Shown here: positions 1 to 64,000 of the stretch, piece by piece
Position numbering within the stretch: position 1 is the stretch's first letter
Layout: each line of letters starts with the position of its first letter
Source of the DNA: Deltaproteobacteria bacterium
GTDB taxonomy: Bacteria > Myxococcota_A > Polyangia > Polyangiales > Ga0077539
Length of the DNA: 64,000 nt
Direction of reading: 5' to 3'
Assembly (NCBI GenBank): GCA_947477565.1
Contig: CANJUR010000017.1
Span: 1-64,000, forward strand
Notes under the pieces: generated by a model
What the model was told of the DNA's origin: nothing
Database searches by the model: none
The model's input: only the letters and a program-made list of their open reading frames with translations
Made by a program: the position numbers and the translations under genes

Positions 1-32
1 GCGAACCCCCACCCTTGCGAACCCCCACCCTT
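1..32. repeat. two tandem copies of a 16-bp repeat at the window edge
   Basis: Positions 1-16 and 17-32 are identical (GCGAACCCCCACCCTT) and are followed by GCGG, the start of a third, diverged copy. The array touches the window edge, so its true length is unknown. It lies about 35 bp upstream of the thioredoxin start codon. Confidence 0.8.
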
Positions 33-67
33 GCGGCTCCTACCTGCCGTACAAGGAGCCCTCAACG

Positions 68-445
68 ATGATTCCAGGCCAACTTCAAGACCTCGACTCG
101 ACGACCTTCGACGCCGCGCTCGCGCTGCCCGGCATCGTGGTCATCGACTGGTGGGCCCCGTGGTGCGGTCCGTGCCGTGCGTTTGCGCCGATCTTCGAGC
201 GCGTCGCCGCGCGTACCCCGGACGTCACCTTCGCCAAAGTGAACACCGAAGCGCAGCCCGCGCTCGCCGCGGAGTTCGAGATCCGATCGATTCCGACGCT
301 GCTCGTGATTCGCGATGGCGTGGTGCTCTACAACGAGGCCGGAATGCTCACCGCCTCTGCGCTCGCGCAGGTCATCGCTTCGGTGCGGGCAGTTGATATG
401 GAGGCGGTGAAGCGGCACCTCCTCGACGACCCCGCCGCGAGCTGA
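68..445 (+). CDS. thioredoxin
   Basis: A 125-residue thioredoxin-fold protein and probable cytoplasmic thiol-disulfide oxidoreductase. The active site is the canonical WCGPC motif at about residues 33-37, followed by the conserved region around the cis-proline (RSIPTLL). Length fits a single-domain thioredoxin with a short C-terminal extension (VDMEAVKRHLLDDPAAS). No signal peptide is visible. The start is well supported: AAGGAG at 53-58 sits 9 bases before the ATG. It stands alone, with the Hsp70-like gene starting about 190 bases later. The TlpA-type periplasmic alternative is unlikely without a leader. Confidence 0.93.
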   Translation: MIPGQLQDLDSTTFDAALALPGIVVIDWWAPWCGPCRAFAPIFERVAARTPDVTFAKVNTEAQPALAAEFEIRSIPTLLVIRDGVVLYNEAGMLTASALAQVIASVRAVDMEAVKRHLLDDPAAS

Positions 446-632
446 ATCGCGGACCCACCGGCGTCCCGAACGGGGGAGCGCCCGCGCCACTGGTTCGAAG
501 CATCCTTGCGTAAGGAGCGATCTTGCGGTCCTCTGCGGGTGGGTGGCGAAGGCTGCCTTTTCTGACGAAGAAGTCGCAGCGTCTGGTTCGGGCGGCGGCT
601 GGCCTCGTCTCCGGGCGATCTCCGCGAGGCCC

Positions 633-2252
633 ATGCCCCATCTCATCGGACTCCAGTTCCACTCCGACGGTCTCTCGGTTGCGGCGATGCGCCCCGATCA
701 GACGCTGGTGCTGCGGCCTGTCGATGACATCGCCACGGTTATCCGCCGCACGAGCGCGCAGCGTTGGAAGTGGTCACTCGGAAACGAGAACTCCGAAACA
801 GATCCCGTCGAGGTGGGGCGCGATCTATTCACGGCATTGCAATACGCCATGGGCGACGAACCGATGCTGGTCGCCGCCGCGGTGCCCGCGATCTGGAACG
901 ACCGCACCCGACGCGCCCTGCTCCGCGCGGCAGACCAGACGGCGATGGAGATTCTGGGCCTCGTGAGGGACACCACCGCGCTCGCGATCGGCGCTGCGCA
1001 CCGCGAACCCGATCTCGAGGGCCTCTGCGCGGTGATGCACCTCGGCACGCACAAGTTGGAGATCGCGATCGTCGAGGTGTCCCCTTGGACGATCCGCGTG
1101 CGGGCGCGGCAGTCGATGGTGGGCCTCGGGGGCGTCAACGTTCGTGCGGACTCCATTGGTCCGCTGGTCACTACCGTCGCGCGCTTCACGGCACGTCAGG
1201 CGGGCGTAGCGGCGGGTGAAGTGCGTCGATTTCTCGGCGCCGGGCGACGCATCGTCGACCCTGCGATGGCCGGAGAATTGGGCAACATCTGGGGCATCCC
1301 ACTCGAGGCGCAGGAGCGGGGCGCACCGGCCATCGGCGCAGCCGTCGTCGCGGTCGGCCTCTGCGGCATGTCGCGCCCCTGGCAGATCGACGATGACCTC
1401 GACGAGTCGCCCATGGCCCTGTTTCGCGGAACCCCAGGTCGTCGCATCGCGCGCGCAACGCCAACGCCAACGCCCACACCGCAGCCCGCAAAGGTACTGC
1501 TGCAGTCCGAGCCCGTCGCGCACCCAAACGTAGACGAGGTGCTGGTCATCGAGCGCTACCGTTCGACCACGCCGCCGCCGACCGAGGAGACCTCGGTGGT
1601 CGCAGAGGTCGGGCTCTCGGGCGCCTTCGAGGGGCTGCGCTCCGTCGACGCAATCCGAGCGCTGCGACTGCACGTCCCCGCCCCGGTGGCCGTCCTGGCG
1701 CACCCGCCGCTGGCGGTGCTGCTGTACCAGTTCGCGTTTCTGCGCGGGGCGGGCGGCACCCTGACGCTGCGGCATCCGGGCGAGCGCGTCGTGGTGATCC
1801 CGATCGAACGCGGCGAGCCTTGCCTGACCGCTGCGGAGCGACCGGACGCATTGCGGGCGTTCGAGTGGACCGACGGTTCGTGGACGTGGCGTCGCGAGCG
1901 CATCCCGTGGCAGGTGCGGCAGCAGAGCGCACCGATGGCCTCCCTGGTGGCGGCAGGTCTCCGCGCCCGCTTGCTGGGCTTCGACGACAAGGATGTCACC
2001 CGAGCGCACGACGCCCTGCTGTCCGCAGCCCCATCGGTGCTCGATGAACGCAGAGGCGACCTCGCCCTCCTCGGGCTCTCACCCGACGAACACCGCGCGC
2101 TCGATCGTCTCTTCGACGGCGCACGGCGCTTCAGCAGCATGCTGCACGCAGGCGAACTTGCTCCCGCGGAGTTGCACCGCCTCGTGCTCCTGCTCGACGC
2201 CCTCGGCCTCCTCCGCTGGAACGCGCCGACCAGCGCCGACCAGCCGCGCTGA
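633..2252 (+). CDS. Hsp70/actin-fold ATPase-like protein with a unique C-terminal region
   Basis: About 539 residues. The N-terminal 260 residues follow the Hsp70/actin pattern: a segment like the Hsp70 VPAxFND stretch (AAVPAIWNDRTRRALL), the following DTTALAIGAA helix, an LGTHKLEIAIVEV strand in the phosphate-2 position, and a FLGAGRRIVDP loop followed by AIGAAVVAVGL, like the adenosine-binding end of DnaK. The first phosphate loop (DnaK IDLGTT) is replaced by IGLQFHSDGLSV, so nucleotide binding may be altered. After a Pro/Thr-rich linker (around residues 275-300) comes a region of about 240 residues that I do not recognise. The ATG at 633 is preferred because it begins the first beta strand. 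An in-frame GTG at 543 would add 30 residues. Function is unknown, possibly a chaperone-like or divisome accessory role. Confidence 0.7.
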   Translation: MPHLIGLQFHSDGLSVAAMRPDQTLVLRPVDDIATVIRRTSAQRWKWSLGNENSETDPVEVGRDLFTALQYAMGDEPMLVAAAVPAIWNDRTRRALLRAADQTAMEILGLVRDTTALAIGAAHREPDLEGLCAVMHLGTHKLEIAIVEVSPWTIRVRARQSMVGLGGVNVRADSIGPLVTTVARFTARQAGVAAGEVRRFLGAGRRIVDPAMAGELGNIWGIPLEAQERGAPAIGAAVVAVGLCGMSRPWQIDDDLDESPMALFRGTPGRRIARATPTPTPTPQPAKVLLQSEPVAHPNVDEVLVIERYRSTTPPPTEETSVVAEVGLSGAFEGLRSVDAIRALRLHVPAPVAVLAHPPLAVLLYQFAFLRGAGGTLTLRHPGERVVVIPIERGEPCLTAAERPDALRAFEWTDGSWTWRRERIPWQVRQQSAPMASLVAAGLRARLLGFDDKDVTRAHDALLSAAPSVLDERRGDLALLGLSPDEHRALDRLFDGARRFSSMLHAGELAPAELHRLVLLLDALGLLRWNAPTSADQPR

Positions 2253-2437
2253 CCCCACAGCGCCCAATCCACCCACCGCACTGTGAGCGTCTCGGGCTGT
2301 GCGCTGTGCGATCGGCACACAGGCTCACCGTCCAACGCACTTCGATTCCCTCGCATACACCGCGGCACGTTGATTGCTCAACGCTGCATCCCGTCCCGCG
2401 ACGCCGTCGGGTACGCCGCCCAAATGCCGGAGATTCG

Positions 2438-5400
2438 ATGAAGACTGCCAACGCTACGCTCGCCCTGCTCCTCCACGCCGCGCTCTTCGCAGGGTGTGCC
2501 GAAGAGATCCACGGGCCGCCGCTCTCCCTCGACCCGGGGGTCGCCCCGGCGACCGTCTGCAACGCCTCGGACGCGGAGAACCAGGGACTCCAGACCCGCG
2601 TGGTGCTGCGCGCCGCCATCGGCGGATCGTTCGCTCCGCTGCCGATCGACACGCTGACACCGGATGCCTCCCTCGCGCTGCCGCGGGTAAGCCTGCGCTC
2701 CGCGGAGGGCCGCGACCTGACCGTGCGCCAGGTGGAGTTCGTCTCGACCCGCGAGATGGCGCTGTGGGTGACCCGCACCACCGGCGACGGCAGCGCGCTG
2801 GTACCCGGCGCGTACACCCTCTCCGTCGTCAACCCCGATGGTACCGCCGCGCTCACGATGGTCGGCGCGCTGCGCGTGGTGCCGCCGCCGACGGTGACCA
2901 GCGTGGCGCGCATCGACCCAGCGGCGGCCGCGCCGGGCGTCGATCCAGACGAGGCCCAGACCGTCTGCAACGCCTACGACACCACCATCGCGATCGCCGG
3001 GACCAACTTCCGTCCCGCTGATCCGACGCCCGTGGTCGAGGTCGTCGATGCGCGGGGCGCCACCGTCCAGAGGGTGCGAGACGCCGACGTGCGGGTGGTG
3101 TCCGCGACGGAAATCCGCGTGACGCTGCGCGCTGCAATGGACCCGTCGCGACGGCTTGCGCCGGGGCGCTACGGGTTCCGTGTGACCAACCCCGATGGCA
3201 TTGCGTCCAGCGGCCGAACCGCGGGCGACGCCGGCACCGCCGACGCGGGCGTCGACCTCACCGGGACGCAGTACCCGCAGGGCTGCCACAGCACCGCCGC
3301 GTCGCTGTTCACGGCCGTGCCGCCACCGGAGCTGAGCGCGGTCGAGCCCGTCTCCGCGTGTAGCTCGCGGGAGCAACGGTTCATCGTGCGCGGAGCACAT
3401 TTCCGCCACGGACTCACGGTCACCGTCGGCTCCGCGACGCCGTTCGTGGTCCCGGCGACGGGCATCGCGTACGCGAGCTCTACAGGGAGCCCCAACGACT
3501 TCGACAGCCTCACGCTCACCGTCCCCGCGGCCTCCGTGGCCGTCGGTGGAGCCTACGCGCTCGCGGTGCGCAACGCCGACGGGTGCGCGGTGACCTTCGA
3601 GCCCCAGTGCCCCGCGGGCACCATGCCCACCGGCACCCTCAATGAGTGCCTGGGAACCGTCGGGATGTCGTCGGGTATCGGTCCGCGGTCGATCACCTTC
3701 TACGCCGACCCGGTGGTCACCTCGATCATACCGCGGGGAGAGTGCACCGCCGCGCTGATGCCCGTGACCATCACCGGGATGAACTTCCACAGCACCTACG
3801 GCGTGCAGCCGATCGTGCGAATCAACAACGTGGCGCTCGAGAACGTGCGTGTCACTTCGCTCACCACCCTCACCGCGGAGGTACCGATGTCCCTCATGGC
3901 GGGCGCGCCGCTCGGTACCCCCTACGACGTTTCCGTGACGGTCCCGGAGGGCTGCGCGGGCACGCTCGCCCGCGGGTTCACGCTGTTTCCACCGCCGACC
4001 GTGACGGCCGTGCGACCGGGTTCCGTGTGCGGCGACCGCCCGGGGCTGACCCTCACCATCACCGGGACGAACTTCCATGCGTTCGAGTCGGCGGTGCCGA
4101 CGGTGGTGCTCGGCTCGACGCCTCCGACGTCGCTCACCAACGTACGTGTGGTGTCGGAGACGACGCTCTCGGGTGACCTGCCGACGACCACCGCCCCGGG
4201 TGGTCCGTACGACGTCGTCGTGACGAGCCCGGTGCAGTGCGGCGCGACGCTCTCGCGTGCGTTCACGTACTACGCGACCCCGACGATCACTTCCGTGATG
4301 TCGCAGGCGTCCTGTACGGGTGGAAATGCAGTGTTGGTGATCATCGGCACCGGGTTCCACGCGACCGGGACAACCCTGCCGACGGTGACGCTCGAGACGG
4401 CCACCCCGACGACGCTCTCGGCGGTGCGCGTCACCTCGGAGAACACGATTCTCGCGGAGCTTCCGAGGACCCTCCCCGCGGGTAGCTACTCCGTCCGCGT
4501 GGTGATGCCCGAGGGCTGCGCCGCGTCGTCGCTGACGACCTTCGCCTACGACCCCAGCACCCTCGTGCCGCCGACCCTCGCGGGCATCATCCCTACCCGC
4601 GGATGGAACGGCATCGACATGCCCATCACTATCGTCGGCACGGGGCTCGCGACGCTCACCGGCCTGTCGCTGCGCGGCGCAGCAGCGGGTGGCGGCGACC
4701 TCGCGCTCACGGACCTCTCGGTCATCGGCTCCGACCTGCTCAACGCCACCGTGCCCGCGGGCGGCCGGGCGGGTGGGCCGTACGACCTCGGCTCGACGGT
4801 GGCCGGGTGCCCGATCACGCTCCCCGCGGCGTACACGATCACGGCGACGCCCGCGATCACCATCACCGGCGTGACGCCGCCCTTCGGCTGGACCGGCGGC
4901 TCGACACCGATCGCGCTTCAGGGCACGGGCTTCGCCTCGACGCCGCGGGTGTACATCATCATCCCGGGGCTCACGCCCCGCATGCGGGTTTTACAAAGGC
5001 CTGTATTCATCAACGGCAACACTGTTTCGGCGGTCGTGCCCGCGGGTCTTCCACCGGGCACCTATGACCTCGCGGCGATCAACCCCGACGGCGGGGGCGG
5101 GGTCATCCGCGGGGCGTTCCGCGTGACGGTGATGCCGCCGCCGACGATCAACACCGTGACCCCCGGCGCGGGCACCACGCAGTCGCCCACCGTCGCCATC
5201 ATCACCGGCACCAACTTCCGCGCCCCGGTGGTGACCCTGCGCTCGGCCGCGGGCATGTCGTTCATGGGCACCGTAACCGCCTCGACGGCCACGAGCATCA
5301 CCGTGAGCTTCCCGACCACCATGATGAACCCGGGCGCTTACCTCGTGCGCGTCACCGACCCCGACGAGAGCACCTACGCCGACTTCGGATCGTTCGTGGT

Positions 5401-6787
5401 GACCAACCCCTCGGGGAACCTCTCGATGTTCACTACGGCGTCGGCGCTCACCATCGGCCGCCGCGGCGAGGCCGTCGTCGCTAGCCAGGTCAACGTCGTT
5501 ACTCGCTTCCTCTACGCGATTGGCGGTGACGGTGGCTCCACGGGCCCGACGCACGCCACGGTGGAGTTCGCGAGCGTCGATCTCTTCGGCCGCCTTGGCA
5601 CATGGCGCGTGCAGCGCTACCGGCTCCCCTCCCCGGTCACCGGGATTGCGAACTCAGCCATCGAGCACAACGGCTTTGTCTACGTCCTCGGCGGCGCCAA
5701 CTCGGCCGGAACCCCTCAGCCCACCGTGCTCCGCGCGAAGGTGCTCGACTTCAGCACCGCGCCGGTGATCGCCGACCCGGAGATCACCCGCCGCTCCGGC
5801 GCGCTAGCTCCCGGCGCGTGGATCTACCGCGTCGCCGCCGTCATGCCCTCGTCCGACGCGTCCAACCCTGGCGGCGAGACGCTCCCCAGCGATGAGGTCA
5901 CCGCCTACTTCGTCTTCGGCAGCACCGTGCGGCTGCGCTGGGGCGCCGTCGCGAGCGCCGCCAACTACCGGGTCTATCGCTCGCCGACGGTCAACGGCGC
6001 CTCCGGGAGCGAGGTGCTGCTCGCCACCGTCGCAGCGACGGAGACGACCTTCCTCGATGACGGCACCGCGACCCCGGCCGCGGCGGACATCGACCATCAG
6101 GCCCTCATCGTCGGGAGCACCGGCGTCTGGGCCGCGCTCGCCACACCGATGGGAACCGCGCGAGCGACCGTCGCGGCGGCGCTCGCTCCCGACCGCACCG
6201 GGGCGCTCTTCGTGTACGCCCTCACGGGCCGCGGTACCTCTGGTCCGCTCGCGACTTACGAGTACGCCTCGCTGAGCGCCGATGGAGCGCGGCTCGGTGC
6301 CTTCACCGCGGGCTCGTCGTCCTTCCCCACGGCGCGCGAGTACGCCGCATCGGCGGTGGCGTCGTCGCAGACGGCACCCGTGGTCGCGGGCGATCCCTTC
6401 GTCTACCTCACTGGCGGCTTCAGCGCGTCCGCGTCGCTGAACGTCACGGAGTCTGCGCGGGTCTCTCCGGGCGGCGCGCTCACGACCCCCATGAACGCTC
6501 GCTCGTATTCGAATCGTCGCGGCGCGCTGGGAGCCATCGTGATCAACAACGTCTTCTACGCAATGGCCGGCACCAGCGGACCGAACCCCGCATCGCTGGC
6601 GGTCGACTCCAACAGTTCATCCAGACTGACCACGACTGGCGAGCCCGGTAACTTCAACGCCACGGCCATGATGATGACCCCGCGGCAGAACTTCGGCCTC
6701 GCTCTCGCCAGCGCCTACTTCTTCGTCGTCGGGGGAACGAGCACCGGGACCAACGCGCTCTCCTCGGTCGAGCAGACCATCTACTGA
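2438..6787 (+). CDS. large IPT/TIG-repeat and kelch-like surface lipoprotein
   Basis: A predicted 1449-residue lipoprotein. It starts with a lipoprotein signal (MKTANATLALLLHAALFAGC, lipobox LFAG-C), so it should be lipid-anchored and probably surface exposed. The body is a series of about ten IPT/TIG immunoglobulin-like domains, each with the pattern PPxVTxVxP...ITGTNFH...VTVxxPxG...TF. The C-terminal 450 residues contain kelch-type blades (FLYAIGGDGG, FVYVLGGANS, FVYLTGGFSA, YFFVVGGTST) and a fibronectin-like insert (ANYRVYRSP), suggesting a beta-propeller. The reading frame stays open upstream to 2306, but the ATG at 2438 gives the signal peptide. The beta-barrel gene follows 10 bases later and is probably co-transcribed. 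A role in adhesion or binding of surface glycans is inferred from the architecture only. Confidence 0.85.
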   Translation: MKTANATLALLLHAALFAGCAEEIHGPPLSLDPGVAPATVCNASDAENQGLQTRVVLRAAIGGSFAPLPIDTLTPDASLALPRVSLRSAEGRDLTVRQVEFVSTREMALWVTRTTGDGSALVPGAYTLSVVNPDGTAALTMVGALRVVPPPTVTSVARIDPAAAAPGVDPDEAQTVCNAYDTTIAIAGTNFRPADPTPVVEVVDARGATVQRVRDADVRVVSATEIRVTLRAAMDPSRRLAPGRYGFRVTNPDGIASSGRTAGDAGTADAGVDLTGTQYPQGCHSTAASLFTAVPPPELSAVEPVSACSSREQRFIVRGAHFRHGLTVTVGSATPFVVPATGIAYASSTGSPNDFDSLTLTVPAASVAVGGAYALAVRNADGCAVTFEPQCPAGTMPTGTLNECLGTVGMSSGIGPRSITFYADPVVTSIIPRGECTAALMPVTITGMNFHSTYGVQPIVRINNVALENVRVTSLTTLTAEVPMSLMAGAPLGTPYDVSVTVPEGCAGTLARGFTLFPPPTVTAVRPGSVCGDRPGLTLTITGTNFHAFESAVPTVVLGSTPPTSLTNVRVVSETTLSGDLPTTTAPGGPYDVVVTSPVQCGATLSRAFTYYATPTITSVMSQASCTGGNAVLVIIGTGFHATGTTLPTVTLETATPTTLSAVRVTSENTILAELPRTLPAGSYSVRVVMPEGCAASSLTTFAYDPSTLVPPTLAGIIPTRGWNGIDMPITIVGTGLATLTGLSLRGAAAGGGDLALTDLSVIGSDLLNATVPAGGRAGGPYDLGSTVAGCPITLPAAYTITATPAITITGVTPPFGWTGGSTPIALQGTGFASTPRVYIIIPGLTPRMRVLQRPVFINGNTVSAVVPAGLPPGTYDLAAINPDGGGGVIRGAFRVTVMPPPTINTVTPGAGTTQSPTVAIITGTNFRAPVVTLRSAAGMSFMGTVTASTATSITVSFPTTMMNPGAYLVRVTDPDESTYADFGSFVVTNPSGNLSMFTTASALTIGRRGEAVVASQVNVVTRFLYAIGGDGGSTGPTHATVEFASVDLFGRLGTWRVQRYRLPSPVTGIANSAIEHNGFVYVLGGANSAGTPQPTVLRAKVLDFSTAPVIADPEITRRSGALAPGAWIYRVAAVMPSSDASNPGGETLPSDEVTAYFVFGSTVRLRWGAVASAANYRVYRSPTVNGASGSEVLLATVAATETTFLDDGTATPAAADIDHQALIVGSTGVWAALATPMGTARATVAAALAPDRTGALFVYALTGRGTSGPLATYEYASLSADGARLGAFTAGSSSFPTAREYAASAVASSQTAPVVAGDPFVYLTGGFSASASLNVTESARVSPGGALTTPMNARSYSNRRGALGAIVINNVFYAMAGTSGPNPASLAVDSNSSSRLTTTGEPGNFNATAMMMTPRQNFGLALASAYFFVVGGTSTGTNALSSVEQTIY

Positions 6788-6797
6788 AAGGACCACC

Positions 6798-7679
6798 GTG
6801 AGGATCACTCCCCTGCTCGCCGCGCTGTTGTTTCCCGTCGCATCGGGCGCTCAGCACCACCATCGCCGCCATCACGCCACGCCGGAGGCGACGCCCGCGC
6901 CCGCCCCGACACCCGCTCCTGCGCCCTCCGCGACGCCCGCGGCGCAGGCCCCCGCGACGGACGCTCCGCCCGTTGCGGAGACCCCGCCGCCGCCTCCAAT
7001 CGCAGAGCGCCCGCCCCCTGCCCCAGCGGTGGTCGTGGCGGATCCCGTTGCTTCGGCCGACATCGCGCCTACGCGCTCCACGGAGCGTTCGTTCGCGTTG
7101 GAGTTCGGCCCCGTGCTCGGCCTCGATCTCTCGACCAACGCGCTGAGCCTCGGTCCCAACCTGGGGCTTGAGGTCGGCGGGCGACTCGCGTTGGGCCCCG
7201 GCGTCCTCGCCTTCGCCGCGCGCGGAACCTGGCAGCACTACACCCTCAACCAATCGGCCGCTGCTCCCTGCGCTCCCATCGGCAGCGGCAGCACCAACGC
7301 GAGCCCCGCGCCGGAAGCACCCTGCGTCTCGACCCCGACCGGAGGCGCGTACGACTACGCGATCGGCGAGGACACCGTACGCATATCCCTACTGCTCTCG
7401 TACCGGTTTCTCCCCGCCGCGAGTGCGTTCAACGCGTACGTCGGCGTCGCTCCGCAGGTCGTGCTCCAGCGCGCCGAGACCACCGCCTGGAACCTCCTCA
7501 CCTCCGAGACCGCCACCCGCTTCGGCGTCGGCGGCCTCGCGGGCGCGCAGTACCGCCTCGGCCCGGGCGCTGTCTGGCTCGAGGCGGGCTACGCGTGGGT
7601 TCCGGTCGTGCACCGGGTGACCGGCGACGCGTCCATCAGCACCGTCACCCTCGCCCTCGGCTACCGCATCGCGCTGTAG
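6798..7679 (+). CDS. outer-membrane beta-barrel-type protein with a His/Pro/Ala-rich N-terminus
   Basis: 293 residues. The N-terminus is a signal peptide (MRITPLLAALLFPVASGAQ) followed by a His-rich stretch (HHHRRHH) and a long Pro/Ala linker to about residue 85. The rest alternates short amphipathic strands ending in aromatic residues (FALEFGPVLGLDL, LLLSYRFLP, NAYVGVAPQVVL, AVWLEAGYAWVPV, VTLALGYRIAL), with a final strand typical of outer-membrane barrels. The start is a GTG at 6798, with the purine-rich AAAGGA about 10 bases upstream. It follows the IPT/TIG lipoprotein by 10 bases, suggesting an operon and a functional pair. The His-rich segment could bind metal ions, but that is speculation. 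Confidence 0.75.
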   Translation: MRITPLLAALLFPVASGAQHHHRRHHATPEATPAPAPTPAPAPSATPAAQAPATDAPPVAETPPPPPIAERPPPAPAVVVADPVASADIAPTRSTERSFALEFGPVLGLDLSTNALSLGPNLGLEVGGRLALGPGVLAFAARGTWQHYTLNQSAAAPCAPIGSGSTNASPAPEAPCVSTPTGGAYDYAIGEDTVRISLLLSYRFLPAASAFNAYVGVAPQVVLQRAETTAWNLLTSETATRFGVGGLAGAQYRLGPGAVWLEAGYAWVPVVHRVTGDASISTVTLALGYRIAL

Positions 7680-7759
7680 GCCCTGTGCGGACGGCGTACA
7701 GCCGTTGCTCCGCGGGTGCGCAGCGCAGCGCTCCCCAGAGATTAATGAGAATTTGCACG

Positions 7760-7837
7760 ATGCCAACCCTCACTCGAAACCGCTGGTTGACCACTCTGGT
7801 GCGGTAGCACTTCCTTCTGGTCGCCGTCGCCGCGGGA
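7760..7837 (+). pseudogene. disrupted lipoprotein signal peptide of the cysteine-repeat protein
   Basis: Reading from the ATG at 7760 in the frame of the downstream gene gives a basic n-region (MPTLTRNRWLTTLVR), one TAG at 7805-7807, then a hydrophobic h-region and the lipobox GVSAC. The stop separates the two halves of an otherwise textbook type II signal peptide. A single substitution (for instance TAG from CAG or TGG) would restore it. No ATG, GTG or TTG start lies between the stop and the GTG at 7838, where translation would begin only four codons before the lipobox Cys. Confidence 0.6.
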
Positions 7838-10800
7838 GTGTCGGCGTGCGGTGGCGACCTGCAGCCCGCGAGCGAACTGTCCGATCCCACGACCTGCCCC
7901 TCGACCACCGCGGACCTGCAGCGGACGCTCTTCGCGCCGCGCTGCGGTAGCTCCGGCTGCCACGACGCCGCGCACCCGACCTACGGCCTCGACCTCGTCT
8001 CGCCGGGTCTCGAAGCCCGGGTCATCGGCGCGACCTCCATCGGCTGTACCGGCGAGCGCATGGTCATTCCGGGGGATCCCGAGCGCTCACAACTCTACGT
8101 AAAGATCGCCCAGGCGTCGCCCGAATGCGGGCGACGGATGCCCCAGGGCGCTCCAGCCCTCAGCGCCTCACAACTGGCCTGCGTCGCAGCCTGGATCCGC
8201 GGTCTCGGCGCACGCACCGTGACCGACGCGGCGGTCGATGCCTCCTTCGACGCCAGCACGGACACCGCTCTGGATGCACGCATCGACGTGCCCACGGACG
8301 CCGCGACCTGCGCGCCGGGACAGACCCGATGCGGTGGTCGTTGCCTCGACACCGCGCTCGACCCATCGAACTGCGGCGCCTGCGGACGCGCCTGCGTCGC
8401 GGGGCAGAGCTGCACGGCGGGCGCGTGCGTCTGCGGTCCGGGGCAGATGCTCTGCGCGGGGACCTGCGTCGACGTCCGCAGCAGCCTTCTGCACTGCGGC
8501 GCCTGCGAGCGCACCTGCGTCGCGGGTCAGAGCTGCGCGGCGGGGATGTGCGAGTGCCCCACCGGGCAGACCCTCTGCGGCAGCGCGTGCATAGACCTGC
8601 GCACCGCTGCGAACCACTGCGGCGCGTGCGGGCAGGCCTGCGGCGCCGGGCAGACGTGCAGCGCGGGCGCGTGCACCTGCGGCAGCGGCCTCACGCTGTG
8701 CGCAGGGGTCTGCATTGATGCGCGGAACAGCGCGACGAACTGCGGCGTTTGTGGGCGCACCTGCGCCGCGGGACAGGCGTGCGTCGCGGGCATGTGCGCC
8801 TGCGCGGGCTCGCTCACCCTCTGCGGTGGGGCGTGCCTCGACACGACCGCGAGCGCGACGAACTGCGGCGCGTGCGGGCGGACGTGCGCCGCGGGGCAGG
8901 TCTGCGTGGCGGGGGTCTGCGCGTGCGGCACCGGACTCACCCTCTGCAACGGTGCGTGCGTCGATGCTCGGACGAGCGTGACGAGTTGCGGGGCCTGCGG
9001 GCGAATCTGCGCCGCGGGACAGACCTGCAGCACGGGAGCGTGCGTGTGCGCGGGGCCGCAGTCGGTCTGCAGTGGCGCTTGCGTCAACACCGACACGAAC
9101 ACCTACAACTGCGGTTTCTGCGGGCGCGCCTGCGGGGCCGGGCAGACGTGCGCCGGCGGGGTCTGCACCTGCGGCGGCGGGCTTACCTTCTGCAGTGGCG
9201 CGTGCGTCGATCTGCCCACCAACGGGACGAACTGCGGCAGGTGCGGCAATGCATGCGCGTCGGGGCAGACGTGCGTGGCAGGCGGGTGCGTCTGCGGCGC
9301 AGGGCTCTCGCTCTGCGGTGGGACGTGCACCAACCGCCAGACCAGCTCGACGAATTGCGGTACGTGCGGCAACGCATGCGGGACAGGCTTCGTATGCAAC
9401 CTCGGGGTGTGCACGCGAGGCGCATGCACGGGCGGCACGATCGCGTGTGGGGGCGCCTGCGCAAACCTGCAGATCGATCCGTCGAACTGCGGCACCTGCG
9501 GGCGCGCCTGCGCCGCGGGGCTGTCGTGCGTGGCCGGGGCGTGCGCCTGCGCGGCGGGCCAGACGCTCTGCGGGAGCGTGTGCGTCAACGGCCAGACCGA
9601 CCCCGCCAACTGCGGTGCGTGCGGCCGCGCGTGCTCCGCCGGCCAGGCGTGCGCGGCGGGCGTGTGCACCTCGTCGTGTGCAAGCGGCGCCACCCTCTGC
9701 AGCGGCAGTTGCGTGAACCTCCTGACCGACGCCGCCAACTGCGGCACCTGCGCACGCGCGTGCGCCGCGGGGCTTTCCTGCGCGGCGGGCGCGTGCGTCT
9801 GCGCGGCGGGCCAGACGCTCTGCGGCAGTGTGTGCGTCAACGCGCAGACCGACGCCGCCAACTGCGGCGCCTGCGGGCGCGCGTGCTCCGCAGGACAGGC
9901 GTGCACGGCGGGCGTGTGCACCTCGTCGTGTGCGAGCGGCGCCACCCTCTGCAGCGGCAGCTGCGTGAACCTTCAGACCGACGCCGCCAACTGCGGCGCC
10001 TGCGGGCGCGCGTGCTCCGCAGGACAGGCGTGCACGGCGGGCGCGTGTGCCTGCGCGGCGGGCCAGACGCTCTGCGGCAGCGCCTGCACCAACCCGCAGA
10101 CCGACCCATCAAACTGCGGCGCCTGCGGACGCGCCTGCACCACCGGCCAGGCGTGCACCGCGGGGGTCTGCACCAGCACCTGCGCGAGCGGAACCACCCT
10201 CTGCAGCGGCAGCTGCGTGAGCACCTCGACGGACACCGCCAACTGCGGCACCTGCGGCCACGCGTGCACCTCGACGCAGATCTGCGCCGCGGGCGTGTGC
10301 GCCTGCTCGTCGGGGCAGACGCTCTGCGGCGGCACCTGCGTGAGCACGTCGACGGACAACGCCAACTGCGGCACCTGCGGCCACGCCTGCACCACCGGCC
10401 AGGCGTGCACCGCGGGGGTCTGCACCAGCACCTGCGCGAGCGGAACCACCCTCTGCAGCGGCAACTGCACGAACCTCCTGACCGACGCCACCAACTGCGG
10501 CGTCTGCGGACGCGCGTGCGGCTCGGGGCTGAGTTGCACCGCGGGGGTGTGCGCGGGATGCGGCGCGACGGTGAGCCTGTCAACGCAGGTGCAGCCGATC
10601 TTTACGGCCAGTTGCACGACCGGCTGCCACGGCGGAGCGCGCCCGGCGGCGGGCATGTCGCTGCTCTCGGGGGCGGCGTACTCAAACCTCGTCGGCGTGG
10701 CGGCGTCGGGCTGCACGGGCGGCCAGATCAGGGTCGTCCGCGGCTCGGTCTCGACCAGCTATCTGGTCAACAAGCTGACGGGGGTTGGCATGTGCTCGGG

Positions 10801-10891
10801 CAGCGCTATGCCCTTCACAGGCGGCCCGCTACCCACAGCGCAACTCGACCTCATCCGCACTTGGATCTGCAACGGCGCGCCGAACAACTGA
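7838..10891 (+). CDS. cysteine-repeat lipoprotein with c-heme-like terminal domains (start disrupted by an in-frame stop)
   Basis: The open frame from the GTG at 7838 codes for 1017 residues. The N-terminal domain has a CGSSGCH motif (CX4CH) and a C-terminal domain has CTTGCH (CX3CH), both embedded in sequence like the cytochrome-c-type domains of surface lipoproteins (LFAPRCG, VQPIFTASC). Between them lie an Asp-rich spacer and about 18 copies of a roughly 45-residue repeat with the core CGACGRACxxGQxC...CxGxC. Such repeats are often mislabelled as tryptophan synthase alpha chain in myxobacteria; no such fold is present here. The true start is probably the ATG at 7760: in frame it reads MPTLTRNRWLTTLVR, then TAG at 7805-7807, then HFLLVAVAAGVSAC, a perfect lipobox. 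The gene is therefore either broken or carries a sequence error. Confidence 0.8.
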   Translation: MSACGGDLQPASELSDPTTCPSTTADLQRTLFAPRCGSSGCHDAAHPTYGLDLVSPGLEARVIGATSIGCTGERMVIPGDPERSQLYVKIAQASPECGRRMPQGAPALSASQLACVAAWIRGLGARTVTDAAVDASFDASTDTALDARIDVPTDAATCAPGQTRCGGRCLDTALDPSNCGACGRACVAGQSCTAGACVCGPGQMLCAGTCVDVRSSLLHCGACERTCVAGQSCAAGMCECPTGQTLCGSACIDLRTAANHCGACGQACGAGQTCSAGACTCGSGLTLCAGVCIDARNSATNCGVCGRTCAAGQACVAGMCACAGSLTLCGGACLDTTASATNCGACGRTCAAGQVCVAGVCACGTGLTLCNGACVDARTSVTSCGACGRICAAGQTCSTGACVCAGPQSVCSGACVNTDTNTYNCGFCGRACGAGQTCAGGVCTCGGGLTFCSGACVDLPTNGTNCGRCGNACASGQTCVAGGCVCGAGLSLCGGTCTNRQTSSTNCGTCGNACGTGFVCNLGVCTRGACTGGTIACGGACANLQIDPSNCGTCGRACAAGLSCVAGACACAAGQTLCGSVCVNGQTDPANCGACGRACSAGQACAAGVCTSSCASGATLCSGSCVNLLTDAANCGTCARACAAGLSCAAGACVCAAGQTLCGSVCVNAQTDAANCGACGRACSAGQACTAGVCTSSCASGATLCSGSCVNLQTDAANCGACGRACSAGQACTAGACACAAGQTLCGSACTNPQTDPSNCGACGRACTTGQACTAGVCTSTCASGTTLCSGSCVSTSTDTANCGTCGHACTSTQICAAGVCACSSGQTLCGGTCVSTSTDNANCGTCGHACTTGQACTAGVCTSTCASGTTLCSGNCTNLLTDATNCGVCGRACGSGLSCTAGVCAGCGATVSLSTQVQPIFTASCTTGCHGGARPAAGMSLLSGAAYSNLVGVAASGCTGGQIRVVRGSVSTSYLVNKLTGVGMCSGSAMPFTGGPLPTAQLDLIRTWICNGAPNN

Positions 10892-10919
10892 CCCCACCCC
10901 CCCGCCGGGTCGTCCGCGC

Positions 10920-11987
10920 TCAGCGCGCGGCCCGGGGAGCCCGCCGTCTACGTCCAAGCCCCAATAACGCCAGCATCACCGCTGGAATTCCCCACCGTCC
11001 GTCTCCACCGGACTGCTCGCCGACCCGACATCCGCAACCGGTTTCCGTCGCCGTCTGGGGAGCCGTGGCCCCGGCGTCCGCTCCAGCCCCGCCGCCGTCT
11101 TCAGTGACGAACACTCCGCCGTCGGCGCCGCTCCAGCGACCACATTGGTTGTAAACGCAGGTGGTGCCGACGGGGCAGACGATCGAGGCGCAGCGGTCGA
11201 CCATGCAGGCGCCGTTCGAGCGCTCGTCGCAGAACTCGCCCGCCGCGCAGATCACGCCCGCGCAGAGCGGCACGCAGTACGGGTCGCCGCCGACCAGGCG
11301 ACAGGTCGTCCCGCGCGTCGCGCACGTGAAGCCAAGCTCGGGATTGTACGCGCAGCGCTCGCGGTAGCAGACGCCACCGATGCACACGCCGCCCACACAC
11401 ACGCAGCCGTCATCCCCTGCGGCGGTGGCGTCCGATGGAGACGCTGTGGCGTCCATGTGGGGCGATGCATCCAGCGCAGGGACTGCGCCGTCAAAAGTGG
11501 CGATCGGCGCGTCACTTGCGGACGTCGTTGCATCGGCCCCGCGAACGTCCATCGGGAGAGCGTCGCGTCCCGGAACATCCACGGTAGTGCCAACATCAAC
11601 GGATCTCCCGACATCCTGCGCGGCGGGCACGTCCATGGACGCGAGAACGTCCGTCGGGAGCGAAACATCCGGGCGGCCCGCGTCGGACACGCCGGCGTCC
11701 ACCGGGGCGACGCGCACGCAGGTGCATTCTCCACTACACGAGACCCAACTCGCATTGGGGCAGGTGGTGGGGCGGGTTCCGCAGAAGGGCGCGAAGCCCG
11801 ACTCGCACCCGGCGGAGCCAGCTTGCACGCACTGGCCTGGAAACTGATGGCATCCCCTGTTGCACGAGCACCGCCCCTGGGCACTCGCGACCGCGGAAAG
11901 CGACGCCGTGAGGCCAAACGCCGAGAGCGCCACGAGGGCGAGGCTCATGCGGAAACGCGGGCGCGGACGAGCGAGGAGGAGGGTCAT
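10920..11987 (-). CDS. secreted Cys- and Asp-rich protein with MYXO-CTERM anchor
   Basis: 355 residues. It has an N-terminal signal peptide (from MSLALVALSAFGLTAS, cleavage near VASAQG), a first Cys-rich module of about 70 residues (CNRGCHQFPGQC), an Asp/Val-rich spacer of about 110 residues and a second EGF-like Cys-rich module (GGVCIGGVCYRERC; CDERSNGACMVDRC). The C-terminus reads ETGCGCRVGEQ, a hydrophobic stretch GIPAVMLALLGLG, then RRRRAPRAAR. This is the MYXO-CTERM sorting signal pattern, so the protein should be processed and surface-anchored. The ATG at 11987 overlaps the stop of the upstream gene as ATGA (11984-11987), which fixes the start and suggests translational coupling with that lipoprotein. 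Confidence 0.8.
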   Translation of the reverse strand: MTLLLARPRPRFRMSLALVALSAFGLTASLSAVASAQGRCSCNRGCHQFPGQCVQAGSAGCESGFAPFCGTRPTTCPNASWVSCSGECTCVRVAPVDAGVSDAGRPDVSLPTDVLASMDVPAAQDVGRSVDVGTTVDVPGRDALPMDVRGADATTSASDAPIATFDGAVPALDASPHMDATASPSDATAAGDDGCVCVGGVCIGGVCYRERCAYNPELGFTCATRGTTCRLVGGDPYCVPLCAGVICAAGEFCDERSNGACMVDRCASIVCPVGTTCVYNQCGRWSGADGGVFVTEDGGGAGADAGATAPQTATETGCGCRVGEQSGGDGRWGIPAVMLALLGLGRRRRAPRAAR

Positions 11988-12742
11988 GGGTTGGGGCACC
12001 GTCGGGTGGTGAACGTGAGCGTGAAGGTCTGCGCGGCGGTGGTGCTCCGACCGCACGCGTCGATGGCGGTGAACTCCACCCGCCAGGTGCCGCGGATGCC
12101 GAAGACCGAGAGCGCGGGAATCCCGGCGGAAGCGCCTCCCACGAGCCGATGGAAGACGTACGGCGCGGCGGACAGCATCGCCGGCGGAGGTGCCTCGACG
12201 CCGCCCGGAGTGATCCAGCGAGCGCTCACGCGGAGCACGGGCGACGAGGCGGTGACCGCGGCGGCGAAATCGTAGAAGATCGGCAGCCCCGCGGCGGTGC
12301 AGGTCTCGATGACTTCATCACGGGTCGGCGCCGTGACGGAGAAGACCGGCGCCGTCCCGAGGCACGACCCATCGACCCCGGGGAGATCGACCCCGGGGAC
12401 ATCCCGAGGGACATCGACGGCGGGTACGTCCGAGAGCGAAACATCGGCTGCGTGCCGATCGAACGCCATCCCATCGACCGCACCCGCATCGCTGCTCGGG
12501 ACGTCGGTGAGCCCCGTATCGAGGGGCGTCGCGCCGCTGTCGACAGTGACCGCGTCGAGCCCAGCAGGGCCATCCGCGGTGGGGACGCTCGCGTCCGCAA
12601 GACGATCCGTAACGGCCGATGCATCGGTCGCGTCTTCGTAGCGATCACCTACCGTCTGCGCGTCGGTGGCGCTCGGATCGTCAGCGCAACCGACGCCAAG
12701 GAAACAACACAGCACCGCGGCGCATCGTCGTATCGACATCAA
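11984..12742 (-). CDS. lipoprotein with Asp-rich spacer and Ig-like domain
   Basis: 252 residues. The signal peptide ends in lipobox LGVGC (residues 15-19), followed by a spacer rich in Asp, Ala and Val (about residues 20-135). The last 120 residues look like a single Ig-like/PKD-like beta domain with four Cys (SCLGTAPVFSVTAPT, ISARWITPGG-type strand, GTWRVEFTAIDACGRS). No enzymatic motif is visible. It is the first gene of a two-gene unit with the MYXO-CTERM protein. Tandem ATG codons at 12742 and 12739 are equally possible starts. The family is unknown to me. Confidence 0.7.
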   Translation of the reverse strand: MMSIRRCAAVLCCFLGVGCADDPSATDAQTVGDRYEDATDASAVTDRLADASVPTADGPAGLDAVTVDSGATPLDTGLTDVPSSDAGAVDGMAFDRHAADVSLSDVPAVDVPRDVPGVDLPGVDGSCLGTAPVFSVTAPTRDEVIETCTAAGLPIFYDFAAAVTASSPVLRVSARWITPGGVEAPPPAMLSAAPYVFHRLVGGASAGIPALSVFGIRGTWRVEFTAIDACGRSTTAAQTFTLTFTTRRCPNP

Positions 12743-12910
12743 CAGTCTCCGTCTTCACGACTGAGAATTGGCAGTGAAAATCAGCAATAGCTTGATACCC
12801 CATTTCCGTCACGCCGGTATGTCTCATTCAACCGCGCCGCTGTGCATTTTTCGCACAATCTGCCGTGTGATCTGTACGCGATCGGGACAGCTTTGGTGGC
12901 TAGGGTGATG

Positions 12911-15007
12911 TCAGCGCAGCGAGCGCGAGTGGAGTCGAGCGCCGAGCGCTTCTCGCGCGGCGGTGAGTGCGCGCGGATCGTTTGAAAACGTGTACGTGTT
13001 GGTCACGAACGAGCGGACCTGCGCATCGGCAAACGCCCCGTCGCCCGCCGCGGTAAGGGCGTGCAGGTACTCGTAGTCTTCCATCCCCGCCCGCAGCAGT
13101 TGCAGCCGGAGGGTCGGCAGCGGAATCGGGGTGGTACCCCCGATGCGGGACGGTAGACCGGGGTAGAGGAGGGTTCCGTCCCCCTGGCCGCCGAAGGCGT
13201 AGACGCTGCTCCAGGGGTTCGTCGTGCCCGCGCCGCATGGGTTGGTCCAGCAGTAGTCCATGGCGTAATAGAGTTCGCCGGATACGCGGTAGAGGTGCGC
13301 GAGCCACTGAAACGCCCGGTTGCGCACGGGGCTCGCGTCGAGCACGTACGTCGGCCAGGTGCTCTGGATGGGACCGGACGTACCGTTGGCGCAGCTCTCA
13401 TGCTGGCCGCAGTCCTGGTACCACCACAGCCTCCGCCCCGGCTGCGCGAGAAAGCCGTCGTATGCGGCGCGCTGACTGGGCGCGTCCTGCGAATGCATCC
13501 GCTCGACGGACACCGTGACGATGTCCACGTCGGCGAGCATGCCGTTGGCAGTGAGGTCTGCGATGTCGGTCGTCAGCAGCGTGCGTAGGGGCGGCGTGAG
13601 CGCATGCACCGCGCGCTCTTCCAGGGCAGCCGCCGCGAACGAGCACCCCGCCGGCGGCTCGTCGCAGTGGTAGTAGAGCAGCCGATCGCTCCACCCGCGA
13701 TCGCGTGCATGGGCGCTCCATCGTTGGGCGAGCCCGTAGTCGTGTGGGCGGCCGACGTACGCGAGGGAGGTCATCCGCGCGCCGCGGAGTCGGGTGGTCG
13801 CGGTGCCGTCGAGCAGCGGGCTGTGGAGCGCGTCGAAGGCGGCCCAGTCGGTCAGGTCGGTGCCCGCGTACGGGGTCTCGGCGTTGGTGAGGCGGTAGTC
13901 GAGGAGGAAGCGCGCGGTGAGCAGGTGCGTCAGTTCGACGCCGTGATCGGGGTTGGCCCCTGCCCCGGGAAATCGGCCGCAGGTGTCGTACCCGCCAGTG
14001 GCTGCGGCGCACATTCCCATCTCGCTGACGGCGAAGAAGTTCGGGAGCGAAGAAGTCGCGGGGAGATCGAAATTCCAGACCTTCACGCGCACCGGCATGG
14101 TCGCGAGGGCGACGCCGCTGACGTTCACCGCGACTGTTCCCGTGTACCAACCCGACGGCGTGCCGGGAGGGATCATCAGTTCGATCCAGAAGCTTCGCGT
14201 TTCGCGCGCGGGCACGGTGGCGGGGAAGGCGTTACGCGCCTCGTGCATCCACGGATCGACCGCGGGAATCAGGGCATCGGGGATGTTTCCGACGGCGCAG
14301 TTGAGATCGGACGGTGTGACCACGGATTGATAGGCCTCGCGAAACACCACCGCATGATCCGCCGCCCGGATGACCGTGCCGGAACGCGCGTCCGTGAGGT
14401 CCGTGACTGCGACGGAGAGCCCGGTGATGACGCGATCCGCCGCGCGCACATGCACCTGGAAGTCCTCGAACTCATTGCGCGCACTGGAGAGCAGCGCCCA
14501 ATGCTCCGCGCCCGGCGTGTCGGTGGTCTTCACCTTCGCGAGCGCATCGGTGATCCAAACCGTGGACGGGTAGTGCGTCGGGTCCAGATCGATCGGCGGC
14601 GCGAGCGACGGAGCCAGCGGATCAAGCACCGCCAGAGAGGCATCCACGGGGGCATCGCGAGTGACGTCCAAAGGGGTATCGCGAGGGGCCAGAAGGGTGT
14701 CCAAAGGGACATCGCGAGGGGCGTCCAAAAAGGCGTCCAGGGAGGCGTCCAAAGGGACATCGCGAGGGGCGTCCAAAGAGGCGTCCAGGGAGGTGTCCAA
14801 AGGGACATCGCGAGGGGCGTCCAGAGAGGCGTCACGAGGGGCGTCCATAGGGGCATCGCGAGACCCGTCGATGTGGACATCCGCCAGCGGGAGAGCACCG
14901 AGATCCGTCGATGCATCCGAACGCACGGGTTCTGCCGTGGATGTCCCGCAGCAGACACCGATCAACCAGTACGAGACGATCCACCAGGGGAGACGCGGGG
15001 GCTTCAA
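12911..15007 (-). CDS. DUF4091-family glycoside-hydrolase-like lipoprotein
   Basis: About 698 residues. The last third carries the DUF4091 signature (DGTLLYPGLPS, then LRLQLLRAGMEDYEYLHAL). Upstream is a TIM-barrel-like region with LLYYHCDEPP (a potential acidic catalytic site), IVTVSVERM and LWWYQDCGQH, preceded by a beta-sandwich (SFWIELMIPPGTPSGWYTG). DUF4091 proteins resemble glycoside hydrolases, but substrates are mostly unknown. The TTG at 15007 is chosen as start because it yields a short lipoprotein signal ending in LIGVC; the frame stays open to a GTG at 15145. Right after the lipobox is a repetitive Asp-rich spacer (APRDVPLDTSLDAS) encoded by about 48-bp DNA repeats. A role in polysaccharide trimming is inferred from the neighbouring synthesis genes. 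Confidence 0.75.
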   Translation of the reverse strand: MKPPRLPWWIVSYWLIGVCCGTSTAEPVRSDASTDLGALPLADVHIDGSRDAPMDAPRDASLDAPRDVPLDTSLDASLDAPRDVPLDASLDAFLDAPRDVPLDTLLAPRDTPLDVTRDAPVDASLAVLDPLAPSLAPPIDLDPTHYPSTVWITDALAKVKTTDTPGAEHWALLSSARNEFEDFQVHVRAADRVITGLSVAVTDLTDARSGTVIRAADHAVVFREAYQSVVTPSDLNCAVGNIPDALIPAVDPWMHEARNAFPATVPARETRSFWIELMIPPGTPSGWYTGTVAVNVSGVALATMPVRVKVWNFDLPATSSLPNFFAVSEMGMCAAATGGYDTCGRFPGAGANPDHGVELTHLLTARFLLDYRLTNAETPYAGTDLTDWAAFDALHSPLLDGTATTRLRGARMTSLAYVGRPHDYGLAQRWSAHARDRGWSDRLLYYHCDEPPAGCSFAAAALEERAVHALTPPLRTLLTTDIADLTANGMLADVDIVTVSVERMHSQDAPSQRAAYDGFLAQPGRRLWWYQDCGQHESCANGTSGPIQSTWPTYVLDASPVRNRAFQWLAHLYRVSGELYYAMDYCWTNPCGAGTTNPWSSVYAFGGQGDGTLLYPGLPSRIGGTTPIPLPTLRLQLLRAGMEDYEYLHALTAAGDGAFADAQVRSFVTNTYTFSNDPRALTAAREALGARLHSRSLR
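14640..14875. repeat. degenerate 48-bp tandem repeats coding the Asp-rich spacer
   Basis: On the plus strand the phrases GACATCGCGAGGGGCGTCCA and GGCGTCCAGGGAGG recur at about 48-bp spacing, with shortened copies. On the minus strand they encode APRDVPLD and SLDASLDA blocks in the spacer of the DUF4091 lipoprotein. The pattern suggests growth by slippage or unequal recombination. Confidence 0.7.
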
Positions 15008-15264
15008 AGGAGGCGCATTTGCAAGCCATCGCGGCGGCCCGTCAAGTCGCGAAACGATCAGTGGATTTCGGGGAAGTTGTTCAGGATGCCGGTCCGTAAC
15101 CGGGCCGCGGAGGGGGCGGCTCTGGTCGCTGACGGCCTCGCGCACGTGCTGGAAAAGCGCTCATGGGTGTCTTTGGTAGTACTTCTGATGATGATCATCG
15201 GAATTGAGGCTTGAGCTTCGCCGACGACCCTCTTCCATTCTTCTCCGCACATAAGGATCTCGCC

Positions 15265-16641
15265 ATGAAACGCCTCACCGTCCTGGCCTTGCTGGCATCC
15301 GCGCTCTCCGTGCACTGCGGCGATGCCAACAGTGGTCCCGATGCAGGGGCCGATCTCGACGGCGGGACGGACGTTCCCGTGGCCGACGCGCCGATCAACG
15401 CCGACCGGGCGAACGATGTCCCGACGAACGACGCCGTCGTCGCTTCCGACCTAGGGAGCATGGACGTCGTCACCACGGACTCGGGCGCGGTGGACGTCGT
15501 CGCCACCGACCTCGGGAGCGTGGACGTGGTCACCGCAGACCTCGGAGCGATGGACGCCGGCGGCATGGACGCCGTCGCGGAAGACACCGGAATGCCTGAT
15601 GTTTCCATCGTGGACGCTCCGGTCGGGGACGTTCCCGCGGATGGCGGCGGTTCTGCGGGCGGGGCGGATGTGCCGGGCGCATGCATGACCGGACAGAGCC
15701 GCGACTGCCCCAGTGGACAGGTCTGCCAGGACGGTCGCTGCACGGCACCGGGATGCGCGGCAAACGCGGACTGCGCCGCGGAGGAGGTCTGCTTCGGAGG
15801 CCACTGCGTGCGCGTCGAGTGCACGGACAACGCGGGGCGTGCGGAGTGCGACGGCGCCGACGGCGTGGCCGCCACCGCCGATGACGGGACGTGCGTAAAC
15901 GGCCACTGCCTCGCCCTGCGGTGCTACTCCGCCGCGCCGCCCGCGACGTGCCCAACCCTCGGCGGAACCATCACCTGCGAATCCAACACCGACTGCTCCG
16001 CGGCCGAAACGGTCTGCGTCGAGGGTCACTGCATCGCTGCCCGATGCTCGCGCACGACGCCCTGCACAGCCCCGGGGGCGACCTGCGAAGAGGGCGTCTG
16101 CGTGCCTGTGCAGTGCGGCGGCGGCGCGACGGCCCGGTGCGAAAACACCACCTGTTCGAACGGCTTCTGCACCGTCTCCACGGCCGGTCGGTCGTGCGGA
16201 CGAAACGCCGACTGCGCGGGCCTGCCCGGCATCGACGCGCCCCACTGCTTCAACGGCCAGTGCGCAGAACTCCAGTGCAGCACGCGCGAGGAGTGCCCCG
16301 GCAGCGACGGTGCGCCAGGCACCGCCGACGATGACCTCTGCGTGAGCGGAACCTGCCTGCCACTGCGCTGCTACGGCGCGCCGCGCAGCCCATCGTGCCC
16401 CGCGACGATCGCCACCACCGGCGCAGCCTGTGTGACCAACGAAGACTGCCCCGCCACCCTCGCCTGCCTCGGCGGGCACTGCAGCACGCGCTCGTGCATG
16501 GGCGACAGCGGTTGCGCGGCATTCGCAGGGACAGCCTGCGTGGGCGGCGCGTGCGTGCCGCGCGTGTGCGGTGCGGGAACACCGCCCGAGGCACGCTGCG
16601 CACAGTACGCGTGCGTCAACCAGTTCTGCGCGGCGCTCTGA
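15265..16641 (+). CDS. cysteine-rich lipoprotein with Asp-rich spacer
   Basis: 458 residues. The signal peptide MKRLTVLALLASALSVHC ends in a lipobox Cys, followed by about 120 residues of Asp/Val/Gly spacer (GSMDVVTTDSGAVDVV). The remainder is a run of Cys-rich units of about 45 residues with the pattern CxxGHCxxxxC (VCFGGHCVRVEC, VCVEGHCIAARC, LACLGGHCSTRSC), resembling disulfide-stabilised EGF-like repeats but of a different type from the CGACG repeats at 8-10.5 kb. The ATG at 15265 is supported by AAGGA at 15252-15256. It is divergent from the DUF4091 gene and convergent with the glycosidase-like gene. No enzymatic function is apparent. Confidence 0.75.
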   Translation: MKRLTVLALLASALSVHCGDANSGPDAGADLDGGTDVPVADAPINADRANDVPTNDAVVASDLGSMDVVTTDSGAVDVVATDLGSVDVVTADLGAMDAGGMDAVAEDTGMPDVSIVDAPVGDVPADGGGSAGGADVPGACMTGQSRDCPSGQVCQDGRCTAPGCAANADCAAEEVCFGGHCVRVECTDNAGRAECDGADGVAATADDGTCVNGHCLALRCYSAAPPATCPTLGGTITCESNTDCSAAETVCVEGHCIAARCSRTTPCTAPGATCEEGVCVPVQCGGGATARCENTTCSNGFCTVSTAGRSCGRNADCAGLPGIDAPHCFNGQCAELQCSTREECPGSDGAPGTADDDLCVSGTCLPLRCYGAPRSPSCPATIATTGAACVTNEDCPATLACLGGHCSTRSCMGDSGCAAFAGTACVGGACVPRVCGAGTPPEARCAQYACVNQFCAAL

Positions 16642-16645
16642 GCGG

Positions 16646-17932
16646 TCAGCGCGGGCGCTGCGGGGGCGCAAACACCGTCGGCGGATGCCCTTCGAGTTCC
16701 ATTTGCAAGAAGAACAGCCAGGCCGTGGAGGCCATCGCGGGCAGATCGGGAAACTCCTCCTCGGCCGGATACGCGTAGAGGAGCCCGCCGCTCTGTCGGT
16801 GCTGCAGAGCCGAGAGATCTTGCGCGATGCGCTCGGCCTCCAGGCGGCGACCGAGGCGCAGGAGGGCCACGCCGACGGCGGCGGTTCCTTCGCCGGACAG
16901 CGTGTGGGAGAGGTCGATGCCGGGGTGGTCGGGCACCGGCCCCGCGTACGGCGCGAAGCCGTCGAGGCCTTCGATATGCGTGGAAAATGTCGCCCGCACA
17001 TACGCGATGGCGCGATTGGCGCGGACAGTCTCGCCGCGGGCCGCCAGGAAGAGCGCCCCCCAGGCGCCGGCCGCGTCGAGCGCCGGGGTACGCACGACCC
17101 CATCGCGGGTCACCGCCGCGCCGTAGCGCCCCTCGGGCAGCCATAGAGCCGCATCGATGCTCGCCGCGAGCCTGTCGGCATCGACGCCGTAGTGGCTGGT
17201 CGGGTCGAGCGCCGCGAGCGTCCGCAGAAGAAACCACCCGTCGAACTGGTGCTCCATGACGCAATAGTCCGCGACGAACGATCTATCGAAGCGACGAAAC
17301 TGCATCTGCCAGCGCCCGCGCCCCGCGGGGATGAGCCCAGCGCGCGGATCACCCGGGGTCGTCACGCGCGACGCGAGGAGCGTGTCCGCGAGGCGTCGCG
17401 CGACGGTGCGAAATCGGTCTTCGCCGGTCTCGAGGTCATAGAGGGCGAGCGCGTAGGCGGCCCAGGCGACGACCCCCGCGCGGACGTAGTCGCGGTCGTA
17501 AAACGCCTGGTCGTTGAGCTCGAAGGAAAAACCGATATCGCCCTGAGGAGTCACGAGCGCGGCGAGCGTCTCCCCGATCGCGCGGGCCTCCGGGTGGTGC
17601 TGTTGTGCGACTTGGGCGATCAGCGCGAGGGCGTCGTCGTACACGAACGAGCGCCTCCCGAGGTACGGCCACAGCGGGTGCTCTTCGGGCACGCGGAAGC
17701 TGAGCACGGCGCTGCGCGTGGCTCTCGTGGATCGGAGCGGAAAGTGCCTGCCGTCGGCGTCGTAGACCGTCTCCGCCGGGAAGGGCTGCGGAGTCATGAA
17801 GGCTCGCGCCGCCTCCAGCGAACGCACGCGATCGAGGGGCGAATGAATGCACGCCGTGAGCGCGGCGACGAGAAGGCAGGTGCGGTGGAGAGCCCGTGGG
17901 AGACCGTCCCCGGGTGCGCGTGCATTTCGCAT
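16646..17932 (-). CDS. six-hairpin (alpha/alpha-toroid) glycosidase-like lipoprotein
   Basis: 428 residues. A lipobox (LTAC) lies near residue 28. The body has repeated helical hairpins with conserved aromatic and Gly-rich turns: YVRAGVVAWAAYALALYDLETGEDRF, MEHQFDGWFLLRTLAALDPTSHYG, IEGLDGFAPYAGP, HTLSGEGTAAVGVALLRLGR. This is the pattern of six-hairpin glycosidases and related polysaccharide lyases. It is divergently transcribed from the YaiO-like porin gene, only about 30 bases away, so the two probably share a regulatory region and a pathway. A periplasmic or outer-membrane hydrolase or lyase that trims the exported polysaccharide is the natural inference. Substrate and catalytic residues cannot be assigned. 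Confidence 0.65.
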   Translation of the reverse strand: MRNARAPGDGLPRALHRTCLLVAALTACIHSPLDRVRSLEAARAFMTPQPFPAETVYDADGRHFPLRSTRATRSAVLSFRVPEEHPLWPYLGRRSFVYDDALALIAQVAQQHHPEARAIGETLAALVTPQGDIGFSFELNDQAFYDRDYVRAGVVAWAAYALALYDLETGEDRFRTVARRLADTLLASRVTTPGDPRAGLIPAGRGRWQMQFRRFDRSFVADYCVMEHQFDGWFLLRTLAALDPTSHYGVDADRLAASIDAALWLPEGRYGAAVTRDGVVRTPALDAAGAWGALFLAARGETVRANRAIAYVRATFSTHIEGLDGFAPYAGPVPDHPGIDLSHTLSGEGTAAVGVALLRLGRRLEAERIAQDLSALQHRQSGGLLYAYPAEEEFPDLPAMASTAWLFFLQMELEGHPPTVFAPPQRPR

Positions 17933-17962
17933 TGAACGGTCGATTCGACTAAGGGTGGTGCC

Positions 17963-19300
17963 GTGCCGCGCGCGATGAAACTGGGATTATGTTCGCACGT
18001 TCGTCTAGCGTTCATCGCGTCTGTATTTTTCGGGTGCGCGTCGGCTCCACGGACGACCACGCGCTCGCTCACTCCGTCCCTCGCGCCGGTTGCGCGCGAC
18101 CGCGCGGCGCTGCTCGCCGACGCCGCGCGGCTCGCCCGTGACCCGACGGCACGCGACGTAGCGCGAGCTTTCTATCAAGTACTGCTCACGCGCGAGCCGC
18201 ACGACGACGAGGCACGCGTCGGACTGGCACGGCTCGACGCCTGGGATCAGCGCTACGACACCGCGCTATTGCTCTACCGCGACGTGCTCTCGCGGCATCC
18301 GAGCGACGCCGAGGTGCGCGCCGGCATCGTCGATGTATTGCTCTGGCAGCACCGCACCGACGCCGCGTGGCGCGAGCTTGTGGCGGGCCTCGATCGCACG
18401 CCGGACTCCGTCGATCTCCTCGAGCGCCGCGCCCGCATCGCGTGGCTCAACGGTGACCGCGCCGCCGCGCTCCGCGACGCCCGCCTGGCCTACGCGCAGG
18501 GCGCGCGGGGAGAGGGATTGCTGCAACTACGGCAGCAGCTCTTCAACGGCGAAGCGCGGCTGCTGCTCCGGTACGACCTGTACCCGTCGGGGTATAGCAA
18601 CTCCCCCGCGACGGAACTGTACCTCCGGCAGGCCTGGCGTCGCTGGACTTTCTTCGCGCACGTCGAGCAGTCCTGGCGCTACGCCACGCTCGACTCTGCC
18701 CCGGGGCTTACCTACAACGGCCTCTTCCAGCTCGGGGCGGCCTACGGGTTCGGGCACGGGTTCTCCGCGACACTCGAGGCCGGCGTCGGAGCGCCTGCGC
18801 CAGTGGTGCCGCGCTGGACCGTGCGGGCGGCGGGCACCGCGGGCCTCGGCCGACGCGCAGTGATCGGCCTGTCCGACGCGATCTGGGGCTACGACAACGG
18901 GCAGTTCGTCAACCTCCTCTACGCCAACATCGAGGTCGCGCTCAGCGAAGCCGTGCGTGCAGAAGTGCGCTACTGGCTCGGCTTCGTAACCCTGCCCTCC
19001 GTGGGCGGAACCGCCCCTTCCCAGGCGGTTCACTCGGCCGGCCTGCGGGGGTTCTGGCGACTGAGTCCTACGCTCGAACTCGGGGCGGAGTTCACCTACG
19101 GCGCGCAGCTCGATCGCAGCGCGGCGGCCTACCAGCTCGTGACGCTCCGCTCGGAGATCTTCGGGGTCTTCGCAGACTGGCTGGTGCTCCCCAACCTCGG
19201 GCTGCGGCCGTACTACCGCTTCGAACTTCGCGATCGGCCGAGCGCGGGCGACAGCATCCCGATCCACTCCGTCGAGCTCGCCGCTTACTATCGCTGGTAA
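17963..19300 (+). CDS. TPR plus outer-membrane beta-barrel protein, YaiO/PgaA-like
   Basis: 445 residues from the GTG at 17963, which has AAGGG at 17951-17955; an ATG at 17975 is the alternative. A lipoprotein-type signal (LAFIASVFFGC) is followed by TPR-like helices to about residue 185 (AFYQVLLTREPHDDEARVGLARL, DTALLLYRDVLSRHPSDAEVRAGI). Then comes a barrel domain of about 240 residues with alternating strands and a C-terminal aromatic end (HSVELAAYYRW). This is the layout of the YaiO family and, on a smaller scale, of PgaA, which export polysaccharide through the outer membrane. It is divergent from the glycosidase-like gene and converges on the operon carrying the glycosyltransferase, with only 8 bases between stop codons. 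Outer-membrane export of the polysaccharide made by that operon is inferred. Confidence 0.8.
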   Translation: MPRAMKLGLCSHVRLAFIASVFFGCASAPRTTTRSLTPSLAPVARDRAALLADAARLARDPTARDVARAFYQVLLTREPHDDEARVGLARLDAWDQRYDTALLLYRDVLSRHPSDAEVRAGIVDVLLWQHRTDAAWRELVAGLDRTPDSVDLLERRARIAWLNGDRAAALRDARLAYAQGARGEGLLQLRQQLFNGEARLLLRYDLYPSGYSNSPATELYLRQAWRRWTFFAHVEQSWRYATLDSAPGLTYNGLFQLGAAYGFGHGFSATLEAGVGAPAPVVPRWTVRAAGTAGLGRRAVIGLSDAIWGYDNGQFVNLLYANIEVALSEAVRAEVRYWLGFVTLPSVGGTAPSQAVHSAGLRGFWRLSPTLELGAEFTYGAQLDRSAAAYQLVTLRSEIFGVFADWLVLPNLGLRPYYRFELRDRPSAGDSIPIHSVELAAYYRW

Positions 19301-19308
19301 GCGGCCGC

Positions 19309-22300
19309 CTATGCGCCTCGACCAGAACGCGCGCGCTGCAATGCGAGGCGCACCTTCGCGTCGGGGTCTTTCTCCAGTCGCGCGAGCGCCTCGAGCACCG
19401 ACGGTCGGTGGAGGGCTTCGAGCGCGTGCACCGCAGCGAGACGCACCCTGGGAGCCGGGTCGCCGAGCGCGGGAATCAAGCTGCGTTCGAACTCCGGCAC
19501 CGCCAACGCGGCGATGCCCAGCACGGCCGCCCGGCGGCTCTGCTCCGAGCGGGCGGAGGTCATGTGGTCTGCGAGGGCCTCGCTGACGACTCCAGCGCGC
19601 GCGTCGGACCGGAGCGCGCGCTGCACTTCCGGTGTGCTGTTTCGCAGCGCGACCTCGAACGCCCCGAGTCCCTCGCCGTCGTGTCGCGAGAGCAGCGAAA
19701 CCATCGCCGTCGCGCTCACCTCTGCGTCACCATCGGTCGCGAGCGCCGCGAGGAGATCCATGGCCGACGCCGCCTCGACGGCGCCAAGTACCATCGCGAG
19801 GCGCGCGCGCACCGAGGTCGAGTTGTCCGTGCGCATCACCTCGAGGCGCTCCGTCGCGTGGTCGGGGTTCCAGGACGCGATGGCCTCCAGGGCCGCGGTG
19901 CGCACGGACTCCATGGCGTCGCGCCGGGCCTCGTCCACCGCCGCCGTCGCCTCCGGGAGCGGCAGCGCTGCGAGCGCCCACACCGTCGCCGCACGAATGC
20001 TCTGCTCGCGCGACTTCAGCAACTCCAGGAGCAGCGGTAGCAGCGAGGGTTCGCCCCAGCGTGCGAGCACGAATACGCACGACGTGACGACGTCGCTCCG
20101 GGCTGCGCCCATCATCTGGTCGATGAGCGGCATCGGGTCGCTGCGATAAAGCTCCGCAATCGCCTCGATGGCGGCCTGCTTCACGTCGGCGTTGCTCGAC
20201 CCGAGCGCGCGAAAGAGCACCTCCCCGTGCGCTCGAACACGCGAGCGACCAAGCGCACGCACGGCCACGATGGCGACCCCAGAGCTCGGATCCGTGGTCG
20301 CGCGGGCCAGTGCCGTCATCGCGAGGTCGACCGCTCCGGACTGCGCCAACGCCTGCGCAGCGAGGAGACGAATCTCCTCCGAAGGATCGCCGGTGACCAC
20401 GTCCGCGAGGGTCTCGATGCACTGCTCGGTGCGGTACCTCGCGAGCGTCTCGACCGCGACGCGTCGGCTGCGGAGGTCCTGGCTGGTGCGCAAGAGTTGC
20501 TGGTAGCGCGCGACGATGGCCGGGCGGTCGAGCGCCTCCGCGAGCGGCCCGGTCGGCAACTCAAGATGGAGGCGGGCGAAGAACATCGCCCGAACGCCCT
20601 CATCCTCGCCCTCGAGCAAGCTCTGAATCTCTGCGCTCTGCGCCGGGTCGCCGAGGGCCTCGCTGGCCTCCACGATCGCCTCGGGCATCCCAGCGAGCGC
20701 ACGCGCCACGAGGCCGACCGCAGACGGGACGCGGCGTCTCGCCCATGGCGTCGCAAGCACCGCAGCGCCACCACCGTCAGGCAGCCTACCGAGCGCAATC
20801 ACCACGCGATGCCGAACAAACGCATCGGGGTCGTCAAGCATCGCAGCGAGAGCGCTGCAAGCGTCGTCCTGCGCAGTCGCCACACGACCGAGGGCGTTGA
20901 CCACGGCCGCGCGGGTTCGCGGATCAGGGTCGCGGCAGGCCACCCGAAGAGCGGCCACGGACTGCGGCGCGGTGATCTTTCCCAGCGCCCCCGCAGCGCT
21001 CGCCCGGAGCTTGGCGTCAGGGTCCCGAAGGTAGCGCGCAAGGTGTTGAATTCCCCGCGGATCGGCCAGCTTTCCGAGCGCCCACGCAAGGCCGAGACGC
21101 ACGTCGAGATCCTCGGAGTCGAGGAGCGGCTCGATACGCGCGTCGAATACCGCCCAGCCACCGCGGGAGAGAGCCCTCGCGAGGTGTTCGCGCATCTCCG
21201 GCGCGGCGCCCGGGAGGGCCCGCAGAACGGCCTCTGCAGCGTCCACGTCGTCGCGCACCCCGAGCCCATCGACAGCGGCGTGGCGCACCTCGGTGGCGGC
21301 ATCGAAAATCGCGGCTTTCAAGACACGGAGCGCATCGTCGCCTGCGACCCCCGCGAGGCCCTGCACCGCCCGAAGCCGAACCTCCGCATCGGGATCGATC
21401 ACGGCCCGCAGCAGCAGTCCTTGCGCGGCCGGCAGGTCGAGACGCCCAAGAATCTGCGTGAGCCAACCGCGGGTCGCGGCCGTACCCCGATCGAAGGCCG
21501 CCACCATCGAAGCGACGAAGGGCTTCAAGTCGTCGCGATCGAAGGCTGCCAGCGCCTCCGCGGCGCGCTCTCGCACCGTCGCGTCGGCGTCGTCGAGCAG
21601 CCTCGCGAGCGCCGCCGCGCCGCCCTCCGCCCGCAGTCGGCCGATGGCCTCTGCGAGGGACGCGCGCACCAGCGCCGCCGTGTCATCGATGGCCGCCACA
21701 AGCAGCGGCGCGACGCGCGCGACGCCGAGTTCACCGCAGGCCCGCGCCATCTCGGCCCGCACGCGCGGGCTCTTGTGGTGCAGGTATCCCGCGAGGCTGT
21801 CCGCCAGGCCGGCCCGGCCAAGCTCGAGCACCGCGGTGTAGGCCTTGCGGGCCACGTCGGCGTCCGTCGAGTCGAGTTCCGTGACCTTGCGTTCGAGGTA
21901 GCCCACGCGCTCGATCGCCAGCGCAGCGCGCCGCCGCACCTCGAGGTTGGGATCACGCAGGGCTCCCTCCAGCGCCGAGGTGTCCTCCGGGTGAACCATC
22001 TCCAGCGCTTCGAGCACCCGCAGTCGGGTACCGAAATCCGGGTCTGCGAGCATTCCGATGAGCACGCCGCTGGTGCTGGCGTCGCCGACCTTGCCGAGCG
22101 CCCCGGCGGCGTGCGCGCGCACCTGCGCCACCGGGTCACGCAGCGCCGCCTGGATGAGTGGCTGCACCGAGCGTCGGTCGCCGATCGCGCCGAGCGCCTC
22201 GGAGGCGGCGATGCGGAGTTCGTCGTTGGGGTCTTGCAGCCGCCCGATGAGCGGCTCGACGGATTCCGGGTCACGCGATCGACCGAGGACCCGCGCAGCC

Positions 22301-22953
22301 CACACCGCACCGCGGGCATGCTCGGTGTCCGCGAGTAGTTGTACGAGCGCCCCGGTCGCGGCGGAGCCGAACGCCACGAGCGCGTCCGCCACGCGCGGCG
22401 AAGACCAGTCGTCGATGGTGTGCAGTTCGGACACGAGCAGCGGAATCACCGCGGGCTCGCGGATGCGGGCGAGCGCTGTCGCCGCGGCGCGCTTCACCGT
22501 CGCGTCGTCCTCGTACGGATCGCGGAGGCACTCGACCAGCGCCGGGACGCCCACGGACGACCCGAGCAACCCCAGAAGCTCTGCGCTATGGGCCCGATCG
22601 TTCCAGCCCCTGGCTTCACGCAATCGCTTGCTTACTCGAACCACCAGGCCGAGGGCCTCGCCCATTTCTACCGCGCGGCGCTTCGCCGTCGCGTCGCCGT
22701 CGCGCAGGGCCGACTCCACCACGCGCTCGAGGGTCGCAGGCTCGAAGCGCGGCGAGAGGGCCGCGGCGATGGTGTCTGCGCGGCTCTCGGCAGAGAGCGA
22801 AGCGAAGACCGTGCGCGCTTCGGCCAACTGCGTGATCGCCCGCTTCGTGGCGAGTCGTTGCAGAACTTCGCGCACCATCAGCGCCACCGTCGGAATGGCC
22901 GCGAGCAGCAATACGAAGCCCACCGCCCGGAGAATCACGTCCGAGCCGTTCAT
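19309..22953 (-). CDS. large membrane-anchored HEAT-repeat protein
   Basis: 1214 residues. One N-terminal transmembrane helix (about residues 6-28, ILRAVGFVLLLAAIPTVALMV) is followed by nearly continuous HEAT/PBS-lyase-type repeats of about 31 residues, with the pattern DPxxxVRxxAAxALGxIGDxRSVQPLIxAL. I can see more than 30 such units. HEAT solenoids are protein-protein scaffolds; no catalytic motif is present. The ATG at 22953 overlaps the stop of the receiver gene (ATGA, 22950-22953), which rejects a longer upstream start in the same frame. As the last gene of the operon it is likely a scaffold or effector for the two-component pair or for the glycosyltransferase. The upstream TM suggests the solenoid faces the cytoplasm, but topology is not certain. 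Confidence 0.85.
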   Translation of the reverse strand: MNGSDVILRAVGFVLLLAAIPTVALMVREVLQRLATKRAITQLAEARTVFASLSAESRADTIAAALSPRFEPATLERVVESALRDGDATAKRRAVEMGEALGLVVRVSKRLREARGWNDRAHSAELLGLLGSSVGVPALVECLRDPYEDDATVKRAAATALARIREPAVIPLLVSELHTIDDWSSPRVADALVAFGSAATGALVQLLADTEHARGAVWAARVLGRSRDPESVEPLIGRLQDPNDELRIAASEALGAIGDRRSVQPLIQAALRDPVAQVRAHAAGALGKVGDASTSGVLIGMLADPDFGTRLRVLEALEMVHPEDTSALEGALRDPNLEVRRRAALAIERVGYLERKVTELDSTDADVARKAYTAVLELGRAGLADSLAGYLHHKSPRVRAEMARACGELGVARVAPLLVAAIDDTAALVRASLAEAIGRLRAEGGAAALARLLDDADATVRERAAEALAAFDRDDLKPFVASMVAAFDRGTAATRGWLTQILGRLDLPAAQGLLLRAVIDPDAEVRLRAVQGLAGVAGDDALRVLKAAIFDAATEVRHAAVDGLGVRDDVDAAEAVLRALPGAAPEMREHLARALSRGGWAVFDARIEPLLDSEDLDVRLGLAWALGKLADPRGIQHLARYLRDPDAKLRASAAGALGKITAPQSVAALRVACRDPDPRTRAAVVNALGRVATAQDDACSALAAMLDDPDAFVRHRVVIALGRLPDGGGAAVLATPWARRRVPSAVGLVARALAGMPEAIVEASEALGDPAQSAEIQSLLEGEDEGVRAMFFARLHLELPTGPLAEALDRPAIVARYQQLLRTSQDLRSRRVAVETLARYRTEQCIETLADVVTGDPSEEIRLLAAQALAQSGAVDLAMTALARATTDPSSGVAIVAVRALGRSRVRAHGEVLFRALGSSNADVKQAAIEAIAELYRSDPMPLIDQMMGAARSDVVTSCVFVLARWGEPSLLPLLLELLKSREQSIRAATVWALAALPLPEATAAVDEARRDAMESVRTAALEAIASWNPDHATERLEVMRTDNSTSVRARLAMVLGAVEAASAMDLLAALATDGDAEVSATAMVSLLSRHDGEGLGAFEVALRNSTPEVQRALRSDARAGVVSEALADHMTSARSEQSRRAAVLGIAALAVPEFERSLIPALGDPAPRVRLAAVHALEALHRPSVLEALARLEKDPDAKVRLALQRARSGRGA

Positions 22954-23321
22954 GCGTCTCCCAGGAGCAGCGCGATCTGTCGCACCACCACCACCGGGTC
23001 TACGGGCTTGCTCAGAAACACGCTCGCGCCGCACTGTTTCGCCCAAAATCGGTCGGCCGGGTCGGCCTTGCTCGTCAGCATCACGATCGGCACCGTCACC
23101 CCAATTTCGCGGATCGCCCGGCAGACCTGAAACCCGTTCATCTCGGGCATCATGACGTCGAGCACGATGACGTCCGGCGTCGAGCGGCGCACGGACTCGA
23201 TCGCCTGAAGCCCGTCGAAGACCACCGTCGTACCGTAGCCCAGCGCACGAAGCCGAGCGCTCAGCACCTCGAGGTTCTCCGGGTTGTCATCGACGAGGAG
23301 AATTCGCTGCCGACTGTTCAT
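22950..23321 (-). CDS. single-domain response regulator (CheY-like receiver)
   Basis: 123 residues, a complete receiver domain with no output domain. The acidic pocket is D11/D12, the phosphoacceptor is D55 (VIVLDVMMPEMNG), the switch residue is T83 (VMLTSK) and the conserved lysine is K105 (FLSKP). The gene overlaps the histidine kinase upstream and the HEAT gene downstream by 4 bases each (ATGA), so the three should be made in fixed proportion. Without a DNA-binding domain it must act by protein interaction, plausibly on the HEAT protein or the glycosyltransferase; this target is inferred from coupling only. Confidence 0.92.
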   Translation of the reverse strand: MNSRQRILLVDDNPENLEVLSARLRALGYGTTVVFDGLQAIESVRRSTPDVIVLDVMMPEMNGFQVCRAIREIGVTVPIVMLTSKADPADRFWAKQCGASVFLSKPVDPVVVVRQIALLLGDA

Positions 23322-24055
23322 GGTGTACTTCGCTCCCCCGAATCAATTTCGTCGAAACTCCGGTCCCGTTCTGACGGAATCAGTAGTGCCACGCGGGCAC
23401 CCCCGCCCGCGGCTTCCCCGATCTGGATGGACCCGCCGAGCCGCGCCATGATTTCCCCGGCGATGGCGAGCCCGAGACCCGTCCCCGGGTGGTGCGCATC
23501 GCGCGCGAGTCGCTCTCCCGCCCGCAGCATCCGCGCGCAAGCCTCCGCGGGGATGCCAGGCCCGGAGTCCAGCACCGCGATCTCGATCGCCTCGGACCCG
23601 TCCGCGACCCGCCCGACCTGCACCACGACGCGGCCCGGCGACGGCGTAAATTTCAGGGCGTTGCCGACGACATTGGCGATCGCGCGACCGAGTTCCAACG
23701 GCTCTGCGAAGGCAAACTCCGAGTCGCCGATCGGGGCCACGAGGGTGATACCGCGACGCTCTGCATCGAGGTCCAGACGCCCGACGATGTCCCGCGCAAA
23801 GGCGGCAACATCGAACATGCGCGGCGCGCCTTCCTCGGCGATCGGGTTCGGGTTGTTCAACCGTTCGAGCAGGGCGCCGGCATCGACTGCGATCTCAACG
23901 ATGCGGCTGCAGCGGGCGAACTGTCCCGCGCTGATCGGCCCGTCGAGCCCGTCGCGCACGTTGGCCGCGAGGGAAGTAATGAGCCCGAGGGCACTGCGGA
24001 TGTCGTGCACCACCCCCGCGGCGGATTCCGATGAATCGCGGTCTGGAGCGGTCAC
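23318..24055 (-). CDS. sensorless histidine kinase
   Basis: 245 residues from a GTG at 24055 that overlaps the glycosyltransferase stop as GTGA (24052-24055). The phosphoacceptor is H17 in GVVHDIRSALG, in a short HisKA-like helical pair, followed by an HATPase_c domain with N box (NVVGNALKFTPSPG), G1 (DSGPGIP) and G2 (GTGLGLAIAGEIM). There is no N-terminal sensor, PAS or membrane segment. The frame is open to 24886, but that upstream part is an Arg-rich shadow of the glycosyltransferase. The kinase must get its input from partners, with the membrane-bound synthase as the first candidate. It is followed by the lone receiver with a 4-base overlap. Confidence 0.9.
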   Translation of the reverse strand: MTAPDRDSSESAAGVVHDIRSALGLITSLAANVRDGLDGPISAGQFARCSRIVEIAVDAGALLERLNNPNPIAEEGAPRMFDVAAFARDIVGRLDLDAERRGITLVAPIGDSEFAFAEPLELGRAIANVVGNALKFTPSPGRVVVQVGRVADGSEAIEIAVLDSGPGIPAEACARMLRAGERLARDAHHPGTGLGLAIAGEIMARLGGSIQIGEAAGGGARVALLIPSERDRSFDEIDSGERSTP

Positions 24056-25578
24056 GCGGCCACCGCCTGGAAGCCCTTGCGGGCGAACTTGTCCCACGCC
24101 TTGCGTCCGCGGATGAAGTCCCAAAGCCCTTTGATTTGGTAGACGACGAGCACCTGGCGGTAGCCGAAGTTTGAGAGCAGGCCGACGCCGATGAGCAGAA
24201 CGATGTCGCGAAGGCGCGCGAACGGAAAGAGCGAGAGGGTGTGCGTACGCACCTCGACGCCGCGCTCGGAGTACGCGCAGAGCAGCACCGAGAGCGTGGA
24301 GAGGCAGAGGTTCATGGCCGCCGCGAGGCACGCGAAGGAGAGGGCGACGCGCAGCGACAGTGCGCCGGTCAATGCGGTCACGAGAAGCATCACGTACCCA
24401 ACGCCCTCGAGCATCGGCGCCATCGCCTCGAAGAAGATCTGGTACGGGAGCGCGAAGAGCCCGATGCGCCCGTAGCGCCTGCGGAGCAGCATCCCGCGGT
24501 GGAAGGACAGCACCTCCAGGAGCCCGCGATACCATCGCGCGCGCTGCTTTCCGAGGTCGTGCAGAACCTCCGGCGCCTCCGTCCAGGCGGTGGGCGTGGT
24601 GAGGAAGACCACGCGGTTGGGGAGGTTCCGGTCGAGAAGGTAGCGGTGGAGCCGGACGACGATCTCCATGTCTTCGCAGACCGTCTCGACGTGTTCGCCG
24701 CAGTACTCGATGCCCACCCGCGAACGCATGTCGCGGGTGAGAAAGCCGCCGATGGCGACGACATAGTCCCGACGCAGCAACGCATACACACCGGAGAGAA
24801 TGAGCAACGAGTCGAGGGCTCCGAGTGCTGTCCGCCCCTGCGCGAAAGAGCGCATGTACTCGACCACCTGGAAGCGCGCGACCCACGAGCGCGGCGTGTG
24901 GACATCCACGACGCGCCCTCCCTCGATGCGCGCCCCGTTGGTGAGCCCCACCTGAGTGCCCACGGCCACGACCCCGGTTGGATCATCCACGAACGGCCGC
25001 ACCGCCCGCAGAAGCGCGTCCGGGAGAAGCACGCTGTCGGCGTCCATGCTGGTCACGAACACCCCGCGCGCGACGTTGATGGCGGCGTTGAGCGCGTCGG
25101 CCTTCCCGCCGTTCTCTTTATCGATGAGCACGAGCCGTCGGAGGCCCTTCGGCAGCGGCAGTCGGGACTCGTAAAACGACCGAATCGGCTTGGTCTGCAG
25201 GTGAGCGTCGTATTCGAGTTCGGTGCGCACGAAGAGAAACTCACGCCGCAGCACGTCCATGGTGCGGTCCTTCGAGCCGTCGTTGCAGATCACGATCTCG
25301 AAGGACGGATACTGCAGAAGTAGCAGCGATTTCAGGCTCTCGACGATCGTGACCTCCTCGTTGTAGGCGGGCACGAGGAGGGTGATGGTCGGGAGGAAGT
25401 TGTCCCGCAGCGCGCGCGCGGCAGGGCGCACCTGCTCGCGCCCCAGCTCACTGCGAATGCGCGTGAGGCTCAACCCCACGAACCAGAGGCTCACGGCGAA
25501 GTACAAAAACATGTAGGCGAGGACGAGCACATCCATCACCTGGATGAAGCCCCGCAGCAGGTCACCGAAGGTCATCAA
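24052..25578 (-). CDS. processive family 2 glycosyltransferase, PgaC/IcaA-like
   Basis: 508 residues. One N-terminal TM (about 12-38) is followed by the GT2 catalytic domain with VPAYNEE (69-75), NDGSKD (99-104), the MDADS metal site (D179, D181), the catalytic-base motif CEDME (E302, D303) and the QRARW product-binding motif (345-349). At least three TM segments follow (LEGVGYVMLLVTALTG, LSFACLAAAMNLCLST, DIVLLIGVGLLSNF). The full D, D, D, QxxRW set marks a processive synthase that polymerises and probably translocates a beta-linked polysaccharide, as in PgaC, IcaA, hyaluronan or cellulose synthases. No PilZ domain is fused. The operon context with a NodB-like deacetylase favours a poly-N-acetylhexosamine, but sugar specificity cannot be read from sequence. 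Confidence 0.9.
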   Translation of the reverse strand: MMTFGDLLRGFIQVMDVLVLAYMFLYFAVSLWFVGLSLTRIRSELGREQVRPAARALRDNFLPTITLLVPAYNEEVTIVESLKSLLLLQYPSFEIVICNDGSKDRTMDVLRREFLFVRTELEYDAHLQTKPIRSFYESRLPLPKGLRRLVLIDKENGGKADALNAAINVARGVFVTSMDADSVLLPDALLRAVRPFVDDPTGVVAVGTQVGLTNGARIEGGRVVDVHTPRSWVARFQVVEYMRSFAQGRTALGALDSLLILSGVYALLRRDYVVAIGGFLTRDMRSRVGIEYCGEHVETVCEDMEIVVRLHRYLLDRNLPNRVVFLTTPTAWTEAPEVLHDLGKQRARWYRGLLEVLSFHRGMLLRRRYGRIGLFALPYQIFFEAMAPMLEGVGYVMLLVTALTGALSLRVALSFACLAAAMNLCLSTLSVLLCAYSERGVEVRTHTLSLFPFARLRDIVLLIGVGLLSNFGYRQVLVVYQIKGLWDFIRGRKAWDKFARKGFQAVAA

Positions 25579-25633
25579 TGGAAGGAAAGCCGTTTCGACA
25601 CTCCGACATCAGAGCCCGGCGATACCGAATGCG

Positions 25634-27070
25634 TCAAAGAACCCGCGAGTGCCGACCCCTTCGAAACCAGATCAAAGCGAACAGAACCAAGGCCCCGAGC
25701 TGCGGGCGCGAGGACGCACCGGCGCGGCACTGACAGCCCGGATGGGAGGGCGGTGAGGGTCCGGCGTCGCGAGCCGAACCGGCGTCCGCGACGGGGCCAT
25801 CGGAGCCCACGGCATCGAGCCGCGCGGGGGCATCGACCGAGGGCTGATCGAGCCGGAGTGGCACATCGACGGCAGCGTCGTCGAACGCGGAATCGAAAGG
25901 AAAACAGGCGCTATCGAGGGCGACGGGCAGCCCGCCATCCAGGGATTGCAGGATGGCGCGCTGTGCCGGCCAGAGCGGAGCACACAGCGTAGCGACGGGC
26001 GTCGAGGGCGCGCAGTCCGAGGGTGGACCGGTGAGGCTGCGCGGAGCCAGAAGCGGTGCGACGTGGTCACCGCGGTCTCGCGAGCACCCGAGCATGAAGC
26101 CGTCCGTTGCCGGGTCGGCGCAGACGTAGAGGGTTCCTGCGAACTGACGCAGGCACTGCACCGAGAGGCGAGCGCCCGTGGGGACGAACGCCCCTCCGTG
26201 CTCCGAGCGCAGGATGCCTTCGGACGGGCGGCGGCTGCCGATCCAGAGCGTCGAGCCGTCGTCGGAGATGGCAAACCCGGCCATCTCGCCGGCGGTGCGC
26301 GCGACCTGCCGAAACGACGCGCCGCCGTCTGCGGAGCGGAGCAGCATCGTCCCGAGGCCGTCCGCCGAGCGCACATACAAAACGCCGGGATCCGTCGGGT
26401 CGACGCCGCTAATGAAAGCGTTGGTTCCTCCCATGAAGGCCGCACCTCGCGCGACCTCGACGACGGTCGATCCGCCGTCGTCCGAGCGATAGAGCAGCGG
26501 GGTCCCGTCCACGAGGAAGCCCGAAGCGTAGATGCGCCGCGGGTCTGACGGGGCGACCTCCACGGTCTGCGTGTAAAGCCCTGGGAGGGCCGCTCCGGCC
26601 ATCCACGTCGCGCCGCCGTCCATCGATCGGAGTAGCGCGTCGTCCGCCCCGGATGGACCCACGGCGGTGACCAGCACGCGGCGCGTCGCATCCTGGGAGA
26701 TGTCCACCACGGGCCTCCCGGGGCTGCCAATCGGAACGCTCCACGCGCATCCGTCGTGCGTCGCGATGAGCCCTCGCGGAGTGGTTGCGAGTACGGCGCC
26801 ATCAAAGGCGATGGCGAGCGAGGCCTCGAACACCCCCGAGGAGCCGATGGCGTCCTCGCAGGTCCACGCCCAGGTGCGGCCGCCATCGCGGCTGGTGAGG
26901 ATCCCGAACGTCGCGCGCACCGCGAGCAGGTCGCCCGCCGCCCCTGGCGCCGCCACGACGTAGCCTCCATTGGGAAAGCGCCCGTTTGCAGCGCTGCCGG
27001 TGGCACCGAGCAGCACCGCGGCGGCGACCGCGCGACGGAGCCGGGCGCGTGCCGGGGAGAACCCGCTCAC
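25634..27070 (-). CDS. BNR/sortilin-type beta-propeller with MYXO-CTERM anchor
   Basis: 478 residues. A signal peptide (AVAAAVLLGATGSAAN) leads into Asp-box-like BNR blades (LTSRDGGRTWAW, LLRSMDGGATW, LYRSDDGGSTVV, LLRSADGGASF, ILRSEHGGAF), a seven-bladed or similar beta-propeller. An Asp-rich spacer (AAVDVPLRLDQPSVDAPARL) follows. The C-terminus GCQCRAGASS, hydrophobic ALVLFALIWF and RRGRHSR form a MYXO-CTERM sorting signal. The ATG at 27070 overlaps the deacetylase stop (ATGA, 27067-27070). A surface glycan-binding or hydrolytic role is possible. BNR folds occur in sialidases, but no sialidase arginine triad could be confirmed. Confidence 0.8.
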   Translation of the reverse strand: MSGFSPARARLRRAVAAAVLLGATGSAANGRFPNGGYVVAAPGAAGDLLAVRATFGILTSRDGGRTWAWTCEDAIGSSGVFEASLAIAFDGAVLATTPRGLIATHDGCAWSVPIGSPGRPVVDISQDATRRVLVTAVGPSGADDALLRSMDGGATWMAGAALPGLYTQTVEVAPSDPRRIYASGFLVDGTPLLYRSDDGGSTVVEVARGAAFMGGTNAFISGVDPTDPGVLYVRSADGLGTMLLRSADGGASFRQVARTAGEMAGFAISDDGSTLWIGSRRPSEGILRSEHGGAFVPTGARLSVQCLRQFAGTLYVCADPATDGFMLGCSRDRGDHVAPLLAPRSLTGPPSDCAPSTPVATLCAPLWPAQRAILQSLDGGLPVALDSACFPFDSAFDDAAVDVPLRLDQPSVDAPARLDAVGSDGPVADAGSARDAGPSPPSHPGCQCRAGASSRPQLGALVLFALIWFRRGRHSRVL

Positions 27071-29739
27071 CGCGCCGTGAAGGTCGCCCGCCGACCCGGC
27101 GGCAGCGCGTCTCGCAGCACCACGCGCCGTCCCGAGACGGTGTAGGCGCCGCAGGTGTCACAGGCGAAAGCGGTCACTGCGTCGCCGAATTCGAGCGTGA
27201 GCCCGGTGACCGGGACGGCCCCGACGACGAGGGTGCCGCGGTATCCGCGAGCGGAGTCGTAGTCGGCATCGACGTTGGTGCCTTCGCGGCCGCGCCAGAA
27301 GTCCGCCACGGCCTCGATGCCGAGATCCGTGCGGATGCCCGCCCCTTCCGCCATCGTGAGCAGTCGGTCGGCCGCGGTAAACTTCACCCCGATGTTCGAC
27401 TGCGGCACGTCGATGCCCGCGGAGGGGTGCACCAGGGCGGTCGAGTGCGCGCCGTTGGTCGCGTTGCGCAGTGCCGCGTACGTCCAGGCGTTGAAGAAGT
27501 GCGGGAAGTTCGTCGGCGAGATTTCTTCTCGTCCCACCACGCCGGCCACCACGTACCCGAGGCCGTCTTCGATGGCGATGAGGTGCTCGAGGATGGGGCG
27601 ATGGTGAAAGATCTCCTGGGAGATGCCCGTGCGCGACAGGGACATCGGCAGGTTGGTCTTGAAATCGCCGATCGCGTAGCTCGAATCGGAGATGACGCCC
27701 TGCGCCGCGAGGACATCGAACATCGACGGATTGACCTGCAGATACGGCGCACGCCAGAGCCGCGGTGCCTGGCCGACTACTCCGGTGAGGAGTTCGAGCG
27801 CGACGCGAATCTCGCCGCAGAGGGTGGTCTGCGCCGACATCACGGGGTTGTAGGTAGCGCGGGTCTCCAGGCAGCTTGCCATCAAAGGGAGTGACGCCTC
27901 GGAGCGGTGCGTGACGGAGTGCGCCGCGGCGGGGCACATCCCGAGCGCGCAGAGGTAGCGCACGGTCTCCGGCGACCAGTACCCTTCGATGTAGTTCGTG
28001 GTGACGTAGTAGGTTCCGCGGGCGTGGTGGGCGGCCTCGACGGAGGCCATCTGCAGGGCCCCGGAAGCGCCCCACTCGCCCGGCAGCGCCGAGTCCACCG
28101 CGTCAACGTCGTGGGTCAGTTCGAGCAGCGAGTCTTCCAGGCCCGGCACGGTGTGCTTCAACACGACGTGTCCCGCAGTGCCTTCGCGCAGCGCGTCGCG
28201 GAGAAACAGACCCAGTACGTCGCCGGACGGCTCGAAGCAGTTGATGTAGCAGCGGTAGTGGCGAAACCCGTGGAGGTCGTGGCCGACACCGTAGATGGCC
28301 CCGCGGCCGAGCGCCCGACGCGTGACCGACGCGCCGACGTCCATCGCGGCGGCGTAGGCGTGCGCGAGCACCGTCACGCCAGCGCCCGCGGCGGGGCTGA
28401 GCGTGTACACCTCCATCGGCTGTGCAACCGTGTTTTCGGTGATCTCCAGCCAGCGCTCCTCGGGGCTGTCGAGCGAGGAGGTGACCGGAGCCGATCCGGT
28501 GAAGCGCATGGTGGTCACATCGAAGTGCCGCGTGGTCGTCGTCAGCCCGAGCAGCAAGCCGAGGTCGGGCCCGTGCGTCGCGCTGATGACCGGCTTCTGC
28601 ACCACCACGACGCCGCCGTTGCGCGCGAAGGCTTCCAACGCGGCGCGCGCAGCGGCATCGAATTCATACGCGCCCATGTATCCAGGGATGACCACCAGCG
28701 AGTACCCCGTCGCGATGCGGGGGAGTTGCGACTCGAAGGTGGCCCCGGTGGTCGGCCGGTCGTACGCGATGCCCCACTGGTCGAGAATCGAAGCGACGGT
28801 ATCGACCTCAAGCGGCCCATCGAGCCAGAGATCGTTGGGAACCAGAAGCAGTGCCCGAGAGCGCACCGCAGCGGTGGTGGTCGGGGTGTCGTCGATGCGC
28901 CCGTTGCAGTCGTTGTCGCGCCCGTCGTTGACCTCTGGCGTCGCGGCCGGGGCCTGACAGATCCGGGTGGTTCCGTCGCAGGCGGCCCAGCCGGTGGCAC
29001 AGACCCCGAGCGCGCCCGTCGAGCACGCGTTGGGCCCCACCGGCAGCAGTTGATCGACCCAGCCGTCACAGTCGTTGTCGAGCCCGTCGCAGCGCGTCTC
29101 CACCACCTCGCGCCGCGGATCACCGAGCGGAATCAAGCAGCCCGGCACCGCGCTCGCGACATCGGCAAAGTGCACCGGGACCCGAAACGAGTCCCCCGGC
29201 ACGTCCGCCGCTGAAACGTCCACCCGTGGCACATCGACTACCCCCGCATCGGGGCGTCCAACGTCCATCGACACCACATCGAACACGCCCGAATCGGGGC
29301 GTCCAACGTCCATCGACACCACATCGAACACGCCCGAATCGGGGCGTCCGACATCCACCGCGGGAACATCTACCGCGGGGACATCCACCGCGGGGACATC
29401 CACCGCGGGGACATCCACCGCGGGGACATCCACCGCCGGGACATCCACCGCCGGGACATCCACCGCCGGGACATCCACCGCGGGGACATCCGTGACTGAC
29501 GCATCGGCCGGGCTCGTCCCGGTGTCTACGGCCACGTCGCCTGCGACGTCGATCGGCGTCACGGGCGCATCGACCGGACCGGCCTCGGGTGCGTTCACGT
29601 CTGCCGCGGCATCCGTGCCAGGCGCGGCATCGCTGCCGATCGGGCCCGGGGGATCCGAGGAGCAGGCGCTCAGCACGAGCACCGCCGAGAGAGACGCTAC
29701 GAGGCGAACGAGGTGCGAACGGCGACCAGAAGAATTCAT
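27067..29739 (-). CDS. lipoprotein with MopE-like motifs and NodB-like polysaccharide deacetylase domain
   Basis: 890 residues from the ATG at 29739 (a start at 29772 is also open). The lipobox is VLSAC. A spacer of about 160 residues holds nine to ten DVPAV repeats and two GRPDSGVFDVVSM repeats. Two MopE-like metal-binding motifs follow (DGLDNDCDGWVD and DGRDNDCNGRIDD), then a Rossmann-like domain (LLLVPNDLWLDG, VVIPGYMGAYEF). The C-terminal half has deacetylase-type motifs: LTHDVDAVD (about 543), HSVTHRSEAS (about 606) and RAPYLQ (about 662), matching the D-D, HxxxH and RxPY blocks of carbohydrate esterase family 4. First gene of the operon; deacetylation of the nascent polysaccharide, as PgaB does, is inferred. 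A 16-bp palindrome lies upstream. Confidence 0.75.
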   Translation of the reverse strand: MNSSGRRSHLVRLVASLSAVLVLSACSSDPPGPIGSDAAPGTDAAADVNAPEAGPVDAPVTPIDVAGDVAVDTGTSPADASVTDVPAVDVPAVDVPAVDVPAVDVPAVDVPAVDVPAVDVPAVDVPAVDVGRPDSGVFDVVSMDVGRPDSGVFDVVSMDVGRPDAGVVDVPRVDVSAADVPGDSFRVPVHFADVASAVPGCLIPLGDPRREVVETRCDGLDNDCDGWVDQLLPVGPNACSTGALGVCATGWAACDGTTRICQAPAATPEVNDGRDNDCNGRIDDTPTTTAAVRSRALLLVPNDLWLDGPLEVDTVASILDQWGIAYDRPTTGATFESQLPRIATGYSLVVIPGYMGAYEFDAAARAALEAFARNGGVVVVQKPVISATHGPDLGLLLGLTTTTRHFDVTTMRFTGSAPVTSSLDSPEERWLEITENTVAQPMEVYTLSPAAGAGVTVLAHAYAAAMDVGASVTRRALGRGAIYGVGHDLHGFRHYRCYINCFEPSGDVLGLFLRDALREGTAGHVVLKHTVPGLEDSLLELTHDVDAVDSALPGEWGASGALQMASVEAAHHARGTYYVTTNYIEGYWSPETVRYLCALGMCPAAAHSVTHRSEASLPLMASCLETRATYNPVMSAQTTLCGEIRVALELLTGVVGQAPRLWRAPYLQVNPSMFDVLAAQGVISDSSYAIGDFKTNLPMSLSRTGISQEIFHHRPILEHLIAIEDGLGYVVAGVVGREEISPTNFPHFFNAWTYAALRNATNGAHSTALVHPSAGIDVPQSNIGVKFTAADRLLTMAEGAGIRTDLGIEAVADFWRGREGTNVDADYDSARGYRGTLVVGAVPVTGLTLEFGDAVTAFACDTCGAYTVSGRRVVLRDALPPGRRATFTAR
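29350..29495. repeat. 15-bp tandem repeat array coding (VDVPA)n
   Basis: Ten ACATC phrases follow each other at exactly 15-bp spacing between 29351 and 29490 (unit GACATCCACCGCGGG with single-base variants). On the minus strand each unit codes VDVPA in the spacer of the deacetylase lipoprotein. Next to it, 29250-29339 is a 45-bp unit repeated twice (GRPDSGVFDVVSM block). Such arrays are prone to length variation. Confidence 0.9.
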
Positions 29740-29874
29740 CCTGGCGACCCTAGCGCATTCTGATGCGAACACAGTCGGACATGTCGCGGATCAAGACGCA
29801 CGAGCCACAAACGCGCAACGCAACCAGTTAACGCAGTTAAAGCGCCACTGACTGCATATCTCCACACCGTGAAT

Positions 29875-29890
29875 CGATATCTAGATATCG
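29875..29890. promoter_or_regulatory. perfect 16-bp palindrome upstream of the polysaccharide operon
   Basis: CGATATCTAGATATCG is a perfect 16-base palindrome in the 131-164 bp gap between the stop of the cysteine-rich lipoprotein (29904) and the start of the deacetylase gene (29772 or 29739). It is AT-rich against a GC-rich background, a typical look for a dimeric regulator site. A direct repeat CAGTTAA occurs nearby at 29825-29831 and 29834-29840. The binding protein is unknown. Confidence 0.45.
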
Positions 29891-29903
29891 TTTCTGCGCC
29901 CGT

Positions 29904-31256
29904 TCAGGGCATGCACACCCCAGATCGGCAGCGGTTGCCGCCGGTGCAGCGCACTCCGCAGGCGCCGCAGTTGGACATGTCGCTCGACGGGTCCACGCAG
30001 CGACAACTGCAGCGCAGTAACCCGCCGCCGCAGGAGTTGCTCAAGCATGAGCCGCTGCAGCAGGTCTGGTCGACTGTGCAGGCACGGCCGCAGACGCCGC
30101 AGTTTTCTTGGTCGCTACCGAGCGAGGTCTCGCAGCCGTTGGCAAACTGCCGATCGCAGTCTCCATAGTCAGACTGGCAGGTCGATCGGCACACCCCCGA
30201 CATGCAAGACGAGGCCGCGTTGGGGCGCTCGGCACAATCATTGGAGCAGGCCCCGCAGTGGGTCGCACTGCTCGCCGTCGTCGTGCAGTTGCCCAGGCAA
30301 ACCACTGCCGGTGCAGAGCAGGCCACTGGCGTACACAACCCCGTCTCGCAGGCCTCGGTGTTCGCGCACGGGTTGCCGCACGCCCCGCAATGGTTTCGAC
30401 TGGTCTGCAGGTCGTAGCAGCCACCGTCGCAGGCCGTCAGCGACGCCGGGCACGCGGCCACGCAACTGCCCGCCGAGCACACCTGCCCGGTGACGCAGGC
30501 GACGCCGCATCCACCGCAGTTGGCGGCATCGGAATTCACGCTGCGGCATGTGGAGCCGCACAGTCTCTGCCCAGTCGGACACTGCTGGACGCAGCCGCCG
30601 GCCACGCAGTGTGACGCGGCGGGGCATTGTCGGTTGCAGGCTCCGCACTGGGCATCAGTGGTCAGAAGGTCAACGCAGAGGTTGTCGCAAGCCGAGCGCC
30701 CCGCCGTGCACGGTTGGCACATCCCGCTTTCACAGCGCTGGGTGGATGTACAGGTGTTGCCGCACGCGCCGCAGTGATCGGGACGATTGCTGATGTCGAT
30801 GCAGACACCACCGCAGGCCCGCAGCCCGGACCCACACTGCACATCGACGCCGATGTCTGCGGCGCCCGTGTCCAGCGGCGGGACATCGATCACCACGGAG
30901 ATGTCGAGCGTGCTGGCATCGCGAGGAGTCGCCGGCACGTCGAGCACAACGTCCACCGGCACGTCAAAGGGGATCACCGGCACGTCGAGGACAACGTCCA
31001 GCGGCACGTCAAAGGGGATCACCGGCACGTCGAGCACAACGTCCACTGGCGGTGCAGGAACATCCGCAGAATCCACCGGAACATCCGACCGAGGCGTCGG
31101 GACATCCGGGCCGCTGTCGGTTAGCGGGATGACGCGTCCGGCATCGCCTGCATCCGCAGCCGTCGGCGATGCCGCATCGGGCCACGGAAGCGCGCAGCCG
31201 ACCCCGACCATCGCCGCAAACACCACACCGAGCCGGAGCTTGTCAGAACACGCCAT
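29904..31256 (-). CDS. lipoprotein with Asp-rich spacer and CGxC cysteine repeats
   Basis: 450 residues. Lipobox VGVGC (around residue 21) is followed by a spacer with a 15-residue repeat (DVVLDVPVIPFDVPV). The rest is about seven Cys-rich units of the same class as those at 8-10.5 kb (NRPDHCGACGNTC, TDAQCGACNRQC, SDAANCGGCGVAC, SRNHCGACGNPC, SATHCGACSNDC, DQENCGVCGRAC, DMSNCGACGVRC). No heme-like end domains are present in this copy. It overlaps the PEGA gene upstream by 14 bases (31243-31256), suggesting co-transcription. Likely a surface or periplasmic structural or binding protein; no function can be assigned. Confidence 0.8.
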   Translation of the reverse strand: MACSDKLRLGVVFAAMVGVGCALPWPDAASPTAADAGDAGRVIPLTDSGPDVPTPRSDVPVDSADVPAPPVDVVLDVPVIPFDVPLDVVLDVPVIPFDVPVDVVLDVPATPRDASTLDISVVIDVPPLDTGAADIGVDVQCGSGLRACGGVCIDISNRPDHCGACGNTCTSTQRCESGMCQPCTAGRSACDNLCVDLLTTDAQCGACNRQCPAASHCVAGGCVQQCPTGQRLCGSTCRSVNSDAANCGGCGVACVTGQVCSAGSCVAACPASLTACDGGCYDLQTSRNHCGACGNPCANTEACETGLCTPVACSAPAVVCLGNCTTTASSATHCGACSNDCAERPNAASSCMSGVCRSTCQSDYGDCDRQFANGCETSLGSDQENCGVCGRACTVDQTCCSGSCLSNSCGGGLLRCSCRCVDPSSDMSNCGACGVRCTGGNRCRSGVCMP

Positions 31257-32355
31257 CGATCATCACCCCGGAAGCACCGAGAAAGAGCGGAGAAACTCGC
31301 AGACGAACGGCGTGTGCAGCCGCGCCCGGACGGAGCACCACGAGCGCGACCCCGACGCCCGCAGCTACTACGCCGGCTACACCGAAGGCCCAGGCCAGCG
31401 CGCGAGTGCGGTCGCTGTCGGCGCAGAGCGTCGCGGCCGCGCGACCATCGGGACTGAAGTCCCCAGCGGACGCGAGGCACGCCGTCGCCGTGGAGCGATC
31501 CGTGGAGGTGTATCCGGGCTGGGTGACGAAGCGCACGAAGGCTCCCTCCGCGCCCGGACTGGAGGCCGTCGCGCTGCGCAACGCATCGGCCTGGGACGAA
31601 CTCTGGAAGATCAGTGCGGCGCTGGTGGCCGCCGCAGCGACGCCGAGACCGAGGAGACCGTAGCCGACGATGCGAGCGCGGCGAACCGGGGTGACCGCGT
31701 CGGGCGAGACTGACGGCGGCGGCATCACGATCGCGCCCATCGCGCCGGACGAGACCTCCACGCGGGCGGAGGCCAGAACGACTTCAAGGTCTTGCCCGGC
31801 CCGGATGGACACCTCATCCGCGGCGGTGGCTCGCCCCGGCGACCGAAGTTCGACACGGTAAGTCCCCGGCGCGAGGACGTACGAGTCCCCGAGCGGGAGT
31901 ACGCCGATCGGCCGGCCGTCCACCAACACCTCGGCCCCCGGCGGATCGCCCTGCACACGGATGGCCCCCATGCGCGCCCGTAACTCCGTGCGGGCGACAA
32001 TGAGTGCGGCGCGGCGCGAGCGGGCCCACGGGTCCGTGGCGTCGGCGAGCGCCGCGGCGAGGTGCTGCCACGCCTCCTGGAGGTGCCCGGCGTCGATCTC
32101 CGCGAGGGCGAGTTGGGCCGTCACTTGCGGCACTGGACAGCGACGGTGCAGGTCTTCGAGGACCGCGAGGGCAGCCGCGGTATGCCTGGCCACACGCTCG
32201 CGCACGGAGAGGGCGATGTCCGCGTCGAGGCGAGGGCAGCCTGCAGTGCGAACCGCGCTGGACTGAGCATGCACCGACGGCGGCCGGGACAACATCGCTA
32301 GCGATAGAGCGAGCCCCACGGAAAAAGGACCTCGCCGCGCGCGCATCGGAACCAT
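31243..32355 (-). CDS. PEGA-domain protein with signal peptide and two C-terminal TM segments
   Basis: 370 residues from the ATG at 32355 (32346 and 32397 also possible). A signal peptide (VGLALSLAMLSRPPSVHAQ) is followed by TPR-like helices (ERVARHTAAALAVLEDLHRRCP, GHLQEAWQHLAAAL). A PEGA beta domain follows (IRVQGDPPGAEVLVDGRPIGVLPLG, APGTYRVELRSPG). Two hydrophobic helices follow (VGYGLLGLGVAAAATSAALIF and AWAFGVAGVVAAGVGVALVVL). PEGA proteins of this layout are common in Myxococcota next to Ser/Thr kinases. It is divergent from one here, with about 147 bases between starts, which supports a shared cell-envelope signalling context. Exact role unknown. Confidence 0.8.
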   Translation of the reverse strand: MVPMRARRGPFSVGLALSLAMLSRPPSVHAQSSAVRTAGCPRLDADIALSVRERVARHTAAALAVLEDLHRRCPVPQVTAQLALAEIDAGHLQEAWQHLAAALADATDPWARSRRAALIVARTELRARMGAIRVQGDPPGAEVLVDGRPIGVLPLGDSYVLAPGTYRVELRSPGRATAADEVSIRAGQDLEVVLASARVEVSSGAMGAIVMPPPSVSPDAVTPVRRARIVGYGLLGLGVAAAATSAALIFQSSSQADALRSATASSPGAEGAFVRFVTQPGYTSTDRSTATACLASAGDFSPDGRAAATLCADSDRTRALAWAFGVAGVVAAGVGVALVVLRPGAAAHAVRLRVSPLFLGASGVMIDGVF

Positions 32356-32502
32356 GCGGCGCACGCTATCACGGGCCCCACGGCCATCGGAACGCACCGC
32401 TCACGACGCCCGTCATTATGACCTCTGGGCAACTTCCAGCTCAGGGACTAATGAGCGGTTGTTGTGCCTTCACGAACCGCGATAGAATTTTCATCCTAAG
32501 GC

Positions 32503-34179
32503 ATGCGGACCCTCGAATCAGCCCCGACGCCTGGTGCGGAACCGAAGTATCGCATCGTGCGGGAGATCGCCTCGGGCGGCATGGCGACGGTGTATCTCGC
32601 CGAGCGCCCGGAGGGCGAGCGCCCGCGGGAAGTGGCGATCAAGCGACTGCACGCACACCTCGCAAAGGAGGAAGAGTTCGTCGCGATGTTCTTTGACGAG
32701 GCGCGGCTGGCTGCGCAGATTCGTCACCCCAACGTGGTGGGCGTGCTCGACGTCGATCAGCGCGACGCCCTCTCCATCGTCATGGAGTACGTGCAGGGTG
32801 TGACGTTTCTCGACCTCACCCGCGACCAGTCCAGGCGCGGTTTTCGGCTGCCCCATCCGGTCGCGGGGCGCATCGCACTGGACACTCTCTCGGGCCTCCA
32901 TGCCGCGCATGAACTCCGCGATAGTGCGGGTCAGCCGCTGCATATCGTTCATCGAGACGCATCGCCGCACAACATCCTGGTGGGCGTAGATGGGATTTCC
33001 CGCATTACCGACTTCGGCATCGCCAAGGCGACGACTCGTCTTTCGACAACCCGTGACGGGCAGACCAAGGGCAAGTTGGCCTACATGGCGCCCGAGCAGT
33101 TCGAGTTTGGCGAACTCGATCGGCGGGTTGATATCTTCACCGTGGGTCTGGTGCTTTGGGAGGTATTCACCGGGCGGCGACTGTTCAAGGGCGCGAGCGA
33201 GGCCGCGGTCATCAACGCCCTGCTGCACGCCGACCTCCCGCGAATGCGCAGCGTCGATGACACCCTGCCGGAGGCGCTCGATGCGGTGATCATGAAGGCC
33301 ATGGCCCGCCGCCCGGAGGACCGCTGGGCGACCTGTGCGGCGTTCGCCGTGGCATTGCGCAAGGTGCTCGTACCGGCACCCCGGGCGGAGGTGGGCCTCC
33401 TCGCCGCACAGGCTTACGAGCACTTCCTCGCGGACCAGCGCGACCCCACCGGAAAGCAGCCTTCGGCGTCGGATGTACGCGCCATTGTGGCTCCGCGAGA
33501 GCGCGAAGAGGTCTCCGCCGAGATGGCCGTTGACGAAGAGCCGACCGGGGCCCTCTCGACATTGCCGGAGTTCGGTTCGGCCGCCCTGGCGGGCGAGTCC
33601 GCCGAGGCGCGCACCGAGATTCACCCGTGGCGCGGAGCCGCCGCCGCGGAATCTTTGCGACCGCTGGCAGTGACGGCCGAACCCGAAGACGGCCCTTCGT
33701 CTATAAGCATCGAACTCTCTCGCACGGACCTCGTCTCCCCCCCCGACGAAGTACCCGCGCCGATCGTCGAGCCCGAGCCCGAGCCTGGCCCCTCGCAATT
33801 ACCCACGATGGCGACGCGCTGGTCGCGCCGAATCGGCCTCGTTGCGCTCCTCCTGAGCCTCCTCTCCCTCGGCATCTGGCAGGTGCGGGGTCGCGCGGCC
33901 CACCCGATCACCGCGGCTCCAACGGTGGTCGTTTCATCGACCATCGTGCACCCGATCGGGCCATCGACCGAGCCCGTGCCAGCGGAGATCGTTCTGCCGT
34001 CGCCCGCGCCTCCGGTGGCCGTAGTCCCAGCGCCGCGGCCGACCCCTCGGACCGCCGGTGCCACGGCACTCCAGCGTCGCGCCCCGGCAGCGGCCCCGAC
34101 GCGTCCGGTGAGTCGGCCGCCGGTCGTCGGTGCAACCGGACTCAGCCGCACCTCGGACGGACGCATCTTTATCCGTTGA
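32503..34179 (+). CDS. Hanks-type Ser/Thr protein kinase with one TM
   Basis: 558 residues. The kinase domain spans about residues 16-290: glycine-rich loop EIASGGMATVYLA, catalytic lysine K47 (VAIKRL), catalytic loop HRDASPHN (about 150-157) and TDFGIAKA (about 168). The activation segment is followed by APEQFEFGELDRRVDIFTVG. A flexible segment leads to a single TM at about 443-463 (LVALLLSLLSLGIW) and a Pro/Thr-rich periplasmic tail without a recognisable sensor domain. HRDA in place of HRDL is common in myxobacterial kinases and all catalytic residues are present. It is divergent from the PEGA gene. Substrates are unknown. Confidence 0.93.
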   Translation: MRTLESAPTPGAEPKYRIVREIASGGMATVYLAERPEGERPREVAIKRLHAHLAKEEEFVAMFFDEARLAAQIRHPNVVGVLDVDQRDALSIVMEYVQGVTFLDLTRDQSRRGFRLPHPVAGRIALDTLSGLHAAHELRDSAGQPLHIVHRDASPHNILVGVDGISRITDFGIAKATTRLSTTRDGQTKGKLAYMAPEQFEFGELDRRVDIFTVGLVLWEVFTGRRLFKGASEAAVINALLHADLPRMRSVDDTLPEALDAVIMKAMARRPEDRWATCAAFAVALRKVLVPAPRAEVGLLAAQAYEHFLADQRDPTGKQPSASDVRAIVAPREREEVSAEMAVDEEPTGALSTLPEFGSAALAGESAEARTEIHPWRGAAAAESLRPLAVTAEPEDGPSSISIELSRTDLVSPPDEVPAPIVEPEPEPGPSQLPTMATRWSRRIGLVALLLSLLSLGIWQVRGRAAHPITAAPTVVVSSTIVHPIGPSTEPVPAEIVLPSPAPPVAVVPAPRPTPRTAGATALQRRAPAAAPTRPVSRPPVVGATGLSRTSDGRIFIR

Positions 34180-34241
34180 GCATCCCGTGGTGAGTCACAC
34201 AGTCCCTTCCCGGACTCTTGAAATCATATAGTTGGTCGTTC

Positions 34242-35303
34242 GTGATTCACCGACAGCTCTTCGATCAGGCCTCGAGCACGTACACCTATCTCCTGGCGGA
34301 CGAGCGTACGCGCGAGGCGGTTCTCATCGACTCCGTCTTCGAACAGCACAGCCGCGACGCAGCCCTCGTCCGCGAGCTCGGGCTCACGCTCCTGTACGCG
34401 CTCGACACGCACTGTCACGCCGACCACGTCACTGGCGCCTGGCTGATGAAAGCGGCGCTCGGCAGCCGCATCGGCCTCTCCGGTGAGGCGCTCGCACAAC
34501 ACGTCGATTTCGAACTCACCGACGGCGAGTCGATTCACTTCGGCGCGCAGAAGCTCGAGGTGCGCGCGACTCCCGGTCACACCGACGGCTGCGTGTCGTT
34601 TGTCACCGCCGACCACAACATGGTGTTCACTGGCGACGCGCTTCTCGTGCGCGGCACCGGGCGCACGGACTTCCAGCAAGGGGACGCGCGAAGGCTCTTC
34701 CGCTCCATTCGCGAGCAGCTTCTCTCGCTCCCGGACGAATGCGTCGTCTACCCCGCGCACGATTACCAGGGCCGCACCACCAGCACCATCGGCGAAGAGC
34801 GGCTCTACAACCCACGCATCGGCGGCGGCGCGCGCGAGGAGGACTTCGTCGGGTACATGACCAACCTGGCGCTCCCGCATCCGAAGTTACTGGACGTCGC
34901 GGTGCCCGCAAACCTGCGCAGCGGGCGACCCGCAGAGGGCCATGCACCGCAAGCACCGGAGTGGGGCCCGGTGGTGATGACCTACGCAGGACTGCGGGAG
35001 ATCACGCCAGAATGGGTCGCGGAGCATCGAGGGGATGTACACGTGCTCGATGTGCGTAGCGCGGCGGAGTTCGACGCGGAGCTCGGTCACCTTGAAGGCG
35101 CACAACTCATACCCCTCGACGAACTCCGAACGCGCGCCTCAGAGGTGCCCGCGGACAGGCCCGTGGTGGTGGTCTGCCAGACTGGAAGGCGGTCGGCGCT
35201 GGGCACGCAGATTCTCGCGAAAGCAGGCATGGAGAGAGTCGCCAACCTCGCGGGTGGCATGCTGACGTGGCGCACGCTCGGACTCCCCGGCGGGGCCGAT
35301 TGA
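34242..35303 (+). CDS. persulfide dioxygenase-like metallo-beta-lactamase fused to rhodanese
   Basis: About 353 residues. The N-terminal domain matches the ETHE1/Blh persulfide dioxygenase branch: RQLFDQASSTYTYLL opening, metal motif THCHADH (about 55-61), TPGHTDGC, FTGDALLVRG and YPAHDYQG. These enzymes use one iron to oxidise glutathione persulfide to sulfite. The C-terminal rhodanese domain has DVRSAAEFDAELGHLEGA and the catalytic Cys loop CQTGRRS (Cys about 311), so it can transfer sulfane sulfur. The GTG at 34242 fits the family start; a TTG at 34218 is open. It overlaps the transporter-cupin gene by 4 bases (TTGA, 35300-35303), so the two are translationally coupled in a sulfur-oxidation and sulfite-disposal unit. 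Confidence 0.9.
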   Translation: MIHRQLFDQASSTYTYLLADERTREAVLIDSVFEQHSRDAALVRELGLTLLYALDTHCHADHVTGAWLMKAALGSRIGLSGEALAQHVDFELTDGESIHFGAQKLEVRATPGHTDGCVSFVTADHNMVFTGDALLVRGTGRTDFQQGDARRLFRSIREQLLSLPDECVVYPAHDYQGRTTSTIGEERLYNPRIGGGAREEDFVGYMTNLALPHPKLLDVAVPANLRSGRPAEGHAPQAPEWGPVVMTYAGLREITPEWVAEHRGDVHVLDVRSAAEFDAELGHLEGAQLIPLDELRTRASEVPADRPVVVVCQTGRRSALGTQILAKAGMERVANLAGGMLTWRTLGLPGGAD

Positions 35304-37111
35304 GCCGCCCGCAGTGGGTTCCAGAGCGAACGGACGCACTGGGAATCGCGCTCGCCGCGGTGCTCGGGCTGGCGTCCGTCGGTCTCGTGCGGGTGCTCCC
35401 GGCGTCGCCATTTTTCTCGGATGTGCTCATCGCCCTGGTGCTCGGCGCCGCGCTGCTCAACACACCGCTACGTGGGGTCCTCGGGCTCAAGCTACCGGGC
35501 CAGGATCGAGAGCCAGATTCCTTCGCACCCGGCCTGCGTTTCTGCGGGAAATGGGTATTGCGCGCTGGGATCATCGCGATGGGACTGAAGGTTCAGACCT
35601 CCCTCTTCGGGGGCGTGCAACTGGCGCTTATCGCGGGCGTCGGACTCGTCGCGCTGCCGAGCGCCTTCTTCGTCGCGCACGCACTCGGAGCACTGCTCGG
35701 CGTGCGCCGTCCGCTCGTCGACCTCCTCGCCGGCGGAACCATGATCTGCGGCGCTTCCGCCGTGAACGCGATCGCACCGATCTCCGGGGCCCACCGTGAG
35801 GAGCAGGGCGTTGCCATCGGGGTGATGTTTCTTTTCAGCGTGGTGGCGCTGGTGTGCTTCCACCCGATCGCGCTCTCGATCGACCTTGACCCCGGTTTCG
35901 CTGGCATCTGGAGCGGCCTCGCGGTCAACGATCTATCGAGCGCCATCGCGGTCGGCGCGCAGATGGGCGGCACCGGCGGGGTGATGTCCGCCGCCGCCAA
36001 GTCGGCGCGCGTCCTGATGTTGGCTCCGACTCTGGTGGCGTTTGCGCTCATCCGACGCGAAGGTCGGCCCACGGGCGTCGGCAAGAGCATCCTCGATCAA
36101 CTGCCGCACTTCGTGCTCGGGTACATCGCCCTCGCCGCTGCGCGCACCCTCGGCGATCGGCTCTTCGGCAGCGCACCGGCGTGGGTGTCGTTTCTCCGGG
36201 CCGATCGATTCGTGGTCGACCTGACGATGACCACCGTGTCCGCAAGCATCGGGCTGAACCTTGGGCTGCGCTCGCTGATGGCCTCCGGCGGTCGCGCGGT
36301 CGCAGTCGGCGGCGGCGCCGCGCTCACCATCGCATCTCTCACGCTAGGCATGATCACCCTCGCGTCGCGGGGTGCCTACGGGGCCTCTGCGCTCGTCGGC
36401 GTGATCGGCCTCGGGACCGCGGCGCTCGGACACCACCTGGCGACGTCGGCGGGCAAGGCTGCGCGCGCGCTCCGACTACGGTTCGAGCAAGGATCACCGC
36501 TGGCGCTCGCAGAAGCGACAAGTGTGCTCGATGGCCTCGAAACCGACGGCGCGCTCGACGACGCCGCGCTGCGCAAGATCATCCGCCAGTTGCACCCGGC
36601 CATGGGCGAACTCATCCCGGTGCGGCAGAGCCCGCTGCAGCACGGCGCAGGCTGTCGTTGGGTGACGTTCTGGGAGGGCAAGAGCGGCTGGGCGCTCGTC
36701 GCCGTATGTCGCGAGCCCGGCTCGGTGACGCCCATCCACGCGCACCCGCACCGCCTCCTGGGCAAGGCCGTCGAAGGAACGCTCGAGGAACTCACCTTCG
36801 ACGAACTCGACGGGCGTCACTTCGCGCTGCGCTCGAGGCAGTTGCTGGGCCACAACGAGTTGTTCGAGACGTCGGGTCTCGCGGCGCTGCACGTCGTGCG
36901 GGCCGTGGGCGACCTGCCGGTGATCGACCTGCAGTTGCGTGGTCCGGAAGTGGGAACGCCGGGACGCCGGTTGCGCACCACCGTGGACCCGCTCGCGTTG
37001 GCCATCGGCGCGACCTTCGAGGGCGACCTCGAAGTCGATGACCGTCCCGGTCATGGCGGCGAAGGTGCCTCCGTCGGACGACCGCCCCCGGACGACACGG
37101 CCCTCCCGTGA
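35300..37111 (+). CDS. YeiH-type sulfate/sulfite exporter fused to a cysteine-dioxygenase-like cupin
   Basis: About 603 residues. Residues 10-385 are a polytopic membrane protein of the YeiH/UPF0324 putative sulfate exporter family, with the signatures LRFCGKWVLRAGIIAMGLKV, GGTMICGASAVNAIAPI and AVNDLSSAIAVGAQ. The C-terminal part (about 400-570) resembles cysteine dioxygenase: TPIHAHPHRLLGKAVEGTLEE supplies the HxH iron ligands and LAALHVVRAV the third His. Standard YeiH proteins are about 340 residues, so this is a fusion. The proposed start is a TTG at 35300 overlapping the upstream stop; a GTG at 35318 is an alternative. Logic: cysteine is oxidised to the sulfinate, sulfite arises from it and from persulfide oxidation by the neighbour, and the membrane half exports it. 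That chain is inference. Confidence 0.82.
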   Translation: MSRPQWVPERTDALGIALAAVLGLASVGLVRVLPASPFFSDVLIALVLGAALLNTPLRGVLGLKLPGQDREPDSFAPGLRFCGKWVLRAGIIAMGLKVQTSLFGGVQLALIAGVGLVALPSAFFVAHALGALLGVRRPLVDLLAGGTMICGASAVNAIAPISGAHREEQGVAIGVMFLFSVVALVCFHPIALSIDLDPGFAGIWSGLAVNDLSSAIAVGAQMGGTGGVMSAAAKSARVLMLAPTLVAFALIRREGRPTGVGKSILDQLPHFVLGYIALAAARTLGDRLFGSAPAWVSFLRADRFVVDLTMTTVSASIGLNLGLRSLMASGGRAVAVGGGAALTIASLTLGMITLASRGAYGASALVGVIGLGTAALGHHLATSAGKAARALRLRFEQGSPLALAEATSVLDGLETDGALDDAALRKIIRQLHPAMGELIPVRQSPLQHGAGCRWVTFWEGKSGWALVAVCREPGSVTPIHAHPHRLLGKAVEGTLEELTFDELDGRHFALRSRQLLGHNELFETSGLAALHVVRAVGDLPVIDLQLRGPEVGTPGRRLRTTVDPLALAIGATFEGDLEVDDRPGHGGEGASVGRPPPDDTALP

Positions 37112-37231
37112 CGGGCGCCCCGCCGCACAAATCCCCCCAACATTGGTGTCATTATTGCGGGTGACCCGATTAGAATCAGCACTGCAATGGCCACTAGACG
37201 CTGCGTTCACACCCGCTCGCGGGTGACCTCC

Positions 37232-38656
37232 ATGCATTCGATCCGACGACTCTTCTGGATCTTGCCGGCCGTGCTCCTCCTGGGGCGATGCGGGGACGCC
37301 CCGATTGCGCCCCCATCGGCGCGCCCAGGCCCTGACCTCGCAGCGTCCGGACTCGGCCTCACGAACGCCACGGACATCAACCCCGACCCCCGGGTCGTCG
37401 AGATCAATCTCGAGGCCCGCATGGGCGACTGGGAGATCTCCCCCGGGCGGCGGGTTCGCGCGATGACCTACAACGGCGGCGTCCCTGGGCCGCTCATCGA
37501 GGCGCGCGTCGGCGACACGCTGGTGGTGCACTTCACCAACCACCTCACCGAGCCCACGACCATTCACTGGCACGGGCTGCGAGTTCCGGCAGACATGGAC
37601 GGAAGTCCACGGTCGCAGCAGCCGGTCGCGCCAGGGGGGACGTTCGAGTACCGCTTCGCGCTCCCCGACGCGGGACTGTATTGGTATCACCCGCACGTCG
37701 ACGAGGCCCGCCAGATGGAGGTCGGCCTCTACGGCGCGATCGTGGTGCGCAGCGACGACGAGCCGCGCGCCGACATCGAAAGGGTGATCATGCTCGACGA
37801 CGTCACGCTGGGCGAGGACGGCCAGATCGCGCCGCCCGGTGATCTGCTGGAGATCCACAGCGGACGCGACGGGGGACTGCAAGTGATCAATGGGCATATC
37901 GGAACGGTGCTGCCGATGCGCGCGGGACAGCGACAGCGCTGGCGCGTCGTCAACGCCGGAAGCGCCCGCTTCTACCGTCTCTCTCTCCCGGGGCACCGAT
38001 TCACGGTGATCGGCACGGACGGAGGCGCCCTCCCTGCGCCGCGCACCGTCGACGATCTCCTGGTGGTTCCCGGCGACCGGTACGACCTTCTGGTAGACGC
38101 GGTCGCGCCGCCGAGCACCCGCGCGATGCTGACCAACCTGCCGTACGCGCGTGGCCACGGCGCTGGGGTGTTTGCCGCCGAAGACGTCCTCGCCGTCGCG
38201 TACTCCGCGGACCCGGCGCTCCCATTTCTCGCGCCCTTCACCGGGGCGCGCGCGATCGAAGCGATCGACTCCGCGGGCGTGACACCGAGCGAGGTGCGCA
38301 TGAGCGAGGTGGTGGATGAGAGCACGCAGACGATCCGCTTCCTGATCAACGGCGCCGCGTGGCCCGACGTGCCCGCGCTGCACGCCACGGTGGGACACAC
38401 CGAGGTGTGGGACGTCATCAACGAAAGCGAAATGGATCACCCGATCCACCTGCACGGTTTCTTCTTCCAGGTGCTTGCGCGCAACGGGGTCCCTGAGGCC
38501 GCACGCAGTTGGGAAGACACGGCGAACCTTCGGGGCCACGAGCGGCTGCGCATCGCATTTCGCCCCGACGACCGCCCCGGCATGTGGATGTTCCACTGCC
38601 ACATCCTGGAACACGTAGACCACGGAATGATGGCCGACCTCATGGTCGACCGCTGA
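37232..38656 (+). CDS. multicopper oxidase, CueO/CopA-like lipoprotein
   Basis: 474 residues from the ATG at 37232, with a lipobox (LLLGRC). Cupredoxin domains carry all four copper motifs: HWHGLRV and YHPHVDE in the N-terminal part, HPIHLHGFFFQVL and HCHILEHVDHGMM at the C-terminus. The HCHxxEHxxxGMM ending is as in CueO. The enzyme should oxidise Cu(I) (or phenolic substrates) with reduction of O2 to water at the cell surface or in the periplasm. A strong Met-rich insert as in E. coli CueO is not seen. It opens a cluster of cupredoxin and Cus-type efflux genes on the same strand, supporting a copper detoxification role. Confidence 0.93.
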   Translation: MHSIRRLFWILPAVLLLGRCGDAPIAPPSARPGPDLAASGLGLTNATDINPDPRVVEINLEARMGDWEISPGRRVRAMTYNGGVPGPLIEARVGDTLVVHFTNHLTEPTTIHWHGLRVPADMDGSPRSQQPVAPGGTFEYRFALPDAGLYWYHPHVDEARQMEVGLYGAIVVRSDDEPRADIERVIMLDDVTLGEDGQIAPPGDLLEIHSGRDGGLQVINGHIGTVLPMRAGQRQRWRVVNAGSARFYRLSLPGHRFTVIGTDGGALPAPRTVDDLLVVPGDRYDLLVDAVAPPSTRAMLTNLPYARGHGAGVFAAEDVLAVAYSADPALPFLAPFTGARAIEAIDSAGVTPSEVRMSEVVDESTQTIRFLINGAAWPDVPALHATVGHTEVWDVINESEMDHPIHLHGFFFQVLARNGVPEAARSWEDTANLRGHERLRIAFRPDDRPGMWMFHCHILEHVDHGMMADLMVDR

Positions 38657-38702
38657 CCATCACACCCGCGGCCGCACCATGGCCCTCCCAAAGAAAGACC
38701 CA

Positions 38703-39215
38703 ATGCACCTGCGCCTGACGTCTCCCGTCCTGCTCGCCCTGATGCTCCCGGCGTGCGGCTCGGCCACCCCCGATGTCGCGACCCCGACGGATGTCCCTGC
38801 CGTCAGCGACGTGCCCCTGGCGACCGATGCAAGCGCCCCGATCGACGCGGCCCTTGAGTCCGACGCGGGCAATCTCCCGACGCTCCACGGCTGTAGGCCG
38901 GACCTGTACGTCGATCAGACGGAGGGCACCGCGAGTGCCCGGATGATCATGACCCGGGGCACCACGAACACCTTCGACTTCCCGTGCATGACCATTCGCG
39001 CGGGTCAGTCGGTGCAGTTCATGTGGGCCTTCTCGCGGCACCCGCTCGCACCGGGCCTCGCGCCGGGCGAAGCAGGAACAGCGCCGGACACGACGCCGAT
39101 CGTGCCCTTCTCCACCGGCTCGGTGCACACCATCAGGTTCCCGACGCCCGGCTTCTATCCGTTCTATTGCAGCGTCCATCCGGGAACGATGAAAGGCGTC
39201 GTTCAGGTGCTCTGA
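38703..39215 (+). CDS. plastocyanin-like cupredoxin lipoprotein
   Basis: 170 residues. Signal peptide MHLRLTSPVLLALMLPAC ends in a lipobox Cys; an Asp-rich spacer (TDVPAVSDVPLATDASAP) follows. The C-terminal 110 residues are a type-1 blue copper domain, with one His ligand in FSRHPLAPG and the loop FYCSVHPGTMKGVVQV providing Cys, His and Met. It probably accepts or delivers electrons or copper near the multicopper oxidase. It lies 46 bases after that gene in the same direction. Confidence 0.9.
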   Translation: MHLRLTSPVLLALMLPACGSATPDVATPTDVPAVSDVPLATDASAPIDAALESDAGNLPTLHGCRPDLYVDQTEGTASARMIMTRGTTNTFDFPCMTIRAGQSVQFMWAFSRHPLAPGLAPGEAGTAPDTTPIVPFSTGSVHTIRFPTPGFYPFYCSVHPGTMKGVVQVL

Positions 39216-39310
39216 GCCGCTCCGAGAGACGAGGCCCGATTCGACCGCGGTCGTCGATCGCAAAGTCACAAATCCCCCCCGCCCCGCATAGTCCCCACCG
39301 AGGATCGAAG

Positions 39311-40666
39311 ATGCGCTGGCAGCACTGGTTAGTGATGGCGTCAACGGCCGGGTGCACCACCGGATCAGGCTCCCGCATGGTCGATGAGACCTTCGCGCTC
39401 GGAGCGCTGCGCCGCCCGACGGAAGATCCACGAGACACGGCCCGCGAAGACGCTGGCCTCGCCGGGCCGGTCACCCGCGCTCAGATTCTGGCGCTCGCAG
39501 TGGCCCGCGATGCTGGCCTCCGGGCGCTCGTCCACGAGGCTCGCGCAGCCCTCCACGCCGCCCGCGCAGAGGGCGCGCTCCCCCCGCCCGAGCTCAACGC
39601 CCAGGTCTGGAACCTCCCACTCGCCCGCCCCTACGCCCTCGGAGAGGCCGGAATGTACATGGTGGAAGCGCGGCAGATGTTTCCCGCGGCGGGGTCGCGA
39701 GACGCCCGGGCACGCGCTGCCGCGGAGGAGGCTCGCGAACGCGTGGCCGCACTCGGCGCACGGGAATCCGAGGTGCTCTCGCAGGCAGGACAAGCCTACG
39801 CAGACTATCTCCACGGCGCGCTCGAGCACCGAGTACACGCCAACCACCTCGGTCTTCTCGACGCCATGCTCGGCGCCGCCCGCGCGCGCTTCGCCAGCGG
39901 CGGCCCACTCGCGGACGTCCCGCGCATCGAGTCCGAGCAGGCCCGCACGCACCGCGCGATGACCCGCATCGACTCCGAGCTTGAGCGCGCCCGGGCGGCC
40001 CTCAACACCCTCCTGCGCCGCGAGGCAGACGCGCCGTTCGGGCCCCCCGCAGACCTCGCGCCCGAGACCGTGCAACTCCCACTCGCAGACCTCCTCGCCC
40101 TCGCTGCACGCGCCCGCAGCGAGCTCGGCCAGGCCCGCGCGCGCATCCGTTCGGCCGCGGCTCGCAGCGACGCCGCACGCGCCGAGTCACGCTGGCCAAC
40201 CTTCACCGGCGCGCTCAGCTACTGGCAGGATCCGATGCTGCGCCCGGGAGTGGGTGCCACCGTGGCCGCGACGCTGCCGTGGGTGTGGGGCGGCGCAGCC
40301 GAGCGGGTCGCCGAGGCGCGTGAGCGTGAACTCGCCGAGGCTGCCAGCGCGGACCGCGTGACCGTCACCGTCCGCAGCGAAGTGGCCGTCGCTCGCGCAC
40401 GCCTGGAAGGCCTCTCGCGAGAACTCACGGTGCTGCGGCGGGAGGCCCGACCCGCGGCCGCGCGGGCCGAAACCGCAGTGCGTGTGTCCTATGTGGCCGG
40501 GCGCGGCGACCTCCTCGCCTGGATCGACGCCGCCCGCCAGGTGCTCGACGTCGAAACCGAGGAAGCCGACGTCACATCGGCGATGGCCCACGCCGCGACA
40601 GACCTTGAACAAGCCGTGGGTGCAGCCCTCCCTCGAGTCGCAGTCGAGACGGACGCGTTGCCGTGA
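39311..40666 (+). CDS. CusC/TolC-like outer-membrane efflux factor
   Basis: 451 residues from the ATG at 39311. A short lipoprotein signal (MASTAGC) is followed by long Ala/Arg/Glu-rich coiled coils typical of outer-membrane efflux proteins (two repeated helical hairpins, for example ARARAAAEEARERVAALG and ERARAALNTLLRREADAPFG). The second half contains PGVGATVAATLPWVWGGAAERVAEARER, the usual P-W-G turn before the last coil. A frame open upstream to 38984 is not used. It overlaps the adaptor gene by 4 bases (GTGA, 40663-40666). Outer-membrane channel of the copper/silver RND pump. Confidence 0.85.
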   Translation: MRWQHWLVMASTAGCTTGSGSRMVDETFALGALRRPTEDPRDTAREDAGLAGPVTRAQILALAVARDAGLRALVHEARAALHAARAEGALPPPELNAQVWNLPLARPYALGEAGMYMVEARQMFPAAGSRDARARAAAEEARERVAALGARESEVLSQAGQAYADYLHGALEHRVHANHLGLLDAMLGAARARFASGGPLADVPRIESEQARTHRAMTRIDSELERARAALNTLLRREADAPFGPPADLAPETVQLPLADLLALAARARSELGQARARIRSAAARSDAARAESRWPTFTGALSYWQDPMLRPGVGATVAATLPWVWGGAAERVAEARERELAEAASADRVTVTVRSEVAVARARLEGLSRELTVLRREARPAAARAETAVRVSYVAGRGDLLAWIDAARQVLDVETEEADVTSAMAHAATDLEQAVGAALPRVAVETDALP

Positions 40667-42027
40667 GCGCCCCTCCGTCCGCTTCTTCGCGCGGCGCCCG
40701 GGTGATGGCAGGCGTGCGCTGGGCGATCCTGGTCGCCGTGACGGCCCTCGCGGGCTTCAGCGTGTGGCGCTACTGGGGCCCCGGGAGCGCAACGCACTCC
40801 GAGCACCGCGAGAGCCGCTACTACTGCCCGATGCACCCGCAGATCGTCTCGCCCGACCCGGGCGAGTGCCCCATCTGCCACATGAACCTGGAACTGATTC
40901 CCGAGGATCGCCGACGCGCCACGGGCCCGATGACTGCCTCTCTGTCCGACGCCGGCAGCGCAGCGGTCATGGCTGCGGCGGAGGACCCGACGACGGCGCC
41001 GCCGGGCCTCGTCCCGGTGACGCTTTCGCTCGAGCGTCAACAACTCATCGGAGTGACCACCGCGGCCGTCGTGCGCCGCGACGTGGGCCAGCAGCTACGC
41101 GTCCCCGGGGTGGTCGAGGCCCCCGAGAGCGCAGGTGCGCAAGTGCACGTTCGCGCGGCGGGCTTCCTCGAGCGCGTCGGCGTGCGCGAGAGCGGCGTGC
41201 GGGTGTCCCGCGGCCAGACCCTGGCGTGGATCTACAGCCCGCAAATCGACCAGGCGCAGCAGGAGCTTCTCGCCGCGCGGCGCTGGGCGGGCGACCCCAC
41301 GGACGGAGCCCCGGCGTCGGACCACGCGGACATCCTCGCCTCCGCGCGGCGCAACCTCCTCCTACTCGGGCTCGTAGACGCGGACATCGACGCAATCCTG
41401 CAGCGGGGCACGGCGCAACGGACCGTGCCGGTGCGCGCGCCCATCGACGGGTACGTCACCCGCTACGCCGCGATCCTTGGGCAGTACGTGACGCCCGAAA
41501 CGGTGCTCTACGAAATCGCCGACCTCTCGCGCGTCTGGATCATCGCGAGCCTTGCCGAACGTGACCTCGCCAGGGTGCACCGTGGCACTCCCGCCCTCTT
41601 CGCCGCAACCGGCCTGGACGGCCCCGCCCTCGCTGCGCGCGTCGAACTCGTCGAGCCCTCGGTCGGCGTCGAGACCCGCACGGCGCGCGTCCGTCTCGCG
41701 GTCGCCAACCCCGCGCTGCGCCTCCGCCCGGGACAGTACGGCGACGTCACGTTTGCGCTTCCAGGCTCTCTGGCGCTGGTGGTTCCGCGGGACGCCGTCA
41801 CGGACACCGGGACCGCGCGCTACGCCTTCGTCGCAACCGGCGGCGGGCGCTTCGAGCCACGGCGCGTACGCACTGGCGCGCTCATGGGCGACGACCTCGA
41901 GGTCACCGATGGGCTCCGCGAGGGCGAGCGCGTGGTCGCCCGCGGTGGCTTCATGATCGACTCCGAGAGCCGCCTCCAATCGGCGCTCGGTGCGAGCCCC
42001 GCGGCCTCGGACGGCGGTGCCCCGTGA
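40663..42027 (+). CDS. CusB-like RND membrane-fusion adaptor with heavy-metal-binding domain
   Basis: 454 residues starting with GTG at 40663. One N-terminal TM (GVRWAILVAVTALAGFSVW) is followed by a heavy-metal-binding domain (YYCPMHPQIV, GECPICHMNL) at about 45-75. The lipoyl-like and beta-barrel adaptor domains follow (VHVRAAGFLERVGVRESGVRVSRGQ; VPVRAPIDGYVTRYAAILGQYV). The Cys-Pro-Met-His module is typical for Cu/Ag adaptors and can pass metal ions to the pump. Coupled by 4-base overlaps to the outer-membrane factor upstream and the CusA-like pump downstream. Confidence 0.93.
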   Translation: MSAPPSASSRGARVMAGVRWAILVAVTALAGFSVWRYWGPGSATHSEHRESRYYCPMHPQIVSPDPGECPICHMNLELIPEDRRRATGPMTASLSDAGSAAVMAAAEDPTTAPPGLVPVTLSLERQQLIGVTTAAVVRRDVGQQLRVPGVVEAPESAGAQVHVRAAGFLERVGVRESGVRVSRGQTLAWIYSPQIDQAQQELLAARRWAGDPTDGAPASDHADILASARRNLLLLGLVDADIDAILQRGTAQRTVPVRAPIDGYVTRYAAILGQYVTPETVLYEIADLSRVWIIASLAERDLARVHRGTPALFAATGLDGPALAARVELVEPSVGVETRTARVRLAVANPALRLRPGQYGDVTFALPGSLALVVPRDAVTDTGTARYAFVATGGGRFEPRRVRTGALMGDDLEVTDGLREGERVVARGGFMIDSESRLQSALGASPAASDGGAP

Positions 42028-45000
42028 TCGGCCGCATCATCGACGCCTCGGCCCGCAATCGCGCGCTGATGCTCTTCTTCGCACTCGCGCTCGCCATCGG
42101 CGGCTGGACCGCTGCGCGCCACATCCCACTCGATGCCATCCCCGACCTGTCCGACCCGCAGGTGATCGTCTTCACCGAGTGGATGGGCCGCTCGCCCACG
42201 CTCGTCGAAGACCAGGTCACGTACCCCCTCGTGACGGCCCTGCTGGGCGCGCCCCGGGTCGCCGACGTGCGGGGACAGACGATGTTTGGGATGAGCTTCG
42301 TCTACGTGGTGTTCGAGGAGGGAACCGACCTCTACTGGGCGCGCTCGCGGGTGCTCGAGTACCTCAGCACCGTCCGCAACCGCCTGCCTCCGGACGCCGC
42401 CTCGCGCCTCGGACCCGACGCCACGGGCATCGGATGGGTCTACCAGTACGCCCTCGTCGATCGCTCCGGCCGACACGACCTCGGACAGCTCCGCGCGTAC
42501 CAGGATTACTCACTCAGGTATGCGCTCACCAGCGTGCCGGGCGTCGCCGAGGTGGCCTCGGTCGGTGGCTTCGAGCAGCAGTACCAGGTCACCGTCGATC
42601 CGATCCGGTTGCGCGGGTACGGGCTGAGCATCGCAGACGTGGCGAGCGCCGTTCGCCGCTCCAACGCGGACGTGGGCGGGCGCGTGCTGGAGATGTCCGA
42701 GCGCGAGTACTTCATCCGCGGCCGCGGGTACGTCACCCGCCCGCAGGACCTCGAAGACGTTGTCCTTCGCGCGAGCGCCGGGGGGACGCCGGTGCTGGTG
42801 CGCGACGTCGCGACGGTGCGCATCGGCGGGGACATCCGGCGCGGCGCGGCGGAGCTCGACGGCCGCGGGGAGGTCGTCTCCGGCGTCGTCGTGATGCGCT
42901 ACGGGGAGAACGCGCTCGAGGTCATCCGCCGCGTCGAACACAAACTGGACGCGCTGCGGCCGTCGCTGCCGGCGGGCGTCGAGGTGGTGCCCGTGTACAG
43001 CCGCGCGGGCCTCATCGAGCGCGCCATCGACACGCTCAAGCACAGCCTCCTCGAGGAGATGATCGTCGTCTCGCTGGTGATCATTCTCTTCCTGCTGCAC
43101 CTCCGCAGCGCACTGCTGCCCATCCTGTCGATTCCGCTGGCGGTGCTCGCGTCGTTCATCCCGATGTACCTCCTCGGCATCCCGGCGACGATCATGTCTC
43201 TCGGCGGCATTGCCATCGCCATCGGTGCCACGGTGGACGCCGAGATCGTCATGGTCGAGGCCGCGCACAAGAAGCTCGAGGGCGCCCCGCCCGATCTCCC
43301 GGAGGCCGAGCGCGAGCGCCTTCTGGCCGAGGCTGCGCGCGAGGTCACGCCGGCCATCTTCTTCTCGCTGCTCATCATCGCGGCGTCGTTCATTCCGGTG
43401 TTTGGGCTTACCGGGCAGGCTGGCCGGCTGTTCCGTCCGCTCGCGTACATGAAGACCTTCGTGATGCTCTCCGCGGCGGTGCTCTCGGTGACGGTCGCGC
43501 CTGCGCTTCGCGACTTTCTCATCCGTGGAAAGATCTACCCCGAGGCGAAGCACCCGGTTTCCCGTGTGATCCGGGCGTTCTACGAGCCCTTCGTCCACGC
43601 GGCGCTGCGCAACCCGCGTACGACGGTGCTCATCGGGTTGATGGCGCTGCTCTCTGCGCTTCCCGTCGCCGGGCGCATCGGGTCGGAGTTCATGCCGCCG
43701 CTCGACGAGGGCGACCTCGTGTACATGCCGACGACGCTGCCCAACGTCTCCATCGAGGAGGCGCGGCGGCAACTTCAGCGGCAGGATGCCATCCTGCGGG
43801 AGTTTCCCGAGGTCGAGCGCGTGCTCGGGAAGGTCGGCCGCGCGGAAACGCCCACAGATCCAGCGCCGCTCTCGATGGCCGAGACGATCGTCAAGCTGCG
43901 TCCGCGGGCACAGTGGCGCACCCGCTACGTGCGGCGCTGGTACGTCGGGCGAACGCCGTTATTCCTGCGATCGCTCTTCAACCGGCTACAGCCCGAGTTC
44001 GTGCCGATGACGCGCGACGAACTCGTTCAGGAGATGAACCAACGGCTCCAGCTTCCTGGCTGGACCAACGCCTTTACGCAGCCGATTCGCAACCGCGTGG
44101 ACATGCTCACAACGGGCATCCGCACGCCCGTCGGGGTGAAGGTCTACGGCAGCGACCTCGCGGCGATCGAGCGCACCGGCACCGCGCTCGAGCGGGTGCT
44201 TCACGCGGTACCCGGAACTCGCAGCGTGCTCTTCGAGCGCTCCGTCGGCGGGCTCTACGTGGACATCGTGCCCGACCGGCGAGCGCTCGCCCGCTACGGT
44301 CTGCGGGTAGCGGACGTCAACGAGGTGGTCGAGATGGCGCTCGGCGGCGCGCCGGTCACGACCACTGTCGAGGGGCGCAACCGTTTCTCCGTCAACGTGC
44401 GCTACGCCGCGGATTTTCGTTCAAGCCTCGAGCGAATCCGCGAGGTACTCGTACCCATCCCCCGCCCCGATGGCGCGACCGGTGCGGGGCAGATCGAGCT
44501 TGGCGCACTCGCGGACGTGCGCGTCGTCGCGGGCCCACCGATGCTTCGCGACGAGGCCGGACTGCTCGTGGGCTACGTGTACGTGGACCTCGACGCGAGC
44601 CGGGACGTCGGGCGCTACGTGACGGATGCGCGGCGCGCGGTGGCAGAGGCGACGCGGCGCGGTGAGGTCGTCCTTGGCGCCGGGTCATACCTGCGCTGGA
44701 CTGGGCAATACGAACTCCTCGCGCAGATGGAGGAGCGGATGAAGATCCTCATCCCCGTCGCGCTCCTGATTATCATTGTGCTGCTCTACCTGCAGTTCAA
44801 GAACTTCACTGAGGTCTTGATCGTCCTGCTCTCGGTGCCCTTCGCGTTGGTCGGCAGCGTGTGGGCTGTCTTTCTGCTCGACTACAATCTCTCGACCGCC
44901 GTGTGGGTCGGCGTGATCGCTCTCGTGGGCCTGGCCGCGCAAACCGGCGTCGTGATGATCGTCTACATCGACCACGCCTACGAGCGGCGGCTCGCGGCGG

Positions 45001-45509
45001 GCGGCATCCACTCCCTCGAAGACATCGTCGCGGCGCACGCCGAGGGGACCATCCAGCGGGTGCGACCGAAGCTGATGACGGTCGGCACGATGCTCATGGG
45101 TCTGGTTCCGCTGCTCTGGGCCGACGGGTCCGGCGCCGACGTGATGAAGCGCATCGCAGCGCCGATGGTCGGGGGGCTGATTACCAGCGCTTTTCTCACT
45201 CTGGAGATCATCCCCGTGATCTACACGTACTGGCGCGCGGAGCAGCTTCTCTGGCGTCGCGTCGCCGAGGGTGCGCCGACCCTACTGCCGCCGCTCCAAT
45301 GGCTCCAGCGGGTGCTCGCTGCGGGCCTCTTCTCCCTGACTGCGTCCCTCGTCGCGCGGCTATACATTGCCGACGCGTCCGCGACGCTGCGAGCCATTCC
45401 CGCCGCGGGCGCAATCGTCGCAGCGCTCGCGTTCGGCGCGTACACCGTGCTGCGTGTACGAGCGCAAAACGCGATCGATGCCTCCATCAACGAGCCCTCG
45501 ACTCTGTAA
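42024..45509 (+). CDS. CusA/CzcA-type heavy-metal RND efflux pump
   Basis: 1161 residues, twelve predicted TM helices in the RND arrangement. Signatures include PLDAIPDLSDPQVIV near the start, the TM4 proton-relay region AIAIGATVDAEIVMVEAAHKK, GSEFMPPLDEGDLVYMPT and the second-half repeat GVIALVGLAAQTGVVMIVYID. The segment RNRVDMLTTGIRTPVGVKVYG matches the CusA-type motif with its Met, pointing to Cu(I)/Ag(I) rather than Zn/Co. The GTG at 42024 overlaps the adaptor stop (GTGA). The C-terminus carries an additional TM-like tail of about 90 residues (LSLTASLVARLYIADAS, AGAIVAALAFGAYTVL), longer than in the E. coli protein of about 1047 residues. Confidence 0.95.
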   Translation: MIGRIIDASARNRALMLFFALALAIGGWTAARHIPLDAIPDLSDPQVIVFTEWMGRSPTLVEDQVTYPLVTALLGAPRVADVRGQTMFGMSFVYVVFEEGTDLYWARSRVLEYLSTVRNRLPPDAASRLGPDATGIGWVYQYALVDRSGRHDLGQLRAYQDYSLRYALTSVPGVAEVASVGGFEQQYQVTVDPIRLRGYGLSIADVASAVRRSNADVGGRVLEMSEREYFIRGRGYVTRPQDLEDVVLRASAGGTPVLVRDVATVRIGGDIRRGAAELDGRGEVVSGVVVMRYGENALEVIRRVEHKLDALRPSLPAGVEVVPVYSRAGLIERAIDTLKHSLLEEMIVVSLVIILFLLHLRSALLPILSIPLAVLASFIPMYLLGIPATIMSLGGIAIAIGATVDAEIVMVEAAHKKLEGAPPDLPEAERERLLAEAAREVTPAIFFSLLIIAASFIPVFGLTGQAGRLFRPLAYMKTFVMLSAAVLSVTVAPALRDFLIRGKIYPEAKHPVSRVIRAFYEPFVHAALRNPRTTVLIGLMALLSALPVAGRIGSEFMPPLDEGDLVYMPTTLPNVSIEEARRQLQRQDAILREFPEVERVLGKVGRAETPTDPAPLSMAETIVKLRPRAQWRTRYVRRWYVGRTPLFLRSLFNRLQPEFVPMTRDELVQEMNQRLQLPGWTNAFTQPIRNRVDMLTTGIRTPVGVKVYGSDLAAIERTGTALERVLHAVPGTRSVLFERSVGGLYVDIVPDRRALARYGLRVADVNEVVEMALGGAPVTTTVEGRNRFSVNVRYAADFRSSLERIREVLVPIPRPDGATGAGQIELGALADVRVVAGPPMLRDEAGLLVGYVYVDLDASRDVGRYVTDARRAVAEATRRGEVVLGAGSYLRWTGQYELLAQMEERMKILIPVALLIIIVLLYLQFKNFTEVLIVLLSVPFALVGSVWAVFLLDYNLSTAVWVGVIALVGLAAQTGVVMIVYIDHAYERRLAAGGIHSLEDIVAAHAEGTIQRVRPKLMTVGTMLMGLVPLLWADGSGADVMKRIAAPMVGGLITSAFLTLEIIPVIYTYWRAEQLLWRRVAEGAPTLLPPLQWLQRVLAAGLFSLTASLVARLYIADASATLRAIPAAGAIVAALAFGAYTVLRVRAQNAIDASINEPSTL

Positions 45510-45529
45510 AATATCAGGAGATGACGCCC

Positions 45530-45889
45530 ATGAAACCCAACGTGATCTTGCAGTCCGTCCTTGTGCTCGCCGCCCTTTCTACGGGGTGCACGAAGTCCTC
45601 CTCTGCGCCGGCATCGGCCACGAACGCGGGCCGCCGCTTCGCCATCACTGTGGGCGAGAACGGCTACCAGCCGTCGTCCGTGAGGGTGCACGCGGGGCAG
45701 CCCGTGACGCTGGTGTTCACCCGCACGAGCGACCAGGGCTGCGGCGCGCAGTTGGTCTTCCCGTCGCTCAACCTCCGCCGCGATTTGCCGCTCAATCAGC
45801 CCGTGGAGGTGACCTTTACCCCTGCGGTCGGCACTGTCGCCTTCACCTGCGGAATGAACATGCTGCGCGGCGTAGTCGTGGTGATGTAG
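45530..45889 (+). CDS. cupredoxin-domain lipoprotein of the Cus cluster
   Basis: 119 residues. Signal MKPNVILQSVLVLAALSTGC ends in a lipobox. The mature part is one small beta-sandwich with copper-type residues: GCGAQLVFPSLNLRRDLPLNQPV and TCGMNMLRGVVVV, the Cys...CGM pattern of small cupredoxins found with copper pumps. AGGAG at 45516-45520 favours the ATG at 45530 over the ATG at 45521. It sits 20 bases after the pump gene and probably ends the operon. It may bind Cu(I) in the periplasm for hand-over to the pump; that role is inferred from context. Confidence 0.85.
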   Translation: MKPNVILQSVLVLAALSTGCTKSSSAPASATNAGRRFAITVGENGYQPSSVRVHAGQPVTLVFTRTSDQGCGAQLVFPSLNLRRDLPLNQPVEVTFTPAVGTVAFTCGMNMLRGVVVVM

Positions 45890-45997
45890 TCCACTCCCCG
45901 CTGCTCTCCCTCCGCAGTATCTTCCGCCGACTCCGCGCTGCCTCGTCGCCCTCCCCCGCCCCGGTTGGCCAGAAACCCCTTTCGGAGTGTTCGTCCC

Positions 45998-47872
45998 ATG
46001 CGCTTTGCGGCCATCGCTGTCCTCGCTTCGCTGACCACCTTCGGGTGCACTCCCTCGCCCTCGCCTGCCGACGCTGCCATCGATCGCACGCCGGTCGATG
46101 TGGCGCTCGATGTCGCACCCGACGGCCCGTCGAACGATGCCGCCATCGCCGTCGCCTCGGGCGACGGAGCCGCCGCGGATGTGCCCTGTCGCTCCAGTGC
46201 GGATGCCCCGTGGCCAGCCAACGCGACCCCGATTTTAGAGGGCGGCCCGCTGCCCGATCTGCGCTTCCCGACCGCCGATGGGGAGGTCGCGTTGCACGAC
46301 TACTACACCCCATGCGCAACGACCCCTCGGCTGCTCATCCTCCGCTCGCTCGCGGCCTGGTCGGGGCCATCGCTCTGGCACGCCGCGCACACCACCGCAC
46401 TGCGCGCCCAGGGGCCCGCCGCCCGCGTCCAGGTGCTCGACCTCCTCGTGCTCGGACCAGACAACCTCCCGGCCACGACGCGCGACCTCGCGCCCTGGCG
46501 GGCAGCCTACGACAGCCCCGCGAACACGCTGGCAATCGACCCGGGCTACCGCTTCCAGACGCTGTATTTCGGCGCGGGCCAGCTACCGATCATCGTCCTG
46601 GTCGATTCGCGCACCATGCGCCCGCTGCGGGTGCTCACGATGCCCGCCTCGGACGAACTTGAATTCGCCGTCGCGGTCGCGATCGCGCTGATGGACGGAC
46701 GACCGCGGCCGACGCGCCCCACGCCGACCCTCTACGACGATCGCTTCAGCCCCGACCAGTGGGATCTCATCCGCGCGATGACCCCGATGCCGCCGCCGCC
46801 GCCCGATCCGACGAACGCCTTTGCGGACGACCCGCGCGCTGCCGATCTCGGTCGCGCTCTCTTCTCCGACCAGGGGCTTTCGCCATCCGGGCGCGTCGCC
46901 TGCGCGACCTGTCATCAGTCCGATCACGCCTTCGCCGATGCCCGACCGCAGGGCGTCGGTGTCGCTGCGGGCGATCGCAACACGCCCTCGGTGCTCTTCG
47001 CCTCGTGGTCGCGCTGGCAGTACTGGGACGGCCGCGCCGACGCGCCCTGGAACCAGGCCCTCGGCCCCTGCGAGAACCCCGTCGAGATGGACTCCTCGCG
47101 ACTGTTCATCGCGCACGCCGTCGCGGACCGCTACGCAGACGCATACACGACCATGTTTGGCGCGCTCCCTCCGCTCGGCGAGGCCACGCGCTTCCCCGCA
47201 TCGGGACGCCCCGGCGACGACGCCTGGGAGGGCATGTCGGCCGCCGACCGCACGGCGGTCAACCGTGTGTTCGCCAACGTCGGCAAGGCGATCGCGGCCT
47301 TCGAGCGCACGCTGCGGACTCGCCCATCACCGCTCGACGCCTACGCCGCCGGCAACCGCGACGCGCTCACGCCGCGGGCGCGGGACGGCCTCGCGCGCTT
47401 CTTCGAGGCGGGCTGCATCCAGTGCCACTACGGACCGCGTCTTACGGACGACAGCTTCCACAACATCGCGATGCCCACCGGTCGTCGTGACTTGCAGCCC
47501 GACCTCGGACGCCTGGGAGCGATTCCGCAGTTGCAGGCGGCGCTCTTCCGAGCCGACTCGCCCTTCAGCGACGCGCCCATGTCGCGAGCCGACCTCGCGG
47601 GACTGATGGCCGTCGAGACGATGCGTGGGCAGTTCCGGACGCCCTCGCTGCGGGGCGCTGCGGCGACCGGCCCATGGGGCCACGGTGGCGTCTTCGCAAC
47701 CCTGGAGGCGGTGATGCTCCACTACTCGCGTCGCCACGGTGGCATCCCCGCCGTCGGTGCGACCGGCACCGAAGACCTCCACCTCGCCCGCTTTCACGAA
47801 GACGCCGTGTACCTCGGCTCGCTCGCCGACCTGGTGCGCGCCGCGACCGCCGACCCTCTCCTTCTCCCCTGA
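45998..47872 (+). CDS. MauG/CcpA-type di-heme peroxidase lipoprotein with N-terminal thioredoxin-fold domain
   Basis: 624 residues from the ATG at 45998. Lipobox TTFGC and an Asp-rich spacer are followed by a domain of about 150 residues like AhpC/redoxin folds (GGPLPDLRFPTADGEVALHDY, PRLLILRSLAAWSGPSLWHA, LPIIVLVDSRTMRPL). A resolving CXXC is missing. The C-terminal part is a cytochrome-c-peroxidase family domain with two heme sites, CATCHQ (about 301) and CIQCHY (about 472), plus NTPSVLFASWSRWQYWDGRAD and FRTPSLRGAAATGPWGHGG. It should bind two c-type hemes and reduce peroxide or perform a MauG-like oxidation outside the cytoplasm. It follows the copper cluster but after a gap of about 110 bases. 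Confidence 0.88.
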   Translation: MRFAAIAVLASLTTFGCTPSPSPADAAIDRTPVDVALDVAPDGPSNDAAIAVASGDGAAADVPCRSSADAPWPANATPILEGGPLPDLRFPTADGEVALHDYYTPCATTPRLLILRSLAAWSGPSLWHAAHTTALRAQGPAARVQVLDLLVLGPDNLPATTRDLAPWRAAYDSPANTLAIDPGYRFQTLYFGAGQLPIIVLVDSRTMRPLRVLTMPASDELEFAVAVAIALMDGRPRPTRPTPTLYDDRFSPDQWDLIRAMTPMPPPPPDPTNAFADDPRAADLGRALFSDQGLSPSGRVACATCHQSDHAFADARPQGVGVAAGDRNTPSVLFASWSRWQYWDGRADAPWNQALGPCENPVEMDSSRLFIAHAVADRYADAYTTMFGALPPLGEATRFPASGRPGDDAWEGMSAADRTAVNRVFANVGKAIAAFERTLRTRPSPLDAYAAGNRDALTPRARDGLARFFEAGCIQCHYGPRLTDDSFHNIAMPTGRRDLQPDLGRLGAIPQLQAALFRADSPFSDAPMSRADLAGLMAVETMRGQFRTPSLRGAAATGPWGHGGVFATLEAVMLHYSRRHGGIPAVGATGTEDLHLARFHEDAVYLGSLADLVRAATADPLLLP

Positions 47873-47894
47873 ACACTGAACTCTGACGCTTGAA

Positions 47895-47916
47895 TGGTGG
47901 TGCCAGAAAACCACCA
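47895..47916. terminator. hairpin after the di-heme peroxidase gene
   Basis: A 7-bp inverted repeat, TGGTGGT and ACCACCA, with an 8-base loop lies 22 bases after the peroxidase stop codon. There is no T-tract, so it is either a weak terminator or an end remnant of the adjacent ISAs1-like element. Confidence 0.35.
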
Positions 47917-48044
47917 GCATCACCCAGTCCCTCGGGTTTTCATCAGGCGAAAGAGCAGCGTCCGCCCCGTCAACGTGAGCGCGTCCTCGTCGAAGAAGTG
48001 GCCGGGTACTTCGCCGACGCGATCGGCACGCCCACGGTGCACAG

Positions 48045-48375
48045 CCACGCCAGCACGGAAGGCGGCCATGTCGACTTGCGCCACCTCCGTGTCACGACCG
48101 ACATCGCGTGGTTCGAGGACCGTGCCGAATGGAAGGGTCTCAAGAGCTTCGTGATGCGGAAGGGCGAGCGCGAGGGGTGGCAAGATTCAGCGAAACCTCG
48201 ACTGCTTTTTGTGTTGTTCCGCGAAAATCAAAGCGGCGGGGATGGGTACCCACGGGCACGACCACTGGTCGATCGAAAACACGCTCCGCTGGACCCTCGA
48301 CGTGACCTTCCGCGAAGACGAATGCTGCGTTGCGCCACGCGCCCCTGCCGTGCGAGCACGAATGCACCCATGCAA
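48045..48375 (+). pseudogene. remnant of an ISAs1-family transposase
   Basis: Two blocks typical of the C-terminal half of ISAs1 transposases are readable in different frames. Frame 1 (about 48045-48177) reads STEGGHVDLRHLRVTTDI followed by WFEDRAEWKGLKSFVM. Frame 3 (about 48250-48345) reads GHDHWSIENTLRWTLDVTF followed by REDE. The conserved bridge between them and the N-terminal half are missing, and the frame changes, so the element is dead. The remainder of the 497-bp gap from 47873 to 48369 holds only a hairpin and unassigned sequence. The remnant runs straight into the start of the next lipoprotein gene at 48370. Confidence 0.75.
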
Positions 48376-49920
48376 GTGACCGAACGACGTGCCCTCTTCG
48401 CGCTACCGGTCCTTCTGGGAGCGATCGCGTGTGCATCGCCGGACGAAACGCTGCCGCCGGTGGAGTCGGACGCCTCGCCGTCCGCCGATGCGGGCGCGAC
48501 GATGGACAGCGCCGCCGCGACCGATACAGCCTTCGACATAACCGGGGACGCCCCCGCGCGCCGGGACGCGGACGGCGACGTCGGGGCGCGGGACGGCTCC
48601 GTGCGCGTCGAGGTGTTCACCGCGACAGACACGCCGGTGACGACGGACGTTCAGCCCATGGACGTCCCCGTGACGACGCCGCCGAGGTCGGGCGGGTACT
48701 ACGCATCGACGCGCGCGGCGCACGGCATCGTCGATGCGAACCTCACGAGCTACGAGTACGCCCCAGCGTTCGTTTACTACGGCGGGCGCTACCACTACTT
48801 CGCGTGCGTGGGCGTCCGGGGCGATTGGATCCAGCACAAGTCCGCGGCGACGCTCGCGGGCCTCGCTGCGGCGCCGTTTCGCACGGTGCTCTCGCCATCG
48901 CCGGGAGAAAACCACACCTGCGACCCCGCGGTCGTGAGAGGCGCGGACGGCCGCTGGTACCTGCACTACTCAAACACCCCCGGAGGCACGTACACCGACG
49001 CCGGCGTGGCCGTCGCAGACCGCCCAGAGGGGCCGTACACACGGATCACCATGGACCTGCTCGGGCACTTCTCCGGCCTCACCGCGGGGCAGTACGGTCG
49101 CGGACAGACCACGGTGACCCTCGGGCCCGACGGCGCCTGGTACATGGCCTTTACCAACCAGATCGCGCCGATGGAGCCGAACTCGATTGTGATCCTTCGC
49201 TCGCCGGATCCGTCGTTTGCAAACACTCGGACGGAGGTGGCGCGCATCGACCCGGCTGCGATCGGTGGCTGGTCCACGCAGCTTTCGTACGACCCGCCGA
49301 GCGGGCACTTCGTCTTCATCGAGCCTGCCGGTGCCGCGGGGTTTCTGGTGACCTCGTTCGACACGACGTTTCACCGTGTAGCGCAGGAGACGCTCGCGCT
49401 GCCGCCGGGGGCGGGTGTTCCGGGCGAGGGACAGGCCTTTCTCACGGACAGCGATGGGCACCTCCTTACGACCTCTCCGGACGCCAATGGCAGCCTCGTG
49501 GTGGTGGGCGCCACGAACGGACCCGCCCGCGGAGGTTTCCCCCAGTGGATCACCGGGCCGAACGAGTGGCGCACGTTCCGCGTCGATCCGGTGGGCGTGG
49601 TGGACTTCGTGACGCCGCTACCGGGCGGCGTGCGCGTGGCGGGCTGGAGCTACGACCCGAACGACCGTGGGTGGTCCATCGAGACGCACATCTACCTCGG
49701 TACTGCTGCCGGTACGACCCCGGCGGGGACCAACGACGGTGCGACGCGCGTGCCCCGGCCTGACGTCAACGCCGCCGAGGGGACCACCGGCGTGCACGGC
49801 TTTAGCGTCACGATTCCGACGGCGCTGCGCGGAGCCGTCGAGGTATGCACCGCTGCGATCAACGTCGGCAGCGGAACCAGCACCTGGCTCGCGTGCCGCA
49901 CTGTGACCGTGGCGAACTGA
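48370..49920 (+). CDS. lipoprotein with GH43-like five-bladed beta-propeller
   Basis: 516 residues from the ATG at 48370. The lipobox (LLGAIAC) is followed by an Asp/Thr-rich spacer to about residue 100. The main domain has propeller blades in the style of GH43/GH62/GH32-type enzymes: SYEYAPAFVYYGGRYHYFACVG, HTCDPAVVRGADGRWYLHYS, GRGQTTVTLGPDGAWYMAFT, STQLSYDPPSGHFVFIEPAG. A C-terminal beta domain of about 110 residues follows (GGVRVAGWSYDPNDRGWSIETHI). The acidic residue in CDPAVV is in the position of a catalytic Asp of GH43, but a full triad cannot be confirmed. The frame is open upstream to 47890, but that part is the transposase remnant. Confidence 0.75.
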   Translation: MQVTERRALFALPVLLGAIACASPDETLPPVESDASPSADAGATMDSAAATDTAFDITGDAPARRDADGDVGARDGSVRVEVFTATDTPVTTDVQPMDVPVTTPPRSGGYYASTRAAHGIVDANLTSYEYAPAFVYYGGRYHYFACVGVRGDWIQHKSAATLAGLAAAPFRTVLSPSPGENHTCDPAVVRGADGRWYLHYSNTPGGTYTDAGVAVADRPEGPYTRITMDLLGHFSGLTAGQYGRGQTTVTLGPDGAWYMAFTNQIAPMEPNSIVILRSPDPSFANTRTEVARIDPAAIGGWSTQLSYDPPSGHFVFIEPAGAAGFLVTSFDTTFHRVAQETLALPPGAGVPGEGQAFLTDSDGHLLTTSPDANGSLVVVGATNGPARGGFPQWITGPNEWRTFRVDPVGVVDFVTPLPGGVRVAGWSYDPNDRGWSIETHIYLGTAAGTTPAGTNDGATRVPRPDVNAAEGTTGVHGFSVTIPTALRGAVEVCTAAINVGSGTSTWLACRTVTVAN

Positions 49921-49929
49921 CCCGCGCGC

Positions 49930-50541
49930 TTAGAACCCTCTCCCTGTTTTCAAGAACTCCGTTTCTTCGTCGGTGCTGACCCGTCCGAGCACCTTGTTGC
50001 GGTGGGGAAACCGACCAAAGCGCACGATGAGCGCACGGTGCTTTTCGGCGTAGTCGCTGAGCATCGCGGCGCCCTTCACTCCCTCCGGCGGGGCCTCCGC
50101 GGCGAGGGCGTGGAAGAGGGCCACGGAGCGGTCTTGCAGGGCGAGCGCCTCCCCGTGCTCGAACGGCAAGTAGAAGAACGACCGCGCCGTGAGCGGCACC
50201 GCGCGGTCGAATCCACGCGCGAGGGCGCGGTCGGCGATGTCCCGCGCGGTTGGGTCGGCGGCGAAGGCCTGCGCGCTGTCGCGGTGCACATTACGCGTGA
50301 ACTGGTCGAGGAGAAGCACCAGCGCGAGCGCGCCGCGGGGGCTCTCCTCCCAGGCCTGCAACTGGTGGTCGGCGGCGGCGGTGATGAGCGCACCGAAGCG
50401 CTCACGGATCTCCCGATCGAATTCCGGGTCGGCGGCGAACCAGCGCTGCTGGAGTGCCGGGTCGATGGGCTGTTCGAGCGTGTCGCTCCCAAACCAAAAG
50501 GTCAGCACGGCGACGGCGTCGGAAGGAAGCTGTTGGGTCAT
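49930..50541 (-). CDS. DUF924 family protein
   Basis: 203 residues. The sequence follows DUF924: VLTFWFGSD near the start, RWFAADPEFDREIRERFG, GALALVLLLDQFTRNVHRDSAQAFA, ARSFFYLPFEHGEALALQDRSVALF and a C-terminal RFGRFPHRNKVLGR. The fold is all-helical and the biochemical function is not established. The ATG at 50541 starts the conserved part; the open frame upstream to 50766 is not credible. It converges with the propeller lipoprotein, with 9 bases between them. Confidence 0.92.
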   Translation of the reverse strand: MTQQLPSDAVAVLTFWFGSDTLEQPIDPALQQRWFAADPEFDREIRERFGALITAAADHQLQAWEESPRGALALVLLLDQFTRNVHRDSAQAFAADPTARDIADRALARGFDRAVPLTARSFFYLPFEHGEALALQDRSVALFHALAAEAPPEGVKGAAMLSDYAEKHRALIVRFGRFPHRNKVLGRVSTDEETEFLKTGRGF

Positions 50542-50764
50542 GGCAGGGGTTCGCTCAGGTTTCAGGAAAGGGCCGTGGACGGTGGGTTGGCATCGGGGAG
50601 CATCGGTGCACACGCGGCTGGAGCGGTCCGCCGCGGTGGAGCACGTCACGCCGACGAAAGAAAGCGACGGGTGAATCGCCCCGAAGCGGTCTGTCGGCTG
50701 CTCGGGTCGCCAACATTTCTGTGTGCCTCGAGGACGCTCTGGACCCGGACGCTGGAACAAAAAC
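50542..50764. other. intergenic stretch without a gene
   Basis: Together with the terminator that follows, this fills the 314-bp gap between the DUF924 start and tRNA-Glu. The only open frame is an unlikely N-terminal extension of the DUF924 gene. It should contain the promoter of that gene; no convincing -35/-10 pair is visible. Confidence 0.6.
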
Positions 50765-50816
50765 AAAAAAGCCCCCGCACCGTCGGCGTCGGTGACGTCT
50801 TCGATGCGGAGGCTTT
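50765..50816 (-). terminator. intrinsic terminator of the tRNA-Gln/tRNA-Glu unit
   Basis: On the minus strand GCCTCCGCA pairs with TGCGGGGGC (8 of 9 pairs, extended by AAA/TTT) around a 25-base loop and is followed by TTTTTTGTTT. It lies about 40 bases past the 3' end of tRNA-Glu. Confidence 0.8.
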
Positions 50817-50855
50817 AATGTGGAAAACCCGCTCTCACACGGGTGATTCCTTCGG

Positions 50856-50927
50856 TGACCCCAACGGGATTTGAACCCGTATTACCGACGTGAGAGGCCG
50901 ATGTCCTAACCGTTAGACGATGGGGCC
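50856..50927 (-). tRNA. tRNA-Glu (anticodon CTC)
   Basis: The minus strand folds as a full cloverleaf: acceptor GGCCCCA/TGGGGTC, D arm with TCTAACGGTTAGGA, anticodon loop with CTC in GGCCTCTCACG, and T arm GGGTTCAAATCCC. Discriminator A; only CC of the CCA end is encoded. It is 15 bases downstream of tRNA-Gln. Confidence 0.96.
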
Positions 50928-50942
50928 TTCTGACCAAACCTG

Positions 50943-51013
<71 letters not shown>

Positions 51014-51045
51014 AGGAGCGATTCTCGCCGGACCGGGATTGGCCT

Positions 51046-51073
51046 TGTACAGACGACTACGCATCCCTGTCAA
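51046..51073 (-). promoter_or_regulatory. putative sigma-70-type promoter for the tRNA unit
   Basis: On the minus strand a perfect TTGACA (51073-51068) is followed after 16 bases by TGTACA (51051-51046), about 33 bases before the 5' end of tRNA-Gln. The -10 match is weak (3 of 6), but position and -35 fit a strong tRNA promoter. Confidence 0.5.
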
Positions 51074-51092
51074 CAATCTTTGCGACGTTTCT

Positions 51093-51950
51093 CTAATGCC
51101 CGTTTGCGGCGGCCCGGCGAGGCATGCGCAGCACCGTACGAACATAGCGTTCGAGTGCGTCCCAGCGCGTCGGATCGGCGTTGAGCAGCGACACCCCGTG
51201 GGCATTGGAGGCCGGCACCACGGCGCGCTCGACGGCGATGCCCGTCGCCTCCGTCGCCAACTTCGCTACGGCCGCGGCGCTCTCGACGTCACCCTCGCCC
51301 GCGATGATCCACGCCGTGCGCGCGGGCGCCGTCGGCAGCACCGCGTACGCCCGCATCGGAGCGAGCGCGTCGAGGCCGTGATACTCGATGCCCGGGGAGA
51401 TCATCGCGAGCCCGACGACCCGCTGCTCGTCCGCCAGGCCCGCGACGGCAGCCGATGCGCCGATGCTAGAGCCGACGACGACCACCGAGCGCGCGGCAAC
51501 CACATTGAAGAGGTAGCGCGCACCCGCCACTGCGTCGCGAGAGAGCCCTGCCCAGCGCGCCGGATCCTCCCCAAAACCCTCCCAGGTCTGCTGCTCGGAC
51601 TGCGGCCCTCGCACGCTGTCCCCGTGACCACGCAGGTCGAGCGAGAGCACCGTGACGGCGGGCGGCCGCCGTAGCCGATCGACCAGGGGCTGCCACTCCG
51701 CGCGGTTGGACCCGAGTTGATGCAGCAACAACACGGCGCCCGTCTGCCTCTCGGACCCGCGGGAGAGCGTACCGACCCACTGCCAGTGCTCCTCCGTCGT
51801 CGGCAGTTGCACCACCGCCGGACCGGGCCGCGCTGCGTCCCCCGGCCCCGCGTCCTCGCCGCTGTGCCGCCACCGTTGACAGCCACCGAGCAGCGACGCG
51901 GCGATCCACGAGCACGCCACGATCCGCTCTGCGCTTCGCATGGCGGTCAC
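51093..51950 (-). CDS. alpha/beta-hydrolase lipoprotein
   Basis: 285 residues. Lipobox LLGGC (around residue 24). The alpha/beta-hydrolase fold shows an HQLGSNRAEW oxyanion-type strand turn, SLDLRGHGDS, the nucleophile elbow GSSIGAS (Ser about 164), an acid candidate in IIAGEGDVES and a catalytic His in NAHGVSLL. The general class is serine esterase or lipase; the substrate is unknown. A second ATG three codons in (51941) is possible. Confidence 0.88.
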   Translation of the reverse strand: MTAMRSAERIVACSWIAASLLGGCQRWRHSGEDAGPGDAARPGPAVVQLPTTEEHWQWVGTLSRGSERQTGAVLLLHQLGSNRAEWQPLVDRLRRPPAVTVLSLDLRGHGDSVRGPQSEQQTWEGFGEDPARWAGLSRDAVAGARYLFNVVAARSVVVVGSSIGASAAVAGLADEQRVVGLAMISPGIEYHGLDALAPMRAYAVLPTAPARTAWIIAGEGDVESAAAVAKLATEATGIAVERAVVPASNAHGVSLLNADPTRWDALERYVRTVLRMPRRAAANGH

Positions 51951-52009
51951 TCTACCCTCGCGACCGACGGCTTGCGACCGCGAGCGTCGCGGCCCTATCG
52001 TTCGCGGCG

Positions 52010-52744
52010 ATGAACCGCACCGCCGCTGCCCTCGTGATCGGCAATGAGCTGCTCAGCGGCAAGGTGCACGAATCCAACACGCTCACGCTCGCGCGCGCGC
52101 TCCGCCCGCTCGGCATCGAACTACGCCGCGTCGTGGTGATTCCCGATGAGGTCGAATTGATCGCTGCGGAGATCAACAGCCTGCGGTTGACGCACGACTT
52201 CGTGTTCACCTCAGGGGGTGTTGGCCCCACTCACGACGACGTCACCGTCGCGGGCATCGCCCTCGGTTTGGGACGCCAGGTGGTGCGTGACTCCACGATC
52301 GAGGCGCTGCTCCGCGAGCACTACGGCGACCGCATCACCGAGGGCCACCTCCGCATGGCCGACGTGGTGGAGGGAACCGAGCGCTACCCGGGCAACTCAC
52401 CCACGTGGCCGACCATGGTGCTGGGTAACGTCTTCGTGCTGCCGGGAGTCCCGCAGATCTTTGCGCTGAAGCTGGACGGCCTGCTCCCGCGACTGCGCGG
52501 GGCTGAGGCGCCGTTCGTCCTGCGCAGCGTCGATTGCGCCATCGATGAGGGTCCGTTGAAGCCGTTCCTTGATGCAGTGGTGGCTCGCTTCGGCGACGTG
52601 TCCGTGGGGAGCTACCCCCACTGGGGCGACGACGACCACCGCGTGCGCGTCACCTTTGACGGGCGCGACCTTGCCCGCGTCACAGAAGCGCATGCGTCGT
52701 TCATCCAGGAGATCCCGCCCGCGTGGGTAGTGCGAAGCGATTGA
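52010..52744 (+). CDS. CinA-like molybdopterin-binding-domain protein
   Basis: 244 residues. The MoCF-binding (MoaB/MogA-like) fold of the CinA N-terminal family is clear: ALVIGNELLSGKVHESNT, RRVVVIPDEVELIAAEI and TSGGVGPTHDDVTVAGIA. The C-terminal nicotinamide-nucleotide amidase domain of full-length CinA is absent, as in the short COG1058 proteins. Cytoplasmic. It is divergent from the hydrolase gene, about 60 bases apart. Confidence 0.9.
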   Translation: MNRTAAALVIGNELLSGKVHESNTLTLARALRPLGIELRRVVVIPDEVELIAAEINSLRLTHDFVFTSGGVGPTHDDVTVAGIALGLGRQVVRDSTIEALLREHYGDRITEGHLRMADVVEGTERYPGNSPTWPTMVLGNVFVLPGVPQIFALKLDGLLPRLRGAEAPFVLRSVDCAIDEGPLKPFLDAVVARFGDVSVGSYPHWGDDDHRVRVTFDGRDLARVTEAHASFIQEIPPAWVVRSD

Positions 52745-52798
52745 ACCCGCACCCGCGCTCCGTTGTCTCGTGATGCCGTTGTGGTACGAACCGCTCTC

Positions 52799-53338
52799 AT
52801 GAAGCGCTTCGCTCTATTCACTGTCTTCGCCGCCGTCGGGTGCCTCCGCGAGCCGCCGCCGGGCGAGCCCGCCCCTGCGCCGCTTGTGCAGCCCGAGACG
52901 CACGCCGCGCACGACCCCACTCCCACTCCCACTCCGCCGGCCGTCACTCCGCCGACCCCAAACACCCCCGCGCCGAGCGTGGCGGCGACGCAGTTGGGCG
53001 CACCGATCACCGTCACGCAAAGCACTCCTCTCGCCGCCATCGTAGCGGCCCAGGCGCACTTCTCGGGGCAGACCGTTCGGGTGGAGGGCACCGTCACCGC
53101 CGTATGCCAGTCGCGCGGATGCTGGATGCAACTCACCGACAACGACCAGCGCGTGCACATCAAGATGCACGGTCACTCGTTCTTCGTTCCGCGCACGGCC
53201 TCAGGGCACCACGCGCGGGTGCAGGGGATCGTAGTTTCGGGCAACCCCAACGGGCACTGCGAGCAAGAGGCCGCCGCGGCGACGGGGCAACCCGTGGCGC
53301 GCCTTGAACTCGACGCGACCGGCGTCGAACTCGACTGA
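52799..53338 (+). CDS. DUF4920-like lipoprotein
   Basis: 179 residues from the ATG at 52799. Lipobox AAVGC, then a Pro/Thr-rich spacer (TPTPTPPAVTPPTPNTPAP), then an OB-fold-like domain of about 110 residues with the DUF4920 signature: SGQTVRVEGTVTAVCQSRGCWMQL, VHIKMHGHSFFVP and ARVQGIVVSG. The CxxxGCW motif and adjacent His residues could bind metal or heme, but the function is not established. It follows the CinA-like gene by 54 bases. Confidence 0.85.
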   Translation: MKRFALFTVFAAVGCLREPPPGEPAPAPLVQPETHAAHDPTPTPTPPAVTPPTPNTPAPSVAATQLGAPITVTQSTPLAAIVAAQAHFSGQTVRVEGTVTAVCQSRGCWMQLTDNDQRVHIKMHGHSFFVPRTASGHHARVQGIVVSGNPNGHCEQEAAAATGQPVARLELDATGVELD

Positions 53339-53459
53339 CAGGTTCGGGCCGGCCCAGCCGACGCTCTGCTTCATTGCGAGGCTGTGAAATCCCCCCCCCC
53401 AACGGGATCTCCAATCTCACCTCATGGCCGCTGCCGCCGACATCGACCACCGGGGACAT

Positions 53460-54845
53460 TCACTTCGGGATGTTCCATCCGCCGACCTTGTCCACAAGGC
53501 GATCGGCCTCGGTGGGGCCCCACGTGCCTGGCTTGTACTCGTACACCGGCCCGGTCGAGCGCAGCACCGGTTCGACGATCGCCCACGCCGCCTCAACCAC
53601 GTCCTGCCGCGCGAAGAGCGTCGCTTCGCCCATCATCGCGTCGCCGAGCAGGCGCTCGTAGGCGTCCATGCTCCCGCCCGCGCCCGGCGCCGGCTCCTCG
53701 ACCATCGATAGTTCCCGCTGCTCGCCGACCATCTCCTCGCCGTGGCGCTTCACCCTCGCACCGATGCCGATGCCGACCGCTGGGCTCAACCGAAAGCGCA
53801 CGACATTTCCCATCGAAGGCGCCGCCTCGTTGAAGACCACCTGCGGCGGGTTCTTCAGTTCCACGGTGACCTCCGTGCAAGTGGCCGCGAGCGACTTGCC
53901 CGCGCGCACATAGAAAGGAACGCCCTGCCAACGCCACGAATCGACGAAGAGTTGCAGCACCGCGTAGGTCGGCACCTTCGAGTCCGGTGCGACGCCAGGC
54001 TCATCGCGGTATCCCTTGAACTGCCCTCGCACGACGTCCTCCTCGGACATCGGGCGCACCGTGCGCAACACCTTCGCCTGCTCGTCGCGAATCGCCTCGG
54101 AGTACGCCGATGACGGCGCCTCCATGGTCAGGTAGCTGACGATCTGCAGCAGGTGGTTCTGCATCACATCGCGGATCACCCCGGTTTCTTCATAGAACTT
54201 CCCGCGGCCGGTCACGCCGAAGCTCTCGGCCATGGTGATCTGCACGTTCTCGACGTAGTGGCGGTTCCACACGGGCTCGAGAAAGGCGTTGGCGAAGCGG
54301 AAATACAGGATGTTCTGCACCGCCTCCTTACCCAGGTAGTGATCGATCCGGAAGATCGACGACTCTGGGAAGGCATTGCGCAGCGTGGCGTTGAGGCTCC
54401 TCGCCGACGCAAGGTCGCGACCGAAGGGCTTCTCAACAATTACGCGGCCGTTCTCGGTGCACCCGGCGGCGGCGAGGTGATCGACCACCAGCGGAAACAT
54501 GCTCGGAGGAATGGCGAGGTAGTGAGCGGGACGGACCGCATCGCCCATGGCCGCGCGCAGCCGGGTGAAGGTGTCCGGGTCGCCGTAGTCGCCATCGACG
54601 TACCGCAAGAGCGACACGAGCCTGGGAAAGGCGATCGGGTCGAGGCCCCCGTGCTCGGTCACGCTGGCGCGCGCACGTTCGATGAACTGATCGAGGTTCC
54701 AGCCCGATTTGGCGACGCCGACGATGGGCACATCGAGTCGGCCGCGTCGCACGAGCGACTGCAATGCAGGGAAGATCTTCTTGTAGGCGAGGTCACCCGT
54801 CGCCCCGAAGAAGATCAGGGCGTCCGAGCGGGGCTTGTCACTCAC
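53460..54845 (-). CDS. zwf: glucose-6-phosphate 1-dehydrogenase
   Basis: 461 residues. First enzyme of the oxidative pentose-phosphate pathway; oxidises glucose 6-phosphate to 6-phosphogluconolactone with reduction of NADP+. NADP-binding fingerprint [10 protein letters not shown] (14-23), [11 protein letters not shown] and the active-site block [13 protein letters not shown] (about 167-179) are intact, with [15 protein letters not shown] further on. The start is a GTG at 54845 with AAGGAG at 54861-54856 (minus strand). A GC-rich hairpin immediately upstream overlaps this ribosome-binding site. It lies 70 bases after aspS in the same direction. Confidence 0.97.
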
Positions 54846-54856
54846 GTAGGCACTAC

Positions 54857-54888
54857 TCCTTCCGTGAGGGGTTATTCCCCACGGAGGC
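54857..54888 (-). promoter_or_regulatory. hairpin overlapping the zwf ribosome-binding site
   Basis: On the minus strand CCTCCGTGGGG can pair, with bulges, with CCCCTCACGGAAGG around an AATAA loop. The right arm contains the GGAAGG part of the zwf Shine-Dalgarno sequence. There is no T-tract, so translational masking is as likely as termination after aspS. Confidence 0.4.
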
Positions 54889-54915
54889 GCAGCGACTCGG
54901 GATTGGTCGTTGCGC

Positions 54916-56805
54916 CTACGGCTTGATGTCTCGCTTTACGTGGAGTTCGGCAAGCTGGGCGTCGGAGACCGCGTTGGGGGCGTCGGTCATGAGGTCCGTG
55001 GCGCGCTGGGTCTTCGGGAAGGCCACGACGTCGCGGATGCTCTCGGCGCCCGAAAACAACATCACGACGCGGTCCCACCCGATGGCGATGCCGCCGTGCG
55101 GGGGCGCACCGAACTTCAGCGCGTCGAGCAGAAACCCGAACTTCGCCCTCGCCTCGTCGTCGGCGATGCCGAGCGCGCGAAACACCTTCGCCTGCACCTC
55201 CGGATCGTGCAGCCGCACGGAGCCGCCCGCGATCTCGAAGCCGTTGAGAACGAGGTCGTAGCGGTGACAAAGCACCTTCCCCTGGTCGCTCTCCAGGTAC
55301 TGCACGCAGTCGTCATGCGGGCGCGTGAAGGCGTGGTGCGCGGCGGCCCAACCGTGGGTCTCCTCGTCGTATTCGAAGAGGGGCGGATCAACGACCCAGA
55401 GGAAATTCCAGTCGTTGTTAGTGCCGTACTCCGGGATGAGCTTGAGCCTGCGCCCGAGGTGCAGCCGCAGGTTGGCCATCACCGTGTGCACCATCGAGGC
55501 AGCACCGAACTGGAACAGCAGCAGGTCGCCCGGCCTGGCGCCGGTGAGGTCGTTGACCGCCGCGCGAAACTCCGCCGTCGCGGTCTTCGCGAGCGCCGAC
55601 TGCGTCCACGATCCGTCCTCTGCGACGCGAGCGCGGGCGAGACCACTGGCACCCATGCCCTTGCAGAACTCCTCCAACTTATCGACATCCGCGCGCGACA
55701 GCGTGGCGCTCGCGGGCACCACCATCGCCTTGACGATCCGCCGCGGAACCTCCCGACGATCTTCACCCGAGAGGTACCCCTCGGCGACCTCCGCGAGCAT
55801 CGGGACGCCGCCGCCCTTGTGATCGATTACGAGCCCGGTAAGGTCGGTGTGAGCGAGGCCGAAGCGCAGGTCGGGCTTGTCGTTTCCGTACTTCTCCATC
55901 GACTCCGCGAAGCGCATCCGGGGGAATTTCCCCTCGGGATAACGATCGCGCAGGTCGGTGCCGAAGACCGTCTGCCACACCGCGAAGAGCAGTCCCTCGA
56001 CGATGGTGAAGATGTCCTCCTGCGTGACAAACGACATCTCGATGTCCACCTGCGTGAACTCCGGCTGCCGATCGATGCGCAGGTCTTCGTCGCGGAAGCA
56101 GCGCGTGATCTGGAAGTACCGATCGAAGCCCGCGACCATGTACAGCTGCTTGAAAAGCTGCGGGCTCTCCGCGAGCGCGTAGAACTTCCCCGGGTGGATG
56201 CGTGAGGGGACGAGGAAGTTGCGCGCGCCACCGGGCGTGTACTTCACGAGCACCGGCGTCTCTAGTTCGAGGAAGCCGTTCTCATCGAGGAAGCGCCGAG
56301 CGGTCTGGTTCATCTTCGAGCGCGTACGAAGCACCCGCTGGAGCTTCGGCCGACGCAGGTCGATGTACCGAAACGCGAGGCGCTTCTCCTCGCTGGTCTG
56401 CACGTCATCGGCAATCTCGAAGGGTGGCGTCTCGGCCTTGTTGAAGACCACCGCCTCGTGCACCACGACCTCGACCTCGCCGGTCGCCATGGTGGCGTTG
56501 TGCGCGGAGACCATCGCGCCTTGCTTCTTGGAGAACTGCATCCCGCGGTCGCGCACGACGCCGCGGATGCCGATCACCCACTCGCCGCGCATCGTCGTCG
56601 CGACTGCGGTGGCCTCGGGGTGCGCGTCGGGGTCGAAGACCAGCTGCGTGATGCCGTCCCGATCGCGAATGTCGATGAAGCGGAAGTTGCCGAAGTCCCG
56701 AGAGACCTGCACCCACCCGAACAGCACGACCTCGCTGCCGACATCCTTTGCGCGCAACCCGCCGCACGAGTGCGTGCGCTTCAACTCTTCAATGAACCTG
56801 GCCAC
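54916..56805 (-). CDS. aspS: aspartyl-tRNA synthetase
   Basis: 629 residues, bacterial-type AspRS: N-terminal OB anticodon-binding domain, class II catalytic core with inserted GAD domain. Motif 2 is [20 protein letters not shown] and motif 3 is [16 protein letters not shown]. The flipping-loop and substrate segment reads [21 protein letters not shown], with TPGGARNF where most family members have TPEGARDY. In the OB domain the position that is His in many non-discriminating and Leu in discriminating enzymes appears to be Phe (SRDFGN), so tRNA-Asn use cannot be predicted. The start is an ATG with AAGGAGAG about 8 bases upstream. Confidence 0.96.
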
Positions 56806-56869
56806 GACCGCTCTCCTTCACACCGTCACCAACACCGCGAAATGCAGCGGGCGCAGCACCATACACCAT

Positions 56870-57928
56870 TCAACCGAGGGTCGAGTCGCCGAGGGTGAGC
56901 ACGGGTCCCGCGAGCGGCAGTTCAAGGATGAAGCGCGTCCCCGTGGAGCCTGTCTCGACGACCATGGTCCCCTGGTGTTCGGTCACGATGCGATACGCAA
57001 TCGCGAGCCCGAGGCCTGTACCGCCGCGCCCCTGCCGTGTGGTCACGTACGGCTCGTAGAGGCGCGCCATCACCGACTCGTCGATGCCACCTCCGTTGTC
57101 CTCGACGGTGAGTTTCAGCGTTCGCTCGCCGGGGTATTCCGCCGCGACGCGCACCCACGCCGCCCCGAGTGCGGGATCCCTCGCGACGCGCTCATCGACC
57201 GCGAAGACCGCGTTGCCCACGAGGTTGATGAGCACCTGCGTAAGCTGGTCGCGATCGGCCCGCAGCGTCGGCAGGTCTGCTTCGAGTTCGCAGCGCACCA
57301 CCGCGGTCGAGGCGCGGTGCAGGTCGGTCACGTGTCGTAGCAACTCGCCGACATCGACGGGCTCCGGCCGTGGCCGCGGCATGCGCGCAAACTGCGAGAA
57401 CGCGTCGAGCAGCCGCCGCAGCCGCTCGACCTCCTCGAGCACGATGGCGGTCTCCTCCTCGAACAGCTCCTCGAAGAGTTGCGGATCACGCACCCGCGCC
57501 TTGCGCAGGCTCTCCACCGCGAGGCGAATGGGCGTGAGGGGGTTCTTGATTTCGTGGGCCATCTGCCGCGCGATGTCGCGCCAGGCTGCGAGCCGCTCGG
57601 CCCGCCGCGAGCGCTTCTCCGCGACCGCGAGAGCGTCGGTCATCCGGTTGAAGGCCACTGCGAGGCGCTGCGCATCCGCGTCGTCCCCGCCAAGCGACAC
57701 TCGCACACCGCGCTCCCCCTGGGCCACCCGCTCGGCGGCCTCGGCGAAGGGCGCGAGCGCCGACGGCGGACGCTGGAAGAGCACCCAGGCCAACCCGAGA
57801 ATGCATCCGAACGACCCCGCGGCCACCGGGACGATGAAGCCCTCGAGGGCGCCCAGCAGCGTCGCGACGATCGCCGGAATCACCGCGAGAACGAGCGCGA
57901 GAGTCCGGCCGCCTGATCTCGCGCTCAC
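56870..57928 (-). CDS. NtrY-like membrane histidine kinase
   Basis: 352 residues. Two N-terminal TM segments (about 8-30 and 33-50), a HAMP-like region (FAEAAERVAQGERGVRVSLGG), HisKA with H in QMAHEIKNPLTPIRLAVESL, and HATPase_c with N box (NLVGNAVFAVDE), G1 (VEDNGGGIDES) and G2 (GTGLGLAIAYRIV). The layout and H-box are as in the C-terminal half of NtrY-family kinases. No sensor domain lies between the TMs, and no response-regulator gene is adjacent in the window. It lies 64 bases upstream of aspS in the same direction. Confidence 0.9.
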   Translation of the reverse strand: MSARSGGRTLALVLAVIPAIVATLLGALEGFIVPVAAGSFGCILGLAWVLFQRPPSALAPFAEAAERVAQGERGVRVSLGGDDADAQRLAVAFNRMTDALAVAEKRSRRAERLAAWRDIARQMAHEIKNPLTPIRLAVESLRKARVRDPQLFEELFEEETAIVLEEVERLRRLLDAFSQFARMPRPRPEPVDVGELLRHVTDLHRASTAVVRCELEADLPTLRADRDQLTQVLINLVGNAVFAVDERVARDPALGAAWVRVAAEYPGERTLKLTVEDNGGGIDESVMARLYEPYVTTRQGRGGTGLGLAIAYRIVTEHQGTMVVETGSTGTRFILELPLAGPVLTLGDSTLG

Positions 57929-58164
57929 GGCTGGGCGTCCTCGATGGAGTTGCTCTGCGACCGCGGGCCTCGTCGCCTCAAGAAACCCGCCGAGTACATC
58001 CCACGAGCGGGTCTTCTGAGTGCCGTCATGGGACGTCGAAGTAGCAGATTTCCCCGGCCCCGGGACAGAGGCCTGAGACGCGCCGAGCGCCTCTTCAAAG
58101 GGACGCCCGGTGGCTTCCCATCGAAACGTCGCGACCGTGCGCGGAGCATGATAAATGGTCGATC
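57929..58164. other. intergenic stretch between divergent genes
   Basis: 236 bp between the histidine kinase and the esterase starts. Open frames on both strands are short and Arg/Pro-rich, with no recognisable domain. The region should contain both promoters; nothing else could be identified. Confidence 0.5.
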
Positions 58165-58899
58165 GTGAGCGCTCGTCACCTCCTCCTCGATAGCCCCGCG
58201 ATGGGGCGTAAGGTTCATCTCTGGTGCTTCGGCGAAGTCGGTCGGCCGCTGATCGTCTTTCCCTCCAACGCCGGCGTGGCGCACGAGTGGCAGCGGAGCG
58301 GAATGATCGACGCTCTGGCGCCGCTACTCTCTGAAGGGCGGGTCAAGATCTACTGTCCTGAGACCAACGTCTCGCAGACCTTCTCGGGGCGCGGCAGCCT
58401 CGACGAGCGCATGGCTCAGCACCACGCGTACGAGCGGTTTGTTCTTGAAACGCTGGTGCCCTTCATCCGGAGTGATTGTCAATCACCAGAGGCTCCGATG
58501 GTCGCCACGGGATGCAGCGTCGGCGCTCTCTATGCGTCGCTGTTTGTACTGAAACACCCGGAGACTTTCCCGCAGGCGCTGTGCCTGTCCGGGCGTTACC
58601 GCACGAGTCGGTTCTTCGACGGCGCATCGAACACCGAGGTCTATTACAACGATCCACTGGCGTTTCTGCCCAACCTGGAGGGCGCGCCGCTCGCGCGGGT
58701 TCGCCGCCAGGCTCACCTTACGGTCATCGTGGGCCGCGGCGCGCACGAGGACGGTTGCATCAGCGAAACCGCGGAGTTGGGCACGTGGCTGCAGCGCAAG
58801 CAGATCCCCCACCATGTGGCGTTCTGGGGCCGGGACAGCGGCCACAGCTACACCTGGTGGCGTAAGCAGGCCTTCCAATACCTGAATCAGATCTTCTGA
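58165..58899 (+). CDS. esterase-D/PHB-depolymerase-like alpha/beta hydrolase
   Basis: 244 residues from a GTG. The putative-esterase family pattern is seen: LIVFPSNAGVAHEWQRSGM, IYCPETNVSQTFSG, nucleophile elbow ATGCSVGALYASLF (Ser about 116), LCLSGRYRTSRFFDG, an acid in VGRGAHEDGC and a catalytic His in GHSYTWWRKQ. Cytoplasmic; no leader. The IS4-family element begins within about six bases after its stop codon, so the coding sequence is intact but any terminator is separated from it. Confidence 0.88.
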   Translation: MSARHLLLDSPAMGRKVHLWCFGEVGRPLIVFPSNAGVAHEWQRSGMIDALAPLLSEGRVKIYCPETNVSQTFSGRGSLDERMAQHHAYERFVLETLVPFIRSDCQSPEAPMVATGCSVGALYASLFVLKHPETFPQALCLSGRYRTSRFFDGASNTEVYYNDPLAFLPNLEGAPLARVRRQAHLTVIVGRGAHEDGCISETAELGTWLQRKQIPHHVAFWGRDSGHSYTWWRKQAFQYLNQIF

Positions 58900-58902
58900 G
58901 CC

Positions 58903-60450
58903 CAGAGATCCTGACCACTCAACGTTGGTTGGATGAGCGCGTCCACCGCGTCATGAGTTGCCTTGGTCGAGGAGCTTCTTGGTCGAGAAGTGAGGAGTGT
59001 TCTTGAAGCGAGTGCGCTTCGGAACGGGCTTCTTCGGCCCGCGCTTCGCCTTCTTGATCGTCGCCAGTGGGATGTGCCGGACGATCTCGACGAGCAGTTT
59101 CGCGAGCTCCGCCACGGGCATGCGGCGAAACGGCTCCCAGTCCTTGTCCTCCAGCAGTGTGTCGAGGCCGCCCACGTCGGCGCGCGCCTGATGAACGAGG
59201 TGATAGCCCGAGACCTGCTCCTGCACGACCGTCTCGCCATGCACCGCGCGCAGCGCCCCGTGCACCACTGACAGCGTGTTGTACGCCATCACGCCGACGC
59301 AGAACCCCAGTAGCGCCGCGCGCGGATCGCCCAGCGTGTCGATCTCCGACTCCAGCCACGACGCCAGGTGACCGAACGCGGTCTCGATTCGCCAGCGCGC
59401 CGAGTACGCATTCGCGACGGCCGTCGCACTCGCTGTCTCGGCGGGAATCGTCGTGACGATATGCAGTTCCGAATCACCGTCTCGGGTCGGGGTGTCGAGC
59501 ACGAGCGTGATGCGCCGCGCCGGGAGCTTCGCCCCGTCGGCGCCCTCGACCACGATCGCCTCCTCGAATACCTGTCCGGTCGGAAGCCGGCCCTGCGCGG
59601 TGCGCGCTCCGGCAGGGCTCCACGGTAGGTGGGCGTGCTCCCGGATGACACTCACGGCGTGACGCTCCGCGATGCCGAACAGGATCGGCGTCGTGCAGAA
59701 GTTGCGGTCGGCGATCAGGCAATCGCCGGCCTCGACGTGGGCGAGCAAGTCGGGCGTGAGGCTACGCTCCTGGGCGTGGCCGTCCTCGCAGGGGATGGTG
59801 GCGGTGACGAGCATGACGTCGGGCTCCAGGATGGCCAGACACAGGCCGGGGAGCGGCCCGGCGGCGCATCCCCAGAGCACGCTGAGCCGGCGCTCGGTGT
59901 GGGCCAGGTGGGCGCCGTCGACGATCTTGAGGCGATAGCCCGGAAGGACGGGCGTCCGCGTGCCGCCCGTCGCCTCGATCAACGCGCGGGCCTTGCGAGC
60001 GGAGTGCTCGACGAGCGCGGCCGCGATGGGCGTCTCGGTGGCGTTGAGCTTGTTGTAGAAGGCGGTGCGAGTGACCGGGAGCGCCGCGCCAAGGGCGAGG
60101 ATCCCGGCGTTGACCGAGGGCACCGTCCGCGTGACGACCGCCACCATGACATCGACGACCGTCGAGAAGTGCAGGGTCTTGTCGTACTGGGCCTGCCGCG
60201 TCACCTCGAAGACGGCGTCGATCTCAGGGGCCGCGAAGGTGTGCTCCAGGCTCAAGCGGACCGCGAAGGCGATCGGCGCACGCACCTCGTAGCGGTCGAG
60301 AACCTGTTGGACGAACGGGGTGAGCGTGGGAATCGAGTGCATCGTGCGCCCGACCGTAGATCAACAAGAGCTCTCGCGGATCCCCTCGCAGCCGAGGCGG
60401 CGGAAAACGCGTCACACCAGCACTTCAAACCAACGTGGACAGGGATACTG
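58903..60450 (-). mobile_element. IS4-family insertion sequence
   Basis: About 1.55 kb enclosing one transposase. Imperfect terminal inverted repeats are readable: the left end CAGAGATCCTGACCA with CAACGTTGGTT, and the right end (reverse complement) CAGTATCCCTGTCCACGTTG. The hexamer GCCCAG occurs as a direct repeat at 58900-58905 and 60451-60456, overlapping or flanking the left end, and may be part of the target duplication. The exact ends need comparison with other copies. Confidence 0.7.
58951..60342 (-). CDS. IS4-family DDE transposase
   Basis: 463 residues, apparently full length. DDE residues: D in IVDGAHLA (about 145), D in LIADRNFC (about 210) and E in the Y-(2)-R-(3)-E motif YSARWRIETAFGHL (about 320), diagnostic of the IS4 group. 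N- and C-terminal parts are intact (KRTRFKNTPHFSTKK near the end), so the element may still be active. It is convergent with the esterase gene. Confidence 0.92.
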   Translation of the reverse strand: MHSIPTLTPFVQQVLDRYEVRAPIAFAVRLSLEHTFAAPEIDAVFEVTRQAQYDKTLHFSTVVDVMVAVVTRTVPSVNAGILALGAALPVTRTAFYNKLNATETPIAAALVEHSARKARALIEATGGTRTPVLPGYRLKIVDGAHLAHTERRLSVLWGCAAGPLPGLCLAILEPDVMLVTATIPCEDGHAQERSLTPDLLAHVEAGDCLIADRNFCTTPILFGIAERHAVSVIREHAHLPWSPAGARTAQGRLPTGQVFEEAIVVEGADGAKLPARRITLVLDTPTRDGDSELHIVTTIPAETASATAVANAYSARWRIETAFGHLASWLESEIDTLGDPRAALLGFCVGVMAYNTLSVVHGALRAVHGETVVQEQVSGYHLVHQARADVGGLDTLLEDKDWEPFRRMPVAELAKLLVEIVRHIPLATIKKAKRGPKKPVPKRTRFKNTPHFSTKKLLDQGNS

Positions 60451-60654
60451 GCCCAGAACGCCACGCTGATGATGTCCCAGGACGCAATTGGCCATCACAC
60501 CGACTCCCCATCACAGAAGCGACCGAAGCGAAAATTATACGATATTCTGATTTGATTTCGGGCTGGTGTCCTACGCTGCGTGGGGCAGCACCGAGATACG
60601 ACGGTGAGTATCGTCGCCCTCCGTAAGGTGCAGACACAGAAAAGGAAGATCGCA

Positions 60655-61158
60655 ATGACAGCAATACAGAAAATCAATAAACTCATCAGGAATTGGATGA
60701 CTTGGTACCTCTTCGTGGCGGGCACTACGATCTACACACTTACCAACTTAGCCATAATTCTGTCAAATAGGTCACTATATAGCATCGTAGGACCGGCACT
60801 CAATGCCGCATTCGGCAGTGGCGGGTCCGCTATCGCTTTCGCCGTGGTACCGACTGCAATTTCAGCTTTAGTCACTTACGTTGCTTTGATGTTCGTCAGA
60901 AAAGGCAGCGAGTCGTGGCGCTCTTTATTCAACATCGGATGCATCATCGGGTTTGCGATCTCGTTTCTTCCATGCCTACTCCTCTTCGGAGCGGGAGTTA
61001 TCTCTCTAATATCCGCCCCCGGCTTCAGCTTGATCGTGTTCATTCATATTTTCGTCTGGAGCAGCCTATTGCACAGGTCCCGGCGGACGCTGATTGACCC
61101 CGACGTCGTCGCGTTGTGTGCCGGCCAGAGGTCGCCGATGACGGCGGCAGGAACCTAG
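60655..61158 (+). CDS. low-GC four-TM membrane protein of unknown function
   Basis: 167 residues from the ATG at 60655, preceded by AAGGAAG about 8 bases upstream; a longer start at 60580 is less likely. Four hydrophobic segments are visible: TWYLFVAGTTIYTLTNLAIIL, IAFAVVPTAISALVTYVALMF, IGFAISFLPCLLLFGAGVI and FSLIVFIHIFVWSSLL. A soluble tail follows. Base composition is clearly AT-richer than the rest of the window and codon use differs, indicating transfer. It lies between the IS4 element and decayed genes. The last 25 residues return to GC-rich sequence and may be a fusion scar. No family is recognised. Confidence 0.6.
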   Translation: MTAIQKINKLIRNWMTWYLFVAGTTIYTLTNLAIILSNRSLYSIVGPALNAAFGSGGSAIAFAVVPTAISALVTYVALMFVRKGSESWRSLFNIGCIIGFAISFLPCLLLFGAGVISLISAPGFSLIVFIHIFVWSSLLHRSRRTLIDPDVVALCAGQRSPMTAAGT

Positions 61159-61331
61159 GTTCCGTCGCAACCCCTCTATCGAGTAGCTGATCTGCGTCGG
61201 GACCACCTTGATAACCCCAATGGTTCTCCGCCAGTTCACGCCGACGAGCTCCTCCAGCGCGGTGAGTGTGTGCTCTCGACGGCGCAAACCAAAAGGATGT
61301 CAAACCAAAGTAGAAATGTCGGGTTTTGACC
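61159..61331. other. unassigned GC-rich remnant
   Basis: No intact gene. A minus-strand frame reads RREHTLTALEELVGVNWRRT and continues for about 20 more residues without a start or a known domain. It looks like an eroded coding fragment left in the insertion hot spot. Confidence 0.4.
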
Positions 61332-61734
61332 CTATCGGAGGGCGTCGAGGGAGGCCTTGAGCTTGCTATTCTCGAGGAAGGTCTTGAGCCTGGTCAGCTT
61401 CGCCTCGTCGCGGACGATCCGATCCTGACGGATCCTCGATTTCTCCTCGTCGGGCTAGCGCATCTCGGGCTTCGTGTAGCCCCTGGCAACCTTCACTTTG
61501 CCCTTCTTCTCCAGGGCGACCTTCGCGGCTGCGAGTGAGGTCGCGACGACCTCCTGCGCCTGCCCCCCACTGCCCGACGCGGCCGTCGGTGAAGGGCACC
61601 CTGAGGCCGCCGCCCTCCGCGAAGATCTGCGCTTTGTAGGATTTGTTCTACCCGAGCGAGGTAGCCCCGGTCTTGTTCCCGGTGAGGTCGGACCAGTGGA
61701 GGGCGACCTCTTCGACCCGTTAGCCTGTGATCAT
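61332..61734 (-). pseudogene. decayed WGR-domain gene
   Basis: On the minus strand the frame from 61734 reads MITG, a stop, RVEEVALHWSDLTGNK, a second stop, then NKSYKAQIFAEGGGLRVPF and TDGRVGQWG. This is the WGR-domain pattern, with GRVG in place of the usual GRxG. A frameshift then gives QEVVATSLAAAKVALEKK and ARGYTKPEMR, the C-terminal WGR helix, followed by a third stop and IVRDEAKLTRLKTFLENSKL. At least three stops and one frameshift make it a pseudogene. WGR domains occur in PARPs and in bacterial regulators; the original full protein cannot be reconstructed. Confidence 0.65.
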
Positions 61735-61974
61735 CCGATGACGCTCCCTGAAACTGCGCACGACAGTCAGTAGAGATCGTAGTGTGGCCCTACCACCACC
61801 CCCGGCCCTCGCGCGTCCATTCAGAGAAAGCCTCGACAGGTCGTAGCGCTTCGTTGACACCACCCCGCGCAGCCATAGAGACTACCGCCGTAAGAAACCT
61901 CCGTAATTCCTGCGGTGGTGCGAAGTCTTCGCGGGCACCCAAAGGGTTCTGTCCGCGGAGGGGTTGAAGGGCCG
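61735..61974. other. intergenic stretch upstream of the FHA gene
   Basis: No gene recognised. The segment near 61950-61970 contains GAAGG as the ribosome-binding site of the FHA gene. The rest is presumed promoter and leftover sequence of the hot spot. Confidence 0.5.
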
Positions 61975-63489
61975 ATGCTGAAGCTCGTGATCTCCGACGA
62001 CGAGGGCAAGACCATGGTCATCCCGCTCACCCGGGATGAACTCACCATCGGGCGGAAGGACGGCAATTCCATCCGGCTTACGGAGCGCAACGTCTCCCGA
62101 CGCCACGCGCGAATCGTAAAGCGCAGCGAGGTTTTCTTCCTCGAAGATCTAGCGAGCTACAACGGCATCGTCATCAACGGTGCGCGCCTCGCCGAGCCGA
62201 AGCCCATGCGCGGCGGCGATCAGATCCTCATCGGTGACTACAAACTGCAGGTCGTCGAGGAGGCCGGCGTCCAGCCGACGCCCCTGCCGTCGGCGCCGCC
62301 CCCGGCGTCCGAACACGCCGCCCCGCTGCTCGCCGCGACCCCGCCCAGCGCCAACGCCAACGGCGCGCCCGGCCTCGCGGCCCTCAACGACCCGCTCGCC
62401 CCCGCGATCGAAGCGACTCCTCCCGTCCCGGAGCACATTCGCGGGATGCGCGTGGTGTTTCTCGCCCCGGCGGGCGTCCCGGCGCCGGTGATGCTCGACC
62501 GGCTCCCGATGATTCTAGGGCGCAGCGAGTCTGCCGACATCGCACTGGCCTTCAGTTCCATCTCCCGCGAGCACGCGCGGCTCTTCATCGAGGACGAGAA
62601 GCTCTTCATCGAAGATATGGGGAGCTCCAATGGTGTCCAGGTCAACGGAGAGAAGCACCGCAAGAGCGAACTCGCCGCGGGCGACATGGTTCAACTCGGC
62701 GTGGTGGAGTTTCGCGTCGCGCGCCGTGGTGACAGCACCGTGGTCATTCAGCGCGCCGCCGCCGACGAGAAGGCCGCCGCGAGCCGGTCGAACAAGGGCC
62801 TCATCGCTGGCGTAGTGTTCGGCGGGGTGTGCCTCGGGCTCGCCGTCCTGCTCGTCGTGAGCAAAGGACGCAGCGGAGCCACCAACCCTCAGCCGGAGCC
62901 GACGGCGTCCGTCGCCGCGGCGAGCGCGACGCCGCCGGTCGCCGCACCGGTCGCAGCGGCAGAGCCCGCAGCGGAATCCGCATCGACCCCGGAGCCCAAT
63001 CCACCCGTCGCCGCTGATCCGATCCCAGAGCCCCCTCCGACCCCGCCCCCCGCGGCGCTCGTCGAGCCCGTAGCGCAGGCCGTCGATCCGGCCTCGGCGC
63101 ACCACAGCAGCAGCGATCACCGCGCGCGCCCCCCGACCACGGCCGTCGGGGCAACCGTGACGCCACCGCGAGTCGTGACGCCCAGACCCGTCCCACCGGC
63201 AACTACTCCGGCGCCCGCGTCCGTCCCCGTCCCCGAGGGCGCGACCCCCATGGATCAGGCGCGCGCATGTCTGCGCAACAACAGCATTCCTGCCGGAAAC
63301 GCCTGCGTCGTACAGGTGCTCCGCGGACGTGCGGCGACCGAGCAGGAGTTGGGCCTCCTGGCCATCACCTACCGCCAGATGGGCCGCACCACCGATGCGG
63401 TGCGCTCGATGCGGGCGTACGTCTCGCGCTTCTCGACTGGCCCTCGCGTCCAGAGTTTCCAATCGTTCATCGACAGTAATAGCAACTGA
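61975..63489 (+). CDS. double-FHA membrane protein with Pro/Ala-rich linker
   Basis: 504 residues from the ATG at 61975, with GAAGG at 61966-61970. Two forkhead-associated domains bind phosphothreonine: the first at about 20-95 (TIGRKDGNSIRLTERNVSRR, SYNGIVINGARL) and the second at about 175-245 (ILGRSESADIALAFSSISRE, MGSSNGVQVNG). A TM follows at about 277-298 (GLIAGVVFGGVCLGLAVLLV), then a long Pro/Ala-rich stretch and a C-terminal helical unit (MDQARACLRNNSIPAGN). A Ser/Thr kinase gene begins 114 bases downstream on the same strand, so it may be substrate or scaffold of that kinase. Confidence 0.93.
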   Translation: MLKLVISDDEGKTMVIPLTRDELTIGRKDGNSIRLTERNVSRRHARIVKRSEVFFLEDLASYNGIVINGARLAEPKPMRGGDQILIGDYKLQVVEEAGVQPTPLPSAPPPASEHAAPLLAATPPSANANGAPGLAALNDPLAPAIEATPPVPEHIRGMRVVFLAPAGVPAPVMLDRLPMILGRSESADIALAFSSISREHARLFIEDEKLFIEDMGSSNGVQVNGEKHRKSELAAGDMVQLGVVEFRVARRGDSTVVIQRAAADEKAAASRSNKGLIAGVVFGGVCLGLAVLLVVSKGRSGATNPQPEPTASVAAASATPPVAAPVAAAEPAAESASTPEPNPPVAADPIPEPPPTPPPAALVEPVAQAVDPASAHHSSSDHRARPPTTAVGATVTPPRVVTPRPVPPATTPAPASVPVPEGATPMDQARACLRNNSIPAGNACVVQVLRGRAATEQELGLLAITYRQMGRTTDAVRSMRAYVSRFSTGPRVQSFQSFIDSNSN

Positions 63490-63603
63490 GCGACTCCGGG
63501 CCGGAACGCTCGGATCCGCTTCTGCCTGCTCGCCGCTACCCTTCCCCTTTCCATGTCTGTTTGGGCGTAACTTTGCGGTGGTTTCTACCTTCGCAAGGCG
63601 CTC

Positions 63604-64000
63604 ATGAACGACGTCCCCTCCATGCTACCCGGCACCGTGTTTGCCGATCGCTATCAGATCGTGAAGCAACTCGGAGAGGGCGCCTTCGGAGCCGTGTTCG
63701 AGGCCCGCATGCAGCCGATGATGCGGCGGGTCGCGGTGAAGGTACTGCACCCCGAAGTCGTCGGGCACGCGCAGATCGCGGCGCGATTCGTTCGCGAAGC
63801 CCGCATCCTCGGCGAGTTGGAGCATCCGCACGTCGTGACCGTGATCGACGTGGGACTCGCGAACGGGGTGCCCTTCCTTGTGATGGAGTTGCTGGACGGG
63901 GAAACGCTCGGGGCGAGAGTCCGCCGAGGCGCGATTTCAATGACCGAGGCGATGTCGCTGTTTCTGCCCGTGTGCGCGGCGGTCCAGGCCATCCACGAAA
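63604..64000 (+). CDS. Hanks-type Ser/Thr protein kinase (cut by the window end)
   Basis: The first 132 residues are present. Starting MNDVPSMLPGTVFADRY, it shows the glycine-rich loop KQLGEGAFGAVFEA, catalytic lysine K46 (VAVKVLHPE), the helix-C glutamate region (RFVREARILGELEHPHVV) and the hinge FLVMELLDGETL. The catalytic loop and everything after it lie outside the window. The partner FHA protein is directly upstream. Confidence 0.93.
   Translation, partial: MNDVPSMLPGTVFADRYQIVKQLGEGAFGAVFEARMQPMMRRVAVKVLHPEVVGHAQIAARFVREARILGELEHPHVVTVIDVGLANGVPFLVMELLDGETLGARVRRGAISMTEAMSLFLPVCAAVQAIHE

Follow-up and report, generated by a model that had tools for sequence, protein, structure and literature searches.

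A predicted myxobacterial envelope lipoprotein with a c-type cytochrome head at each end of a cysteine-repeat stalk

The window analyzed here, a stretch of 64,000 nucleotides from contig CANJUR010000017.1 of a Polyangiales genome, carries a long cysteine-rich open reading frame that lies downstream of two genes for putative envelope proteins. The locus contains the following features.

2306 to 6787, + strand: TIG (IPT) and Kelch-like protein (PF01833, 5e-23), linked neighbor, adjacent in G001 and G002
6798 to 7679, + strand: outer-membrane beta-barrel-like protein (PF13505, 1.1e-5, just under the cut-off), linked neighbor in G001 and G002
7760 to 7849, + strand: remnant lipoprotein signal peptide, read in frame from ATG 7760 and ending in the lipobox VSAC, whose Cys is encoded at 7847-7849
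7838 to 10891, + strand: open reading frame under study, 1017 codons
7895 to 8215, + strand: predicted N-terminal cytochrome c head, from homology, invariant residues and an AF2 model; CX4CH spans 7943-7963, and the predicted distal Met is codon 8138-8140
8216 to 8308, + strand: Asp/Ala-rich linker, from sequence
8309 to 10558, + strand: STIG1-type repeat stalk, a partial unit followed by 18 repeats starting at 8369 (PF04885, 3.6e-93; NF041328, 1.5e-220)
9353 to 9484, + strand: repeat 9, of the GFVC type and 44 residues long, a landmark shared with the relatives L167, L168, L169, and L170
9485 to 10492, + strand: expanded repeats 10-17, lineage-specific, four copies of a 252-bp two-repeat unit, from repeat comparison
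10574 to 10888, + strand: predicted C-terminal cytochrome c head, from homology and invariant residues; CX3CH spans 10613-10630, and the predicted distal Met is codon 10808-10810

In the MAGs JAUSAZ01 and SCUS01 (G001 and G002), which belong to the genus of the window, the TIG-Kelch and beta-barrel-like genes are on the same strand as the ortholog of the window gene, in permuted order. The TIG-Kelch protein is lipoprotein-like, and weak matches to this pair lie side by side in G018, from another family. The convergent neighbor (10920-12056, - strand) encodes a Cys-containing protein with, by eye, a MYXO-CTERM-like C-terminus (GCGCR, a hydrophobic stretch and RRRR). Short tandem repeats with periods of 12-48 bp are found at 14699-14862, 29350-29491, and 30932-31050; at least the first of these encodes Asp/Pro-rich linkers of exported proteins, resembling the Asp/Ala linker of the window gene.

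The product of the open reading frame contains 157 Cys and 7 His residues, and CGSSGCH (CX4CH, residue 36) and CTTGCH (CX3CH, residue 926) are its only CX1-7CH motifs. Translation probably does not begin at GTG 7838, and a putative lipoprotein signal can be read from ATG 7760. This signal reads MPTLTRNRWLTTLVR, an in-frame TAG at 7805-7807, and then HFLLVAVAAGVSAC. Thus, as assembled, the lipobox VSAC is present but the signal preceding it is broken and export would be blocked, whereas the orthologs L054 and L055, from the genomes of L168 and L167, respectively, have an unbroken lipoprotein signal ending in LSGC. The window copy might be a decayed gene in which the nonsense codon halts export, the more so as, past the TAG, GTG 7838 is the sole ordinary start codon ahead of the lipobox. 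We regard decay as quite improbable, considering that the remaining 1017 codons are open, that 8 Cys are kept in every full repeat, that all five residues invariant in the head family (see below) are kept in both heads, and that an error in one base is no less likely in an assembly of 252 contigs. With the rest of the open reading frame intact, the TAG suggests either a very recent mutation or an error of assembly.

The middle of the protein consists of 18 [N/H/S]CGxC repeats of 41, 43, or 44 residues. Exactly 8 Cys are present in 17 of them; repeat 18, with 6, runs into the C-terminal domain. The stalk is a clear member of the Stig1 and MXAN_6577-like cysteine-rich proteins, scoring above the curated cut-offs of both Stig1 (PF04885; 306.6 bits versus 24.1) and C_rich_MXAN6577 (NF041328; 722.2 bits versus 100), and differs from them in that cytochrome heads are not part of these family definitions. 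In an AF2 model of the repeats plus C-terminal head, the repeats form beta-hairpins with a pLDDT of about 90. An earlier sequence-only reading had described about 18 repeats between a CX4CH and a CX3CH domain, forming a disulfide-rich rod, and the repeat count, the position of both motifs, and the family matches bear out this layout and a disulfide-rich repeat region in the middle. It had also called the repeats at 9.5-10.5 kb almost identical, which was an overstatement: adjacent copies of the 252-bp unit share 77-91% DNA identity and the closest single repeats 92%, compared with about 56-73% among repeats 1-8. The recent expansion deduced from that near-identity survives as a lineage-specific expansion of repeats 10-17, whose nearest relatives are mostly within the window protein. 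Since repeats 9 and 18 have their nearest relatives in orthologs, the expansion appears to have taken place between two conserved landmarks. Repeat number, which the same reading proposed to compare between strains, does differ in our comparison of species-level genomes: 18 in the window protein, 17 in L170, 16 in L167 and L168, 9 in L169, and 8 in L174 and L178. On contig CAISKJ010001366.1, a STIG1-CX3CH frame (L165/L066) follows apparent antisense repeats, which suggests that part of the repeat region has been inverted or misassembled.

Both ends of the protein appear to be c-type cytochrome domains, class I-like and with predicted His/Met ligation. A profile search of the PDB with the heads returned FoxE (7.1e-11), hydrazine synthase alpha (5e-6), and cytochromes c6 (8e-6), and all matches to E 1 were, by name, c-type cytochromes or cytochrome-bearing subunits. 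The two heads are homologous to each other (29% identity, 2.4e-7). A recent internal duplication of the heads found no support, as the N- and C-terminal heads occupy separate regions of the domain tree, although many of its forks are weak. The N-terminal head scored 17.6 bits against PSCyt1 (PF07635), under the 22-bit cut-off, and several family members match PSCyt1 and Cytochrome_CBB3 (PF13442) weakly; a PSCyt1 search of the genome gave zero matches, with the control also unmatched. The motif alone is weak evidence in so cysteine-rich a protein, because at least one CX2-4CH arose in 35% of shuffles of the whole protein, compared with 1.3% and 0.6% when the N- and C-terminal domains were shuffled alone. 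A chance motif would fit this figure but is ruled out by conservation across the family.

Structure prediction of the terminal domains, a check proposed in the earlier reading, was applied to both heads. The AF2 model of the N-terminal head, built without heme, reached a pLDDT of 87 and a pTM of 0.82. Foldseek, however, found nothing significant for it in the PDB (best E 2.8, TM 0.37), and seven of its nine matches, none significant, were cytochromes or a cytochrome-containing complex. The C-terminal head was poorly modeled in the shallow alignment of repeats plus C-terminal head, and the corresponding fold search, again without significant matches, brought up chiefly generic disulfide-rich proteins; its first-ranked entry was hydrazine synthase (E 0.17). 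Thus, the fold assignment of the heads rests on sequence rather than structure.

The head family has eight matches in the genome of the window and was found in all 57 genomes searched in the order. Among 107 distinct domains, CX4CH occurs in 81, CX2CH in 14, CX3CH in 8, CX5CH in 3, and CX7CH in 1. The only fully invariant columns in these domains are C, C, H, M, and P, a count in which selection bias is possible because these residues were already part of the search profile. Relaxing the threshold to E 0.05 gained a single domain lacking CX2-9CH (L187), which reads CXCH. The two Cys and the His, present in both window heads with loops other than the canonical 2 residues, and the downstream Met-Pro, of which the Met (residues 101 and 991 in the window protein) is the predicted distal ligand, would represent heme attachment and axial ligation. 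The heme reading of both heads, proposed from the motifs at both ends, is therefore likely to be correct as judged from homology and these residues. That the motifs are unusual, as was also claimed, did not hold up. With named genomes added, 96 of 133 domains (72%) carry CX4CH, followed by CX2CH (20), CX3CH (13), CX5CH (3), and CX7CH (1), so that CX4CH is the commonest form, and such loops appear to be a habit of a large, under-recognized cytochrome family instead of a peculiarity of the window protein. Parsimony requires 18 loop-length changes on the domain tree, but the shortness of the domain means that branches with strong support impose a much smaller number. Rare loops in the family comprise CX7CH, CXCH, and several CX5CH (L047, L187, L042, L040, L107, L110, and L139). 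CX5CH motifs in the Cys-rich repeats of L181 were considered as heme sites and left out of the counts, given their apparently EGF-type context.

Heme attachment to such loops has precedents. In MmcA of Methanosarcina acetivorans, heme on CXXXCH and CXXXXCH was proven by mass spectrometry (PMC11024163), and in cytochrome c3, CXXXXCH is present twice (PMC10454114). The likeness to MmcA is confined to the loops, as MmcA is a compact heptaheme archaeal cytochrome, unrelated in fold and architecture. The genome of the window contains CcmE and CcmF, on different contigs, and no match to ResB was detected in it, which points to System I for cytochrome c maturation. FoxE (PDB 5mab and 5mvo), a c-type cytochrome labeled putative iron oxidase, matches over the whole head domain, with its CXXCH aligned to the CXnCH of the window family. 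It differs in its CX2CH loop, in the absence of a STIG1 stalk, and in having its heme domains adjacent in one compact protein.

The two-headed layout is a more distinctive feature than the motifs. L167 and L168, which come from the MAGs JAUSAZ01 and SCUS01 and have unbroken lipoprotein signals, show the same order as the window protein, a CX4CH head, repeats, and a CX3CH head. L169 lacks the N-terminal head, and in other proteins the repeats are followed by a C-terminal head with no counterpart at the N-terminus. Closely related C-terminal heads at this position differ in their loops, which may be CX2CH, CX3CH, or CX4CH, and L170 has a CX2CH head. Heads at both ends of another repeat spacer, with CX3CH and CX4CH motifs in reversed order, were found in Myxococcus xanthus AM003, two Corallococcus, and Archangium lansinium (L185, L182, L183, and L179). 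In the two of these that were scanned (M. xanthus and Corallococcus AS-1-6), the spacer is CoaZ_rpt_PGGG/TIG-like and not STIG1.

Taken together, we consider it likely that the window gene encodes an exported myxobacterial envelope lipoprotein with two monoheme c-type cytochrome heads on a disulfide-bonded STIG1-type stalk. Each head would bind one heme covalently through two Cys, with 4 intervening residues in the N-terminal motif and 3 in the C-terminal one where 2 are usual; axial ligation would be by the motif-adjacent His and the downstream Met. In this arrangement, the N-terminal head would be next to the lipid anchor, the C-terminal head would form the tip, and the stalk would give reach and stability. 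From these features we infer heme attachment, anchoring, surface exposure, and electron exchange with a partner outside or in the envelope, as well as a role in reach at or beyond the outer membrane. Alternatively, the protein might be an adhesin or matrix stalk in which cytochrome-like heads serve docking or assembly, with heme minor or absent. Secreted proteins of myxobacteria commonly contain STIG1 repeats, often without cytochrome heads, the N-terminal head is missing from L169, and the neighboring genes encode TIG-Kelch and beta-barrel proteins. A purely structural head, however, would have no need for the strict conservation of both Cys, the His, the Met, and the Pro across 107 domains, and we consider such a role unlikely.

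If the protein is a two-headed cytochrome, electrons would be exchanged at each head separately and not along the stalk. Electron tunneling is limited to roughly 14 angstrom, and tunneling between heads about 750 residues apart is not expected. Nor does the protein have the series of hemes at tunneling distance that defines a multiheme conduit for extracellular electron transfer, with only two CxnCH motifs, 890 residues apart in sequence. With single hemes some 18 repeats apart and no electron passage along the rod, redox activity, if there is any, would take place at the tips. Extracellular electron transfer, the function suggested in the sequence-only reading, is plausible. It is conceivable that the protein projects from the outer membrane and that its distal heme, fed by envelope cytochromes, reduces or oxidizes minerals, partner cells, or other cytochromes; the lipoprotein signal of the orthologs, the linked beta-barrel-like gene, and the labeling of FoxE, the closest solved relative, as a putative iron oxidase are consistent with this. 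We nevertheless hold this specific scenario to be doubtful, since two hemes with about 750 residues between them offer no conductive path, a multiheme partner or porin-cytochrome conduit was not seen among the adjoining genes, and presence of the family in all genomes searched in the order argues for a general role.

The family is widespread in myxobacteria, and standard motif searches largely miss it. It is tempting to speculate that two-headed myxobacterial envelope cytochromes, with interchangeable repeat stalks and free heme-loop length (1 to 7, CX4CH commonest), constitute an unrecognized class mostly missed by CXXCH counting, a proposal that we advance tentatively and rate at somewhat less than an even chance. 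Among the papers searched, none connected CX4CH to Myxococcota, nor STIG1 repeats to cytochromes, an absence that is no proof. Heme-protein surveys usually count CXXCH; for instance, CxxCH was the basis of selection in a survey of the wastewater secretome from 2024 (PMC11495043). Given the predominance of CX4CH in this family, such counts undercall myxobacterial cytochromes. The family also provides a natural series for the loop-length tolerance of cytochrome c maturation. The window protein, in which two Cys pairs would be kept for heme while about 140 other Cys are expected in disulfides, may serve as a test of redox sorting in the envelope, and the homologs in Myxococcus xanthus put the family within reach of a genetic model.
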